Positions 1 through 64,000 of a DNA stretch of 64,000 nt are shown in pieces. A program made the translations under genes and the position numbers. The DNA lies in contig WHVD01000087.1 in the NCBI GenBank assembly GCA_015178975.1, positions 294,655-358,654 of the forward strand, in the 5' to 3' direction. The notes beneath the pieces are model-generated. The model worked only from the letters and a program-made list of their open reading frames with translations. It was not told where the DNA came from and did no database searches. This stretch comes from Hysterangium stoloniferum (lineage: Eukaryota > Basidiomycota > Agaricomycetes > Hysterangiales > Hysterangiaceae). The number at the start of each line of letters is the position of its first letter. Position 1 is the first letter of the stretch.

Positions 1-870
1 ACGTGTGTAGCGTTTACCATCAATGTCATGGCTGATACAAACGTCCTTTCGCGATAGGTGTATTCTGGCATCAAAACATGCATAAGCAGGGACTGTGACT
101 TCACCAAAACGCATTAGTCCCCAGAAGGCACAAGAAGCGGCTGCCCAGATGCAAGCGTCGAAGGTGTTGTTCAGGTCTAGAGCCATCTTCAAGGCCTTTA
201 GCATTCCAAGCATCACTGGTGGCCGTGGAGGACGCCTTCGTAATCTGCCCTGCAGGTTCTCTAGGCCCCACAGTGACCAGTTGATCCTTGAATGATCATC
301 CTCTGACAGCGGAGGTGGCCAACCCTGTGCTACGTGCCAAGCCCTGATTGCTGCGAGGTACTTCCTCGTCCCACTGACTGAGATTGTCTCAAAAGGTGTA
401 CCACCAGTGAAATTCTCACCCAAATATGATGGGTCTGCTGATGCCCATAGTGCGAAGGAGTGTAGCAGCGGGAAGGATGCTGGGAGTCTCTCGGCTTCAG
501 GAACTGAGAAAATATCGCAAAAAATATGAAATTTGCGTAAGCCAGCCCCATACCCATTGGTATCCCGCAGTGATGCCTCTGAGGCGATCCCGGTGAGTAG
601 GTGAAGAATGGGGTGGTCCACTGTGGCTGGTGGAGGTGTGTTGACCCCTTTCCATCTGAACAGCTTCTCACCTGACTTACATGATGGCCTCAGGGTTGAT
701 GGGAGGAGGTGTAAATGGCGTGTTGCTGGCATCTGTGGGGGTGGCGCGAACGGAGCTGGGATTGTGACTGGCGCTACAATGATTGGATCCGTTGCTCCAG
801 GTGTTTGGGGATAGTAATCTCGGTATGAGTGCGTGCCCTTGGAAAGCCTTCGAGGAATTGGGTGATATGC
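1..870 (-). CDS. DIRS-like tyrosine recombinase (C-terminal part beyond window)
   Basis: The minus-strand frame stays open from about 870 to base 1. It begins in a linker overlapping the end of the RT-RNase H frame (motif LRPSCKSGEKLFRW near 620-670), then reads an alpha-helical core-binding domain (NGYGAGLRKFHIFCDIFSV, about 490-560) and enters the catalytic domain. The motif GLMRFGE at about 99-119 carries the first catalytic Arg of tyrosine recombinases. The HxxR and Tyr motifs would lie beyond base 1, so completeness cannot be judged. In DIRS retrotransposons this enzyme integrates circular cDNA in place of a DDE integrase. It lies downstream of RT-RNase H, as expected for DIRS order. Confidence 0.8.
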
Positions 871-2330
871 CCACGTGAGAGAGCGTCTGATATGTTGTAC
901 CTTGATGGTATGTATTCAGCTTTCAGTTGTATTCGGTTCGTAGCTAAGAGTTTGTATATCTCTTTGAGGATTCTGTTTGTTTCTGTGCTGCGTGATCTGC
1001 CTTTGTTCAGGATAGCAACAACCCCGCTGTTGTCTGACCGCACCAAAAAGGTTGAATGTGATGGGTGCTGCTGGCATAATAATCCATTTTGCAGGGCTAC
1101 TCTCAAGCCCAACTCTACGACCACCGCCTCTGCCCATCCAATATCGAATTGGAGGTGTGGGCCTACTTTGAAACCCGGTGCCCACTTCCATACCGCCCAC
1201 TGGTCACCAACCACCACACCTAACCCGAAGGAGGTGCTGGCATCCCCCCACCATCCTATGTCTATGACCTCCGATGAGGGGATAGGTAGCTCGTTTGGAA
1301 GATGTTGTAGAATAAAGTGAATCCATGAGAGGTCGGCCAGCACTGCTGGGCTCGGGTGTAATGATGCCCTTCGGGACTGGAAGCTGGATGCAAATGTGGT
1401 AATGGAGCGTAGAAAAGGTCGTATCCATGGGAAGATGGATGATATGTGAACTAACTTTCCATATAGCTTTTCCGCCTCGTTCGCAGAAACAAGTGCATCC
1501 TCCAATGCCCATTGGCTGATCAACTCGAGGGTGGCTCGTAGTTTCTCCGGTGGGATTGTGACTGTCCTGGAGGCCAAGTCCCACACAAAACCGATGTATT
1601 TCTGTTTGGTGGAGAATGGCCGTGTCTTGCTCTGGCTCCATGGTACGCTGAAATGCGACATTAGGGATATGAAGTCCTCCTCGGTCCAAGATTCCCCAGG
1701 TGGGCGAATGGCGAGGAAGTCGTCTACCCATTTGAGGAGCCACCCGAAGCCAGCCTTCCTGTATAGCACTATGAGCATGTCGGCAATGCTGCCGAATACT
1801 CCAGCACTTGAGGCCAGGCCAAATGCCACTGCTCGGTCGACGTACACCTTGCCGTCCCAGAATATGCAACATGCATTCTGTTGGTTCGGTCTTATTGGAG
1901 TGACTCAGTATGCAGCTGAAATGTCGAATGTGGCTGCTACACAGCCATCTGGTAAGGAAAGGATCAGAGCTGCGGCATCCAAGAAGGTACCCCATTCTGT
2001 GGGGAAGTCGTCTGGGTTTATGCTGCTGTTTATGGAGGGGTGTTCTGTGTCTCCCCATGGCAAGGAAAGGTCTTGGATTAGGCGGTAAGTGTTTGAATGC
2101 GGTTTGGGGATCAGGCCCAAGGGTGATGTCTGGAATGGGCCAATGAGCCGCTCCAGCTCTTCTGGTGTGTAGCCTTTGGAGTAGCATCCTGCCTCTTGCT
2201 CGCTCGCTATGTATCTGTAAATAAAGTCTGTGTCTAGTAGTGAAGATTTGTGATTTTCGAAAAATGAGGGTGCGAGATAAGGCAGAACTGCTTGCCGTCA
2301 GGGGCAGCCAGGGTGTGCTTGTTTCTGGCA
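774..2330 (-). pseudogene. DIRS-like reverse transcriptase-RNase H, one premature stop
   Basis: Domain order on the minus strand: an upstream finger region (LIQDLSLP near 2070), RT motif A (FDISAAY, about 1905-1930), the catalytic WVDDFLAIR variant of YxDD (about 1710-1740), then an RNase H-like domain with GDAS, SDNSG and NISDALSRG supplying acidic residues (about 860-1240). A single TGA at 1905-1907 directly follows motif A where CGA (Arg) would fit. Otherwise the frame is open from about 2330 to the stop at 774. The 3' end overlaps the recombinase frame. The organisation is gag, then RT-RNase H, then tyrosine recombinase, i.e. a DIRS-type element. Probably inactive unless the TGA is bypassed. 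Confidence 0.85.
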
Positions 2331-3777
2331 TTCTGGACAATGGGGGCGGCGTTCTTTCCTGCCGTGGTGAGCCTGGCACTGCAATCTGCTGGAAAGTGTC
2401 CTTGTGAACCACACCGAAAGCAGTGAGACCTCTCCCCCTCAGGGTGTGGTTTCTTTCAAGAAGCCGACAGATGGGCTGGGGGTCCTGCAGAGCGAGGGCG
2501 CTTTGGAGGGGTGACTGAAGGGCCACTAGTCCTCGATGCCTGAAGTGCTGCTCGTGTCGAAATTACAGTGAGTGCATTGGTGTCCAAGCAGCCCAAGTCG
2601 TGGGTGAGGTTGTGGGCTGCTGCCTCCCGTTGCTGGGTGTCATAGTCCATCGCAACCTCCCAACTATGCGACTTCGCATGGTCGTTACGATTGAGTGGTG
2701 TGCCATGAGTGCATTGGCTTGGGCGTCCCCACCATGAGCCCTTGTGCAGTCGACTGCCGCTGCTGCAGCAGCTAGCCAGTCAATGATGCTAATCCCTTTC
2801 TCGTTCTCACGATCTAGCCCTTTAGCCGTAATGCTGCCAGATGGTGAGAAGGTAAATTCTTCTGTGCCTCGTTCCACCTTCCAGCGAGCTTCTGTTCTGA
2901 GCGCTGTGTAAGGGACATAGTGCAAGTTCCGAAAGGCTTCCTCCACTTTCCGTGGTATAGCTGAAAGGAGCGAAGGGGGGGGGGGGGTTGTAAGTGCCAG
3001 GTCATTGCGAAAAAAAAAAGGGAAAAATGAAAACCCTCAGCAGGAGGGGGGGGGGGGGGGTATGTGACCCATGCCTGGCCAGGTTGGCTGCATGCCCTGC
3101 ATCCTTCAGATGGCAGTATGGCCATGTGGGCTGCACCCTCCAGATTGCAATGCAATCCTTCTGGGAGCCAGCGGCACCCCAGGTCAGAATGATTGGGCTG
3201 AAATGCCTGCTTACTGCAAGGCACCCCAGATGGGTAAGGTGCTGCATGCCGCAAGCACCACAGATGGAAATGACCACCATCACTGAATGGAGAGGGGGGG
3301 GGGAAGGCACTCACGGATCTCTAAAGCGTCGGCCTTGAACCCTGGGATGATATCTGGGACTAGGGTCCTCCTGCTGACCTTGGAACTGTCAGCATTCAGT
3401 GCTGTAGCGTTGGCCCACTGCACTGTGTCAGGGTCTGAGAACAATCTCATAATGCCTGGGGGACCTTCCGGTGCTGCCATGCCCACCCGCTCACTGGGGG
3501 TGCAACTGCTTGCCAGTGTGCTCCACTGGGCCATCAGTAGTGCAATTTGGTTGTCTAGGTGTTCAATTTCACTTGCCAGCAGTGGAGGGCTTGCAAGTTG
3601 GTTCTGCTCATTGCCATCAGGGCTGTCGGCCTGTGGTATGGCTGAGGAATCGGCTGCCACCGCTGCTGCCGATGGTGGTAATTCTGTCCTCGTGTTGTCA
3701 TGGTGTGCAGTGTTCTGCTCACATAAGTTGATGCCTAGGTGTGCAAACACCCCTTGAGGTGCAGGTCCAGATGTCAT
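2300..3777 (-). pseudogene. DIRS-like Gag with CCHC zinc knuckle, spliced, frameshifted
   Basis: I place the start at the ATG at 3777 (MTSGPAPQG). Exon 1 runs 3777-3315. Joining it across a GT-AG intron (3314-2961) restores one frame (ALEI then PIPRKVEEAF). Exon 2 contains an acidic/hydrophobic Gag-like stretch, then a frame shift near 2650-2690, a TGA at 2456-2458 where CGA fits, and a retroviral-type zinc knuckle C-X2-C-X4-H-X4-C at 2422-2381. The knuckle supports a nucleic-acid-binding Gag. It sits upstream of RT-RNase H in the same orientation. The frameshift and the stop make it a pseudogene. Confidence 0.7.
2961..3314 (-). other. Predicted intron in DIRS Gag with two homopolymer G tracts
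   Basis: The donor is GTGAGT at 3314 and the acceptor TTTCAG at 2961; splicing keeps the reading frame. At 354 nt it is far longer than the 47-77-nt introns inferred elsewhere here. It holds two plus-strand poly-G tracts (about 2976-2987 and 3048-3060) and several CAGATGG-like repeats, which suggests expansion by slippage or an insertion that now behaves as an intron. Confidence 0.55.
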
Positions 3778-3955
3778 CCTGTAAGATAAAACGATGAGAA
3801 ATAGAAGTAAACGAATGTTGATATGACAGGGAGTGAAAGACCGTCGAGAAGAAAAGACGATCAAGTCATTGTAAGAGAAAAAGAGCGTGGGCGTTCTTCA
3901 TACGCTCGGCTGGACGTTGAGTGCCGAACTGCTCCCGGCAAGCCAGGGATTGTGC
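3778..3955. other. 5' flank of DIRS element, no gene seen
   Basis: Non-coding sequence between the Gag start and the start of the decayed Tc1 element. It probably contains the DIRS promoter or terminal repeat, but the partner repeat would lie outside the window, so the boundary cannot be set. Confidence 0.3.
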
Positions 3956-4800
3956 GGCACTCTGAACTATGTTCAATGGGATTTAGATCAAGGGACTGGG
4001 CAGGCCAGGATAGTACTTGAATGTCATTGTCTTCAAACCACTGTGTGGCCTTCCTAGATGTGTTTTTTGGATCATTGTTGTATTGAAAGTATCATTTGCC
4101 CTCCTCCATTTCCAACATTTCAAAGCTTTCTACCACTCCATTTCCCAAAATCTCCACATACTGACCAGCATCCATTCTCCCCTGAGCCTCCACTAACTGT
4201 CCCATATCATTCCACCCTATACAGCCCCATACCATGAGATTATTTCCTCCTCCATACTTGAAAGTTGGTGTTGTTGTTCAGTCAGATATTGGTTCCCCCC
4301 ATTCTTTCCAAATATACACCTTTCCAACAAATCCAATTTGGTTAATCTTAGTCTCATCTGTCCACAACATCCTTTTGAAGTCCTCCACAGTCCAGTTTTC
4401 ATGGTACTGAGCAAACTCAAGTCACTTCTGACAATGAGTCTTTTTCAACATGGGTACTTTTGTCTTTGTTGCAGAATAAAAACCATTTTTCTTGAGTACA
4501 TTCCTGACTGTTTGGGGAGTGACAGAGTTGGGGTGGCAGAATTAATGAATTGGGTAGCTTAAACAGCATTGTTAAGTTTTCCAGATCTAATTTGAAGGAC
4601 AATTGACTGTTTGTCATGAGTAGTAAGCTTGGAAGGATGGCCAGCTGGGTTGTTTTCTTTATCTGCAAGTACTTCAGCCTTGATTCTGCTAATTGTAGTC
4701 TCCCTAAACCAGTTTTAGTCTGGATTTGAGTGTAGGAATTATCCCTCTTGAAGAAGAGTGATAATAGTAAAGTATTGACTAGCAGAAATAGCTTTCATAG
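3955..4800 (-). pseudogene. Decayed Tc1/mariner-type transposase
   Basis: Minus-strand fragments in several frames give the Tc1 order. They are: an N-terminal MKAISAS start near 4796, helix-turn-helix remnants, a WTVEDFKRMLWTDETKI-like first catalytic Asp region (about 4360-4400), an NNDPKNTSRKATQWF block with the second Asp region (about 4045-4090), and WPAQSLDLNPIEH with the catalytic Glu (about 3970-4005). Multiple stops and frame changes break it. It is more diverged than the three Tc1 copies at 9.9, 45 and 63 kb, so it is an older or different subfamily. Confidence 0.8.
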
Positions 4801-4920
4801 GGGTGGTAAAGACTAAGAAGTGGTTGAGCCACAAGTGGTTTAGACTTATATTTTTATTGAAATAGTAGCTTTTCTGTCAAAATAATAGAGGGTCAAAAAA
4901 TCATTCCAATGAGTGATTAT
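4801..4920. repeat. Probable terminal repeat remnant of the decayed Tc1 element
   Basis: The stretch around 4888-4930 (AAAATCATTCCAATGAGTGA) resembles the inner transposase-site repeat of the better preserved Tc1 copies (CCCTTCCAATGTGATTTTG at about 46795). The outer end is not recognisable. Confidence 0.4.
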
Positions 4921-5052
4921 TTTGTTTTATTTATTATTCCACCAATTTGGATTCAAATTACATAAGCCAAGTGTTCAGTTCAAGCTAAGATGCTGTACTA
5001 TATTGGGTAATCTTTTAAGAATTGTCTGATGTCTGGTATTTGTATTGTGAAT

Positions 5053-5345
5053 CAATCTTTGGAGGATAACCCAAAACTTTAAAAGTTATTTATCCACTAA
5101 AGTATATATATTTATCTTACAATCTGATAAAAGATAGTCAAACAATCATATGTATATAGATTATCCTTTTGGGGATAAATTCCACAGTATGGAATGGTGA
5201 TAGTTCTGGTTAAGTTTCTAAATCAAATAAATATGAACTATATTTGAAAGTTTGCATGTATACAAGAGAATGCATCTTATCTCAAATATTAAGTCATAAC
5301 CCAAATAATCTTGTTTAACCATGATATTTGTGGATATTTTAAAAG
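5053..5345 (+). repeat. Direct repeat copy 1 (partner at 6221-6600)
   Basis: Shares TTTGGAGGATAACCCAAAAC, AGTCAAACAATCAT, ATAGTTCTGGTT, TATTTGAAAGTTTGC and AAGTCATAACCCAAATAATC in the same order with 6221-6600. An internal block is also duplicated in tandem (about 5262-5340 and 5356-5440). It could be a decayed LTR pair, but no clean TG/CA ends are visible. Confidence 0.6.
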
Positions 5346-6130
5346 TCACAGAGATACTAGAGAATGCATCTTATCCCAAAGATTAGGTAACAACCCAGAT
5401 AATCTTGTTTAACCATGACATTGTGCATACAAGGCTGTGACCCATGGGGGGCAAGATCCCATGCTACCACCCCACAACTTTACTCAGTCACTTCATGACC
5501 TGTGGATCAATAATAATGTCTTTAAATACTACATCAGCAGTCATATCTGTCTTGGAATAATATTTTCAAATGCTTGATCATATGTATAACTTTTGTATTA
5601 CCTTCTGTGACCATGTCATACTGAGGGCTTCTGTACATTCCAGCTTCCCATTTATTCTCATTCAGAGATTTATTTTTTAAAGTGATTAAAGTTTGCAATC
5701 AATAATAACATCCTTAAACACTAAATATTTGGCTTGGAATAGTATTTTCATTCTTCCTCAATTTGTTTCTCTTGAAGTGTCAGGTGTTTTCTTCCACATT
5801 GGACTACCAACTTCCCATATGGCTGTGATTGCCCTTCCCATGTCATATTGGGGACTTCTACAGATTCTAGATCACCATTTATTCTCTTTCATACTCATAC
5901 CCCACTTTCCTTCCATTCCACTCATCTCTCTGTCATTGAATCTTTTAGTATACATAAATTATTGTCTTGTGTTCTACTAATCTCCAGTTCAAATATTGAT
6001 TTACATAAAATTTTTCTGTTAAAAACCACATTGTTCAGGCCCCTATGTGTATTTTCAACCTATGTACATATACTGTCCTCTGGCATTGTGATACCCAACA
6101 ACATGCCCACTTAATGACTTCCTTTTTTCA

Positions 6131-6205
6131 ACAATTCAATTCATCTTCCACAATTCAATTCATCTTCCACAATTCAATTTATCTTCCACAATTCAATTCA
6201 TCTTC
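6131..6205 (+). repeat. Short tandem repeat, about 19-20-bp unit, four copies
   Basis: The unit CACAATTCAATTCATCTTC is repeated about four times with single-base changes. Confidence 0.85.
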
Positions 6206-6220
6206 AACACATCTTTGACA

Positions 6221-6600
6221 CATCTTTGGAGGATAACCCAAAACTTTTAAAATGATTTATTCAATAAAGTATATACATTCATATTGTTTGCTGTAGAATT
6301 AATATTTAATCAAATTCAGTTGATTAGGTATCACTCTGAAGAATGCAAAAATATTAATATTTATCCTATATCTGACAAAATTTAGTCAAACAATCATCTG
6401 TAGATTATTCTTTTGGAATAAATTGCACAATGGGGATTGGTACCCCAGATAGTTCTGGTTGACTCTCTAAACCAACTACATTTAAATTATATGAAATATA
6501 TTTGAAAGTTTGCTTGTATACAAGAGAATACATCATAACCCCAAGATTAAGTCATAACCCAAATAATCTTGTGTAACTATGTCATTTGTGTGTACTTTAA
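6221..6600 (+). repeat. Direct repeat copy 2 (partner at 5053-5345)
   Basis: Same ordered blocks as copy 1, with an extra AT-rich insertion at about 6275-6355. Confidence 0.6.
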
Positions 6601-7890
6601 AAGGGCATGCATATTTTAAAGATGAAATTTCAGGTGATTAAATATAAACTCAAAGAATAAGTTGTTATGGCCAGAAGGAATAGTCTCACTTGAAAAATAT
6701 AAGGGATTATTCAGTAAGATTTTGTATATTCAATAAAGTGTGACCATCCTCCATGTTTGGAAGTCAGATTTTCAATGAAGTGAATAATAGTGCCACTAAT
6801 AACTATATGGAGAAGGTTCTCTGGTTTGGATGCAGGACATACATATATGATACTGTTTAATATCAGCCATAAACATATCCCAGCTATGTAAGCAGTGTAG
6901 CAAAGGACACCTAGTGCACCTGGTGGTCTTAAATCCCCACCCGAAGCTTAATATTCCTGTCCCATGCCCTACTATTTGCCCACCATCTCGAAGTGTCCTC
7001 TTAAGCTTTGGCCTAACCCCTCAGGAAATGAGGAAAAAATTTATGGAAAACATTTGGCAAGGATAACTATGGCAATTATTGAGCCACAATATATCCATGA
7101 AGAAGGCCGCCTGATTACATATACACATTCCCACAAATGTCAAGAATTCACTGGCCAATGACTTGGCCACCCAACAAGTTACTAGTATGGAAAAAATAAA
7201 ATGTGATATATGAGAACTGAAATAAAGAATGGGCTGTATTTGTCCTGTAGTATGGATGACTGTGTATTTTGGAAAAAATGTAAATTATCCTGATCAATGA
7301 AAAAGACCATTGATATAAGAAAAAGAAAGATAGTAATTAATGCATGAATTAGTTATCAGTAAAGCAAAGCTTCGGCTTCTTTATAAAAGTGCTTTGAAAT
7401 ATTACAGAGTGTAATTTCTACTGTCTGCCCTTTAAGGCATTAATACAAAGCTGGAGGGAGGGAATAGGGTTTCGGGAGAGACAAGGATAAGGAGGGCCAA
7501 TGGTTGAGCAGAAAACGATACAATACTCCCTGAAAACTTCTATGCTATTCACCACTACCCACTTTGTAAAAGTTACCCATATATTGGGAACGGCACGGAC
7601 ACCATAAATACATAACCCGGTGGTGTTCTGGTGTCTTAGCATTAGCCGCAGGGGTCTGGACTTTCCCCAGGGTCTCCAAGAACACCACAATGGGCACTTC
7701 AGCTTCTCTCCTCAGGCTATTTTTTTTTCCTGTTGCAAAAATGAATTTTTCAATTATACATATAAAGACTTTCAAGGAATTTTCAAAACTCTCAAAACTG
7801 ACTGAGATAGAACTTTTGACCAGCACCTCAGTTAAAAATAGTGAAATAACTTGAAAATAATTAATATAATATATATATACATTATGTATA

Positions 7891-7990
7891 ATTGTTAGGA
7901 CCGGAAAACCTACCAGGCTCCAGACCCCATTCCTATAGGCACCCAATTCTCTAGAAGCAAGTTACACTGTATATCAGATTATTTGTATGT
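7891..7990 (+). repeat. 5' fragment of an LTR (TGTTAGGACCGG family)
   Basis: Begins TGTTAGGACCGGAAAACC and then CCAGGCTCCAGACCCCAT. These resemble the starts of the other LTRs here (TGTTACGACTGGAATTCC, TGTCAGGAACCGGAAAACC). Reverse-strand ends of related repeats occur at about 40000-40080 and 51195-51322. The 3' end is lost. Confidence 0.6.
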
Positions 7991-8690
7991 ATAACTAGAT
8001 GTCCTAAATAAAGGAACTCACCTCAGCTGTTGTTGAAATTTTCATGGATACTATTCCCAGATCAAATATTGTTCCATTTGTCTGAGTAGGTGATGGTTAA
8101 CTCATTGTAAATGGATGAGGACTATAATACAAGTCTCATCTATATTGTGCACTGTTATCTGTGACAACATCTGTGAATATACATTTGTGATGATATCACA
8201 TGAATGTTTGTGTATGGTGTCATTAAGTGAATGCCTGCACACAGCATTGCATGAATGATTGTTCATGGTCATGCATCGAAAGACACATGAAACACATGTG
8301 ACAATAATATGAGGTTTAAACCTTATTTTAGTTTTCCTTTCAGTATAAATACCCTAGAATGTCCATAGTTAGACCTCAGTTTCAATCACTTAGGATTTCA
8401 CTAAATATATGTAAGTGTGATATTCTTGAGTTATTAGAACTTCTATCCCTTTCCTTTATCCTTCATCCTTGTCTTATCTTCCTTTCCTTCTTTGTGTTTT
8501 GGTAGCCTTGTTAGTGTTGCCCTAACATAGTTCCAGTTTGTTCCCTACTTCTTCCCATACTTCCTTTGACCTGTCACCACAGTTCACTTCCTGATTGGCC
8601 TTCTGATCATGTATAATACTTTTGTATAAAGTTCCTACTGTAAGGGCAACTCCTACTACCTACATAATATTCACACTAGACTAGCAGGAG
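7991..8690. other. Non-coding, nothing recognised
   Basis: No domain, splice-linked frame or repeat boundary could be supported in this stretch. Confidence 0.5.
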
Positions 8691-8695
8691 GGAAT

Positions 8696-9536
8696 TGTTA
8701 AGTGGATGGTTTGGGCTTAGCAGAGAAACCTGCAGGTAATCCTGTAGGACTTGGCTTCAGCTTATAGGCTGCATCTTTGCTAGATTGTGGTGTCCAATTT
8801 CAGATGGGCAGATGGGAAACCCAGGGAGTCCAGGTGGATGATAGGTCAGTGTATCGAACAGTCATTGAGTCGGATAGTCAAATAGTCATGGTGGGAAAGC
8901 CATGGATGTTGACAGGTTGTATGATGAGTCAGGATGAAAATCAGGTGGCCCATGGGCCCTGAGATGACAAGGAGGGGGTTATGGTTCACAGATGAGAGGT
9001 GGGTATGAACTGAGGGGAATCTTAGTCAAGAATCTAAGTTGATTTTCTGACTGGATTGTATGTACAACATTTGCTAGCTTATATGTATAGACAATGGAAT
9101 GTATGCAATACCAAATCCAGTAATAATTACAGACAGAACAAGAAAGCCTGAAACAGGAAAGGTAAACACCAAACTAGATGTTAGGGACAGAACAGGATGG
9201 GAGTGGGGTCTAAAAACATGACAGGTTGGGGGTGGGGTCTGAAAGCATGACAGGTAATTTGACCATAATGGGAATGGGGCTCAGTTAGAGAGCTGATGGG
9301 TTGTCCAGGCAGAGTCCAGAGACTAATGTGTGGAATAGAGTTGGACATAGACAGGGTTGATGTGTGTGGGTCCCGGTAGTTTGTCTGATGGCTGGTGCAT
9401 GAGACACAGAGAGTCAGGTGTAGTGTGATGTCTGGGTCCCAGGGGTTGTCTGGTTAGCTGTAACTTGCTTCTAGAGAGTTGGGTGCCTATAGGATGGGGT
9501 CTGAAGCCTGGCAGGTTTTCCAGTCATACAGTAACA
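8696..9536 (-). repeat. Solo LTR, chromovirus LTR family 2
   Basis: Reads TGTTAAG ... AGTAACA on the plus strand and is flanked by a perfect 5-bp target duplication GGAAT (8691-8695 and 9537-9541). The interior matches, in reverse, the LTRs at 45897-46718 and 22097-22905. It includes the conserved core GGACTTGGCTTCAGCTTAT at 8749-8767. No internal coding region is attached, so it is a recombination-derived solo LTR. Confidence 0.85.
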
Positions 9537-9651
9537 GGAATCCAAAGTTATATTAGAACTAACATATATACAAACAACTATCTAACTCACCTAGCAGGAG
9601 GGAATCTGAAGAGAAACAGTCTAAGGAATTCCCCTTGCAAGGTGTGACCCA

Positions 9652-9890
9652 TAGGCACCCAGTAGTCTAAAAATAACTCTACCTAATACAAAACAGGGGC
9701 CTTTCCCACAATGGAACACTAATGCTATGAGCTTCTGAAGTTAATCACATACTTCTCAGAAGCATATATTAGCCACAGTAGTTGATATCTACAAGGAAAG
9801 GGAAAGTGATGAAAGGCATGGAGTTGGACTGTGGACTCAGGGACTGCAATAAGGTGAGAAAATAGTGCTTCCTGGGGCCTACCACAATGA
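9652..9890 (+). repeat. Duplicated flank (same as 62473-62708)
   Basis: Starts ATAGGCACCCAGTAGTC and is nearly identical to 62473-62708. In both places it directly precedes a copy of the same Tc1 element, so flank and transposon were copied together rather than by two independent transpositions. Confidence 0.85.
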
Positions 9891-10084
9891 GTACTTGACC
9901 AATTGAACTGAAGTTTTTAATTTAGGTAGTCATATATGTTGGCTATATACCCTAAGAATTTATGACATAAGCATTATTTGTCATCAAACTATAAATCAAA
10001 TACTAATGCAATCTCATTGGAACAGTTTTGTCCCTGGTATATAATCCAATATAAATCATATAATCTAGTACTTGGTGTAACCCC

Positions 10085-11832
10085 CCCTTGGCATCAAAAC
10101 AGCTGCAATCCTTCTAGGCATACTCTCTATCAAATTCTGACAGATAAAAGCAGGAATCCTGACCCATTCCATCTGGACCCTTACCCATAACTTGTTACGG
10201 CTGTGTCGCAACCCTATCGGTCCCCGAGGTTATCACCACCTATCGACGATTTGAAGTTACTGTTCAAGTCACCACATCAGAAACCATCGGCCTCCCGAAG
10301 CTGATGTATGCTTTCGCAGTGATCAAACCCCATTTATGCCCACGTCAAAACATACTTGAACTATCTGGTTAAACTCTGATACATCCCCTTTATTATGATG
10401 ATCCGCTCTATCCTATGTGTCACATATGTCTATATATATTTGTAACCCTTGAACTATTTCCTTTTACCATAATTCTGCTCTCGGTTATCATCGGCCTCTG
10501 AACTAATCATAAACTTCCCGTTCCTAGTCAAGTTTATTTGTCAATACCATGTTCCACTCTTCTCTTAGTTAGTATTTCCTAGACACCTGTTACTTGTATA
10601 TGAACCCACTGTAGTTGTAGTTACCAGGCAATCAGAATATCGACTCAGAATACCCTCTTATGCCTCCAGAAGTCTCATACTAAAAATCCCACCTTCCACC
10701 TTCACGTGCGCTCACCCCCCTTCAGTCCCCGACCCCTTGGCCTGACACTCAACTCATCCCTCAGTTCCAATCGGTAGTTTTCACTGAGAGGTATTCGTTG
10801 GGACTAGTCTTTGTCCACCCGAAATTTAAAAACACCTGACAGACAACTGCGAGGGTGCAGCACATAAGCTGAAGGCAAGTCCTTCCGATCGGTCCCCATC
10901 GGTCCACCAACATTAGTCAGTTTCCAGTTCTTAACAGTACTCCTGAATACTCCTAGGCTCCACTTCATACTCTAGTAGCCTCTTCTTGAGGTAATGCCAC
11001 AGGTGTTCAATTGGATTAAGATCAGCAGATTGAGGGGGCCATATCATTCATGACATCAAAATCACTGCCATTAAGCCAATTGGTGGCCTTCTTGCTCTTG
11101 TGTTTGGGATCATTGTCTTGCTGAAAGACAATATCCCTAGTCTTCTTCTTGTAATGCTGAGAGATCCTTGAGGTTCATCCTCCAAAATGCTAACATAAAG
11201 TTCAGTATCCATCCTCCCATCAATCTTGGTAGCATATCCTGGTCCTTCCCAGAACATACAACCTCACAACATCAGATTCCCCCCTCCAAACTTGACCGTG
11301 CCCTCAACCAGCCTATCACTGAGCCCCTCTCCTGCTTTTTTCCACACCCACTTCCTCCCATATGACCCCAAATGATTGATTTTAGTCTCATCTGACCAAA
11401 CAACCCTCTTCCAGTCCTCCAGAGACCAGTTCTTGTGTGCCAATGCAAAGTCCAGCCTCTCCCATCTATGCCTTTTTGTGAGTTTAGGCCTTTTCCTCTT
11501 CACCACAGCCTTCATTCCAGCTTTCTCGAGTTCCCTATGAATTTTTCTTGCAGAGATAGACTCCCCTTTATATCTTGTTGGACTTTAGAGGCCTGAGTGG
11601 CATGGTCAATCTTCTGGGAAGTGATTTGTTGGATGATGTAATGGGTATCAGAGGGGGAATGTTTGTGTGGATAACCTCCAGCTGCTTTGGAGAGGGAGGA
11701 AGAATGTTTAGAGTGAATTCTGGATATAGCAGAGACAGAACAACCAGTGGTAGCAGCTACTTTATGTGCAGACTTGCCCTTGTCAAGTAGAGTAAGAAAT
11801 GATCAAGTTGAGCAGGAGTGAGAGCTCTCATG
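10085..11832 (-). pseudogene. Tc1/mariner DD34E-type transposase, interrupted
   Basis: The start MRALTPAQ-like is near 11832. It has helix-turn-helix DNA-binding motifs, then RHRWERLDFALAHKNWSLED and VVWSDETKINHLGS (first Asp, about 11380-11440), followed by frame-shifted blocks of the second Asp and of WPPQSADLNPIEHLW (about 11000-11045). The C-terminus is separated by the solo LTR at 10193-10936 and resumes at about 10085-10190 (PRRIAAVLMP-like end). Frameshifts and the insertion make it inactive. The sister at 62960-63972 lacks the LTR. Confidence 0.85.
10193..10936 (+). repeat. Solo LTR, family 1 (inserted in Tc1 copy 1)
   Basis: Begins TGTTACGGCTGTGTCGCAACC and ends CAGTTCTTAACA. The same sequence occurs at 15587-16330 (reverse), 38863-39585 and 51733-52452. 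The empty site is visible in Tc1 copy 2 near 63070 (CCCATAACTCCTGAATAC). Flanking pentamers TAACT/GTACT match at only three of five positions, so the target duplication has decayed. Confidence 0.85.
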
Positions 11833-12183
11833 ATGTAAACTGATGGGTTGTTGGGATGCTATCACTTGGAGAAGTGAACAGTTGTATATATACACAATTT
11901 GAACAGGTCATATGATTTTATTTGCATTTATTTGTGGATAATCAATAAGGTTATGTGCTAATCATGTGACAGGGACAAAACTGTTCCAATGAGATTGCAT
12001 TAGTATGTGATTTATAGTTTGATGACAAATAATGCTTATGTCATAGAATTCTTAGGGTATATAGCCAACATATATGACTACCTAAATTAAAAAATTCAGG
12101 TCAGTTGGTCAATACCCATTGAGTTATTCAACATTCTTTGACATATAAAAAATCATTGGAATGGTTTTGTCCCCCACTGTATT

Positions 12184-12330
12184 AGTTCCATTGTTGTCTA
12201 CATCCCAGTGTTGTCCACATCCCAATATTGTCCAAATCCCAATGTTGTCCATATCCCATTGTTGTCCACATCCCATTATTGTCCACATCTTATTATTGTC
12301 CACATCCCATTGTTGCTCACATCTCATTGT
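12184..12330 (+). repeat. 17-bp minisatellite (TTGTCCACATCCCAT units)
   Basis: About eight imperfect units of TGTTGTCCACATCCCAT. A short reverse-complement relative, with the same neighbouring sequence (ACTAGTAT, GTGGGTGCAGA), occurs at about 41985-42115. The array therefore travels inside a dispersed repeat. Confidence 0.85.
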
Positions 12331-12429
12331 TCTCCACTAGTATGTATATATTATGTACAAATGGATTTCAATACAGTAGTAGCTTCATTCCCCATCACTC
12401 ATACTAGTGTCTATCTGCACCCACAGCAT

Positions 12430-12628
12430 ATACTAATTTTACCAAGTATCAGAATATTTCCAGGGTACAAGAAGGATTTGGCTTCTGCCTATGTACTGCA
12501 CCCTCATACATACTGTACATTTAGGTGTCCCTATTTCAAGCCAACAGATCATTATATAAAAGGTATAGATACCTGAGTTCTGAGAAGTTCCAGATATTGA
12601 GTATACAGAAAGAATAAAGTGTCAAAAA
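12430..12628 (-). repeat. LTR fragment, family 3, reverse orientation
   Basis: Contains GGATTTGGCTTCTGCCTATG followed by GCACCCTCATACAT and AGGTGTCCCTATTTCAAGC. This parallels the reverse complement of the LTR at 47916-48972 around its conserved core (48747-48778). Both ends are degraded. Confidence 0.55.
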
Positions 12629-14657
12629 GCTTTCAATCTTTTAAAAAATTCTTTTTCTTCAGCTCCTATTCTGTCGCATTGGAAACTGGACTTCCCGCTC
12701 ATTGTTGAAATGGATGCCTCAGATTATGCACTTAAAGCCATTCTGTCTATCCAGGACTCTGATGGAGAAGTCCATCCCATGGCTTTTCTATCCCAGATTT
12801 TTACCGGAGCAGAGCTCAACTACGATGTTCATGATAAGGAACTCCTGGCAATTTTCTCAGCTTTCAAAGCATGGCGACACTATTTGGAGGGCTCGGGAAC
12901 TCCAATTGACATTGTAACAGATCACAAAAACCTGGAATACTTTTCTACCACAAACCATTTGACCCACCGGCAGGCCTGCTGGTCTGAATATCTATCTGCC
13001 TTGAACATGATTATCCATTTTTGACCTGGCCATCTCGGCGGCAAATCCGACACTTTAACTAGACAATGGGATGTCTATCCTAAAGAGGGGAGCAACGAGT
13101 ATGCCACGGTAAACCCGCACAACCTGAAACCTATTTTCACGAATCAACAACTTACCACATCAGTCTGCGCAACTTTCCTCATCAATCCCATTGTCCGTGG
13201 AATTATCATTATGGATATTGAGAAGTTACATCAAGATATTCTATCGGCATTTCCACTAGACCTGATTACTAAAGCTCACCTTGACAATCCCGTGGACCCC
13301 AATCAACCTCGGTGGTCTCTTGATCAGCATGGTTTCATTAGACTTGACGATCAGATCTATGTACCAGACTCCGCTGCCCTCCACCTCAGGATCCTTCAAT
13401 ACAAACATGATCATCCACTCCCAGGACATTTTGGGTACAACAAACCTCTATCATTAATAAGAAGAGAATATACTTGGCCCAGACTCCATAGATTCATTAA
13501 CCACTATTGTAAATCTTGCACTACTTGTCCCCACTTGAAATCTCAGTGACACGGAACACCCGTGGAATTCTATCTCCATGGATTTCATTCAACATCTACT
13601 GGACTCTGAAGGCTTTTCTGCCATTCTAGTTGTTGTTGACATATTCTCAAAACAAGGTATATTCATCCCTACATATGACACAATTACGTCCATGCAGTTA
13701 GCAGAACTTTTTATTATCCATGTATTTTCCAAGCATGGAGTTCCATCCCACATAACTTCCGATTGAGGATCAGAGTTTATATCTCACTTCTTTAGATCCC
13801 TTGGGAAATCCTTGGACATGGAATTACATTTCACATCTGGACATCATCCAGAAGGCAATGGACAAACCAAACATGTCAACCAGACATTGGAACAATATCT
13901 CCGTGTATATTGCAATTATCAACAGGACAATTGGAAATCCTTGTTACCACTTGCAGAATTTGCTTACAACAATGCACCCTCAGCCACTACTGGTGTTTCC
14001 CCATTCTTTGCAAACAAAGGATATAATCCAAATATTACAGTACATCCAGAATGAAATGTCACCTCTGCTCACACTCAAGAGTTCACCACGGACCTCCACA
14101 AGCTCCACAAGAAACTCTGGACTGCAATAAAGTCCGCCCAAGAGCAATATCAACATTCAGTGGACAAACACCAGATCCCACCACCCAACTTCAAAATTGG
14201 TGACTGTGTTTTTGTCAAAGCCCAATTCTTCTGGACTACCCATCCATCAAAAAAGCTTGCTGAAAAATATTCAGGTCCTTTTGAAATTATCGCACAAGTA
14301 GGTTCAGTTTCTTGGACCCTACGGCTTCCGGAGAGCATGCGCACAGTACACCCAGTATTTCATGTTTCTATGCTAGAACCTTGTACTGCTAACACTATCC
14401 TGGATCGTGTGCAATCTCCACCTCTTCGGTCATTATTGACGGAGAACCTGAGTTTGAAATCTTGCAAATTTTAGATTTGAAAATTGACAAGCGTCGACAC
14501 ACTTGTAAACTGCTTTACTTGGTCAAGTGGGCGGGTTATGAGGGCACCAATGAAGAAACTTCATGGATTTTGGCCATGGAACTCAGTAATGCCATGGAAA
14601 TCGTTACTGACTTTCATACAGCTTACCCACTCAAACCTGGACCACTATCTTCTCTCT
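12629..14657 (+). pseudogene. Ty3/gypsy chromovirus Pol 3' half, copy 1 (RNase H, integrase, chromodomain)
   Basis: Starts abruptly inside the RT connection (SAPILSHWKLDFP). Then come RNase H (EMDASDYAL, TDHKNLEYF, about 12700-13020), the integrase zinc-binding region ending CKSCTTC (about 13390-13545), a small deletion, the integrase core (MDFIQHLLD, about 13578; HFTSGHHPEGNGQ with the catalytic Glu, about 13826), and a Tf1-like C-terminus. The last part is a chromodomain (LLYLVKWAGYEGTNEETSW, about 14510-14570). Breaks include a TGA at 13764-13766, where copy 2 has CGA at 15379-15381, a stop after LNMIIHF (13022), and several frameshifts. Chromodomains of this class target integration to heterochromatin. 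Confidence 0.9.
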
Positions 14658-14851
14658 GACCGCACCCCATGGACCCCGTGTTACATTTGGACTCATTTTC
14701 ATTATTCCCTGTCACCCTATGTCTCTCTTTGCTTTTACAGGTTCTGACATGTTTTCAAGTCCCTAAGCGGATTTTCCACGGACTTTGATCCTTATGTTTT
14801 TCACGCTTTACTTTTATGCTCAAAATTATTATCAAGTTTTATTTTTACTTT

Positions 14852-15172
14852 TCAGTCTACATTTATGGGGCTATCTTTTTTCCCCACCTTGGTTTTCCCC
14901 ACCTCAGCCATCTCCTCGGGTAGCTCCGCTATCTCCACGGGCACCCCTTCCTCATCTGACCCAGCATCCTCAGAACTCCCAGCCTCCGCCTCCTCATATA
15001 CAAAACTGGCATATTCCACTAGGAATTTGTAATGTTCCAAGTGGAGTGCATGGAGATCAATGGCCATCACCACATGCACCTTGTTGCTCTTCTTAAGCAA
15101 CTCGTTCTGGGCTTCTATGCCATCAGCGATCCATCCCAAAACCTCCTCCAGGCCGGAATACCCATCCGACCC
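14852..15172 (-). pseudogene. 3' fragment of the chromovirus antisense gene, copy 1
   Basis: A minus-strand frame encodes GLEEVLGWIADGIEAQNEL, a helical segment, an acidic stretch (EEAEAGSSEDAGSDEEG) and the C-terminus SPINVD. It aligns throughout with the C-terminal exon of the antisense gene at 17227-21884, and the frame is intact. Upstream of about 15172 it is fused to integrase sequence of the next chromovirus copy, so the zinc-cluster exons are missing. It lies convergent to, and about 195 bp beyond, the Pol stop. Confidence 0.75.
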
Positions 15173-17027
15173 ACCTGTGGAATTCTATCTTTATGGATTT
15201 CATTGAACACCTACCAGATTCTGAAGGCTTTTCTGCCATTCTAGTCGTTGTTGACAGATTCTCAAAACAAGGTATATTCATCCCTAATTATGATACAATT
15301 ACATCCATGCAGTTAGCGGAACTTTTCATTATCCACGTATTTTCCAAGCACGGAGTTCCATCCCATGTGACTTCCGATCGAGGATCAGAGTTTGTATCTC
15401 ACTTCTTTAGATCCCTTGGGAAATCCTTGGACATGACATTACATTTCACATCCGGACATCACCTGGAAGGCGACGGACAAAGCGAACGCATCAATCAGAC
15501 ATTGGAACAATTATTGATCTCTGCATATATTGCAATTACCAACATGACAATTGGAAATTCTTGTTACCACTTGCAGAGTTTGCTTATGTTAAGAACTGAA
15601 ACCTGACTAAAGTTGGTTGGCTGACAGGGACCGATCGGAAGGACTTGGCTTCAGCTTATGTGCTGCACCCTCGCAGTTATCCATCGGGTGTCCTTAAATT
15701 TCGGGCGGGCGAAGACTAGTCCCAATGAACACCTCTTGGTGAAAACTACCAATTGGAATCTAGGGATAAGTCGAGTGTCGGGCCAAGGGGTCGGGGACCA
15801 AAAGGGGGCGAGCGCACGTGAAGGTGGATAGTGGAATTCTTAGTATGAGATTACTCTAGACGTAAGAGGGTGTTCTGAGTCAATATTCTGATTGCCTAGT
15901 AACTACAACTACAGCGGGTTCATATACAAGTATCAGATGTCTAGAAAATACTAACTAGGAGAAGGGCGGAAAACGGTATTAACAATAAGCTTGACTAGGA
16001 ACGGGAAGTTTATGATTAGTTCGGAGGCCGTGAGATAACCGAGAGCAGAATTATGGTAAAAGGAAATAGTTCGAGGGTTACAAGTATATATAGACATATG
16101 TGAAACATAGGATAAAATGGATCATCATAATAAAAAGGGATGTATCAAAGTTTAACCAGATAGTACAAGTATATTTTGACATGGGTGTAAACGGAGTTTG
16201 ATCACCACGAAAGCATACATCAGCTTCGGGAGGCCAATGGTTTCTGATGTGGTGACTTGAACAGTAACTTGAATCGTCGATAGGTGGCAATAACCTCGGG
16301 GACCAATAGGGTTGCGACATGGTCGTAACAGCTTACAACAATGCACCTTCAGCCACTACTGGTGTTTCCCCATTCTTTGCAAATAAACGATATAATCCAA
16401 ATATTACAGTACATCCAGAATGAAATCTCACCTCTGCTCACACTCAAGAGTTCACTGCAGACCTCCACGAGCTCCACGAAGAACTCCAGACTGCAATAAT
16501 GTCCGCCCAAGAGCAATATCAACATTCAGCAGACAAACACTGGATCCCACCACCAAACTTCAAGATTGGCGATCGTGTTTTTGTCAAAGCTCAATTCTTC
16601 CGGACTACTCATCCATCAAAAAAGCTTGCTGAAAAATATTTAGGTCCTTTTGAAATTATTGCACAAGTAGGTTCAGTCTCTTGGACTCTATGGCTTCTGG
16701 ATAGCATGTGCACGGTACACCCAGTATTTCATGTTTCTATGTTAGAACCTTGTACTGCTAACACTATCCCAGATCGCGTGCAATCTCCGCCTCCTCCGGT
16801 CATTATTGACAGAGAACCCAAGTTTGAAATCTCGCAAATTTTAGATTCGAAAATTGACAAGCGTCGACACACTTGTAAACTGCTTTACTTGGTCAAGTGG
16901 GCGGGTTACGAGGGCACCAATGAAGAAACCTCATGGATTTTGGCCACAGAACTCGGTAATGCCATGGAAATCGTTACTGACTTTCATATAGCTTACCCAC
17001 TCAAACCTGGACCACTATCGTCTCTCT
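15173..17027 (+). pseudogene. Ty3/gypsy chromovirus Pol 3' end, copy 2 (integrase core, chromodomain)
   Basis: Opens inside the integrase with MDFIEHLPDSEGF (15193). It keeps the second catalytic Asp in TSDRGSEFVSHF (about 15370) and the Glu-region HFTSGHHLEGDGQSERI (about 15445). It is then interrupted by a solo LTR (15587-16330, target duplication GCTTA) and resumes as YNNAPSATTGVSPFFANK. The C-terminal part from 16499 is open to the stop after PGPLSSL at 17027, including the chromodomain (KLLYLVKWAGYEGTNEETSW, about 16875-16935). It belongs to the element that ends in the 3' LTR at 22097. Confidence 0.9.
15587..16330 (-). repeat. Solo LTR, family 1, reverse orientation
   Basis: Plus strand reads TGTTAAGAACTG ... 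GGTCGTAACA, flanked by a perfect GCTTA duplication (15582-15586, 16331-16335). Copy 1 of the chromovirus shows the empty site (GAATTTGCTTACAACAATGC near 13960). Confidence 0.95.
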
Positions 17028-17583
17028 GACCGCACTCCACAGACCCCGTGTTACATTTGGACTCATTTACATTATTCCCTGTCGCCCTATGTCTCTCTTT
17101 GCTTTTACAGGTTCTGACATGTTTTCAAGTCCTTAAGTGGAATTTCCGCGGACTTTGATTTTTATGTTTTTCACACCTTACTTTCATTTTCAAAAAAAAT
17201 TATTATCAAGTTTTATATTACTTTTCTCAGTCTACATTTATGGGACTGTGTTTTTTCCCTGCCTCCTCAGCCACCTCCTCAGGGAGCTCCACTACCTCCG
17301 TGGGCACCTCATCCTCATCTGACCCAGCGTCCTTGGAACTCTTGGCTTGTGGCTCCTCATAGATATAGCCGCCAAACTCCACTAGGAACTTCCAAAATTC
17401 CAAGCGGAGCCCACAGAGCTCATTTGCCACTACAATTTGGACCTTGTTGCTTTTTCTGAGCAACTCGTTTTGGGCCTCTATGCCCTCAGCGATCTGTCCC
17501 AAAACCTTGTCCAACCCAGAAAACCCATCCGACCCGCTAATGTCTCATGCCCTGGACCCTGCGGCCTGCTTGTGAACAAGTGA

Positions 17584-17676
17584 GCACCTCACCTTGAGGT
17601 GTGTGCATTGGTAGCAGCCTGGACCCTGGCCGGACTTTCGATTGCATTCAGTGTTCCGGTCATTACAACTGGAACA
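17584..17676 (-). other. Zn(II)2Cys6-type binuclear cluster motif
   Basis: Minus-strand reading CSSCNDRNTEC, then nine residues, then CYQCTHLKVRC: spacing 2-6-9-2-6 between six cysteines. This fits fungal Zn2Cys6 DNA-binding domains, although the usual basic residues between the second and third Cys are few. Confidence 0.75.
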
Positions 17677-18795
17677 CCGCGGGTCATTCCATGTGGGTAG
17701 GCGGACTGGTGCCACCTTCTTTGCCTTCTGTTGATATGGTTAGTTCTACAGTTATCCCACAGACCCGATGCTTACCTTTTGGGGGCTCTCCAGCTCCCCC
17801 TCGGACTCCAACTCAACTTCTGTCACCTTGCGCTGAAAATGCCAAGTCAAAAAAAATGACAAGTTGAAACATTGGGACTTACCTTGCCCACGACAATCGC
17901 GGCTCTGTCCGCAGCCACCCACGCTTTCTCTGTGGCTGTGATGTATTCAGGGGTTTCTCTTAGATAGCTCAATATATGCTATAGTGTCATAGAGCTTCAA
18001 CAATAAAACAAGCAAATGTCCAGTAATTTAAATACTGATAGATTAATGAGCTGTGATATTAAGCTTAAACAACTCAAATTAATGCTTATTTTGATTATTG
18101 AAAGGTTCAATAGAACAATATATGACTCTTTTAGCAAACAAAAGAACTATTCCTTGAGAATAGGGGCTAGAAGCTGAGTATATGCACAGTAACTTAGTGG
18201 AGACTTGATATAAAGCTTCGGATTCTTGTATGCTTATTTATAACTATTAATAGTTATTTAACAAGGTGTTAAATAATTTATTAATAGAGAAAATAATTTG
18301 TGTTGGATTATTTAAGTGCTTGTACTTGATTAATTCAATAAACTTAGGGCTGGGCCTTGAATGATCTAGTATTGGCAGGGAATTTCAGTAAGGATACTTA
18401 GATACTTATTAGGTTTATTATGTAATTAATAAGCCTAAAGGGTAGCTGTGAGGCTGGGGGAACTTAGATGATTAGCTAAGTCCAAGAGTTGCTGACAAAG
18501 ATTCAAGATTCTGCAAGTGTAGGTGCTTGCAGTTAGTGTATCAGACTAAGACTATTATTGTCCTTAGGATGATTAGATAAGCTTCTGAGCTGTGCAGTAA
18601 AATGTGAGAGATAAGATTGATTTTATTGGAAACTTGGCCCTCCTTATATACATTTTGATAACTAAATGATTAGCTGATTATTTAGTTTATGAGGTCACTA
18701 GTTAGATCATAATGACCTCATATTCTACTTATTATTTACCCTTTATTTATCACATGATTCCCCTCTCTGAGACAAGGGTTCTAACCTCTTGCTTG

Positions 18796-18947
18796 TGTTG
18801 GAATACGAAGTGAGTCTCGTTACAAACGGATAAGGACTACAATACATGTATCGTCCTTATATGTATACGTCTAGTAACTGCTTACTAATATAGGCGTATG
18901 GTCTGTGCTTCTTGCTGCTCGCATATCAGATTCCCCAAAATCCAACA
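18796..18947 (-). repeat. 3' LTR (152 bp) of the copia-type element
   Basis: Differs from 21084-21235 at only about two positions. It is adjacent to the purine tract GAGGGAGTG (minus strand, 18956-18948), a plausible polypurine tract. Confidence 0.9.
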
Positions 18948-21067
18948 CACTCCCTCGAGCACAAGGAGATCACACTAAATCAGAGCACTCCCTTAAACAT
19001 ATCCTTGAGTTCATTTGCCTGAACTCCATGAGATAACCGCAACATCCTCCAAATCTCTCAAGTGCACTCCTTGAACCTCACGTACTCCCATACAGTTGTC
19101 CATCGTTTCGACTCCCAATCTATCCTGGATATTACAGGCGATAATGGCAAGTGGCGATGTTCGACAGCGATCCAGGACAAACTTGTTAAATAGTAAAGTG
19201 GTGATTCAGCCCTTTTCACGGGTGCACAATGATAAACGCGGATTATAAGAGTTGTCGGTGTGCGAATGTATGTAGGCGTGAATGAGTGTTGTAGTATCGA
19301 TGTGATGTGTGATAAATAATAAACAATGTGCAATGTTCAAAGGGGGACAGTCGGTTTCTTGATATGTGGTGGTTCAATTGGACATTTGACACTGGTATGC
19401 TCAGCAGGTTTGACGTTAATGTACTTGGTGGCATTGACATGGTGTTGCACCATCTTCTCGTTGGCCAGTCCTGACATTGTTTCGCCTCTGTAACGTCCAC
19501 AGTGGATCATTGAGATCCTATATGGCCATTGCCATTGCGTTTTTGAACGACGTTGAGATTTCAGGTAAGTTCTTGTCCATTTTGTCCTGGGGCTGATTAT
19601 CTACGTGTAGCAAGGCTGCGACGGCAGCAACATCTCATGGCAAGTTCTTCTGGGCAGTGCTAGGACACTGGTGTCCCTTTTAGCCATGCCTTCATTGCTG
19701 CTGATTGAATACGCAGGTATACGCTAACGGTTTGCGTGCATGATAGCCTCGACCTGATGGTTCCGATTCCAGCGTGTGTGGACTTTCCGAAATCTTTGAG
19801 CAGGTCCATGCAGGTGCATCGACCATCGTGGATGTGGACAGTCGTCCCTGACCATCACGACTCGAGCCCTAGTGCTCGTAATACTCCAACACACCCCCTC
19901 GAGCGTAGAAACTCGAAAATATACGATGCACCCCCTCAAAACTAGCTTGCCATGAATCCCTGAGTTCCGTCTGGATCTCCATTCCATGCAGTGTTGAGGT
20001 GCAAACGATCCCAAATGTGTGTGAGTTTGTGCACTGGTGAAAAAATCGGTCGCCAGTTGTCGTCGTCCTGTGTGGTGTGCCTCAAAGTAAGATTCTTGAT
20101 TTTCTTCTTCCAATTCGTCACCCCATCATCAACATTCCCTTGCCCATCCAACCCAGGTCAGCATTCCCTCCAGTAGGGCTCTTCCATCCCTCTGGCTCAC
20201 GATGAGACTGCAATCGGCCGCTACCTCAGTCATCCACTGGGTGTTCCTATGTGCCATACTTTTGCATCCATCTCTATCGCAGCTGTCGTTGATTATGATA
20301 TTGGCGGTAATTGTGATTGGTGGTGCCTCGAAAAGGTGAGGACTTTCATTGATGCCCGGAACTGCCTGCAGGTCTTTGTACATCGAGTCGTCTCGATTCG
20401 AGGTCTCGTATGTTTGCAGTTCAGCTGTGGTTAACAGGAGCCACCCGTGATGCGTGTGACGTAGACAGCAGTTCCTGGCTGTTGCATATGTGGCAGTCCC
20501 TGCATGTTGTGACGCGAGTCCTAATGCTCGCTATCCCTTGCTATCCCAAATCTAACGCACTCCCTCGAGCATGAGGGACTCGCAGTGACCATTCCCACTC
20601 CCTCAAATGATAAATCCATACCGTCCAATTTTCCCAGTCCAAGTTTTCCTCACTGCAACTTCATCCTGATGCACCGTATCTCTCCAAGACATGATAGTCA
20701 TAGCATTCCCTCTGGTGAAGACAGCTTGTCTTTCCAGCTCACAATCGACCTGTCGGGTTGGCCATCCTCAGGCTCAATGGCTCTGGGATTTTCGGCACCT
20801 CAGTCAGCCAGATCGTCGCAGCGTTATTGGGAGCATGTGCAGGATATTACAGTTTTGAGTGTAAATTCTTGTTATGGTAATGACTGTAGAATTAGTGGTA
20901 GTATGTGAAGAGTGAAGTTCGCACAGTTAATGACAATGCGTGGAATGGCGGTTTGTGCAATGGGATTAAAGGTGGTCTACAACAGCACCTAGCTTTGGTG
21001 AACCGTAGCTAACCGTGATCCGTTTGTGTTTTGTGAAGTTGACATTTCGAATGTGCAGGAGTACGCT

Positions 21068-21083
21068 CCCGGGGCCCATAACC
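21068..21083 (-). other. Primer-binding-site-like sequence for initiator tRNA-Met half
   Basis: Minus strand GGTTATGGGCCCCGGG directly abuts the LTR end CCAACA. GGTTATGGGCCC is complementary to the anticodon stem-loop of initiator tRNA-Met (GGGCCCATAACC), the half-tRNA priming known for Drosophila copia-type elements. Confidence 0.7.
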
Positions 21084-21235
21084 TGTTGGAATACGAAGTG
21101 AGTCTCGTTACACACGGATAAGGACTACAATACATGTATCGTCCTTATATGTATACGTCTAGTAACTGCTTACTAATATAGGCGTATGGTCTGTGCTTCT
21201 TGCTGCTCACATATCAGATTCCCCAAAATCCAACA
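21084..21235 (-). repeat. 5' LTR (152 bp) of the copia-type element
   Basis: Pair of 18796-18947; followed by the primer-binding-like site and flanked by GCTTG. Confidence 0.9.
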
Positions 21236-21884
21236 GCTTGAACATGAAGGTTCAAGGCCGCAGTCCTGGGACGGAAGCAAACGATGAGTCGGCGGAATCA
21301 ATTAATGACTCGGGTAGTCACATCCGTGACTTGTGTGACATCCCGACACCAGAGGCTTATCTAATAAGTCACATGACTTGAAAAATGCGCAAACAAGGCT
21401 GCAGCAAGGTGCCAAAAAGCAATAACTAAGTAAATAAAATATAAATAATTAGTTAAAAATTATAATAAAATAAATAAGATATAATAGCATTATATGAGCT
21501 CATATATGCTATTATTATGCAAAGTTAAAAGGAATGAGGCCTTATATTTCACAATGAAAATATAATAAAAATACAATAAATTCAAGAAAATATTAAATAA
21601 TTCACAGAAAATTAAGAGAATATTATGAGATGATGCTGATACCTCACAGTGGCCACCCGCACAGCCTCCTCCTCTTCTCATTTCTTCTGCCTTGCGGCCT
21701 CTTCCTCCATGGCCAATGCTGCCTGGTACTCCCTGTCCAAATCCTCCTCGGCCTCCCTGGCCTCCTTCTCTGCCTCTTCATGAAGTCGGCACTGCTCTTC
21801 TCACCACGCCAAAAGTTGGGCAGCACTCCAAGGTCCCCGATTTGGAGTGCCCATGGAGGGCCCGGTGGTTGGCATAGGTCCCAT

Positions 21885-22083
21885 TATGTCGAAGATGGGG
21901 GTAATAAAGAAGAAGAATTTCTATTTTTTAAATTTATATATAGGCTCGTTGCATTTGAACCTTACCTTTCAGATCACATGACTCCTTGACACATATGTAT
22001 GTGTAACTGACATGACTTTTGACACATGTGCATAGCCAACAAGAACCTTATCGAGGTCTAGAGCCTCTTTGGGACTTCGGCAT
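21885..22083 (+). other. Chromovirus 3' non-coding region, possible promoter of the antisense gene
   Basis: About 200 bp between the antisense start codon and the polypurine tract, with no plus-strand coding. By position it would hold the promoter of the minus-strand gene; no motif is certain. Confidence 0.35.
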
Positions 22084-22093
22084 AAAGGGAGGG
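22084..22093 (+). other. Polypurine tract of the chromovirus
   Basis: AAAGGGAGGG lies 3 bp before the LTR start at 22097, where plus-strand priming of Ty3/gypsy elements occurs. It establishes that 22097 is the 3' LTR of the element containing Pol and the antisense gene. Confidence 0.75.
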
Positions 22094-22096
22094 TAC

Positions 22097-22905
22097 TGTT
22101 ATGACCAGAAATCCCACCAGACTCCAGGCACTAACTTATACGCACCTGTGCCCTATACACACCTATTATCAGTTTACTGTAATTCCCACTGGACTCCATA
22201 TGTCAGACTTGTCTACATTCATGTTCATTACATTGTGTTTCAGTCACCGGAAAACACACCAGACTCTGTCTCTGTCTATTTCCGACCTCATCCTGCATGT
22301 CAGTCACCAGACCCCACTCAGAAAACCCATCATCCCTCTAACTGAGCCCCGTTCCCATTTTAGTCAAATGACCTGTCACAATTCAGACTCCGCTCCCACT
22401 CCATTTCCCGTTATGGTTTATGATTTGTCACTATTCGGACTCCACTCCGTTCCGTCCCATCCCTAACACCAATTTGGTGTTTACTATTCCCATTTTATGT
22501 TTTGCTCATTTCATTTCATCATTACTGGATTTGGTATGACATTCACTCCATGGTCTATTTAAACTGGCAGATGTTGTATACAATCCAGTCAGAAAATCAG
22601 CTTAGATTCCCCCCCAGTAATCTAATACATTTTCTGCTCTAAACTCCTACTTGATTTACACTGCGCACACTAGCCCACGGGCTCCAATGCATCTATCTCT
22701 CTCACCTATCTTGACTCACAACCCACGACCTCTGACCTACAACCCCTCGACCCACTACCTCCGACCTACAACCCCTCGACCCACAACCCCCACCCAGACT
22801 CCCCGGGATTCCCATCCACCTGTCTGAAATTGGATGACACAATCTAGCGAGGGCACAGCTGAAGGCAAGTCCTACCAGATATTCCACGGGTTTATCCAGA
22901 GACCC
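22097..22905 (+). repeat. 3' LTR of chromovirus, family 2, end lost
   Basis: Starts TGTTATGACCAGAAATCCC and follows the solo LTR at 45897-46718 closely to about 22890. It then runs into an inverted LTR copy. The terminal roughly 60 bp with the expected TTAACA end are missing. Confidence 0.8.
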
Positions 22906-23637
22906 ACTGAGATCGTGTTGTCCAATTTCAAATGGGCAGATGGGAGTCCCAGGGAGTGCAGGCGGAGTTCGTGGGTCAAGGGGTCATGGGTCGAGAGGTC
23001 AGGGAATCGAGATAAATAAGTCGGAGATTGAGTGATAGATGTGTCAGAGCCCATGGGCTCCAACTAGCAAGAGTGGTGTAATTCAAAGAGGAGTAGAGAG
23101 CGGAAAATGTGCTAGACTACTGGGGAGAATCTAAGCTGATTTTCTGACTGGATTGTATGTACAACATCTGCTAGACTATATAGACTGTGGAATGAATAAC
23201 ATACCAAATCCAGTAATAATGAAAATGAAACTAGCAAAACATAAAACAAGATAAGTAAACACCAAATTTGGTGTTAGGAACGGAATGGGATGGAGTGGAG
23301 TCCAAATTGTGACAGGTCATAAACCATAATGGGAAATGGAGCAGGAGCGGAGTCCGAATTGTGACAGGTCATTTGACTAAAACAGGAATAGGGCTCAGTT
23401 AGAGGGATGACAGGTTTTCCAGTCCAGTGACTGATGTGTGGGATGAGGTCAGACATAGACAGGGATGGAGTTCAGTGGGAATTCCAGTGACTGATACATG
23501 ATGTAATGAAGTCGAATGTGGACAAGTCTGATGTACGGAGTCTGGCGGGAATTCCAGTAAACTGACAATTGGTGCATATAGGGTGCAGGTGTGTATAAGT
23601 TAGTGCCCAGAGTCCGGCAGGAATTCCGGTCGTAACA
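22906..23637 (-). repeat. Inverted LTR family 2 copy, tail-to-tail with 22097-22905
   Basis: Reverse complement of the same LTR, ending GGTCGTAACA at 23637. With the preceding LTR it forms an inverted pair lacking the LTR 3' tips, probably a recombination or deletion junction. Confidence 0.75.
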
Positions 23638-24326
23638 CCAGTCCATGACACCTCCAAACCAGTCTCACTCTATATCCAGGACATTGCTTTGGCTGCCAAA
23701 GAACTTACAACTCTTGGGCATGTGCCTGCTACAACAGATATTGTTGACTCCATCCCCATGAACCTCGACTCTTCTTTTGTGATCATTTGGACCCTTCTCA
23801 CATCAGGATCATCAGAGCCTGCTCTTGCTATTGTTAAGAAAACCTTAACTGATCAAGAAGATACGAAAACTGCACTTAATAGTGGCACTCAGACCCAGGA
23901 ACTTGAGACAGCCTTGTATTCACAGAAGAGAGCAGGAAAAGGAAAAAGGAAATGGGGCTGAAGAAGGATAATTCAGATTCAGACTCAGAGTCTGAGGGAG
24001 AAGCCCAGGTTGACTGGCTGAACCCAAAGAACAGGGATGTGTGACATTGGTGTGGAATGTCCTGGCCATCGGTCCTCACACTACATTACCGATATGCCGC
24101 AGAAGATAAAAAACAAAGTTATTGGGGAAGCTAAATGTCAAAAATGTTTGTGTTGGTCATCAGGCGATGATGCTGCTTTCTGTACCCACACTGCTTCTGA
24201 CTCCAACTCTGTCCATGATCAGGATACCAAGGAGACAAAGGCCAACTATGCAAATAATGGTGGCACTGGAGAGCCTTTGCCCTCAAAGGATATTAGAAAG
24301 ACCACTCGCACATTGTTGCGAGTGTA
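23638..24326 (+). pseudogene. Ty1/copia-type Gag fragment
   Basis: The frame starting inside VSLYIQDIALAAKELTTLGH continues with NLDSSFVIIWTLLTSGSSEP and a charged stretch, characteristic of UBN2-type Gag of copia elements. A degenerate zinc knuckle (CHWCGMSGHRSSHY, about 24040-24080) needs a frame change and has lost its last Cys. The N-terminus is cut by the inverted LTR. No protease, integrase or RT follows; instead a polypurine tract and LTR start appear about 100 bp downstream. Confidence 0.75.
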
Positions 24327-24425
24327 GTATATTATCAGCTTTCAGTGGGGGCTTGCATTTAGTGGGGGTTTTCACTTTCATTAATTTATTATTATTTCTT
24401 TGTCTTTATACTGCACCTCTTCTCT

Positions 24426-24434
24426 GAGTGGGGG
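24426..24434 (+). other. Copia polypurine tract and LTR start
   Basis: GAGTGGGGG is followed immediately by TGTTAGGTTTTGGGG at 24435, the typical junction of a copia 3' LTR. Its position right after Gag shows that nearly all of pol was deleted. Confidence 0.6.
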
Positions 24435-25540
24435 TGTTAGGTTTTGGGGACGGCTTGAGGTGTGGAATGCTCTGGTAGACTACATGAAGTGTATTACGTA
24501 CACATTAAGAAATAGAGCTTCTTTGTCCACTGTGCACATTATCCAGTTAGCATTGTTATATTTCAGTCAGCTCTTTGCAAGTTTGTATCAGAGTCTGCCA
24601 GGATCATATAGTCATATAACTTTTAGAAACCAAAAGAAGCATCATCCTTGTTCGGTACTGTGTCAGCGCTTTATGGCCTAAAATAGCATCAAGTTGGAAT
24701 TGTTGAACTAGAAGTCATCCCCTGATTCTAAAGGTGATTGACAGTTTCGAAGCTAGATGTCTGTGACTCTGATCCCATCTTGTATTAAAGCCCGTCGATA
24801 ATTGAATCTAGTCTGCAGTGACACAGGTTGAAAGGGTCATGTCATATTGTTCGAGGAACTAGTAAACAGCTATGGGTGTAGAGGACAGGAAAAAACTAGC
24901 CATACTAATGACATTCTTTGATACTGACACCATTCAAGTTTAAATGGGCATAAAATTTTACGGTTGGGAATGGCCTCCAGTGACAGCCACATCAGGAATT
25001 TGGGAATGTCTACACCCATTTTGTAAACTCCCTAGCCTCCCTAGATCTATAGTAGGGTTTTATACCGACTAGTAAATAGGGATCTCGCAAAAGTAGTCGA
25101 GTCTAGCCGAGCTAGCTAGCTCTCCTAGATGGCTTTAGACAGTATAGAGGGCACACTTGCTGATCTTCCCACTATCCTGATGCATAGTATCCCTCACTAG
25201 TACGCCACATCAGAAGGTCACAATTCCGTAAGCACTAGGCACTTTATCTGAGTCAATGAGGTGTGATTACGTTTGTTTTTACCCTTCTAGATCCCCAGTA
25301 TGAGGACAGAGAACCGCAGGAGCACCCGTTTTCATGGAGGGGAGAAAGAAGGAAGTACAACATAACCTCCAAGGACGCCTATGCATCTGTGATTCTATCG
25401 GCTACTGGTGAACTGTATGTGATAAGAACCAGCGATTATTAAATTGTTTGAGATTAGGATGATCGATGGGAATTTTAAAATATTTTTTATTTATTGGCTG
25501 GTACAATTAAGAAACTCAACTGATAATCATTTCGTCACCC
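24435..25540. other. Copia 3' LTR remnant and unassigned sequence
   Basis: The LTR beginning at 24435 has no recognisable end. The remainder shows no gene or repeat I can support. Confidence 0.4.
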
Positions 25541-26960
25541 ATGTTGGAAATGATCCCGAAAATGCAGACAGTCAATAATTTTCCAGGGAAACAAATTCAT
25601 AGTGAAATAAATCCCTCACCTCCTACACTCGGGGAATTCTTATCCCACACAGCCGTCCCTGTTCGCTCGTCAGCCAGGCGACGTACAAACGCAACCAGGA
25701 ACCCCGCGCCAGCCTCTGAGTTGAAAGATCACCGGATCGCCGACTCGCGCCGTATTCATACTTGAGCACGTCTTCACTCCTATGAAATTCAGGAATTAAA
25801 CTGAAGTCCTTGACTACTTACTCGTTACTTATGGTTTTCCTTGTTCTCTCAGAATCACATCGCTGCTTATCCTGCCATCCGGCTGAGGAGAAACGGTGTA
25901 CTTACCGAACTTAATGTCCTTAATTTAGTTATAAGTAAAAAAAGGAGATCTCAGATTTTTCTGATGTGCTCATCCGCGTCATTCGAAACCGTCCTTGCGT
26001 TGTGACTTCCATGCGCTATTGGCACGCTTCACGGCTACCTCGTTGTATATCATAGCTATGTATTCTCAGAAGTGGCGTGGGATTATTATTATTTTGTTGG
26101 ATTCGAATTTGGGCGCCCCCGCCTCTCTACACTGAACGGATTTTGGACCTGACTCGGGACTCATTTCTCAGTGGAAGTTCTGCTTCCATTAATCACCAAG
26201 TATTATCCGAAGCTTCCCTAGAAAGGTTCTTTTCAGAAACATCCTGCTGTCGTAGCGCGATAGAGCGGTATTTCCCATGAAAAGACCGACATCCATGTGG
26301 TTTCTCAGGTCCACGCTGCAAAGTTCGGTCTTAGGACCTTGATGAATGACGTAGTTATTTCCTTCTTCTCTGACGTGATGATTACACGCCTGGTGGTCTA
26401 CCTTATGGCGAGCTTTGGTCTGATTTGTTTTGCACATCATATCCATGTGACAGAGGGGTCCCTGTCTCATAGTCATTGGGTCCAGCATCGACACATTTCA
26501 GGATACGGAATGGCATTACAATTTTTCTGTGGTGATATCTTTATAATTAGGTTTTAGTAAAATAGATAACAGCCGAGGCAACAATCGACATGTGCTTCCT
26601 ACAGGTCATGAAAAAGAGGGGCTGTCAAACAAAAATCTATTTAAAACGGTGTATCTTTGCGCTCGAGGGTTTCGTTGCAATGCTATGGGAAACACAGTGT
26701 TATACCCCAATCCCAGATATTCCTCGCAGTATTGTGAAATGATACCAAATTTTTCGCTGATAACGAGCTGGTGATTATGATTTGTGGTAAATATGGGAAG
26801 CGCAAAAAAAACGAGCTTCCAGGCGGGAAGGGACAATTGACACATAAACCATGCAAGGCCCATGTTCGGAGGAGCAATTCTTCCTTTTGTTAAGCGCCAA
26901 ATATCCGGGAGGTATTTTCGCAGGTTCTTGATAATTCGCTGAAGGAAAAAGATCAAACTA
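25541..26960. other. Conserved but unresolved part of segment A
   Basis: Shared with B (34600-35900) and partly with C (40925-42290). In B a minus-strand frame from ATG 34737 (MARVGDSVILQLGRGRW) is open for about 48 codons with splice-like signals around it (TTCATAG acceptor, GTACGT/GTAAGT donor). In A the corresponding frame is shifted by one base. The 26280-26560 block is open in different frames in A, B and C. A second degraded gene is possible, but I cannot model it. Confidence 0.4.
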
Positions 26961-29385
26961 ATGAAGAAGGCGAGGATTCAGTTGACGTTTGGACCGACGG
27001 TGGGGCCATTTGATACTACAAGGCGACCCCACACCCAATGCCAGGTTTCCCACTCTTAATTCGCTCCCGCCTTGTGTGGATACATTATAATTGTTAAATT
27101 AAAATGCACTTCGATTTTCGCTTAATACTCCGCATAACCGTTTGGTTATATTTCTATCACAGATATCTATATCCTCCGAAGGGCCTCTAACTGGCTGTGC
27201 TAATTATTGTGCCAGAATGTCTGTAGATTCTATACATCTTATGACGTGTTAAAGTTTCAATTAAAATGACACTCAAGAAATAACTACCTAAGAGCCAAAT
27301 TAAGCCATGTGTCAAAGTACCTGAAGAGGCGCAGCTTATCGTAGATGTGTCACTTGGCTTGGATTACCACGCACGGTAACAGTTCATATAACAAGTGATA
27401 TACAATGCAACTAATTCCACCCGCCACTATTACACTGTCCTACTGATTAAGCAGCCAGATCAGCTTGTAATCCCGGGAAGTAAAATCACTGTGGTCTACC
27501 CTCTGCCAGAAGGGATGGTCAACAAGATATGTCTGAACCTGCTCCTCCATTTGCTTTAACTGTACCCCAGCTTCCCGCGCTTTTTTCTCCCCGGAAGCTT
27601 CTATGAGAAGCCTGTAGTGGATGTCTACGTGGTTCTGCAGAGCTTTCTTCGTAGGAAACACACCAACCATTGACGAATTCACACATCCCTTCAAGGGACA
27701 GGTGTACAAGGCGGTCAGGAGGATATCCCGCCTCTGGGTTGTATTTACAATCAGGTCGCTGTGGTCTTCATGTGGATGCATGAGCGCGACTTTCAAGTCC
27801 CTAAAGGCATGGACCCTAATCCAATGGGCGACGAGAGAGTTTTGGGTGGTTACGCGCTGCTCACACAGCTTGCACTCCCTCGGGACTGCCTGCGGATCAG
27901 CAGCGGTAATGAACGTGACAAAGTCGGCGATGTCGGTTTTTTTTCCTAATAGCGTAGGAAATACTGCGTTCAATGCGGCGGCCTGGAGGAGGGATACTCT
28001 GACCGTGAAAGCACGGTGGATTGGGGCAGTGCGGTTCCTCTTAGGTTGAGGCTTGGTTGGGTGGATGGGTGGGATAGATAGGCGCCATGTAAACATGGTC
28101 ATATTAGAGGATACCTCCTCCGGCTCCTTCGCCATGACCCTACATGGATTACGTTCCATGGTGCCGCACTTTGACGCCATGGATCTGGCGTGTTCAAACT
28201 CGTTAATGTTGGGGGAGCTGGGGTAGAGACATGAATTTGACAATAAACCTATTAGCCAGCATATATTTATTTACGCAATCATAAGAATGCTTACCGTGTT
28301 AAGCTCTCCCCATGCGTGAAAACATTTCCTTCGAAGGGCTCTTTGAGACGCCCCGAAGTACACAACGCAGAGACCACAACCTCTGGCCTACCAGTGCGGG
28401 AATCGTCCGTAGGATAGTAGTCATGGGGTATGCTGTATTCTCATCAATAAACATAATTAATTGTAGGAAAAGCGCTGACGTCGTTTCGAAGTTCGCGGAC
28501 CATCGCTGACGGTCGAAATGTCCATAATCTACAAATTCTAACACATTTCGTTTTACAAATTTTTAACAGAAAGTGAGTGTAATGAACACGGAACAAACCT
28601 GACGGTGCCGGCGGGTATGCGTACACAGGCATCGCCGTGGAATAATGCCTGTGTGATCCTTGTGATCGAGAACTAAAAGGATGTCAGGAAAGAAATATTT
28701 CAAGTAAACATAGATTTTTCCCCGAAAGATTGCAATGTCACCTATTTCTGTACTCAAACTGAGGCAAGTGTGGCGGCGGGAATGGCCCGCTGGGATCGCG
28801 TGTGAACGAAGTGGGCAAGGACGACTCGTTCAAGATGGATGTCCCCACGCTCCCTGCGACGACAGCAAATGGTCGCTCTCTTGACTGGATTATCGGAAAA
28901 TTGATTCCGGATGTCTCCCCAAAAACTGTACATCCCTCCTCGAATCTGCAAATAAAAATGAATGAGGATGCTAAAAAGGTTGCACAATATGTGATATAAA
29001 GCCTCGCACGTCCGATTGCCTACATCCCCCGCTCCATCCGGGTGCCCTCGGGTTCCAGCACGTGAAGACCTGGCGCCACAATCAACCGTGCCCGTTAGTG
29101 ATCCGATCTTGAATAAAGTAGAAGTCAAATGGAAAATACACACCCAGCATCATTTGTAGGGTGGGTTTGATGGTCGAGAATTCTCCAGAGGTCCATGAGA
29201 CGAATGTGGGTGAAGTGAGTGTAACAGAGAGGTGGTTTTGAACCTTCCCTGAAGCGAGGTTCCCACACCAGTCAATTCAATTGTACTCTTTCTGATTATT
29301 CATATTCCAATCTCAGCCATTCTTCGTGTCAGCCAAGGCTCGGCAATTCACCTGTGTATCTTGTATTTGCAACCTAATTAGCTTG
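25600..29385 (-). repeat. Segment A of a triplicated block (partners 34600-38290 and 40083-42290)
   Basis: Collinear with segment B over about 3.8 kb: CAGCCAGGCGACG, GGCTGAGGAGAAACGGTGTAC, GAAAAGACCGACATCCA, then the C2H2-finger gene, ending near TCGGCAATTCAC. Divergence is moderate with many small indels, and coding exons keep their frame. Confidence 0.9.
27440..29143 (-). CDS. Spliced C2H2-finger protein gene, copy A
   Basis: Six exons fit one phase: 29143-29010, 28945-28742, 28672-28604, 28521-28480, 28432-28295 and 28217-27440, giving about 454 codons. Introns are 46-82 nt with CTGAC-like or TTGAT branch sites. Exon 6 encodes two zinc-finger-like motifs: C-X2-C-X12-H-X4-H (CKLCEQRVTTQN..., about 27830-27895) and C-X4-C-X17-H-X3-H (CPLKGC..., about 27625-27710). 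The end is SRDYKLIWLLNQ. Exons 2-6 align with copy B with in-frame differences (exon 5 is 3 nt longer, exon 6 is 27 nt longer). Weak points: the acceptor before exon 4 reads ATGG instead of ACAG, and the 5' end is shifted relative to B. Family not recognised; a nuclear DNA- or RNA-binding role is only inferred. Confidence 0.65.
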
Positions 29386-30216
29386 CCGCTGAACTCCGAC
29401 CCCAAGTAGAGCAGTAATGTCTGCCGTGAGATCTGGTCATTTGCCGGCATGTGAAGGTGTTGTAGCCGCGTTCCTACATCAAAGCTGGACAAAGCCCCCA
29501 GACTCGACATATTGTCACGTTCCGACATATTTGTCACTCTTCGTCACATGTAAAAGTTCCCATAGCTCCACTAAGGTATGACTTGCCTTTGTAGTCGACA
29601 CTGACAAATAAAATATCACGTGTTTCAACTTTTTCTTTCTTTTTAATACATTTATATACCGCGTCGCATAACTAAGATACATAGCGGTTCCGTAGAGCAT
29701 AGCTACTATAGTATCTACGGGAGAATGAAGAGGAAGCAGGCCGATGCGTCGGAGCGAGTGGCGGTTGGCAGGATGGTCGAATATGAGCATGGTGAGGTGA
29801 TTTAATGCTCAAAAAATAATTCTACGTGTACAACACAACATGGAAGAATGTGCTACAAAAATATGCACGAAGCCTTGTAACTCTGCCTCTCACAGCTATA
29901 TTCAATCTCTGCAATTCATGCCGCAAACGAGACCGGATGAACAAACAAAAAGGGCGGGTCGAAGCAAAAAAAAAGCCATTGTCGTCAAGCCAAGAGCGTC
30001 GTCGTGAAGGGGAAGCAGGAGAGCGTCGAAAGTAGATCCTGCTGATGGTGGCACAGAAAAACAAGCTGGCAGGAAGCGTGGGCTTGACAGTGGAGCGGAG
30101 GACCCAGGAAGGCCCACACGATGTCAGAAAACACATCATGAAGGCTCGAGAGCATCAAGCCTTCCCAGAACAATGACGAGGAGAACGGGTTTTTTGATGA
30201 TGAGCCTGATGAATCA
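29386..30216. other. Intergenic sequence with short dispersed repeat
   Basis: Contains a roughly 160-bp repeat at about 29643-29795 and otherwise no supported gene. A minus-strand open frame at 29822-30139 has no recognisable domain. Confidence 0.45.
29643..29795 (+). repeat. Dispersed repeat (partner 31748-31915)
   Basis: Shares TTTATATACCG, CATAACTAAGATACATAGCG, GTATCTACGGGAGAATGAAG and GGTTGGCAGGATGGTCGAAT with 31748-31915; the partner has a 12-bp insertion. Confidence 0.85.
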
Positions 30217-30256
30217 GTGAGCTCTAACCATGGATTTATTGCTTATATTCCATATC

Positions 30257-31030
30257 AGTACTACCTATACCTCAGTCGCGCACACGTACCCACACAGGCC
30301 GCCGCAGCCACCCGTGTGCACCCGCCCTGCACACCCCGCGAACCCACGGCCCCCGTACGCACCCCCCCTCATGCCCCCTGCACCCCCTGTGCGTACCCGC
30401 GCCTGCACCCCACACCCACGCACTGCGCCCACACCCCCCATGCATTCCCGACCTGCCACCCGCACCCCTTGCCTGCACGCGGACGCACCTCACCCCGCAC
30501 AATCACACCCCCGCACGCCTGCTCACCCAACCGCAGCACCCCGCATCCCGCGTACCTCGACCCGTCAAGCCTGCTCCCAGTGTCCACACCCACGCCCCCG
30601 CACAACCGCGACGCGTACCCCTCGCACGGGCAACCCACCGCCACTCGCCTGCACCTGCATGCGGGCGCACCCCACCCCGCGCAATCACAGCATTCGCACT
30701 CCGCGCCCCCCACACGCCTACACTCCACGCGCAGTTCACCGCCACTATGCGTACCCCCCGCATGTGCACTTACGCGCACCCGCCCACGGCCCCACATGAA
30801 CCCCGCACCACCCTACATCCTGTCACGCACCCGCCACCCCCTGCTCCCTGAGCCCACTCCCTGCCTCACGCTCCCTGTCCCACATCCCGTATCCCCCGTA
30901 CCACCCCAGGTGCTGACTCGCCCCGTGCACTCGCCACTCACACCCTGCGCCCCGACCCGCCTCGCACCCGCTCCCGCCCCCTGCACCCGCCCCACATACC
31001 CTGTGCCCCCTTACCGCACCCTGCCGCACT
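30257..31030 (+). other. Strand-asymmetric C-rich low-complexity island
   Basis: About 770 bp made largely of CACCC, CCGCAC and CCCTGC words, with G scarce on the plus strand. Long open frames arise on both strands (for example a His/Pro/Thr-rich plus frame 30217-31083). This is expected when stop codons are improbable, so I do not call them genes. It lies between segments A and B. Confidence 0.75.
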
Positions 31031-31747
31031 TAGAACCAAGGTATGGTTTCCATGTGTCTTTAAACAATTTTAAATCACATTAAATACCTCTAAGTCACTT
31101 CAAAGGTTTTATCACTACGAACGGCGGGCTACAGACATAGATAAGGCTAAGACGACTAACGGTTATACTTGAATTTTGTGATGAGTGTGCTGCTTATTTC
31201 CCTCCCGAGGCATTCAAGGCTCATATTGCAGGCTGTCGCGGCCGTCGTGCGTGCGGGTTATCCTCCTATTTTCATCTTTTATTATCGTTCTAATTTTCTT
31301 TTAATAATATTGTAAATTGCATATATATTTCAATGCTACGAGATGGGGCTACACTGTGCATATTTATAAGTGGCGACATAGAATTACAAGCAATTTGAGA
31401 TCTAGGCGGCCACACTTGTCATTTAACACCCTCTCATTGTTTATTGCATCTTTGGAAGTGGCTGGGGGCCTTACAGCGGAGCGAAGTCAGCTCATACGTG
31501 GATGCCATCAGATCTGGAAGGATGTACGCGAATGGTAACAATCGACCTATAACTCCAAGTAGAGTGCATAAGCTATTTTGCGGCAGCCTGCTGGATGGTC
31601 TTCCACTTCCCGGCAGCTAGACGAAAACAGACCCCGCACATAATGCATCTTGGCATTGACTGGTGTGGGAACCTTGCTTCAGGGAAGGTTCAAAGTCACG
31701 TATCTTTTAAGCACCTTGCTCAACCCCTCCCCGCACGTCATGTGATG
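31031..31747. other. Unassigned sequence with a short piece of segment B's distal end
   Basis: 31562-31622 (CATAAGCTATTTTGCGGCAG, CTGCTGGATGGTCTTCCACT) matches 38296-38350. The rest is unassigned. Confidence 0.5.
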
Positions 31748-31915
31748 TGCTTTTTTTTTAAATACATTTATATACCGTGTTGCATAACTAAGATACATAG
31801 CGGTTCCGTAGCATCGTATAGAGCATAGATACTATAGTATCTACGGGAGAATGAAGAGGAAGCAGGCCGGATGCGTCGGAGCGAGTGGTGGTTGGCAGGA
31901 TGGTCGAATAAAGAG
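31748..31915 (+). repeat. Dispersed repeat (partner 29643-29795)
   Basis: See the partner; same order and orientation. Confidence 0.85.
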
Positions 31916-34599
31916 AGGTGATTGTGCTAAACTTGCCCAGTGAACAGCACATGCCATTTGGGCCGAAGCCCCAGGAAGAACCCGAGATCCTGCTAACAGG
32001 CGTCGACGACGGCTGCAGGCACACCGAAGTCTTGCATTGCTAGTGCATAAGTGAATGCTGGAGTGGGGGGTGGGTAGGAAGAAAAGACCACTGCCAGGCT
32101 GCGGTCATGGTTTAGGAGGTGCCAGTGACGGTCCGCAGGCGACACTGGTGTGCAGCTGAAGGCTGCCGACTTTGACAGAGCAGTGAATTCAGAGGCTCCC
32201 CAAGCCTGTTCACTGTCATCTGCCTCTCTGTCCTTTTACCACGAGCATGGGGGACCCAACCCCAGAGGCAGGTGGTGGTCATGGAACAAGAGCCTTGTCA
32301 CGTGATGTGCTCCAACACAGGTGAGTATCTCTATACTGAAGTCACTGTTTAATTGGTTGAGCCGAAAAGTAGTCGCCTTGTGCCGAAATAATCGGTGCTG
32401 TTGAGACGACCGCTCTCCGTCTGACAGAGCAAGTAGCAACTCAGTAGTACGACATAGTTATACATGTGTTGTTCATAGTGTTGGATTTCGAGCATCATCC
32501 AAGCTCATGTTCCCTTGTTCCCTTCCCCTATTGTTCCATTATTTCCCCTTTTTTCACATTCCCATTGTCTTCCCCATATAGCATTCTATTGTTCTTAGGG
32601 TTTATGTAGCTACATGCGAATATGGCTCCCCGCGCGATTGCGAGGGTCTTCTGCTACCCGAGTACGTGATAGAGACACGCGTATTTTAACACATAGTATA
32701 TTCAACTCTCATCGTGTCATGTTATTCTACGTCTTCTACATTACCATGTTTCGCTGTTCCGTCCCTTTTGTTTTCTCTCCGTTGACATAGTTTTCGCCCA
32801 CCAATTTCACCGGCGCGGGAACCTTTTTACATAATAGGCGCTGGCCCTTGCTGCACTCCATGTTCGTGGATAGCTGATGCAGTCTCCTGACAACCTGTCT
32901 TCGCGTCTCGTATCTTGATTCTTGACGTCTCGTCACAAACGGTGTATCTCCAGCTTCCTCCATCAATAGTTTTTTAGATTTGGATTGACAAGTAGGTGAG
33001 AAGGCGCCTTTTGTTACTCAGTGCATATCTTAGATGGCCATCCTTCATTTCACTAATCCTTTATCGTAGCGCTGCGCATCTCCCTCTAATAAAGGCAACC
33101 CAACATTCGGTCTACATCCCTAAGGCTGAGGAGCAGGCTATTGGATCAACGTTTGTCTGTTAGATTGTATACATGAACGATGGAGACTCACAAGGCGTTA
33201 CGTGCTTGGTACTGAAACCAATACACTAGGACAGACGTTTGTGGACTTAAATGCCAGGGCAGGCAGCTTTTCTCTTCACTTCTATGAGGTGGATATCTTC
33301 ATGAACGCTTATACATCTAGAGAGTGCCTAAGGAAGGAAGTTATCGTGACAGCTCTGGACCGAAAGTTACACCTAGGCTCCTCATATGCTTAACCCAACA
33401 CAGTCCTGCAATAATGTGAAGACACTGGCGCCACGCTTCTGACGCAGGGCAAAGAAGAAACTACCGCTGCAGAGACCATCTCTCTCAGACGTTGTCGCCA
33501 AACATACATAATTCCGATGTAGCCCACACTTGAACCCACACACCACCCCCTTATCCAACTGCCCGCCCCTCCCCGATTCTTTATTCTCATGCCCGACACC
33601 CTCACTCTCTCCTCGAGCCAACATGATCGCGCTTTGCGCCCGGTCGCGGACACCGCTGGTGTTAATGGTCGAGCGTCTATCTCTGCAACAGGGCCAGGCG
33701 TAGCGGGTAATTGTCTGGGAATGTATTCAAGTATGTCGTGTCTTTGTTTCTTCGTTTAACCATCAGCTTATTGTTGATGTTGTGAATCCTAGTGAGATGC
33801 TCCTTCGTTCTCGCCGAGACTATGTCCGGTTTTCAGTGCCCCATTTGAACGCTTCGAGGCCATGAGTTGAACCTCATGTCCACCTCTATCCTATACACCG
33901 GCTATAGCGCACCGGATTCGTCCGACAGCGAGAGCGGAAGCAATAGTGAATGGTAGGGATGACTTCGACTGTAGTGAAAGCGTAGGAAAGACCATATTAC
34001 TGTGGGACAAACGAGCACATCAAATTGAAAGAAACACGTTTTGAACCGATATCATCGTCATTAGTGAGACCTCACAGTGTGACATCTACGTCTCGTTCGT
34101 CACGAATGCCTGCCATCCTATATCTTCTGATGTTAACCAGTTGAATCTATACAGTTGCAACACAAGATATGAGGTCATAGCTAATTGTATATACTCATAT
34201 TCTAACAATATCTTCTGTGTACGCGTGATCGAGTTTCTCACCTGACACCTACTGGCGGATCTCTAGCGCAAGCAGCCACTCCCATTCCATGCAAGACCCA
34301 GCCAAATACACCCCGTCTTCGTTTCTTTCTTGGGACGCAACCTTGATCTTGACTTTAGTGCGAATCTTAATGAGATGGTCTTCCATTCTCGGCAAGGATG
34401 ACGTTGACGGTAGTGATGGCGTAGGGAAGGCGACGGGACGGACATGGATGTATCAAACGTAGAAGAAACACGTTAAATATCATCATCCAATCCAACCCTC
34501 ACTTGTGGACAGTCGTTCATCCTCCTTTACCAATTCGCGATATTTAATATACCCAATATACCCACCTCATACACATCGAGCTGCTTACCTGCATCTCGC
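31916..34599. other. Unassigned region, CpG-containing, no gene supported
   Basis: No domain or consistent splice model was found. Two diverged short repeats are seen: 33788-34060 and 34355-34485 share GTGAGATG/ATGAGATGGTCTTC, the GGATGAC.TCGAC block and AAGAAACACGTT. It is the longest stretch without transposon signatures. Confidence 0.45.
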
Positions 34600-37500
34600 C
34601 CCACCTCCTAGGGTCTGGGAATCCTTATCCCAAACAGCCGCCCCCGTTGGCTCTTCAGCCAGGCGACGCATAAACGCAACCAGGACCCAGCGCCCGCGCC
34701 CGAGCTGAAGGATTACCGAATCGCCAACTCGCGCCATATTCCATACTTGAGAACCTTTTTCACTTCTATGAAATTCAGGAATTAAACTGAAGTCCTTACT
34801 CGTTACTTATGGTTTTCCTTGTTCTCTTGGAATGATATCTTTGCTTATCCTGCCATCCGGCTGAGGAGAAACGGTGTACGTACCGAGCTTAATGTCCTTA
34901 ATGTAGTTCTAAGTCTAATAAGTAAAAAAATGAGATCTCAGATTTTCCTGATGGGCTCATCCGCGTCTTTCGCAACTGTCCTTGCGTTGCGGCTTCCATG
35001 TGCTATTTGCACGCTTCACCCCTACCTCGTTGTATATTGTAGCTATGTATTCTCTGGGATGGCATTGTTTGTTGGATTCGAATTCAAGCCGCCCCCCGCT
35101 TCTCTACAACTTTTAGACTCTGACTCGGGACTCATTTCTCAGTGGAAGTTCTGCTTCCATTAATCACCAAGTATTATCCGAAGCTTCCCTAAAAAGGATC
35201 TTTTCTGAAACCACCTGCTCTCGTAGCGCTATGGAGCGGTATTTCCTATGAAAAGACCGACATCCACGTGGTTTCTCAGGTCCACGCTTCAAAGTTCGGT
35301 CTCGAAGCTATTTCCTTCTTCTCTGACGTCATCAGTACATGCCTGATGGTGTACCTTATGTCTACCTTTGGTCTGGCTTGCTTTGTACTCACACCCCATG
35401 TGACAGAAGGGTCCTTGTCTCATAGTTATTGGCCCCAGTATCGCCACAATTCAGGATACGGAATGGCATTACTATTTTTCTGTGGCGATATCTTGATAAT
35501 TTTAGGAAAATAGATAACAGCCGAGGCAAAAATCGACATGTGCTTCCTATAGGTCATGAAGGAGAGGGGCTGTCAAATAAAAATCTATTTAAAAGGGTGT
35601 ATTTTTGCGCCCAAGGTTTCATTGCAATGCTATGGGAGAAACGCAGTGTTATTATACCCCAATCCCAGATATTCCGCGCAGTATTGTGAAATGATAGTAA
35701 ATTTCTCCCTGATAACAATCTGGTGATTATTAATTTTTGCAAATATGGAAAGCGTAAAAAAAACGAGCTTGCAGGTGGGAAGGGACAATTGACACATATA
35801 AACAATCCAAGGCCCATGCTCGGAGGAGCAATTCTTCCGTTTGTAAGTGCCAAATATCCGGGAGGTATTTTTGCAGGTTCCTGATGATTCGCTGAAAGAA
35901 AAAGATCAACCTAATAACGAAGGCGATGATTTACTTGACGTCTGGGCCTACTACAAGTCAACCCCACACCCAATGCCAGGTTTCCCACTCTTAATTTACT
36001 CTCACATTGTATGAATACATTATAATTGTTAAATTGAAATGCACTTCGATTCTTGTTTAATACTTCCCCTAACCGTTCGGTTATATTTCTATCACAGATA
36101 TCTATATCCTCCGAGGGGCATCTAACTGGCTGTGCCAATTATTGTGCCAAAATGTCTGTCCATTCAATACAGCTTATGACTTATTAAAGTTTCAATTAAA
36201 ATGAAACTCAAGAAATAACTACCTAAGAGCCATATTAAGCCATGTGTCAAAGCACCTGAAGAGGCGCAGCTTATCGTAGATGTCTCACTCGGATGACCAC
36301 GAACGGTAACAGCTCATATAACCAGTGATATACAATGCAACTAATTCCACCCACCACTAGTCCTACTGATTAACCAGCCAAATCAGCTTGTAGTCTCGGG
36401 AAGTGAAATGTTTACGGTTTACGGCCTGCCAGAAGGCATGGTGACTGAGGTAAGTGGAAACCTGCTCCTCCATTTGCTTTAACTCTACCCCACCCTCCTG
36501 TCCCTTTTCTTCCACGGAACCTTTGATGAGAAGCTTGTCGTGGAGGTCTAGGTGCTTCTGTAAAGCGTTCTTTGTAGGAAAGACACCAACCCTTGACGAA
36601 TTCAGACACCCCTTCAAGGGACAGGTATACAAGGCAGCCAGCAGGATATCCCGCCTCTGGGTTGCATTTACAACCGAGTGGTTGGGTGCTTCATGTGGAT
36701 GCATGAGGGCGACTTTCAAGTTGCTAAAGGCATTCACCAGCGGGTTTTGGGTGGTCAGAATGTCCCGACACAGCTTGCACTCCCTCTGGTCTGCCTGTGG
36801 ATCAGCGGCGGTAATGAAGGTCACAAAGTCGGCGATGTCGGTTTTTTTCCACAATGGCGCAGGAAATACTGCGTTCGCTGCGGCGGCCTGGAGGAGGGAT
36901 ACCCTCACCATGAAAGCATGGTGGCTCGGGGTAGTGGGGTTCCTCTTAGGTTGAGGCTTGGTTGGGTGTGTGGGTGGGCGCCATTTAAGCGTGGTCATAG
37001 TCGAGGATACCTCCTCCGGCTCCCTCGCCATCTCCGTACATGGATTACGTTCCATGGTGCCGCAGTTCGACGACATGGATCTGGCGTGTTCTACGTGGTT
37101 ATTTTTGGGGGAGCTGGGGTAGAGACATGAATTTGATAATAAACTTGTTAGCCAGGATATATTGATTTCGCAAACATAGGAATGCATACCGTGTTAAGCT
37201 CTCCCCGTGTGCGAAAACATTTCCCTCGAAGGGGTCTTTGATACGCCCCGGAGTACCCAAGGTAGGGACCACAACCTCTGGCATACCAGTGTGGGAATTG
37301 TCCCCAGGATACTCATGGGGTATGCTGTATTCTCGTCAATAAACATAATTAATTGTAAGAAAAGAACTTACGTCGCTTCAAAATTCGCGGACCTGCGCTG
37401 ACGGTCGAAATGTCTGTAGTCTACAAATTCTAATACATTTCGTTTTGCAAATTTTTAACAGAAATTGAATGTAATGAGCACGAAACAAACCTGACGGTGT

Positions 37501-38290
37501 CCCCGAGTATGCGTACACAGGCATCCCCGTGGAATGATGCCTGTCTGATAGTTGTGAGCGAGAACTAAAAGGATGTCAGGAAAGAAATATTTCAAGTAAA
37601 CATAGATTTTTTCCCGAAAGATTGCAATATTACCTATTTCTGTACTCAAATTGATTCAAGTGGGGCGGCGGGAATGGCCCGCTGGGATCGCGTGTGAACG
37701 AAGCGGGTAAGGACAAGTCGTTCAAGATGGACGTCCCCACGCTCCCTGAGACGACAGCAAATCGTCGGTTTCTTGACTGGATTATCGGAAAATTGTTTCC
37801 GGATGTCTCCCCCAAAACTGCACATTCCTCCTCCAATCTGCAAATAAAATCGATTGAGCATGCTAAAAAGGTTGTAAAATATGTGATATGAAGCCTCGCA
37901 CGTCCGACTGCCTGTATCCCCCACTCCATCCGGGTGCCTTCGACTTGGAGCACTTGAAGACCTGGCGCCACCATCAAGCGTGCCGTTAATGATCAGATCT
38001 TGAATAAAGTGAAAGCCAAATGGAAAATACACACTCAACGTCATTTTTCTAGGGTGGGTCTGAGGGTCCAGTATTCTCCAGAGGTCCATGAGACGTATGT
38101 GGGTGAAGTGAGGGTAACAGATAGGCCTTCCCTGAGGCGAGGTTCCCACACCAGTCAATTACATTGTACTCTTTCGGATTATTCATATTTCCAATCTCAG
38201 CCTTTCTTCGTGTCAGCCAAGGTTCGGCAATTCACTTGTGTATCTTCTATTTGCAACCTAATTAGCTTGCCGCTGAGTTCTGACCTAATT
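34600..38290 (-). repeat. Segment B of the triplicated block
   Basis: Direct-orientation copy of segment A, about 9 kb away. It carries the C2H2-finger gene copy B and the unresolved block. Proximal and distal borders are gradual rather than marked by terminal repeats, so this looks like segmental duplication, not transposition. Confidence 0.9.
36363..38158 (-). CDS. Spliced C2H2-finger-related protein gene, copy B
   Basis: Exons 38158-37902, 37837-37634, 37564-37496, 37413-37372, 37324-37190 and 37113-36363 join in one frame to about 485 codons, starting MTGVGTSPQG and ending SRDYKLIWLVNQ. Introns are 64, 69, 82, 47 and 76 nt; the 47-nt one has GTAAGT, branch TTGAC and TACAG, and the one before exon 4 uses a GTCAGG donor. 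Exon 2 encodes a Gly/Pro/Phe-rich part (PPPHLNQFEYRN). In exon 6, finger 1 keeps CKLC but an in-frame deletion removes the stretch holding its two His. Finger 2 (CPLKGC ... HLDLH) is intact. Retained frame despite indels suggests past coding constraint. No family recognised. Confidence 0.7.
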
Positions 38291-38379
38291 AGAATGCATA
38301 AGCTATTTTGCCGCAGCCTGCTGGATGGTCTTGCACTTCCCGGCAGCTAGACGAGTCAGATCAAAACACACCCTTCACT

Positions 38380-39960
38380 TGCAATGTTCTACATGTGACT
38401 GAATCACAAACACTGCTACATATCTGACATAATGCGTTTCCCCGCACTGTGCCTCTGCCGCCATTTCATTCCTGGGCTTTGCTTTCCAATCATTTCATGG
38501 GCGGGGCTCTCTTCAAAGGTCTCTGTATCTAGGGTTGGGCCAAATTGATGTCTTGTAACTTCTAGGATTACTACTGCGCATATATGTCACAATGCCGCCA
38601 ATTTTCTTCAAGACCATCAGGAAAGGCTGAAGTGTGAGTAAATTACACTTTATAATAACAGAATAACTTCATGATGTACACTAACCCACCTTGGTCCTTT
38701 AGCAATCACAGCGCCCAATCTCAAACTTGCAGAAGGACACATAGAGATGGGTATGCAGGATATAATGTATTTGATCAAGGTTACCCAGATAGCCATTTGG
38801 ACAATGGACATTTTGTGAATGACAACAATGTGCAGGACTCTGACTCTGACTCTGACATTCAGTGTTACGACCATGTCGCAACCCTATCGGCCCCGAGGTT
38901 ATCGCCACTTGTCAACGTTTCAAGTCATCCTCTCGGAAACCATCGGCCCCGAAGCTGACGAATGTTTCGCGAAGATCAAACTCCATTTACGCCCACGTCA
39001 AAATAACTCGTATTGTCTGGTCAAACTTTGATACGTCCCCTTTTATTATGTTGATCCGTTCAATCTTATGTTTCGCATATGTCTATCTATATTTGTAGTC
39101 CTTGAACCATTTCCTTTTATCGTAATCCTGCTCTCAGTTATCATCGGCCTCCGAACTAATCATAAACTTCCCGTTCCTAGTCAAGCTTATTGTTAATACC
39201 GTGTTCCACCCTTCTCCCCATTAGTATTTTCCAGACGCCTGTTACTTGTATATGAACCCGCTGTAATTGTAGTTACTAGGCAATCAGAATATCGACTCAG
39301 AATACCCTCATACGTCTGTAGCAGTCTCATACTAGAAGAACCCCCCTTCCGCCTTCGCGTGCGCTCGCCCATTCTCGGCCCGATCCCTTGGCCTGACACT
39401 TGAACTGTCCTTCAGTTCCGATCGGTATCTCACCGAAAGGTCCTTCTTAGGATTTAGTCTTCGCCTGTCCGAAATTTAAGGACAACCTACGGATATTTGC
39501 GAGGGCGCAGCACTTAAGCTGAAGCCAAGTCCTTCTGATCGGTCCTCATCGGCCACCGACATTAGTCAGTTTCTAGTTCTTAACATTCAGGCTCAAATGG
39601 ATGACAATGAGATAAATTGTAGTGTTTCAAGAATGGATGATGTGTAGCTCAATGCAATGTATTGGTGAGTATGCTGTATGTTTTGGAATACTAATATTTA
39701 TTGATTATCTTCATTAATAGTTACAAGGCTGTGACCTGTGGGGGCAAGCCTCCTCCCACACTACTCTGTATGAACAATTTTAAGTATCTATTAAGGTATG
39801 TGATCTAAATCAGAGAAACCTATTTTAAGATTAAAGTTCATTAATTATTTATAATTATACAATTATATACTCTTGTGAATTCTATGTGATTGAGTGAGTG
39901 TGACTGTGAGTGTAACTCATAGCTTGAATGGTCTTAAGTTGCTTTCCAACTGGACTCTCT
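38380..39960 (+). repeat. Dispersed repeat R53, copy 1 (holds solo LTR)
   Basis: Matches the reverse complement of 53010-53880: GGGTTGGGCCAAATTGATGT, CAATTTTCTTCAAGACCATC, ACTAACCCACCTTGGTCC, TTACAAGGCTGTGACC and others in order. No coding domain recognised. It contains the solo LTR 38863-39585. Confidence 0.8.
38863..39585 (+). repeat. Solo LTR, family 1, in R53
   Basis: TGTTACGACCATG ... GTTCTTAACA with a perfect target duplication TTCAG (38858-38862, 39586-39590). The R53 copy at about 53380-53405 shows the uninterrupted site (reverse strand AAATTCAGGCTCAAATG). Confidence 0.95.
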
Positions 39961-40082
39961 ACATCAGGACAAACATCTTCAAGAGACTCCAGAATATCTG
40001 GGCAGAGCCCAGTTGGTGAGTCATACTGTAAGAGAGAGTGAAGTGCTCATAGGATGGCGTCTGGGACCTGGCAGGTTTTCCC
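39961..40082 (-). repeat. LTR end fragment (TGTTAGGACCGG family, reverse)
   Basis: CAGAATATCTGGGCAGAGCC ... GCAGGTTTTCC matches 51218-51310; truncated where segment C begins. Confidence 0.55.
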
Positions 40083-40209
40083 AAATGGAAAATACACACT
40101 CGGCATCATTTCTAGGGTGGGTTTGAGGGTCAAGTATTCTCATGGACCTGTGGAGAATACTCAATCCTCAAACCCACCCTGGAAATGATGCCGAGTATGT
40201 ATTTCCCAT
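40083..40209. repeat. Inverted repeat junction at the start of segment C
   Basis: AAATGGAAAATACACACTCGG ... AAGTATTCTC (40083-40141) is mirrored by GAGAATACTC ... CCGAGTATGTATTTCCCATTT (40152-40209) around a short spacer. Both arms derive from the 5' part of the C2H2-finger gene. Confidence 0.85.
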
Positions 40210-40915
40210 TTGAACCTCACTCTATCCAAGACCCGACCACCAACGGTATGGTTGACCGTGGCACCAGGTCCCAAGTGCCCCAAGCCGAAGGCACCCAGAT
40301 GGAGTGGGGGATGCAGGCAGTCGGACGTGTGAGGCTTTATATCACATCTTGTGCAACCTTTTAGCATCCTCAATCATTTTTTATTTCCAGATTGGAGGAG
40401 GGATGTGCAGTTTTGGGGGAGACATTCGGAAACAATTTTCCGATCATACAGTCAAGAGACCGAGGATTTGCTGTCATCTCAGGGAGTGTGGGGATGTCCA
40501 TCTTGAACAACTTGTCCTTACCCGCTTCGTTCACATGCGATCCATTTGAGTACAGAAATAGGTAACATTGCAATCTTTCGGAAAGAAATCTATGTTTACT
40601 TGAAATATTTCTTTGCTGACATCCTTTTAGTTCTCGCTCACAACTATCAGACAGGCATTATTCCACGGGGATGCATACCCGGGGACACCATCAGGTTTGT
40701 TCCATGCTAATTACACTCAATTTCTGTTAAAAATTTGCAAAACGAAATGTATTAGAATTTATAAACTACAGACATTTTGACCGTCAGCACAGGTCCGTGA
40801 ATTTCGAAATGACATAAGTTCCTTTCCTACAATTAATTATGTTTATTGACGAGAATACAGCATACCCCATGAGTATCCTGGGGACAATTCCCACACTGGT
40901 AGGCCAGACGTATCC
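40150..40915 (+). pseudogene. C2H2-finger gene, copy C, 5' fragment (inverted)
   Basis: The same exon-intron pattern as copies A and B, but on the plus strand: exon 2 at about 40393-40561 (LEEGCAVLGET ... ILNNLSLPASFTC ... FEYRN), then the intron with GTAACA donor, exon 3 region, and exon 4/5 start. Exon 2 has a 36-nt in-frame deletion in the Pro-rich part relative to B. The exon 3 donor is mutated (GT to AT), and the sequence breaks off at about 40915 inside exon 5, so the finger exon is absent. Confidence 0.75.
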
Positions 40916-42290
40916 CTGATATTAATCACCAAGTATTATCCGATGCAGGTTCTTTTCTGAAACCACCTGTTCTCGTAGCACTGGATGACTCTCCGTACCA
41001 CTAAAACTCTAAGTTTCTAATTCAAACTGACAGCTGTGACAGGTGACATGGTTTAGAACTTGCTGTTAAACCGTAGAGCCAATTTCCATAAAATGAGGGA
41101 TTAGATGTATATGACTAAACCGTCATAGCCATCCCATTGTTGTGACCTTCTAATGCCACCTCTCATGTCACAGTGCCATATTTACCTTCAATACATTCAG
41201 TGTTCATGTGCAGGACACGGTTCAAAGGGTGCTGTAAGACATTCAAAATGAATAGCAAGTTGAAAGCCTCACTCGTATTTCAATCTACAGCCCCCCTATA
41301 TGTTTGTAACCTTTGTATCTATTTGTGTAAATTGTTTGACACATTTCACTGAACTTTAAATAATGTATTTGCTTACCAGTAAACCTTAAAGGACTTTCCA
41401 GACAAAAAGGGTATAGCAATGAACAAAGCAGGAGTCGCAGCTGCAGACCGGATACAGAGGGCCAGGTGGCAGGGCGGAAGCAAATGACTGAAAAGGATAG
41501 ATGGATTAATATATGACACACTGAAAAATTAGGTACTCACAAAAATTATGAACGAGGGTCCTGACCTTCGTTTATAATTTTTTGTTTAGGATGAATCATC
41601 CACCTTCGAAAGGTGATGTGACAGCTTCCCATATTTCCCATGAAAAGACCGACATCCACGGGTTTCTCAGGTCCACACCTCAGCTCGAAGTTATTTCCTT
41701 CTTTTCTGATGTCATTAGTACATGCCTGATGGTCTATCTTATATCTACCTTTGGTCTGGCTTGCTTTGTGCTCACCCATGTGACAGAAGGTCCTTGTCTC
41801 ATAGTCATTGGCTCTAGCATCGCCACAATTCAGGATACGGAATGGCATTACTATTTTTCTGTGGCGATATCTTGATAATTTTAGAAAAATAGATAACAGC
41901 TGAGGCAAAAATCGACATGTGTTTCCTACAGGGAAGGAGAGGGGCTGTCAAATAAAAATCTACTTAAAAGGTGCATCTTTGCACTGTAAGACTAGTATCT
42001 GCTGTGGGTGCAGACACACACTAGAATGAGTGATAGGGAACTAACCACTACTTTATTCAAATCCACATATACAGATTATATACTAGTGGACAACAATGGG
42101 ATATGGACAACAATAAGGTCAAATATTACCAAATTGCAATGTAGGGAGCCTAATGATGAAGGCCATAATTTACTCGACGTCTGGACCAACGGTGGGCCCA
42201 TTTGATACTACACGTCAACACCACACCCAATGCTGGTTTTCCCTGTCTTAATTCACTCTCACATTATACAAATACATTTTGGGAACTTGG
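40916..42290 (-). repeat. Segment C, remaining pieces of the triplicated block, with insertions
   Basis: 40921-40985 and 41625-42290 correspond to 35155-35225 and 35235-36010 of segment B. The intervening 40986-41620 is unassigned. At about 41985-42115 a piece related (inverted) to 12184-12460 is inserted. No intact gene. Confidence 0.7.
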
Positions 42291-42601
42291 AAAGACCACA
42301 GTAGATATTAGAATATAACTTGGCTTGTATCTACGAGTGAACTACTGGGGATTATATATATCTATGGGGAGAAGGTTCTGGGAGGGATGACAGAGATATT
42401 ACTAAAGCTATGTTAAGTATGTCCCAAGATATTCTATAATATTCTAGGAATGTCAGGTTCATTACCAACAACATTATGTATCATTGTAAATTCAAATGCA
42501 TTTTGATTATTGTTTACAGCTGTTCTGAGTACCTAAGGTGGAGTTCAAAATTTAAAAAAAATCCAGCCACAGACAAATTGTGCCATATCTCCAGAATGAG
42601 T
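42291..42601. other. Unassigned, AT-rich
   Basis: No gene or repeat border supported. Confidence 0.4.
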
Positions 42602-42726
42602 GGCAATTAAGACATAATAACAGGATATGTGTATGATATTGTATGGATCTATATATGTATGTATATTTTTGGCCTTATGAGAGGCTATTTAATATCCAGT
42701 GAAATAGCATTGCAATAGCTTCCCTT

Positions 42727-43047
42727 TGTAAGCCTGGCTACCTTACCACATATGTCATCACCAACCTCTCCCATCAACCACTCATTGTTCCGCCACTTGA
42801 TTGTTGAGTAGTGCCCTTGTGCCTGATCATGTGGTTCTTTGTTCTTCCCCCACATTCACCTTGACTACATACATAACAACCCATATCCTATAGTGATAGG
42901 ATCAATGTTCTCTTTGACCATTAATCCTTTCCCCACTCTTCCCTAGGGAACCTCGCATTCACCTTGTATCCTACTGATATTTTAAAAACAAAGAAAACTT
43001 AGTCCTGTCCTTGTTGACTGAGTGAGGCTGATACTGACAGCCTTACA
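42727..43047. repeat. Small solo LTR-like insertion (321 bp)
   Basis: TGTAAGCCTGGC ... GACAGCCTTACA with a perfect target duplication CCCTT (42722-42726, 43048-43052). The mirrored right arm of the fold-back lacks it, confirming the empty site. Confidence 0.85.
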
Positions 43048-43792
43048 CCCTTCATTCAATTCTCTCTATATTTGCATATAAGCTGGTAATATTAATACTA
43101 TGTATTGTATCTAAACATAACCTGAGTTGTGAGGCCTAACACTACCTTTTGAACAAGTTATACTACTCACTATTAAGTGTGCATACAGTAAGTGGCACAA
43201 CTTGGTCAAAGGGTGGTACTAAGCCTCACAGCTTAGGGTATATTCATACACAATATATAGTATTAGTCCCACTGGCTTATATGCAAATCTAGGAAAAATT
43301 GAATGAAGGGGAGCCATTGCAATGATATTTCACTGAATATTACATAGCCTCTCATTAAGCCAAATATATACATACATATATAGATCCATACAATATAATA
43401 CACATACAGTGAGGGACAAAACCCTTCCAATGATTTTTAGTTGTGCAAAGATTCTTGAATAACTCAAGACCCACTGTAGATACAGACCTGAAATTTGGTG
43501 GTTGGTTAGGTCTATATGTTTTATGTATATGCCCTTAAAATATTATGACATGAGGATTAGTATTTCCCATGCTATAAATAAAATAATTACAAAATCACAT
43601 TGGAAGGGTTTTGTCCCTGGTATAAAAAGAACACAAATCAAACAATCTAGCACTTGGTATAGCCTCCCTTGGCCTTCAAACAGCCTCAACCCTTCTAGGC
43701 ATACTCTCTATCACGTTCTGACAAGTAGAGGCAGGGATCTTCTCTCACTCTGTCTGAACCCTCTCCCACAACTCATGGATACTCTTGGGTGC

Positions 43793-44967
43793 TGTAAAGA
43801 TCCGTTCCTGGAAACTCTTTGGAGTATTTCCTGGATATTATCTCTTGGTCCGAACCATCTTCTGGACCAGTATCAAGATCCGGAATCCACTGGAACCTGA
43901 TCCTCATCCCTTCAAGGTGACTTCCAGTCAGACTCCTGGTCAGACTCCCAGTCAGACTCCCAGTCAGACTTCCGGTCAGACTCCCAGTCAGACTTCCGGT
44001 CAGACTCCCAGTCAGACTTCCGGTCAGACTCCCAGTCAGACTTCCGGTCAGACTCCCAGTCAGACTTCCGGTCAGACTCCCAGTCAGACTTCCGGTCAGA
44101 CTCCCAGTCAGACTCCCAGTCAGACTCCCAGTCAGACTCCCGGTCAGACTCCCAGTCTGACTCCCAGTCTGACCCCCGGTCAGACTCCCGGTCAGACTCC
44201 CAGTCAGACTCCCAGTCAGACTCCTGGTCAGACTCCCAGTCAGACTCCCAGTCAGACTCCCAGTCAGACACCCAGTCAGACACCCAGTCAGACACCCAGT
44301 CAGACATCCAGTCAGACACCCGGTCAGACACCCGGTCAGACACCCATCTCTGATCCAACTTTCCACCCCAAGTCTCTGATCCAACTTTCTGACATCCACC
44401 TCAAAATCCGACCCGACTTCCAACTATGGAACATTTGTAGTTTCCATATTTCTGAACCTCATCCTTGTTCTGTATTTAGTAACTGACAGGTTAACAGTTA
44501 TTCATTCACTTGTTTATTGTTCTTGTTGTATTCCCGTTTCGGAATCTTCATCCTAATCTGTCTTATTATACTTCTAGATTTGTAGTACAATTACTGGAAC
44601 ATCTATATAGTCTTCCATAGTCATGTACTTACTCTTTAGTTTTAATCTCAAATTAGTTTGTATCTCTTCTGTCTTTCTGTATGCTCAATCTTCGGAACTC
44701 TCTGGACTCCGGATATCTGGAACTTCCGAGTATCCGTAAACATTCCGACATATATTCATCCTCTGAAATATGGACACCTGAGTGAGTGCACGAGGGCACA
44801 GCACATAAGCTGAAGCCAAGTCCATCTGTACTCTGGTAATATTCCGATACTCCCGTTACTAATCCCCGGAAACTCCCAGACTAATTCTCCGAAACTCCGA
44901 GGACATATTTCTGGGAAGTATCCAGAATATCCATTGGAAATTCTGCCCCAAGATCCAGAACTTGACA
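43793..44967 (+). repeat. Solo LTR, family 4, with minisatellite expansion
   Basis: TGTAAAGATCCG ... GAACTTGACA with a perfect target duplication GGTGC (43788-43792, 44968-44972). The 3' part matches the shorter solo LTR 56908-57466, which lacks the minisatellite. The conserved LTR core is at 44804-44823. Confidence 0.9.
43924..44346 (+). repeat. 12-bp minisatellite, about 35 units
   Basis: The unit CCAGTCAGACTC alternates with CCGGTCAGACTC or CAGACTTCCGGT variants. A 24-bp higher-order pattern covers about 43965-44100. Because 12 is a multiple of 3, long open frames appear on both strands (for example Pro-Ser-Gln-Thr repeats); these are by-products, not genes. Confidence 0.95.
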
Positions 44968-45896
44968 GGTGCCACTTCATATTCTCCCTTCTTTTTGAGG
45001 TAATACCAGAGTTGTTCAATTGGATTAAGGTCAGCAGACTGAGGTGGCCATACCATGACCACAAATCCATTGTCTTTAAACCAAATGGTGGCCTTCTTGC
45101 TCTTGTGTGTGTAGTCATTGTCTTGCTGAAAGACCACATCTTCTATATTCTTGCCATAATACTCCATAGTTGCTTGAAGTTCATCTTCCAGAATGCTAAC
45201 ATAAAGGTCAGCATCCATTGTTCCATCAATCTTGGTGAAATATCCTGGTCCTTTCCAGATTTCCTCCTCCAAACTTGACTGTACCCTCAACCAGTCTATC
45301 ACTGAGCCCCTCTCCTGCCCTTTTCCACACCCACTTCCTCCCATCTGACCCCAAACAATTGATTTTTGTTCTCATCTGACCAAACAACCCTCTTCCAATC
45401 ATCCACAGTCCAGTCCTTGTGTGCCAGAGCAAAGTCCATCCTTGCCTTTCTATGCCTCTTAGTGAGTAAAAGCCTTTTTCTCTTCACCACAGCCCTCATT
45501 CCAGCCTTCTTGAGTGCTCTATAAACAGTGTTCACTGAAATGGACTCTCTAGTCATATTTTGAAGGATTTTGGTGACCTCAGTGGCATGTTCTGCCTTCT
45601 GAGAAGTGATTTGTTGGATGGAATAATGAATATCTGAGGGAGAACGCTTGCATGGATGGCCACCAGGTGCTTTGGCATGTGATGGGCAATGGGTAAAGTG
45701 AATTCTGGATATAGTAGACAGACCTCTGCTAGTGATTGCAGAGATCTGAGAAGCAGACCTGCCCTTATTGAGCAATGTGAGAATGTGGCTAACCTGAGCA
45801 GGAGTAAGAGCTTTCATGGTGTAGAATGTTGAGTTGTGGGGATGATGTTGAATTAGAAAGTGAACAGCTATATATATATCTAATTTTGATAGGTCA

Positions 45897-46718
45897 TGTT
45901 ACGACTGGAATTCCCACCAGACTCCGGGCACTAACTTATATGCACCCACACCCTATACACACCAATTGTCAGTTTACCGGAATTCCTGCCAGACTCCGTA
46001 TGTCAGACTTGTCCACGCTTGACTTCATTATGTCGTGTATCAGTCACCAGAATACCCACCAGACTCCACCCCTGCCTATGTCTGACCTCATCCCACGCAT
46101 CAGTCACCGGACCCCACTCAGAAAACCCATCATCCCTCTAACTGAGCCCCGTTCCCATTTTAGTCAAATGACCTGTCACAATTTGGACTCCACTCCCACT
46201 CCATTTCCCATTATGGTTTATGACCTGTCACAATTTGGACTCTGCTCTGTTCTGTCCCATTCCTAACACCAAATTTGGTGTTTACTTATCTCATTTTATG
46301 TTTGCTAGTTTAGTTTTCACTATTACTGGATTTGGTATGTTATTCATTCCACAGTCTATGTAGTCTGGCAGATGTTGTACATACAATCCAGTCAGAAAAT
46401 CAGCTTAGATTCTTCCCAGTAATCTAGTACATTTTCCACTCTAAACTCCTCTTTGAATTACACTGCCCTTGCTAGTCGGAGCCCACGGGTTCCAATGCAT
46501 CTATCTCTCAACCTTTAATTTATTTATCTCGACTCCCCGACCTCTCGACCCCCAACCCCTTGACCCACAAACTCCACCCGGACTCCCTGGGATTCCCGTC
46601 TGCCCATTTGAAATTGGACAACACGATCTTGTGAGGGCGCAGCCTATAAGCTGAAGCCAAGTCCTACCAGATTTCCCACAGGTTTCTCTGGAAACCCTCC
46701 ATGTACACACCCTTAACA
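45897..46718 (+). repeat. Solo LTR, family 2, in Tc1
   Basis: TGTTACGACTGG ... CACCCTTAACA with a perfect target duplication GGTCA (45892-45896, 46719-46723). It is the most complete 822-bp reference for the chromovirus LTR family 2. The core ATAAGCTGAAGCCAAGTCC is at 46646-46664. Confidence 0.95.
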
Positions 46719-47029
46719 GGTCACATGATTAAACAAACCCTTATTTGCAGATAATCAATAAGGGTTTGTGCCAATCATGTGACTGGGACAAAACCCTTCC
46801 AATGTGATTTTGTTATTATTTTATTTATAGTGTGGGAAATACTAATGCTTATGTCATAATATTTTAAGGGCATATACATAACATATAGACCTAACCAACC
46901 ACCAAATTTCAGATCTGTATTTACAGTGGTTCTTGAGTTATTCAAGAATCTTTGCACAACTAAAAATCATTGGAAGGGTTTTGTCCCTCACTGTACATAT
47001 CATGTTATTATGTCTTAATTGCCAGATAA

Positions 47030-47101
47030 CATCCTTTACTGCTTCCCAATGGGTACATCCAGGGTTTCACATAAATTGTGATAAGATTGCAACAGGGAAT
47101 G
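47030..47101 (-). pseudogene. Copia Pol fragment (continues from 50206)
   Basis: Minus strand reads ILSQFM, a TGA, then NPGCTHWEAVKDVI, the conserved stretch after PDIAF at the end of the copia RT region. PDIAF itself is at the far side of the inserted element (50206), so 47102-50205 split this gene (target duplication GAATG). Confidence 0.8.
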
Positions 47102-47354
47102 TGTAATGTATTCAGGGGTTTCTCTTAGATAGCTCAATGTATGCTATAGTGTCACAGAGCTTCAACAATAAAACAAGCAAAGGTCCAGTAATTTAAATAC
47201 TGATAGATTAATGAGCTGCACTATTAAGCTTAAACAACTCAAGTCAATGCTTATTTTGATTATTGAAAGGTTCAATAGAACAATATATGACTCTTTTAGC
47301 AAATAAAAGAACTATTCCTTGAGAATAGAGGCTAAAAGCTGAGTATATGCGCAG

Positions 47355-49194
47355 TGTTAAGGGTGCATACATGGAGGGTTTCTGGAGAAACCCACAGGAA
47401 ATCTGGTAGGACTTGGCTTCAGCTTATAGGCTGCACCCTCACGAGATTGTGTTGTCCAATTTCAAACGGGTGGACGGGAGTTTCAGGGAGTCTGGGTGGA
47501 GTTTGTGGGTCGAGGGGTCATGGGTCGAGAGGTCAGGGAGTCAAGATACTGTACATAAGTTGGAGGTTGAGTGATAGATGCGTTGGAGTCCATGGGCTCC
47601 TACTAGTGAGAGTGGTGTAATTCAAAGAGGAGTTTAGAGTGGAAAATGTACTAGATTACTGGGGAGAATCTAAGCTGATTTTCTGATTGGATTGTATGTA
47701 CAACATCTGCCAGACTATATAGACTGTGGAATGAATAACATACCAAATCCAGTAATAATGAAAATGAATCTAGCAAAACATAAAACGAGATAAGTAAACA
47801 CCAAATTTGGTGTTTTAGGAATGGAATGGGATGGAGCAGAGTCCAAATTGTGACAGGTCATTTGACTAGAATGGGAATGGGGCTCAGTTAGAGGGATGAC
47901 GGGTTTTCCGAGTGGTGTCAGGAACCGGAAAACCCGCCGGCCTCCGGGCCCCCGGACCCCATCCTACATACTCCCGACCCTCTATATTGTATAGTTACAG
48001 CCGGAGTTCCCACGGGAGCCTGCATGTCAACTTGTTTATGCCTGACTCTCTGTACGCACCCCACCTGTCTGCACCTAACCCGCTATGTCTCACACACCAG
48101 TCCTGGGACTCCTCCGGACTCCGGACTCCACCCTACATACACCCGACACTCTGTGTCTTATGTACCAGTTACCGGACTCCGACCGGACTCCTGGAACCCC
48201 TCTAACAGAGCATAGAACCCTGCTCCTGTTATGATCTGTCTCTGCATCTCACACACCAGTCATCGGAAAACCCACTGGACTCCACCGGACCTCCTGCACA
48301 TCAAGCCTGTCTATACCCGACACTATCTTGTGCACCAAGTCACCGGACTCCGACCGGACTTCCGGAACCCCTCTAACTGAGCCCCGCTCCAGTTATGGTT
48401 AAATGATCTGTCATGATTCGTTCTCCACTCCCATTCCGTTCCGTCCCTAATTCCCAGTTTAGTATTTACTTGTTTCGTTTTATGTTTAATAGTTCTGCCT
48501 CTCATTAATACCAGATTTGGTATTATTACATTTTACAGTCTATATAAGTCTGCTATGTTCATGTACTTAGAATCCAGTTTCAATCTCGAACTAGTTTTCC
48601 CCCGAACAAGTTTGATCCTTGAACAGTCTCTAGTCCTCTTGTCTGTCTGCACACTCGATTCCCGGAACTCCCACGGGAACTCCGGAATCTATACCTTCCT
48701 GTATGCATTCTGTCAGCTCGAAATATGGACACCCGAATGAGTGTACGAGGGTGCAGCCTATAAGCTGAAGCCAAGTCCATCTCAGTCGTTCACCATACTT
48801 TCTGGTAATTATTCTAATACCACCGTTCCTTGTACTAATAATCCCTGGAACTTTCCCAGGACCTATTACCCGGGAACTCCGTGGGACAATTCCCGGATGC
48901 AAGTGTGTGTTCGGAATAGTTACCGGAAACCTCTGCAGGACTATCCGTGGAGCTTTGTTCGGGAACTTAACAAGTGGGGTCTGGTGACTGATGTGTGGGA
49001 CAAGGTCAGACATAGACAGGGATGGAGTCTGGTGGGTATTCCAGTGACTGATACACGATGTAATGAAGTCAAATGTGGACAAGTCTGATGTATGGAGTCT
49101 GGCGGGAATTCTGGTAAACTGACAATTGCTGCATATAGGGCACAGGTGCGTATAGGTTAGTGCCCAGAGTCCGGCAGGAATTCCAGTTGTAACA
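47355..49194 (-). repeat. Solo LTR, family 2, reverse, split by another LTR
   Basis: TGTTAAGGGTGC ... CAGTTGTAACA; flanks CGCAG (47350-47354) and CACAG (49195-49199) differ at one base. R18 copy a shows the empty site TATATGCACAGTAACTTAG near 18180-18200. Confidence 0.9.
47916..48972 (+). repeat. Solo LTR, family 3 (1057 bp), innermost insertion
   Basis: TGTCAGGAACCGG ... GGGAACTTAACA with a perfect target duplication AGTGG (47911-47915, 48973-48977). Inserted in the LTR family 2 copy. The conserved core is at 48760-48778. Confidence 0.93.
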
Positions 49195-49543
49195 CACAGT
49201 AACTTAGCAGAGACTTGGTATAAAGCTTCGGATTCTTGTATGCTTATTTGTAGCTATTAATAGATATTTAACAAGGTGCTAAATGATTTATTAATAGAGA
49301 ATAATTTGTATTGAATTTCTTGTGTGCTTGTACTTGATTAATTCACTAGCTTAAGGAATGGGCCTTGAATAATCTAAGTGTTGGCAGGGATTTCAGTAAG
49401 ATACTTATTAGGTTTATTATGTAATTAATGTAATTTATAAGCCTAAGGGGTAGCTGTGAGGCTGGGGGAACTTAGATGATTAGCTAAGTTCAAGAGTTGC
49501 TGACAAAGAGTTCTACAGTAGATTCTGCAAGTGTAGGTACTTG

Positions 49544-49815
49544 TATTAAAAATAGTATGAGTTGACTCTATTGCAATACACAATATACAAGGGTTTAATA
49601 AGCTTGTAATAAAAGTACTTTGTGTCTCAATATCTTGTGTCAGTTAGTGTAGCACCTCCTGACAATATAGGTTGGATGCTCTGGGAGGTGTATAGTGGTT
49701 CTGACACACATTAACCTCCAAATGCATGGTCCACAATTAGCATCTTCATATGAAAAGTTGCAATAATTGGTGGACTCCCCCTATAAAAAGGTGTGTTTCA
49801 TCATCAAATTTAACA
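49544..49815 (-). repeat. Small solo LTR-like insertion (272 bp) in R18b
   Basis: Minus strand TGTTAAATTTG ... TTTTTAATA (expected CA end mutated), with a perfect target duplication ACTTG (49539-49543, 49816-49820). R18a shows the empty site GGTGCTTGCAGTTAG near 18530. Confidence 0.85.
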
Positions 49816-50205
49816 ACTTGCAGTTAGTGTATCAGACTAAGGCAGAATCAAATAATGACTCGAGTAAGTCATTACAGTCACATTCGTGACTGTAATGATA
49901 TCCCGAGGTCGGGGGCTTATCTAATAGGTCACATGACTCCAAAAATGCACATTGGAGCAAGCACTGTGCCGAAAAGCAATAACTAAGTAAATAAAATATA
50001 AATAATTAGTTATAAATTATAATAAATTAACTAAGATATAATAGCATTATATGAGCTCATATATGCTATTATTATGTGAAGTTAACAGGAACTTGGCCTT
50101 ATATTTTACAATAGAATATAATAAAAATACAATAAATTCGAGAAAATATTAAATAATTCAAAAGAAAATTAAGAGAACTTTATGAGATAATGCTGATACC
50201 TCACA

Positions 50206-51000
50206 GAATGCTATGTCAGGGCTTGTGCTTGTGACTGCACACATCAGTGATACTATTCCACACTGGTAAGGAACATCTTGCATGTCCTTCAATTCATCAG
50301 AAGTGGAGGGAGATTGATCAATAGAAATTATACTCCCTGGGTGCATTGGAATATGCATGGGTTTTGCATCTCCAAGTCAGAAACATTTTAGGATGGTTTC
50401 CATATATGCCTTCTGTGATATTGCTATAGAGCAGGCTTGGCAGTCACACTCAACCTTGAGGCCTAATAACCAACTCAACACTCCCAGGTCAGAGATCTCG
50501 AATCTTGTTCAGAGTTGTGCCTTGAATTTCAAAATGTGTTGGAGATACTTGGAAGTGATGGCCATGTCATCTACTGACACTGTGATGACCATGTGCTCTT
50601 CCGTTTTTCTCCTGAAGTATATGGCTTGATCAACTTGTGACCTGGTGGATCCGAAGTCTAAAACAAACTTCTCCAGCTCCTCCGACCATTCAAATCCTCC
50701 TCCCTGTTTGAGTCCATACAAACTCAGCAGAAGTTTAAGGACCTTTCCTTCATCCTCTGGTTTGAGATATCCTGTTGGTGCATGTATGTAAATATTGTCA
50801 TGGAGCTTTGCATTATATGCACTCTTGATGTCGACCTGGTGGATTTACTAGTTTTGACAAGCTGCCATAGTGAGGACTGTGTGAATTGTAGTCATGTTGG
50901 TGGTCAGGGCAAATGTTTTGGAGTAATATAGCCCATGCTTCTGATGCTGTCCATTAGTGACAAGTCGTGCATGAACATTGGCATAGAGAGGATTGACAAG
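50206..51000 (-). pseudogene. Ty1/copia reverse transcriptase fragment
   Basis: Minus-strand order: ARLVTNGQHQKHGLYYSKTF, two consecutive stops, motif A region QVDIKSAYNAKL (about 50815-50850), SLYGLKQGG (about 50700-50730), SVDDMAITSKY (the catalytic DD, about 50550-50580), then LSWLLGLKVE-like and PMHIPMHPG (about 50345) ending in PDIAF at the R18b insertion. Frameshifts and stops occur throughout. It probably belongs to the same dispersed copia copy as 47030-47101. Confidence 0.88.
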
Positions 51001-51732
51001 GATGATCTGGTGAAGGTTGGGTCTTGGACCAAAGTATCTAGAACAAACACCAGGGGTCTGGGTGGAGTCCAGGTTGGGAAATGACCAAGGATGCTTGGAG
51101 ATACCAGTCCAGAAGATAGTTCAGAATCTGATATACTTTCCGGGAAATACTCCATGGAGTCTCCAGGAATGGATCTTCACACTCTACATCAGGACAAAGA
51201 TCTTCAAGTGAGTAAGACTATGGAATATCTGGGCAGAGCCCAGTTGGTGAGTCATACTGTAAAAGGGAGTGAAGTGCTCATAAAATGGGGTCTGGGCAGG
51301 TTTTCCAGTCCTAACAGAATATCTAGGAATTGATGGGTTTCCAGAGACAGGAATTATATTGGAATATTGAGCAAGAATGGATTGTAACACTATCAATCAG
51401 TCACAGAGGCAACCTTTAAAATTAGTTGGATTGGATCTGCATACTCCTGTGCTCACACATGGATAGTTTTATGTTGGTGTTTCAAAGGGAGAAATTGGGG
51501 AAGAGTGAAAATCCTACTCCATGACACTGTTAAGATCTAAACTAAAAGGGGAAGGGAGGCTCTAAATTGGGGGTCTGATGACTGGAAATGAACTAATCAG
51601 GGGGCCAATGATAGAGATTGTACTAGTCAGGAGGTCTAATTCTATAATCATAGTGGAGCTTGGCTTCAACTTATGTGTTGTGCCCTTGTATGAAACTGTT
51701 AGGGTCCTCCAGTATTTCAAACAGAGCAGATA
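51001..51732. other. Repeat fragments and a small copia Gag scrap
   Basis: 51195-51322 matches the LTR-end fragment at 39961-40082 and ends CCAGTCCTAACA. Around 51585-51640 the plus strand reads GNELIRGPMIEI, resembling the Gag motif RNELIGGPMIEM seen on the minus strand near 55770. No gene. Confidence 0.5.
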
Positions 51733-52452
51733 TGTTACGACCGTGTCGCAACCCTATCGGCCCCGAGGTTATCGCCACTTGTCAACGTTTCAAGTCGTCC
51801 CCTCGGAAACCATCGGCCCCGAAGCTGACGAATGTTTCGTGAAGATCAAACTCCATTTACGCCCACGTCAAATAACTCGTATTGTCTGGTCAAACTTTGA
51901 TACGTCCCCTTTATTATGTTGATCCGTTCAATCTTATGTTTCGCATATGTCTATCTATATTTGTAGTCCTCGAACCATTTCCTTTTATCGTAATTCCGCT
52001 CTCGGTTATCATCGGCCTCCGAACTAATCATAAACTTCCCGTTCCTAGTCAAGCTTATTGTTAATACCGTGTTCCGCCCTTCTCCCCATTAGTATTTTCC
52101 AGACGCCTGTTACTTGTATATGAACCCGCTGTAATTGTAGTTACTAGACAATCAGAATATTGACTCAGAATACCCTCATACACCTGTATCAGTCTCATAC
52201 TAAGACTTCCCCCATCCGCCTTCGCGTGCGCTCGCCCACTCCCGGCCCCGACCCCTTGGCCCGACGCTCGACTTGTCCTTCGATTCCGATCGGTATCACG
52301 CCGAAAGGTACTCACTAGGACTAGTCTTCGCCCGCCCGAAATTTAAGGACATCCTGCGGATATTTGCGAGGGCGCAGCCCATAAGCTGAAGCCAAGTCCT
52401 TCCGATCGGTCCCTGTCGGCCACCGACATTAGTCAGTTTCCAGTTCTTAACA
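51733..52452 (+). repeat. Solo LTR, family 1
   Basis: TGTTACGACCGTG ... GTTCTTAACA with a perfect target duplication AGATA (51728-51732, 52453-52457). The core ATAAGCTGAAGCCAAGTCC is at 52381-52399. Confidence 0.95.
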
Positions 52453-53009
52453 AGATAGTACAATGGAGAAAAAGTTCAACACTTAGTCAGTTGACCAGGG
52501 GGCTGAAATACTAAGAGTCATATGGTAAGAGTTCATGGCTTGCCAAGAATGTTTTTGGGAGTCCAGAGAAGGGGAGAATGAGACTGGAAAGTAGTAGAGG
52601 GTAATCTGAGTTGATTTTTGAACTGAAGAACTGTAGTATACATAAAGAGGATTTATACTGTGATGAGATGGACAACTGGATGGCTGATCAAGGAAGTGAA
52701 GGATAAAACAGATCATGAGAAATTGATGACAAGGCAGGAAGACTAAATGTAATATACTAAACAATATAAATGAGGTGGCAAGTGAGATGTGTAAACAGAG
52801 ATGGTGACAGGGAAGGGAACGGAATGGAGACAGAATGGAAACTAAAAAAGAGTAAGACTTATAATGAAATAAGTGTCAGGGGTGCCGTGAGCACTGATAC
52901 CATGAGCAGGGGTTCTGACAGTGAGATGATGAAGGGGATTAAGTCCGAAACAAGTAGCAGGGGTCCAAAATGATGGGGATCCTAACAGACACTGATATGA
53001 CTACAAATG
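52453..53009. other. Unassigned sequence
   Basis: No gene or repeat border supported between the solo LTR and R53 copy 2. Confidence 0.4.
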
Positions 53010-53880
53010 TAGTGTTTAAGGATGTTATTATTGATCCATGAGTAAGGATTCAGCAAGGTTGCAAAAGGAGACTGACTGATGTGTTTTAGATGCAGTGAAT
53101 TCACAAGAGTATATAATTGTAAATAATTATAAATAATTAATGAACTTTAATCATTTCAAAATAGGTTTCTCTGAGTTAGATCACATGCCTTAATAGATAC
53201 TTAAAATTGTTGATACAGAGTAGGGTAGTAAGGCTCGTCCTGACAGGTCACAGCCTTGTAACTATTAATGAAGATAATCAATAAATATGGGTATTACAAA
53301 ATATACAGCATACTCACCAATACACTGCATTGAGCTACAGATCATCAATTATTGAAGCACTACAATTCATTTCATTTCATCCATTTGAGCCTGAATTTCA
53401 GAGTCAGAATCTTGCAATTTGTTGTCATTCACAAAATGTTCATTGTCCAAATGGCCATCTGGGTAAGATTGATCAAATACATTATATCCTGCATACCCAT
53501 CTCTATGTGTTCTTCTGTTCTTCTGCAAGTTTGAGATTGGCCACTGTGATTGCGAAAGGACCAAGGTGGGTCAGTGTACATCATGAAGTCATTATGTTAT
53601 TATAAGGTGTAATTTACTCACACTTCAACCCTTCCTGATGGTCTTGAAGAAAATTGGTGGCATTCTGACATATATGCGCAGTAGTAATCCTAGAAGTTAC
53701 AAGACATCAATTTGGCCCAACCCTAGAGACAGAGACCTTTGAAGAGAGCCTGGCCGATGAAATGACTGGAAAGCAAAGCCCAGGAATGAAATGGCGGCAG
53801 GTGATGAACAGGACAGTGTGGGGAAACACATTATATCAGATATGTGTAGCAGTGTGTGATTCAGGCATGCTATCTCTGCC
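53010..53880 (-). repeat. Dispersed repeat R53, copy 2
   Basis: Reverse-complement partner of 38380-39960, without the LTR insertion. It truncates the copia integrase at 53885. Confidence 0.8.
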
Positions 53881-53884
53881 ACAT

Positions 53885-55908
53885 AGTGTTTGAAAGCCTT
53901 AAGTGAATCAGATTTGAGTCAGAGAAATTGAACTTGGGTTTCCTGGCTATAATCATCTGTGAAGCTAATGTAATAGAGATTTCTGCCAATGCTAGTAGTT
54001 TGCACAGGTCCCCATAGATCAGCATGCACTAATTCCATATATATGCAAGCTCTGTTCCTGGATTCTTCTGGGAATGGTTGTCGGACTGCCTTAGCCTTTG
54101 TGCAGGCATCACAGAACTCAGGAGTGGAGGTGGAATCCAGCTCCATACCTTCATCAATTCCGTTCTTTACTGCATCCATAACTGCGGGTTGTGCTACATG
54201 TCCTAGAATTCAATGAAGTGCATGCACAGAAAATTTCTCCTGTGCTGCAAGTGGTTGGTGGGAAAATGGAGTGGGGATAGTGTATAACCCATTGGCTAGT
54301 GGAATTTCCACTATGGTCTTCCACTGTGGTGCAGGAGAAATGATCCTACACAGATTTTCCTCAAATTGGAATGTAAATCCTCCTGAAGCAATGCGATTTG
54401 TGGAGATAAGGGTTAGAGAAATTTTCAGAGTATACAGCACATTTTTCAGCATTACTACTGTAGTCTTGCTTCCTAAGGGTAGATTAATATTGATATCTCC
54501 TCTTCCAATAACACTGATTGTTGTTCCATTGGTGGTGTAAACCTCTTGTGCAGGGATATTTGAGAAGGTAATAAACTTTGTTTGGTCTGGACTGAAGTGT
54601 GATGTTGCCCCAGATTCTATGATTGCACTTTCCTTGTTCTTTGGCATAGTTATGATTGCTGTGGTCATAAATGCAAAGTTATCTTGGGGTGTTGGAGCAG
54701 ATGCAGTACTTGCAGATTGCTTCTTTTGAGCTCTGCCTCCTCGATTATTGTGTCCTGGATGCTGGGGTGCCTGTCCCTCCTTTCCACCTGGCCACCAACA
54801 ATATGATTTGTAGTGGCCTTTATGATGATAGTTATAACATTCAACATCTACATTTTTGCCATTGGCACTATCTCCTTCTTTCCTGGGATTACATGTCTTC
54901 CTATTTTCTGATTGTGCAGAAAAGGCAGAGTTCCCTCTTTCCTTGTCAGACTTTGGCCTGTGACCTGTCTATGCTCATATTCCTCTGTAATGACTCTTAT
55001 TAGGTCAGTTGGGATTATATCCTTACCATTCATATGGGCATTGGCACTGATTGCGGATAGGGTGGGTCAATATGACACTGGTAGTGATCCCATGATAATG
55101 GCACTATAGTCTTCATCATCTATCCTCACTCCCATTCCTGCAAGGGATTGCTTCAATCTCTGAAGTGCTCCAAAATGATCTTTCCTTCTTGAAAGCATGT
55201 CTCATGCATCCACCATTGAAGGTCAGTTTGGGTTAGCTTCATTTTGTCCTGGTGGATAGCACATAACTCCAACCATATATTGGAGGCACTCTTGAATTCC
55301 TGTACCTGCAGGATAATGTATATTTTGTTAGTCCTATAGACTCCATTCAGTGGGGACTGTGGATTGTACCAGGACCACACTGGTGAGATGTTGAGGGGGC
55401 AATTCCACCTTCAGATGAATCCTCAGCTGACAACTCAGAGGAAGGAGCTGGAATATTGGGTTGCAGTACATCATTGGCATGTCTGGGTGGGAAGCCAAAC
55501 AAAGGTGCATGGGAAGGGGATGTGGTAATCTAGAATTGGGATGCATGGTGGAAATAGGGTGCATAGACACTGATGAGGAGCTCCCACTTGACTCATTGTG
55601 GTCTAGTTGCAAATCATGGTGATGGAAATGGTTTTGTAGTGTTGCTCAAGTTTTTGAGAAGTTGTAGGAATGTGCACACTGTGCCTCAGAGTGGGAGTGC
55701 ATCACATAGGTTGCTTGGTCAATGGCTGCTGCTGCTGAACTAAAGCTGATTTGCATCTCTATCATAGGTCCCCCAATTAACTCATTTCTTATCATCAGCC
55801 TTCCTGACTTAGAGCATCTTTCCCACCCTTCTATTTAAGATCTTAACACTTCCATGGACCCTGTGGTAATTCCACCTATTTCCCTTATTACTGCAGCAGC
55901 TTTTGTCA
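53885..55908 (-). pseudogene. Ty1/copia Gag-protease-integrase fragment
   Basis: Minus strand, 5' to 3': a Gag region from about 55908 (AAAVIREIGG, then AIDQATYVMHSHS, then UBN2-like NIWLELCAIHQDKMKL at about 55250), and a zinc knuckle near 54800-54840 (CYNYHHKGHYKSYC, second Cys replaced by Tyr). Then the protease motif ESGATSHFSP (usual D-S-G-A, here E; about 54590-54620) and GAG-pre-integrase (FCDACTKAKAVRQPFP, about 54080). The integrase start follows (YMELVHADLWGPVQT, SFTDDYS, about 53945-54030). It is cut at 53885 by R53. Stops and frameshifts occur in Gag. Confidence 0.88.
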
Positions 55909-55911
55909 TGG

Positions 55912-56725
55912 TGTTACAACCAGAAAACCTGCCAGACTCCAGGCACTACCCTATATGCACCTGCACCCTATGCCAGGACCTGGAGGATGAACCTGTCCAT
56001 GCCTGACCTTCATTGTCTCATGTATCAGTCACTGGAATACCCACTGGGACCCACACATGTTGTACCTGTCTATCTCTGACCCTGTCCCATGCATCAGTCA
56101 CTGGACCCTGCTCAAAAAACCCATCAGCTCTATAACTGAGCCCCATTCCCGTTATGGTCAAATGACCAGTGATGTTCTGGACTCCACTCCCGCCCCATTC
56201 CCATTATGGTCTAATGACCTGTCATGTTTTGGACTCCACCTCTGTTCTGTTCTGCTCCCAACACCTAATTTGGTGTTTACTTATCTCGTTTCATGATTAC
56301 TTGTTTGGATTTCATTATTACTGGATTTGGTATAACATACATTCCACAGTCTATATAGTCTGGCAGATGTTGTACATACAATCCAGTCAGAAAATCAGCT
56401 TAGATCCCGCCAGTAATCTCAATATATTTTCCACTCTATTCCCTCTTTGAAACACACTGCTATTTACCTCATTGGAGCCAACAGGCTCTCACCTATCTAT
56501 CACTTGACCTCTGACCCATCACCACCCAACCTCTCGACATCCATGGGATTCCCACAATCAACTCTTGACCCATCAACTACTCCCAGACTCCCTGGGATTC
56601 CCTTCTGCCTGTCTGAAATTGGATGCCACGATCTTGCGAGGGCGCAGCCTATAAGCTGAAGCCAAGTCTTACCAGCCTTCCTGCAGGTTTCTCCAGAAAC
56701 ACTCTGATAAGCTCCACATGCACTG
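55912..56725 (+). repeat. LTR family 2 copy
   Basis: Starts TGTTACAACCAGAAAACC and follows the family through GGTGTTTACTTATCTCG and the core at 56651-56669. The 3' end is diverged (about 56725) and no target duplication is clear. Confidence 0.75.
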
Positions 56726-56907
56726 TGATGTATTAGCCTTATTTTAATACTATCTTCTGAAAAAGGAGTCCAATGCTCTATCAAAATGTGCAAATACTCA
56801 ATTCACTACAAGGTAAAATAATGTAAGTATTTGATATTAATCAGTGGCAGCCTGAATAGACTTAGAACCCCTGAAGTCAAGAGTTTACTTGAATATATGC
56901 ACCCTAC

Positions 56908-57466
56908 TGTTATGACCCGTTCCTGGATGTTTCAATATCCAACTTCCAACTTCTGACTTCCAACCTCCAACTACAGAACATCATAGTTACTGTATCTTCT
57001 GCATTCTTCCCTTGTTCCTCATTTGGTAAATTGTCTGTTGACAAGTATTCACTTGTTTGTTTATTATATTCCTGTTTCAGAATATTGTCTCCCCAATTTG
57101 TCTTGTTGTATTCCCATTTCAGAATACTTCCATTTCCGTCTTATTGTGGTCTTAGTTTGTAGTACAATAATGAGAAGAACTTATATTAGTTTCCATGAAT
57201 TTGTACTTTACTTTAGATCTGATATTGACTTAGTTTCTTATTCCCTCTTCCATCTTTCTGTATGCTTGATATTCGGAACTCTGCAGAACTCTGAATATCC
57301 GTATCTTCCATCGTAAGTCTCACCTTTGAAATTAAGGACTTTTGAGTGTTTGCATAGAGGCACAGCACATAAGCTGAAGCCAACGTCCTGACCCTATCCG
57401 ATAGTTCCTGACTTCCCAGTGACTTTCCGATAGTTCCGGAATAAGTTCCCGACATGGCACTTAACA
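56908..57466 (+). repeat. Solo LTR, family 4, without minisatellite
   Basis: TGTTATGACCCG ... GGCACTTAACA with a perfect target duplication CCTAC (56903-56907, 57467-57471). Same family as 43793-44967. The core is present with one inserted base at 57369-57388. Confidence 0.9.
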
Positions 57467-58677
57467 CCTACTTTGCAAAGAAGGTTTTGAGAGCTGCTTT
57501 TGCAAGCTGTTCTTTTTCTGTGAAAACAACTACTAAAATATGAATAACAATTCACTGATTCCAAACCTAGATTTGACTTTGATTCTAGCTAGTTTATATA
57601 TATGTATATTATACTATTTATCAAACAGTAAAAATATTTATAAACAGGTCAAAAGATTAGATATAGAATAAAACACTATTTGGCTAATATATGCTTTATT
57701 TATACTAACCTACAGGGTCTACTGTGATACTAACGTATCAGGATCTTAATGTAGTCTTAAGGATCTTGCAAGGATATTTTCAGTATTTATTTCTGCTTAA
57801 AACTGAAAGAAATTGGAATTGTGCTTCTAATCTCAAACAATGATAACAAGATTGTTTATTACTTTAATTGATAGCCAACAACTCAACTAGAGGTGGATAA
57901 GTAATAAAGGCCAGCTACTCAACTAAGAGGTGGCAAAGGGGAACAGAACTCTTGTCAGAAGCTCAACTAGAGGTGGCAGGGAATCCTGATTGGTCAGAAG
58001 CTCAACTAGAGGTGACAAGGGATCCTGATTGGTGCCAGAAGCTCAACTAGAGGTGGTGCTGCAGTGACACATAGATGTGGTGTAGTATATGGGTTGATAA
58101 AAAGTTATATTTTCATGGGTGGAGCAGAGCTCCTTATATACACTAGGATCTGAGACATTTTGAGACATTTAGAACTTTATTTCTATCCAATTTTAGTTTC
58201 TACCTGGAAACTGCTAGAATGTTTTAGAAATTTCTGCCATTCTCCATATATGATGACATAATTGATGATGTAATGTTCCCACGTGTTATGAGGTCAGTGC
58301 ACATCACACTACTCTTCACATTTGTTGCATTTTGTGGATGTCACTTGTTGTGACAACTGTCACCTGCTGTGATGACTATTCCTGCGCATTGTGTAATAAG
58401 TGCTAGCTGGCTGGTTTAAAAATATATAGTTAAAAAAGAATAAAAAGGTAGAAATTTCGTAGTTCCTTCAATTCTTAAGATAGAAATGAAAAATAAATTG
58501 CATATTTTCAAGATAAATCAAAGGAATATTGTACAATTTTATCATCACGATATAAGTACATTTAAAGAGCCTTTTTAGCAATTTCATTTTGGGGAAGTTG
58601 AGAAAAGTTGAAATTTTTTAAAAAATACATGACACGCACTCCTTAACACATGGCTACAAAGTTGGATGGATCCCAGG
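57467..58677. other. AT-rich unassigned region with a short tandem array
   Basis: No gene supported. It contains the tandem repeat at 57880-58060. Confidence 0.45.
57880..58060 (+). repeat. Irregular tandem repeat, AGAAGCTCAACTAGAGGTGG units
   Basis: Five units of about 34-42 bp built around CTCAACTAGAGGTGG; the last three are nearly regular with AATCCTGATTGGT spacers. Confidence 0.85.
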
Positions 58678-59300
58678 TGTGAGAGGTACTGCGAAATACA
58701 TTCTGAAAATAGTCCGGACAGACCCACACTATATTTCAATTATTGTTTCTATTTTCTCTTTATTTTATCACATGCATATATTAGTTCGACGATGTATGTA
58801 TTTCTATGGTACATAGACTCTTGTGGGGGCACACATACTAGATCTATGTACTCTAGCACCTATAGTTGAAACTCAGACACTTTTTACCATCACAACTTGC
58901 CCAGACACCCACTTAGTGTCCTGTAAGTTGTGATTGGGGTATCATCTCAACTGTCATGGACAGAATGCAACTATCGGTGCAATCACTGTTTCAAACTACA
59001 TAGTCGAAACTTGAATCATTATCTCAATCCATGCAGATTGCATCTGCGCTACTCTACTTGTTCAGCTCTCTTATTATTTCCTTAATCATTAGAGCTGTTG
59101 CTCATAATTGTACTGTAGAGTCAATTCTTCTCACAGTTGTCTTAGTTATCTATTCAGTACTTAAGATACCTAATTCTTTCAGTTGTATTGAACTTAGACA
59201 GTCAATACACACTTTATCCATATTAGACTTAAATAGTCAATACTTTGTTGTGTTGTACCTAAATGGGTGATATTCTTTGTATATAGAATGGTTAGAACTC
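58678..59300 (+). repeat. LTR family 7, plus orientation
   Basis: Starts TGTGAGAGGTACTG and matches the reverse complement of 61830-62471 in order: TATTAGTTCGACGA, AACTCAGACACTTTTTACC, TCAATACTTTGTTG, ATAGAATGGTTAGAACT. The 3' end is set approximately by loss of similarity. Confidence 0.8.
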
Positions 59301-59706
59301 TCACAACTCTTCACACCAAGCATTCACAATCAACCTCAGAATTGTTGAAGCAACCAGACATTTTACAACCCTGGAACCCAAAGCCATCCCAGATAAATGA
59401 CTTTGCCGATGTTTTTAGTAAAAAGGAAGCTGACCAGTTTTCACCCCATAGACTGTACAACCTAAAAATTGACCTTGAAGACAGGGCAAAGCCACCCCTT
59501 GGACCAATATACCTGCTCTCCTCTGTGGAATCTTCCACAATCTGGGATTTCCTGGATGAGCATTTGTCCATAGGTTTAATCCAGCCATCCAAGTGTCCTT
59601 TTGGAGGACACATCCTTTTTGTCAAAAAGAAGGATGGATCCCTCAAACTTTGTGTTGATTTCAGAGGACTCAATGCAGTTACTGAAACAATCAGTCCAAG
59701 ATATTC
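59300..59706 (+). pseudogene. Ty3/gypsy RT N-terminal fragment (plus strand)
   Basis: NDFADVFSKKEADQFSPHRL, then KPPLGPIYLLS, LSIGLIQPSKCPFGG and FVKKKDGSLKLCVDFRGLNA are the linker and first RT motifs of a Ty3/gypsy Pol. At about 59706 the reading stops matching and the continuing RT motifs appear on the opposite strand. Confidence 0.88.
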
Positions 59707-59960
59707 AATCTTTTCCTGCTCAAATTCACATTTCTCTGCCTTTAAGTATAACTTATTTTTCTCCAATATCTCCAGAACCCTCTTGACTGCTTCTCTGTGT
59801 TTTTAAGGGTGAAGACAAGGATATCATCCATGTAAACAATGACAACCTGTCCATTAATCAGTTCTATGTATGAACAAATCATTCATCATGGTCTGAAAAG
59901 TAGCAGGACTGTTGGTGAGACCAAAGAACATGACTAGTGGTTCAAATAACGGCTTCCCAT
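59706..59960 (-). pseudogene. Ty3/gypsy RT palm fragment, inverted
   Basis: Minus strand reads MFFGLTNSPATFQTMMNDLF, then YMDDILVF (catalytic YxDD, about 59822-59845) and LYLKAEKCEFEQEKIEYLG (about 59710-59765). In an intact element this directly follows the fragment at 59300-59706 on the same strand, so the segment is inverted. A frameshift and a stop are present. Confidence 0.88.
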
Positions 59961-59967
59961 TCTAAGG

Positions 59968-61767
59968 CTAAAGACTCACGCCAACAAGTTCCTCTACAAT
60001 ACCCCAAAGGAATGATCTGTGAGATCGACTGAATTCAGTGCGATGTTCATGGTCTAAAGTGTTCCACCAGATCTTGGCATTGCCGGTGAGTCGTCTTGGC
60101 AGAGTGACTCCTAACAATGTGCTCATGGAGTCTGAGATCTCTGAGAGACTCATGATATCCATGATGTAGTCCAGGGCTTTGGATTGCGTTCCATCGTATT
60201 CGGGAAGGTCAGACCATTTTATCTTGATGTCATTGGTGTTAAGAGAGATCTTTTTATCCTTAGGTAAGTCATCGATAGGTGCGCTAGCTCGAGGCTGTGT
60301 CGGAATTCGAAAAGGAGAGTTAGGTACTCCCCCATGATGCCCCCCACATCCCGAATTCCCTCCATGGTCTGGACTACTAGAGCTCCCAGATGAACTGCTA
60401 GGGGGTCCTCCTGGTGGCAGGAAGGCATTCGAGGAGATCGGCAAGGAATGGCAGGGATCATCTGGGTTCAGAGATCCTTGACCAGCAACCTGACCAGCTA
60501 TGCCCTCGGTGAATGCGGTAGAGAAGGATGGTCAACACCTGTTGGTGACTGATCTATTCCTAGTTGTGGGTAGTTCATCACCGAAGTTAGGATTATCTGA
60601 AATTCGTTTGAACGTGACGCGAGAGCGATGAGTCCCCTGATGGGGCGCCGGGCTGAGTTCCTTTGAGATTTCTTTCTCAATTTTGGTCATATTCAAAGGC
60701 CGGTGTGGCTGAGGTTGGTGGAGGGGAGTGCAGATTTCCATTCCCTTTTCCTGAAGATGGTCTGCAACTTGCATCCTCATATCCAATGGAAAGTCTTGCA
60801 AAATAATGGGACGATTGAGCGAATGAAGGAAATGAGTGTTGGGAGACCCATTTAGGGTACGAACAAACGAACTAGTTGTGGAGATGGGTGAATCGGGCAC
60901 TTGGATCGAGTCATTATAAGGGTAGAGCACTTCCAAAACCATCTTATCGAGTCTCCTCTGATTTTGTCTCAACTGACCCCTTAGAGTAAAATATGCGAAT
61001 GATGAATTTCGAGTGGCCCCATTAAGAGATTCCTCCAACATCCAGATGTATATATACTGGTAGTCAACCTTGGGCACGATGTGATCCCCACCGAGTAGGA
61101 TGTGAAGGATTTGCAACCCATCATCGTGTGCATGGAGCGCTTCAAGGAATAAAGAGAACACTTCCTGCTTAAAAATCATCCTTCCTCCTTCCATAACAGA
61201 AGTAACCTCACTCGACCATTCGGGAATTGAGCGGGTCAGATCCTCCAGGGTTCCTGGTCATGTGAATAAGTCCTGTGCCGACAAGATGGCCTGATAACGA
61301 CCTAACCAGACTGCTACAGTCACTGGTAAAAGGGGGTAATCTGTATTGTACTCCTCCACAAAGGGAGTAACCTGATCCGCGGAGATTCGATCGGTGTAGT
61401 ACATATCCCATTGCAAGTCGATGGGCTGAGCGTAAACCATATGACCCCCAAAGAATTGCTTGAGGATGACCTGCCTAGGCGGGAACGAGAGAATGGGTTC
61501 AGGAGCATGGGTAGGCTCGACATTAGCTCCAGGAGTGCTCAACTGCCCCGTTGATGGACTTTCTTCATGTGGACCTGGGGGAGCATCTGTTGACAGTCCA
61601 GCTGTTGCTCCTGGGAAACTTCCAGGAGGAACTGGTTTTTGAAAAGTCAACGAAGACTTCCTCATAGTGACGTTACGGGGTGGTTCCAGACTTGCAGGTC
61701 TTTGACGAGGTTTTGAACTACTCGGGGTTATCGAAGATCTTGGTGTTTGGTTCTTGCCAGTGGTCAT
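59968..61767 (-). pseudogene. Ty3/gypsy Gag
   Basis: Starts at 61767 (MTTGKNQTPRSSITPSSSKP). A Pro/Ser-rich N-terminus is followed by a long alpha-helical region (QVTPFVEEYNTDYPLLP). The C-terminal capsid-type part is WSDLPEYDGTQSKALDYI and RRLTGNAKIWWNTLDHEHR, the retrotransposon-Gag signature. TGA codons at 61258-61260 and 60532-60534 interrupt a frame that otherwise continues on both sides; CGA would fit at both. No zinc knuckle or protease follows, and the sequence jumps straight to the RT palm at 59960, so the rest of gag and the 5' part of pol are deleted. Confidence 0.82.
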
Positions 61768-62471
61768 TTACGTGCTTAGAAACTAATAGTTGTAAAGTAA
61801 CGTTTTCTCCATAGGGAAAGAGCGGTCCGGCCCAGATCACCACTGTGAAGAGTGGTGGAAGTTCTAACCGTTCTATATACGAAGAATAGCGACCGTTTAG
61901 GTACGACACATAGTTGTATTGACTGTTTAAGTCCAATACATGCTGAACAAGTATTGACTATTTAGTTCAATACGTCTGAGTGAAGTAACTATCTAAGGTA
62001 GAGTAGATAGCTAAAACGAATAAAGGGAATCGACCATTAGGTGCGATTCCGAATGACTGCTCAAGTGTAGAACAGAGTAACAAGAGTCGAATGATAGAGT
62101 AGCACGGACATTGTCTGCACGGATTGAGATATAAGTGGAGTTTCGACTGGTACAGTTCGAAACTATGATTATGTAGATAGTTGAAGCCCATCTGTGATGG
62201 TCGAGATGATACCTCAATCACGACTTACAGGACACTGACTGTGTGTCTGGGTAAGTCGTGGTTGCGAGGTAAAAAAGTGTCTGAGTTCTAATTATGGGCA
62301 CTAGAATACATGAGTCTGGCATATATGCACCCACAAGAGTCGATGAACCGCATACATAGGTCGTTGAACTAATATAGAAGTATAATAGAGAGAAAGAAGA
62401 AATAACAATGGGAATATAGTATGGGCTTATCCAGACTATATTTCCAAGCATATTTCACCATACCTCTCACA
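61768..62471 (-). repeat. LTR family 7, minus orientation, plus leader
   Basis: TGTGAGAGGTATGG read from 62471 on the minus strand, homologous to 58678-59300. The last roughly 60-70 bp before the Gag start are leader. No target duplication pairs the two LTRs (flanks CCAGG and CATAG), so the composite is rearranged. Confidence 0.78.
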
Positions 62472-62472
62472 C

Positions 62473-62708
62473 ATAGGCACCCAGTAGTCTAAAAATAACT
62501 CTACCTAATACAAAACAGGGGCCTTTCCCACAATGGAACACTAATGCTATGAGCTTCTGAAGTTAATCACATACTTCTCAGAAGCATATATTAGCCACAG
62601 TAGTTGATATCTACAAGGAAAGGGAAAGTGATGAAAGGCATGGAGTTGGACTGTGGACTCAGGGACTGCAATAAGGTGAGAAAATAGTGCTTCCTGGGGC
62701 CTACCATA
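62473..62708 (+). repeat. Duplicated flank (same as 9652-9890)
   Basis: See 9652-9890. Here it is followed by TA and the complete outer left TIR of the Tc1 element. Confidence 0.88.
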
Positions 62709-62949
62709 TACAGTGGGGGACAAAACCATTCCAATGATTTTTTTATATTTCAAAGAATGTTGAATAACTCAATGAGTACTTGACCAATTGAACTGAAGTT
62801 TTTAATTTAGGTAGTCATATATGTTGGCTATATACCCTAAGAATTTATGACATAAGCATTATTTGTCATCAAACTATAAATCAAATACTAATGCAATCTC
62901 ATTGGAACAGTTTTGTCCCTGGTATATAATCCAATACAAATCATATAAT

Positions 62950-63972
62950 CTAGTACTTGGTGTAACCCCCCTTTGGCATCAAAACAGCTGCAATCCTTCT
63001 AGGCATACTCTCTATCAAATTCTGACAAATAAAAGCAGGAATCCTGACCCATTCTGTCTGGACCCTTTCCCATAACTCCTGAATACTCCTAGGCTCCACT
63101 TCATACTCTAGTAGCCTCTTCTTGAGGTAATGCCAAAGGTGTTCAATTGGATTAAGATCAGCAGATTGAGGGGGCCATATCATGACATCAAAATCACTGC
63201 CATTAAGCCAATTGGTGGCCTTCTTGCTCTTGTGTTTGGGATCATTGTCTTGCTGTTCAGCAAGACAATGATCCCTAGTCTTCTTCTTGTAATGCTGAGA
63301 GATCCTTGAGGTTCATCCTCCAAAATGCTAACATAAAGTTCAGTATCCATCCTCCCATCAATCTTTGTAGCATATCCTGGTCCTTCCCAGAACATACAAC
63401 CCCACAACACCAGATTCCCCCCTCCAAAACTTGACTGTGCCCTCAACCAGCCTATCACTGAGCCCCTCTCCTGCTTTTTTCCACACCCACTTCCTCCCAT
63501 ATGACCCCAAATGATTGATTTTAGTCTCATCTGACCAAACAACCCTCTTCCAGTCCTCCAGAGACCAGTTCTTGTGTGCCAATGCAAAGTCCAGCCTCTC
63601 CCTTCTATGCCTTTTTGTGAGTTTAGGCCTTTTCCTCTTCACCACAGCCTTCATTCCAGCTTTCTTGAGTTCCCTATAAATTTTCTTGCAGAGATAGACT
63701 CCCCATTTATATCTTGTTGGACTTTAGAGGCCTGAGTGGCATGGTCAATCTTCTGGAAGTGATTTGTTGGATGATGTAATGGGTATCAGAGGGGGAATGT
63801 TTGTGTGGATAACCTCCAGCTGCTTTGGAGAGGGAGGAAGAATGTTTAGAGTGAATTCTGGATATAGTAGAGACAGAACAACCAGTGGTAGCAGCTACTT
63901 TATGTGCAGACTTGCCCTTGTCAAGTAGAGTAAGGAACATGATCAGGTTGAGCAGGAGTGAGAGCTCTCATG
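62950..63972 (-). pseudogene. Tc1/mariner DD34E-type transposase, copy 2
   Basis: Starts near 63972. FLTLLDKGKSAHKVAATTG and CSVSTISRIHSKHSSS are helix-turn-helix parts. RRERLDFALAHKNWSLEDW and VVWSDETKINHLGSYG (about 63520-63570) hold the first Asp. A disrupted second-Asp region coincides with the palindrome at 63238-63275. SADLNPIEHLWHYLKKRLLE (about 63105-63165) has the Glu, and the end is AAVLMPKGGY. One-base frameshifts separate the blocks. Confidence 0.88.
63238..63275. repeat. Perfect 18-bp-arm palindrome in transposase
   Basis: GGGATCATTGTCTTGCTG, a TT loop, then the exact reverse complement. In copy 1 (11107-11138) the same place is an imperfect palindrome. Confidence 0.95.
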
Positions 63973-64000
63973 ATGTAAACTGATGGGTTGTTGGGATGCT

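Follow-up and report, generated by a model that had tools for sequence, protein, structure and literature searches.

The window, a 64,000-nt stretch of contig WHVD01000087.1 of Hysterangium stoloniferum, holds the remains of an additional minus-strand gene that lies between the pol end of a chromovirus and its 3' LTR (Table 1). The minus strand, the exons and introns and the GT-AG borders of the spliced antisense gene proposed in the first-pass annotation were confirmed, but the copy is broken by stops and by an insertion. Owing to the stops in exon 1, the ~3.7-kb insertion and the TGA of exon 3, which falls between the cysteine cluster and the acidic tail, the region 17,227-21,884 is a pseudogene with insertions. 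Intron 1 has the length first assigned to it, while intron 2, given before as 54 nt, is shorter by homology with the sister copies. The six cysteines spaced 2-6-9-2-6 and the acidic C-terminus were found in exon 3 as described, and so was the second copy of the 3' exon, whose frame is indeed open and which shows 77% ungapped identity over 274 nt. The window copy is dead, and the functional gene structure is visible in sister copies only.

Table 1. Features of the antisense gene and of its host element in the window
Feature	Position	Strand	Remarks
Truncated second exon-3 copy	14852..15172	-	open frame
pol end, window copy	16424..17029	+	SH3_Tf2-1 and chromodomain
Exon 3, window copy	17227..17727	-	six-cysteine cluster, helical stretch, acidic tail, terminus ...SPINVD; one in-frame TGA
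Intron 2, window copy	17728..17775	-	48 nt, GTAAGC...CAG; position matches sister copies
Exon 2, window copy	17776..17832	-	57 nt
Intron 1, window copy	17833..17882	-	50 nt, GTAAGT...CAG; donor GTAAGT at 17882
Exon 1, 3' part, window copy	17883..17930	-	
Insertion splitting exon 1, window copy	17931..21643	.	approximate borders, ~3.7 kb
Direct-repeat pair within the exon-1 insertion	18796-18947 and 21084-21235		152 bp each, 98.7% identical
Exon 1, 5' part, window copy	21644..21884	-	ATG at 21884; charged heptad region; two in-frame stops
TATA box region	21931..21947	-	GAGCCTATATATAAA on the minus strand; conserved in 20/20 aligned copies
Duplicated box, proximal copy	21976..21994	-	
Duplicated box, distal copy	22010..22027	-	
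Polypurine tract	22084..22096	+	by likeness to sister copies
3' LTR start	about 22097 (TGTTATGACC)	+	by likeness to sister copies

The sister copies were sought in the 111-Mb genome of Hysterangium stoloniferum. An intact sister element is a chromovirus of ~8.1 kb, which encodes gag and a protease-RT-RNaseH-integrase-chromodomain polyprotein, and the profile search of the pol of one copy (L035) returned RVP_2, RVT_1, RT_RNaseH, Integrase_H2C2, rve and Chromo in this order, each above its cut-off. The LTRs of intact copies are 821 bp long and 100% identical in two copies, and 5-bp target duplications were present in six of the seven copies inspected, the exception being L038. The exon-3 sequence occurs at no fewer than 286 distinct genomic places (two match lists of 150 each, with 14 places common to both and 136 added from the second). 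In every one of the 40 distinct copies whose flanks are long enough, that of the window among them, the pol end lies antisense to the gene at a distance of 198-232 nt. In 36 of these 40 an LTR in the expected orientation is found upstream, 350-839 nt from the exon-3 match; 10 duplicate loci were excluded from the count, as were L051 and L052, which have too little flank. The earlier proposal that the gene is encoded by the retrotransposon is upheld by these 40 copies, all of which lie within the element, and the free host-gene homologues that would have spoken against it were not found among them. The gene has the placement of an aORF-3R, between pol and the 3' LTR and opposite to gag-pol, and most family members carry it, as judged from the 150 best pol ends: 117 have a listed exon-3 match, and the other 33 comprise 10 in which further search revealed an exon, one deleted form (L053) and 22 without a listed gene. 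One of these 22 is a 100%-identical pol end, and the contig ends 613 nt away from it. The L053 copy has an intact pol frame and has lost the zinc part of the antisense gene; its exon 1 runs on in frame into the last codons, and the joint shows microhomology. That this deleted gene might be a shortened but functional form was considered and rejected; among the best 40 of 400 candidates the junction was found at one place.

The intact sister gene consists of three exons and two phase-0 introns and would encode a product of ~294 aa. The exons measure 327, 57 and 501 nt in each of the 17 stop-free, splice-intact copies, and intron 1 varies in the same 17 copies from 48 to 58 nt, through all three modulo-3 length classes, with the exons still in frame. 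The branch motif CTRAY was found in intron 2 of 33/33 and in intron 1 of 27/33 aligned copies, the alignment comprising the loci with a single BLAST stretch of >950 nt and leaving out fragmented copies such as that of the window. L023 is also stop-free and has an altered intron-2 donor, so it is not counted among the 17. These features support the view that the predicted gene bears the marks of splicing. Intron-less processed copies were not seen among the best 40 of 455 candidates matching a 138-nt exon-exon junction query, each match being to a single exon. The introns would survive each round of copying because the sense RNA of the element should hold them only as their complement, and the element thereby illustrates how a retroelement that replicates via RNA may keep spliceable introns if the gene is placed on its other strand. 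Open frames of 339-341 aa at L040 and L041 were considered as spliced copies, which was rejected for L041, where both introns are retained.

The reading frame of exon 3 has evidently been under constraint. Among 16 distinct sequences of the 17 stop-free, splice-intact copies, pN/pS was 0.246 in the true frame and 0.34-1.59 in the other five, the control frame at 0.34 being one that shares its third positions with the true frame; these and the following pN/pS figures come from pairs of copies, which are not independent. In the same 16 copies the introns diverge by 0.101 and synonymous sites by 0.112, that is, the introns drift like synonymous sites. For the four copies with a pol frame of >1250 residues among the 20 loci L031-L050, pN/pS was 0.198 in the antisense gene, 0.175 in pol and 0.345 in gag, and between subfamilies omega was 0.17-0.21 up to a dS of 0.98. 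The dN/dS near 1 that the first-pass annotation had named as evidence against a working gene is therefore not borne out, and these ratios show purifying selection on the predicted antisense protein. The frame of the gene and its splice signals are held by selection nearly as strictly as pol is, and the conservation of the predicted protein is like that of the gag-pol proteins, as in an aORF-3R. That the frame arose by chance in repetitive DNA, as the broken window copy might suggest, is hardly credible in view of the frame-specific selection and of the conserved splice and branch signals. That the antisense RNA rather than a protein acts, pairing with the sense RNA and limiting the element by dsRNA or interference, is a more reasonable idea, since the gene and pol face each other with their 3' ends, which could make their transcripts overlap, and dsRNA has been raised for aORFs in PMC7264820; it nevertheless seems unlikely when selection follows the amino-acid frame and the introns drift. 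An RNA role in addition to that of the protein would be compatible with these observations.

The predicted product contains coiled-coil and helical segments, a basic KRK...KKARK stretch and an acidic tail. All six cysteines are intact in 17/17 copies, and each is 97-100% conserved across the 33 aligned copies. The spacing range of the Zn2Cys6 family (PF00172) includes 2-6-9-2-6, and the spacing fits the six-cysteine pattern of the family; the nearby coiled coil and acidic region are further points of likeness to its proteins. The product differs from PF00172 members in that the Pfam Zn_clus profile scored 8-11 bits against the L035 protein, below the gathering cut-off of 21, and in that no link to the Zn_clus matches of the host was seen. 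Zn_clus matched 7/10 exon-3 members weakly, with a best E of 0.12. Both structure models had a mean pLDDT below 60, that of the cluster 55. Membership in the Zn2Cys6 family is putative and based on the cysteine spacing, and the product is probably a nuclear zinc protein. All proteins listed in searches with it were from Hysterangium, none of 19 pattern matches in viral contigs was a relative, the best match among solved structures was a talin-1 helix (E 0.038), and the single NCBIfam match (E 0.15) was far under the cut-off. The intron-bearing, gene-like anatomy and the existence of host Zn2Cys6 genes, with 42 Zn_clus matches in the genome, might suggest a recently captured host gene that rides along as a passenger. 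Such a capture is improbable: a comparison by eye found none of the 42 among the listed exon-3 places, 40/40 copies examined lie within the element, and subfamilies as far apart as dS ~1 still show selection.

The block upstream of the gene contains a TATA box and a duplicated box of 18-19 bp, the proximal copy being one base longer than the distal one. The pairwise difference was 0.029-0.033 in the boxes, 0.046 in the TATA region, 0.193 in introns and 0.265 at third codon positions, for 17 of the 33 copies that were picked for diversity with decayed ones included, and alignment gaps may inflate the intron value. This hyper-conserved block is apparently the promoter of the gene itself. It might instead act for the sense strand. 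A search of the L035 element for the full box, allowing up to three mismatches, gave one match, the distal copy; the short parts of the box, at one mismatch, have further matches inside that element. The L035 LTR has no match to the box or, at one mismatch, to either of its two short parts, so that direct control of the LTR is without sequence support.

The Hysterangium gene comes from a basidiomycete, whereas Botrytis, the host of a gene of similar description, is an ascomycete. That gene, brtn, is an additional antisense gene of the Boty-like retrotransposons of Botrytis cinerea (Zhao et al. 2011, as cited in PMC8365987 and PMC4227169), whose gag-pol carries a CHROMO domain according to PMC4227169, and it sits between pol and the 3' LTR as stated in PMC7264820. 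The first-pass annotation knew of no description of such a gene in fungal chromoviruses; as far as these descriptions allow a comparison, both are antisense extra genes of fungal gypsy elements in the same position. In plants, antisense additional ORFs are listed for Grande (gene23), RIRE2, Retand and PvRetro13, are present in most copies and encode proteins with no clear similarity to others, apart from an SMC domain in PvRetro13 and a transposase-28 domain in Retand, and for gene23 of maize Grande transcription from an upstream promoter and a nuclear protein are described (all as summarised in PMC7264820). The Hysterangium gene is like these ORFs in place, orientation and presence in most copies, and differs in its fungal host and its six-cysteine cluster, no zinc cluster being named for the plant proteins in the part of PMC7264820 that describes them. 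Antisense extra genes of LTR elements, fungal brtn included, are already known from these sources, and the Hysterangium gene is a variant. HBZ of HTLV-1, a bZIP protein, is a nuclear regulator with a coiled coil and an activation region; its gene is antisense and spliced and is expressed from the 3' LTR. The likeness to HBZ is functional only: antisense orientation, splicing (predicted in Hysterangium) and a coiled coil are common to both, whereas the candidate promoter in Hysterangium is internal, between the gene and the polypurine tract, and its protein has a cysteine cluster. The HTLV 3' LTR holds an antisense promoter according to PMC7264820.

Based on the sequence data, we suggest with a probability of about 0.5 that the chromovirus carries an antisense accessory gene whose product would be a dimeric nuclear DNA-binding regulator of transcription. 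RNA polymerase II would read the gene from its internal promoter, and the product would enter the nucleus by its KRK...KKARK stretch, pair through its coiled-coil and helical segments and bind DNA through the Zn2Cys6-like cluster; through its acidic tail it may regulate transcription from its own promoter and perhaps from the LTR, like HBZ in HTLV. The points against a regulator are the Zn_clus score below cut-off, the LTR without a box, the poor structure models and L053 without the zinc part. A serious though less probable alternative is that the product assists the particle or the pre-integration complex as an accessory factor, serving nuclear import, cDNA chaperoning or integration steering instead of transcription; this would explain the same linkage to the element and the same selection, the basic stretch and coiled coil would suit import or tethering too, and PMC7264820 proposes import or accessory roles for aORFs. 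The separate antisense candidate promoter and the transcription-factor-like order of the parts suit a regulator better, neither being decisive. A dimeric nuclear accessory regulator is most likely the role of the product, its DNA binding and its target being putative. More tentatively, and with some doubt, the gene could form a self-contained antisense circuit, in which the dimeric zinc-cluster coiled-coil protein would recognise the internal promoter of its own gene, at two boxes spaced by three helical turns, and would set how active the element is, as a fungal counterpart of HBZ.

The roles of the antisense additional genes of LTR elements are undetermined according to the review PMC7264820. 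As the family has hundreds of copies, including young ones, together with clear exons, measured selection and a candidate DNA-binding domain and promoter, function can be tested directly in one element, and the Hysterangium chromovirus may serve as a good test case for the role of these puzzling genes. Hysterangium stoloniferum is a truffle-like fungus, and the element is very common in its genome.

The antisense gene is borne by the element. Among 42 distinct loci, 40, the window copy included, had sufficient flank, and in all 40 the C-terminus of pol was found on the opposite strand, 198-232 nt past the end of the gene, so the antisense position beside pol proposed in the first-pass annotation held in these copies; in 36 of them an LTR in the expected orientation was located upstream of the exon-3 match, at a distance of 350-839 nt. 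Starting from pol, a listed exon-3 match lay 195-241 nt away from 117 of the best 150 pol ends, and the other 33 comprised ten with an exon of the gene, one without the zinc part and 22 without a listed gene. At 100% identity the gene was listed beside 23 of 24 pol ends, and the sole exception was 613 nt from a contig end. The copy without the zinc part (L053, G000:C2:325560-326160 in the genome) has an intact pol frame of 1304 aa, and its antisense gene lacks the zinc exon: exon 1 continues in frame into the final 13 residues; the joint shows microhomology, and the junction was present at one place among the matches listed.

As judged by sequence comparison, the spliced form of the gene is under selection. 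The exons were 327, 57 and 501 nt long in all 17 copies that are free of stops and keep their splice sites intact; in these copies intron 1 was 48-58 nt, with every class modulo 3 represented, and intron 2 was 49 or 50 nt. Donor 1 was GTAAGT and AG ended both acceptors in all 33 aligned copies, and donor 2 started with GT in 31 (exceptions, L023 and L024). A CTRAY branch motif was present in intron 2 of 33/33 copies, its start 16 nt short of the intron end, and in intron 1 of 27/33, where this distance was 17-19 nt. The first exon junction of P0002, a publicly annotated protein found by the searches, was the same as that of the gene model. No intron-less copy occurred among the best 40 of 455 candidate places, which fits copying via the sense RNA, because the introns are there only as complement.

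The protein is also under selection. The dN/dS comparison suggested earlier was run as pN/pS, which was 0.246 for 16 distinct copies (0.26, 0.12 and 0.25 for exons 1, 2 and 3), with an intron difference of 0.101 versus 0.112 at synonymous sites; the five alternative frames of exon 3 gave 0.34-1.59. Where the pol frame is open (four copies), pN/pS was 0.175 for pol, 0.198 for the antisense gene and 0.345 for gag, and omega was 0.17-0.21 at dS 0.29-0.98 between the three subfamily members compared. Exon 1 was shorter by 21 nt, i.e., one heptad, in four other copies (L016, L017, L042 and L047).

The block upstream of the ATG is conserved as well. All 20 aligned copies shared GAGCCTATATA about 60 nt upstream of the ATG, and a duplicated box resembling ATGTGTCAAA(A/G)AGTCATGT, also upstream, was nearly invariant in them (29-30 bp between box copies in L035). 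Pairwise differences in 17 copies were 0.029 for the distal box, 0.033 for the proximal block and 0.046 for the TATA, as compared to 0.193 for introns, 0.265 for third codon positions and 0.11-0.12 for first and second positions. A sequence search did not find the box in the L035 LTR. We read the block as a candidate promoter of the antisense gene itself; alternatively, it may serve the sense strand.

The N-terminus of the protein consists of alanine-rich charged heptads, followed by a basic stretch, KRK...KKARK, which spans exon ends and by resemblance is a candidate nuclear signal. Six cysteines spaced 2-6-9-2-6 were retained in 17/17 working copies (97-100% across all 33), and the L035 protein has no further ones. 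The Pfam Zn_clus score was below its cut-off; therefore the cluster is named Zn2Cys6-like by spacing only. Several Zn_clus matches were clustered on single contigs of the genome (C56, C115, C209 and C113). Two helices were weakly predicted, and an acidic tail precedes the terminal SPINVD, invariant in 10/10 aligned sequences. We infer that the gene would be transcribed antisense from an internal promoter and that its product would be a nuclear, dimeric protein which binds DNA and regulates. The protein could instead aid import or integration, but regulation of transcription is favoured because the gene appears to be under separate control and the protein parts are ordered like those of a transcription factor.

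The first-pass annotation knew of no such gene in fungal chromoviruses. The antisense additional gene is in fact a known kind, also there, because Boty carries brtn and Boty-like gag-pol has a CHROMO domain, according to PMC8365987, PMC4227169 and PMC5987419. What stands is that the combination of two introns, zinc cluster with coiled coil, promoter block and measured selection was not found in the literature and proteins searched. This absence is weak evidence, because few subscription papers were covered and the protein searches require shared five-residue words, with only about 8000 candidates scored in two of them.

The proteins among the matches listed by the protein searches were of Hysterangium stoloniferum, a basidiomycete of the order Hysterangiales, grouped with ectomycorrhizal Phallomycetidae in PMC7550596. 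With window exon 3 as query, all of the best 150 of 831 candidate places scored were matches; the second, truncated copy found at least 150 places, 136 of them new, and the two queries combined gave at least 286 distinct places. Twenty stretches of at most 10 kb each were fetched; the best copies encode a gag of about 437 aa and a pol of 1304 aa, whose frames overlap, with the chromovirus domain set by profile match. The family transposed very recently, since the 821-bp LTRs of L032 and L033 are 100% identical and 5-bp target duplications flank six of the seven copies inspected (none in L038). Many of the near-identical copies are situated no more than a few kb from a contig end (e.g., of C103, C16, C33 and C165). 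These ends are likely assembly breaks at repeats, because the three fetched end-reaching stretches (L031, L034 and L036) contained no TTAGGG and CCCTAA at most once.

The window copy of the antisense gene is dead. Three exons and two introns (50 and 48 nt, the second first given as 54 nt) were recovered on the minus strand, but the copy is broken, with two stops and an insertion of about 3.7 kb within exon 1 and one TGA in exon 3.

Remains of the antisense gene in the window
Feature	Position	Strand	Remark
Antisense gene, three exons	17227-21884	minus	converging with pol
ATG	21884	minus	
Exon 2	17776-17832	minus	
Exon 3	17227-17727	minus	

The pol end preceding this copy has a chromodomain as well as SH3_Tf2-1. 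At 14852-15172, the second exon copy was confirmed as a truncated relative whose frame is open. Within the insertion that splits exon 1 sits a pair of 152-bp direct repeats (18796-18947 and 21084-21235; 98.7% identical, about 2.1 kb apart), perhaps a small non-coding LTR element. Elsewhere in the window, a 66% G+C island at 30001-31000, in surroundings of about 45%, has several overlapping open frames, and a 12-bp tandem array at 43919-44346 has about 36 copies of GACTCCCAGTCA and is open for reading on either strand.
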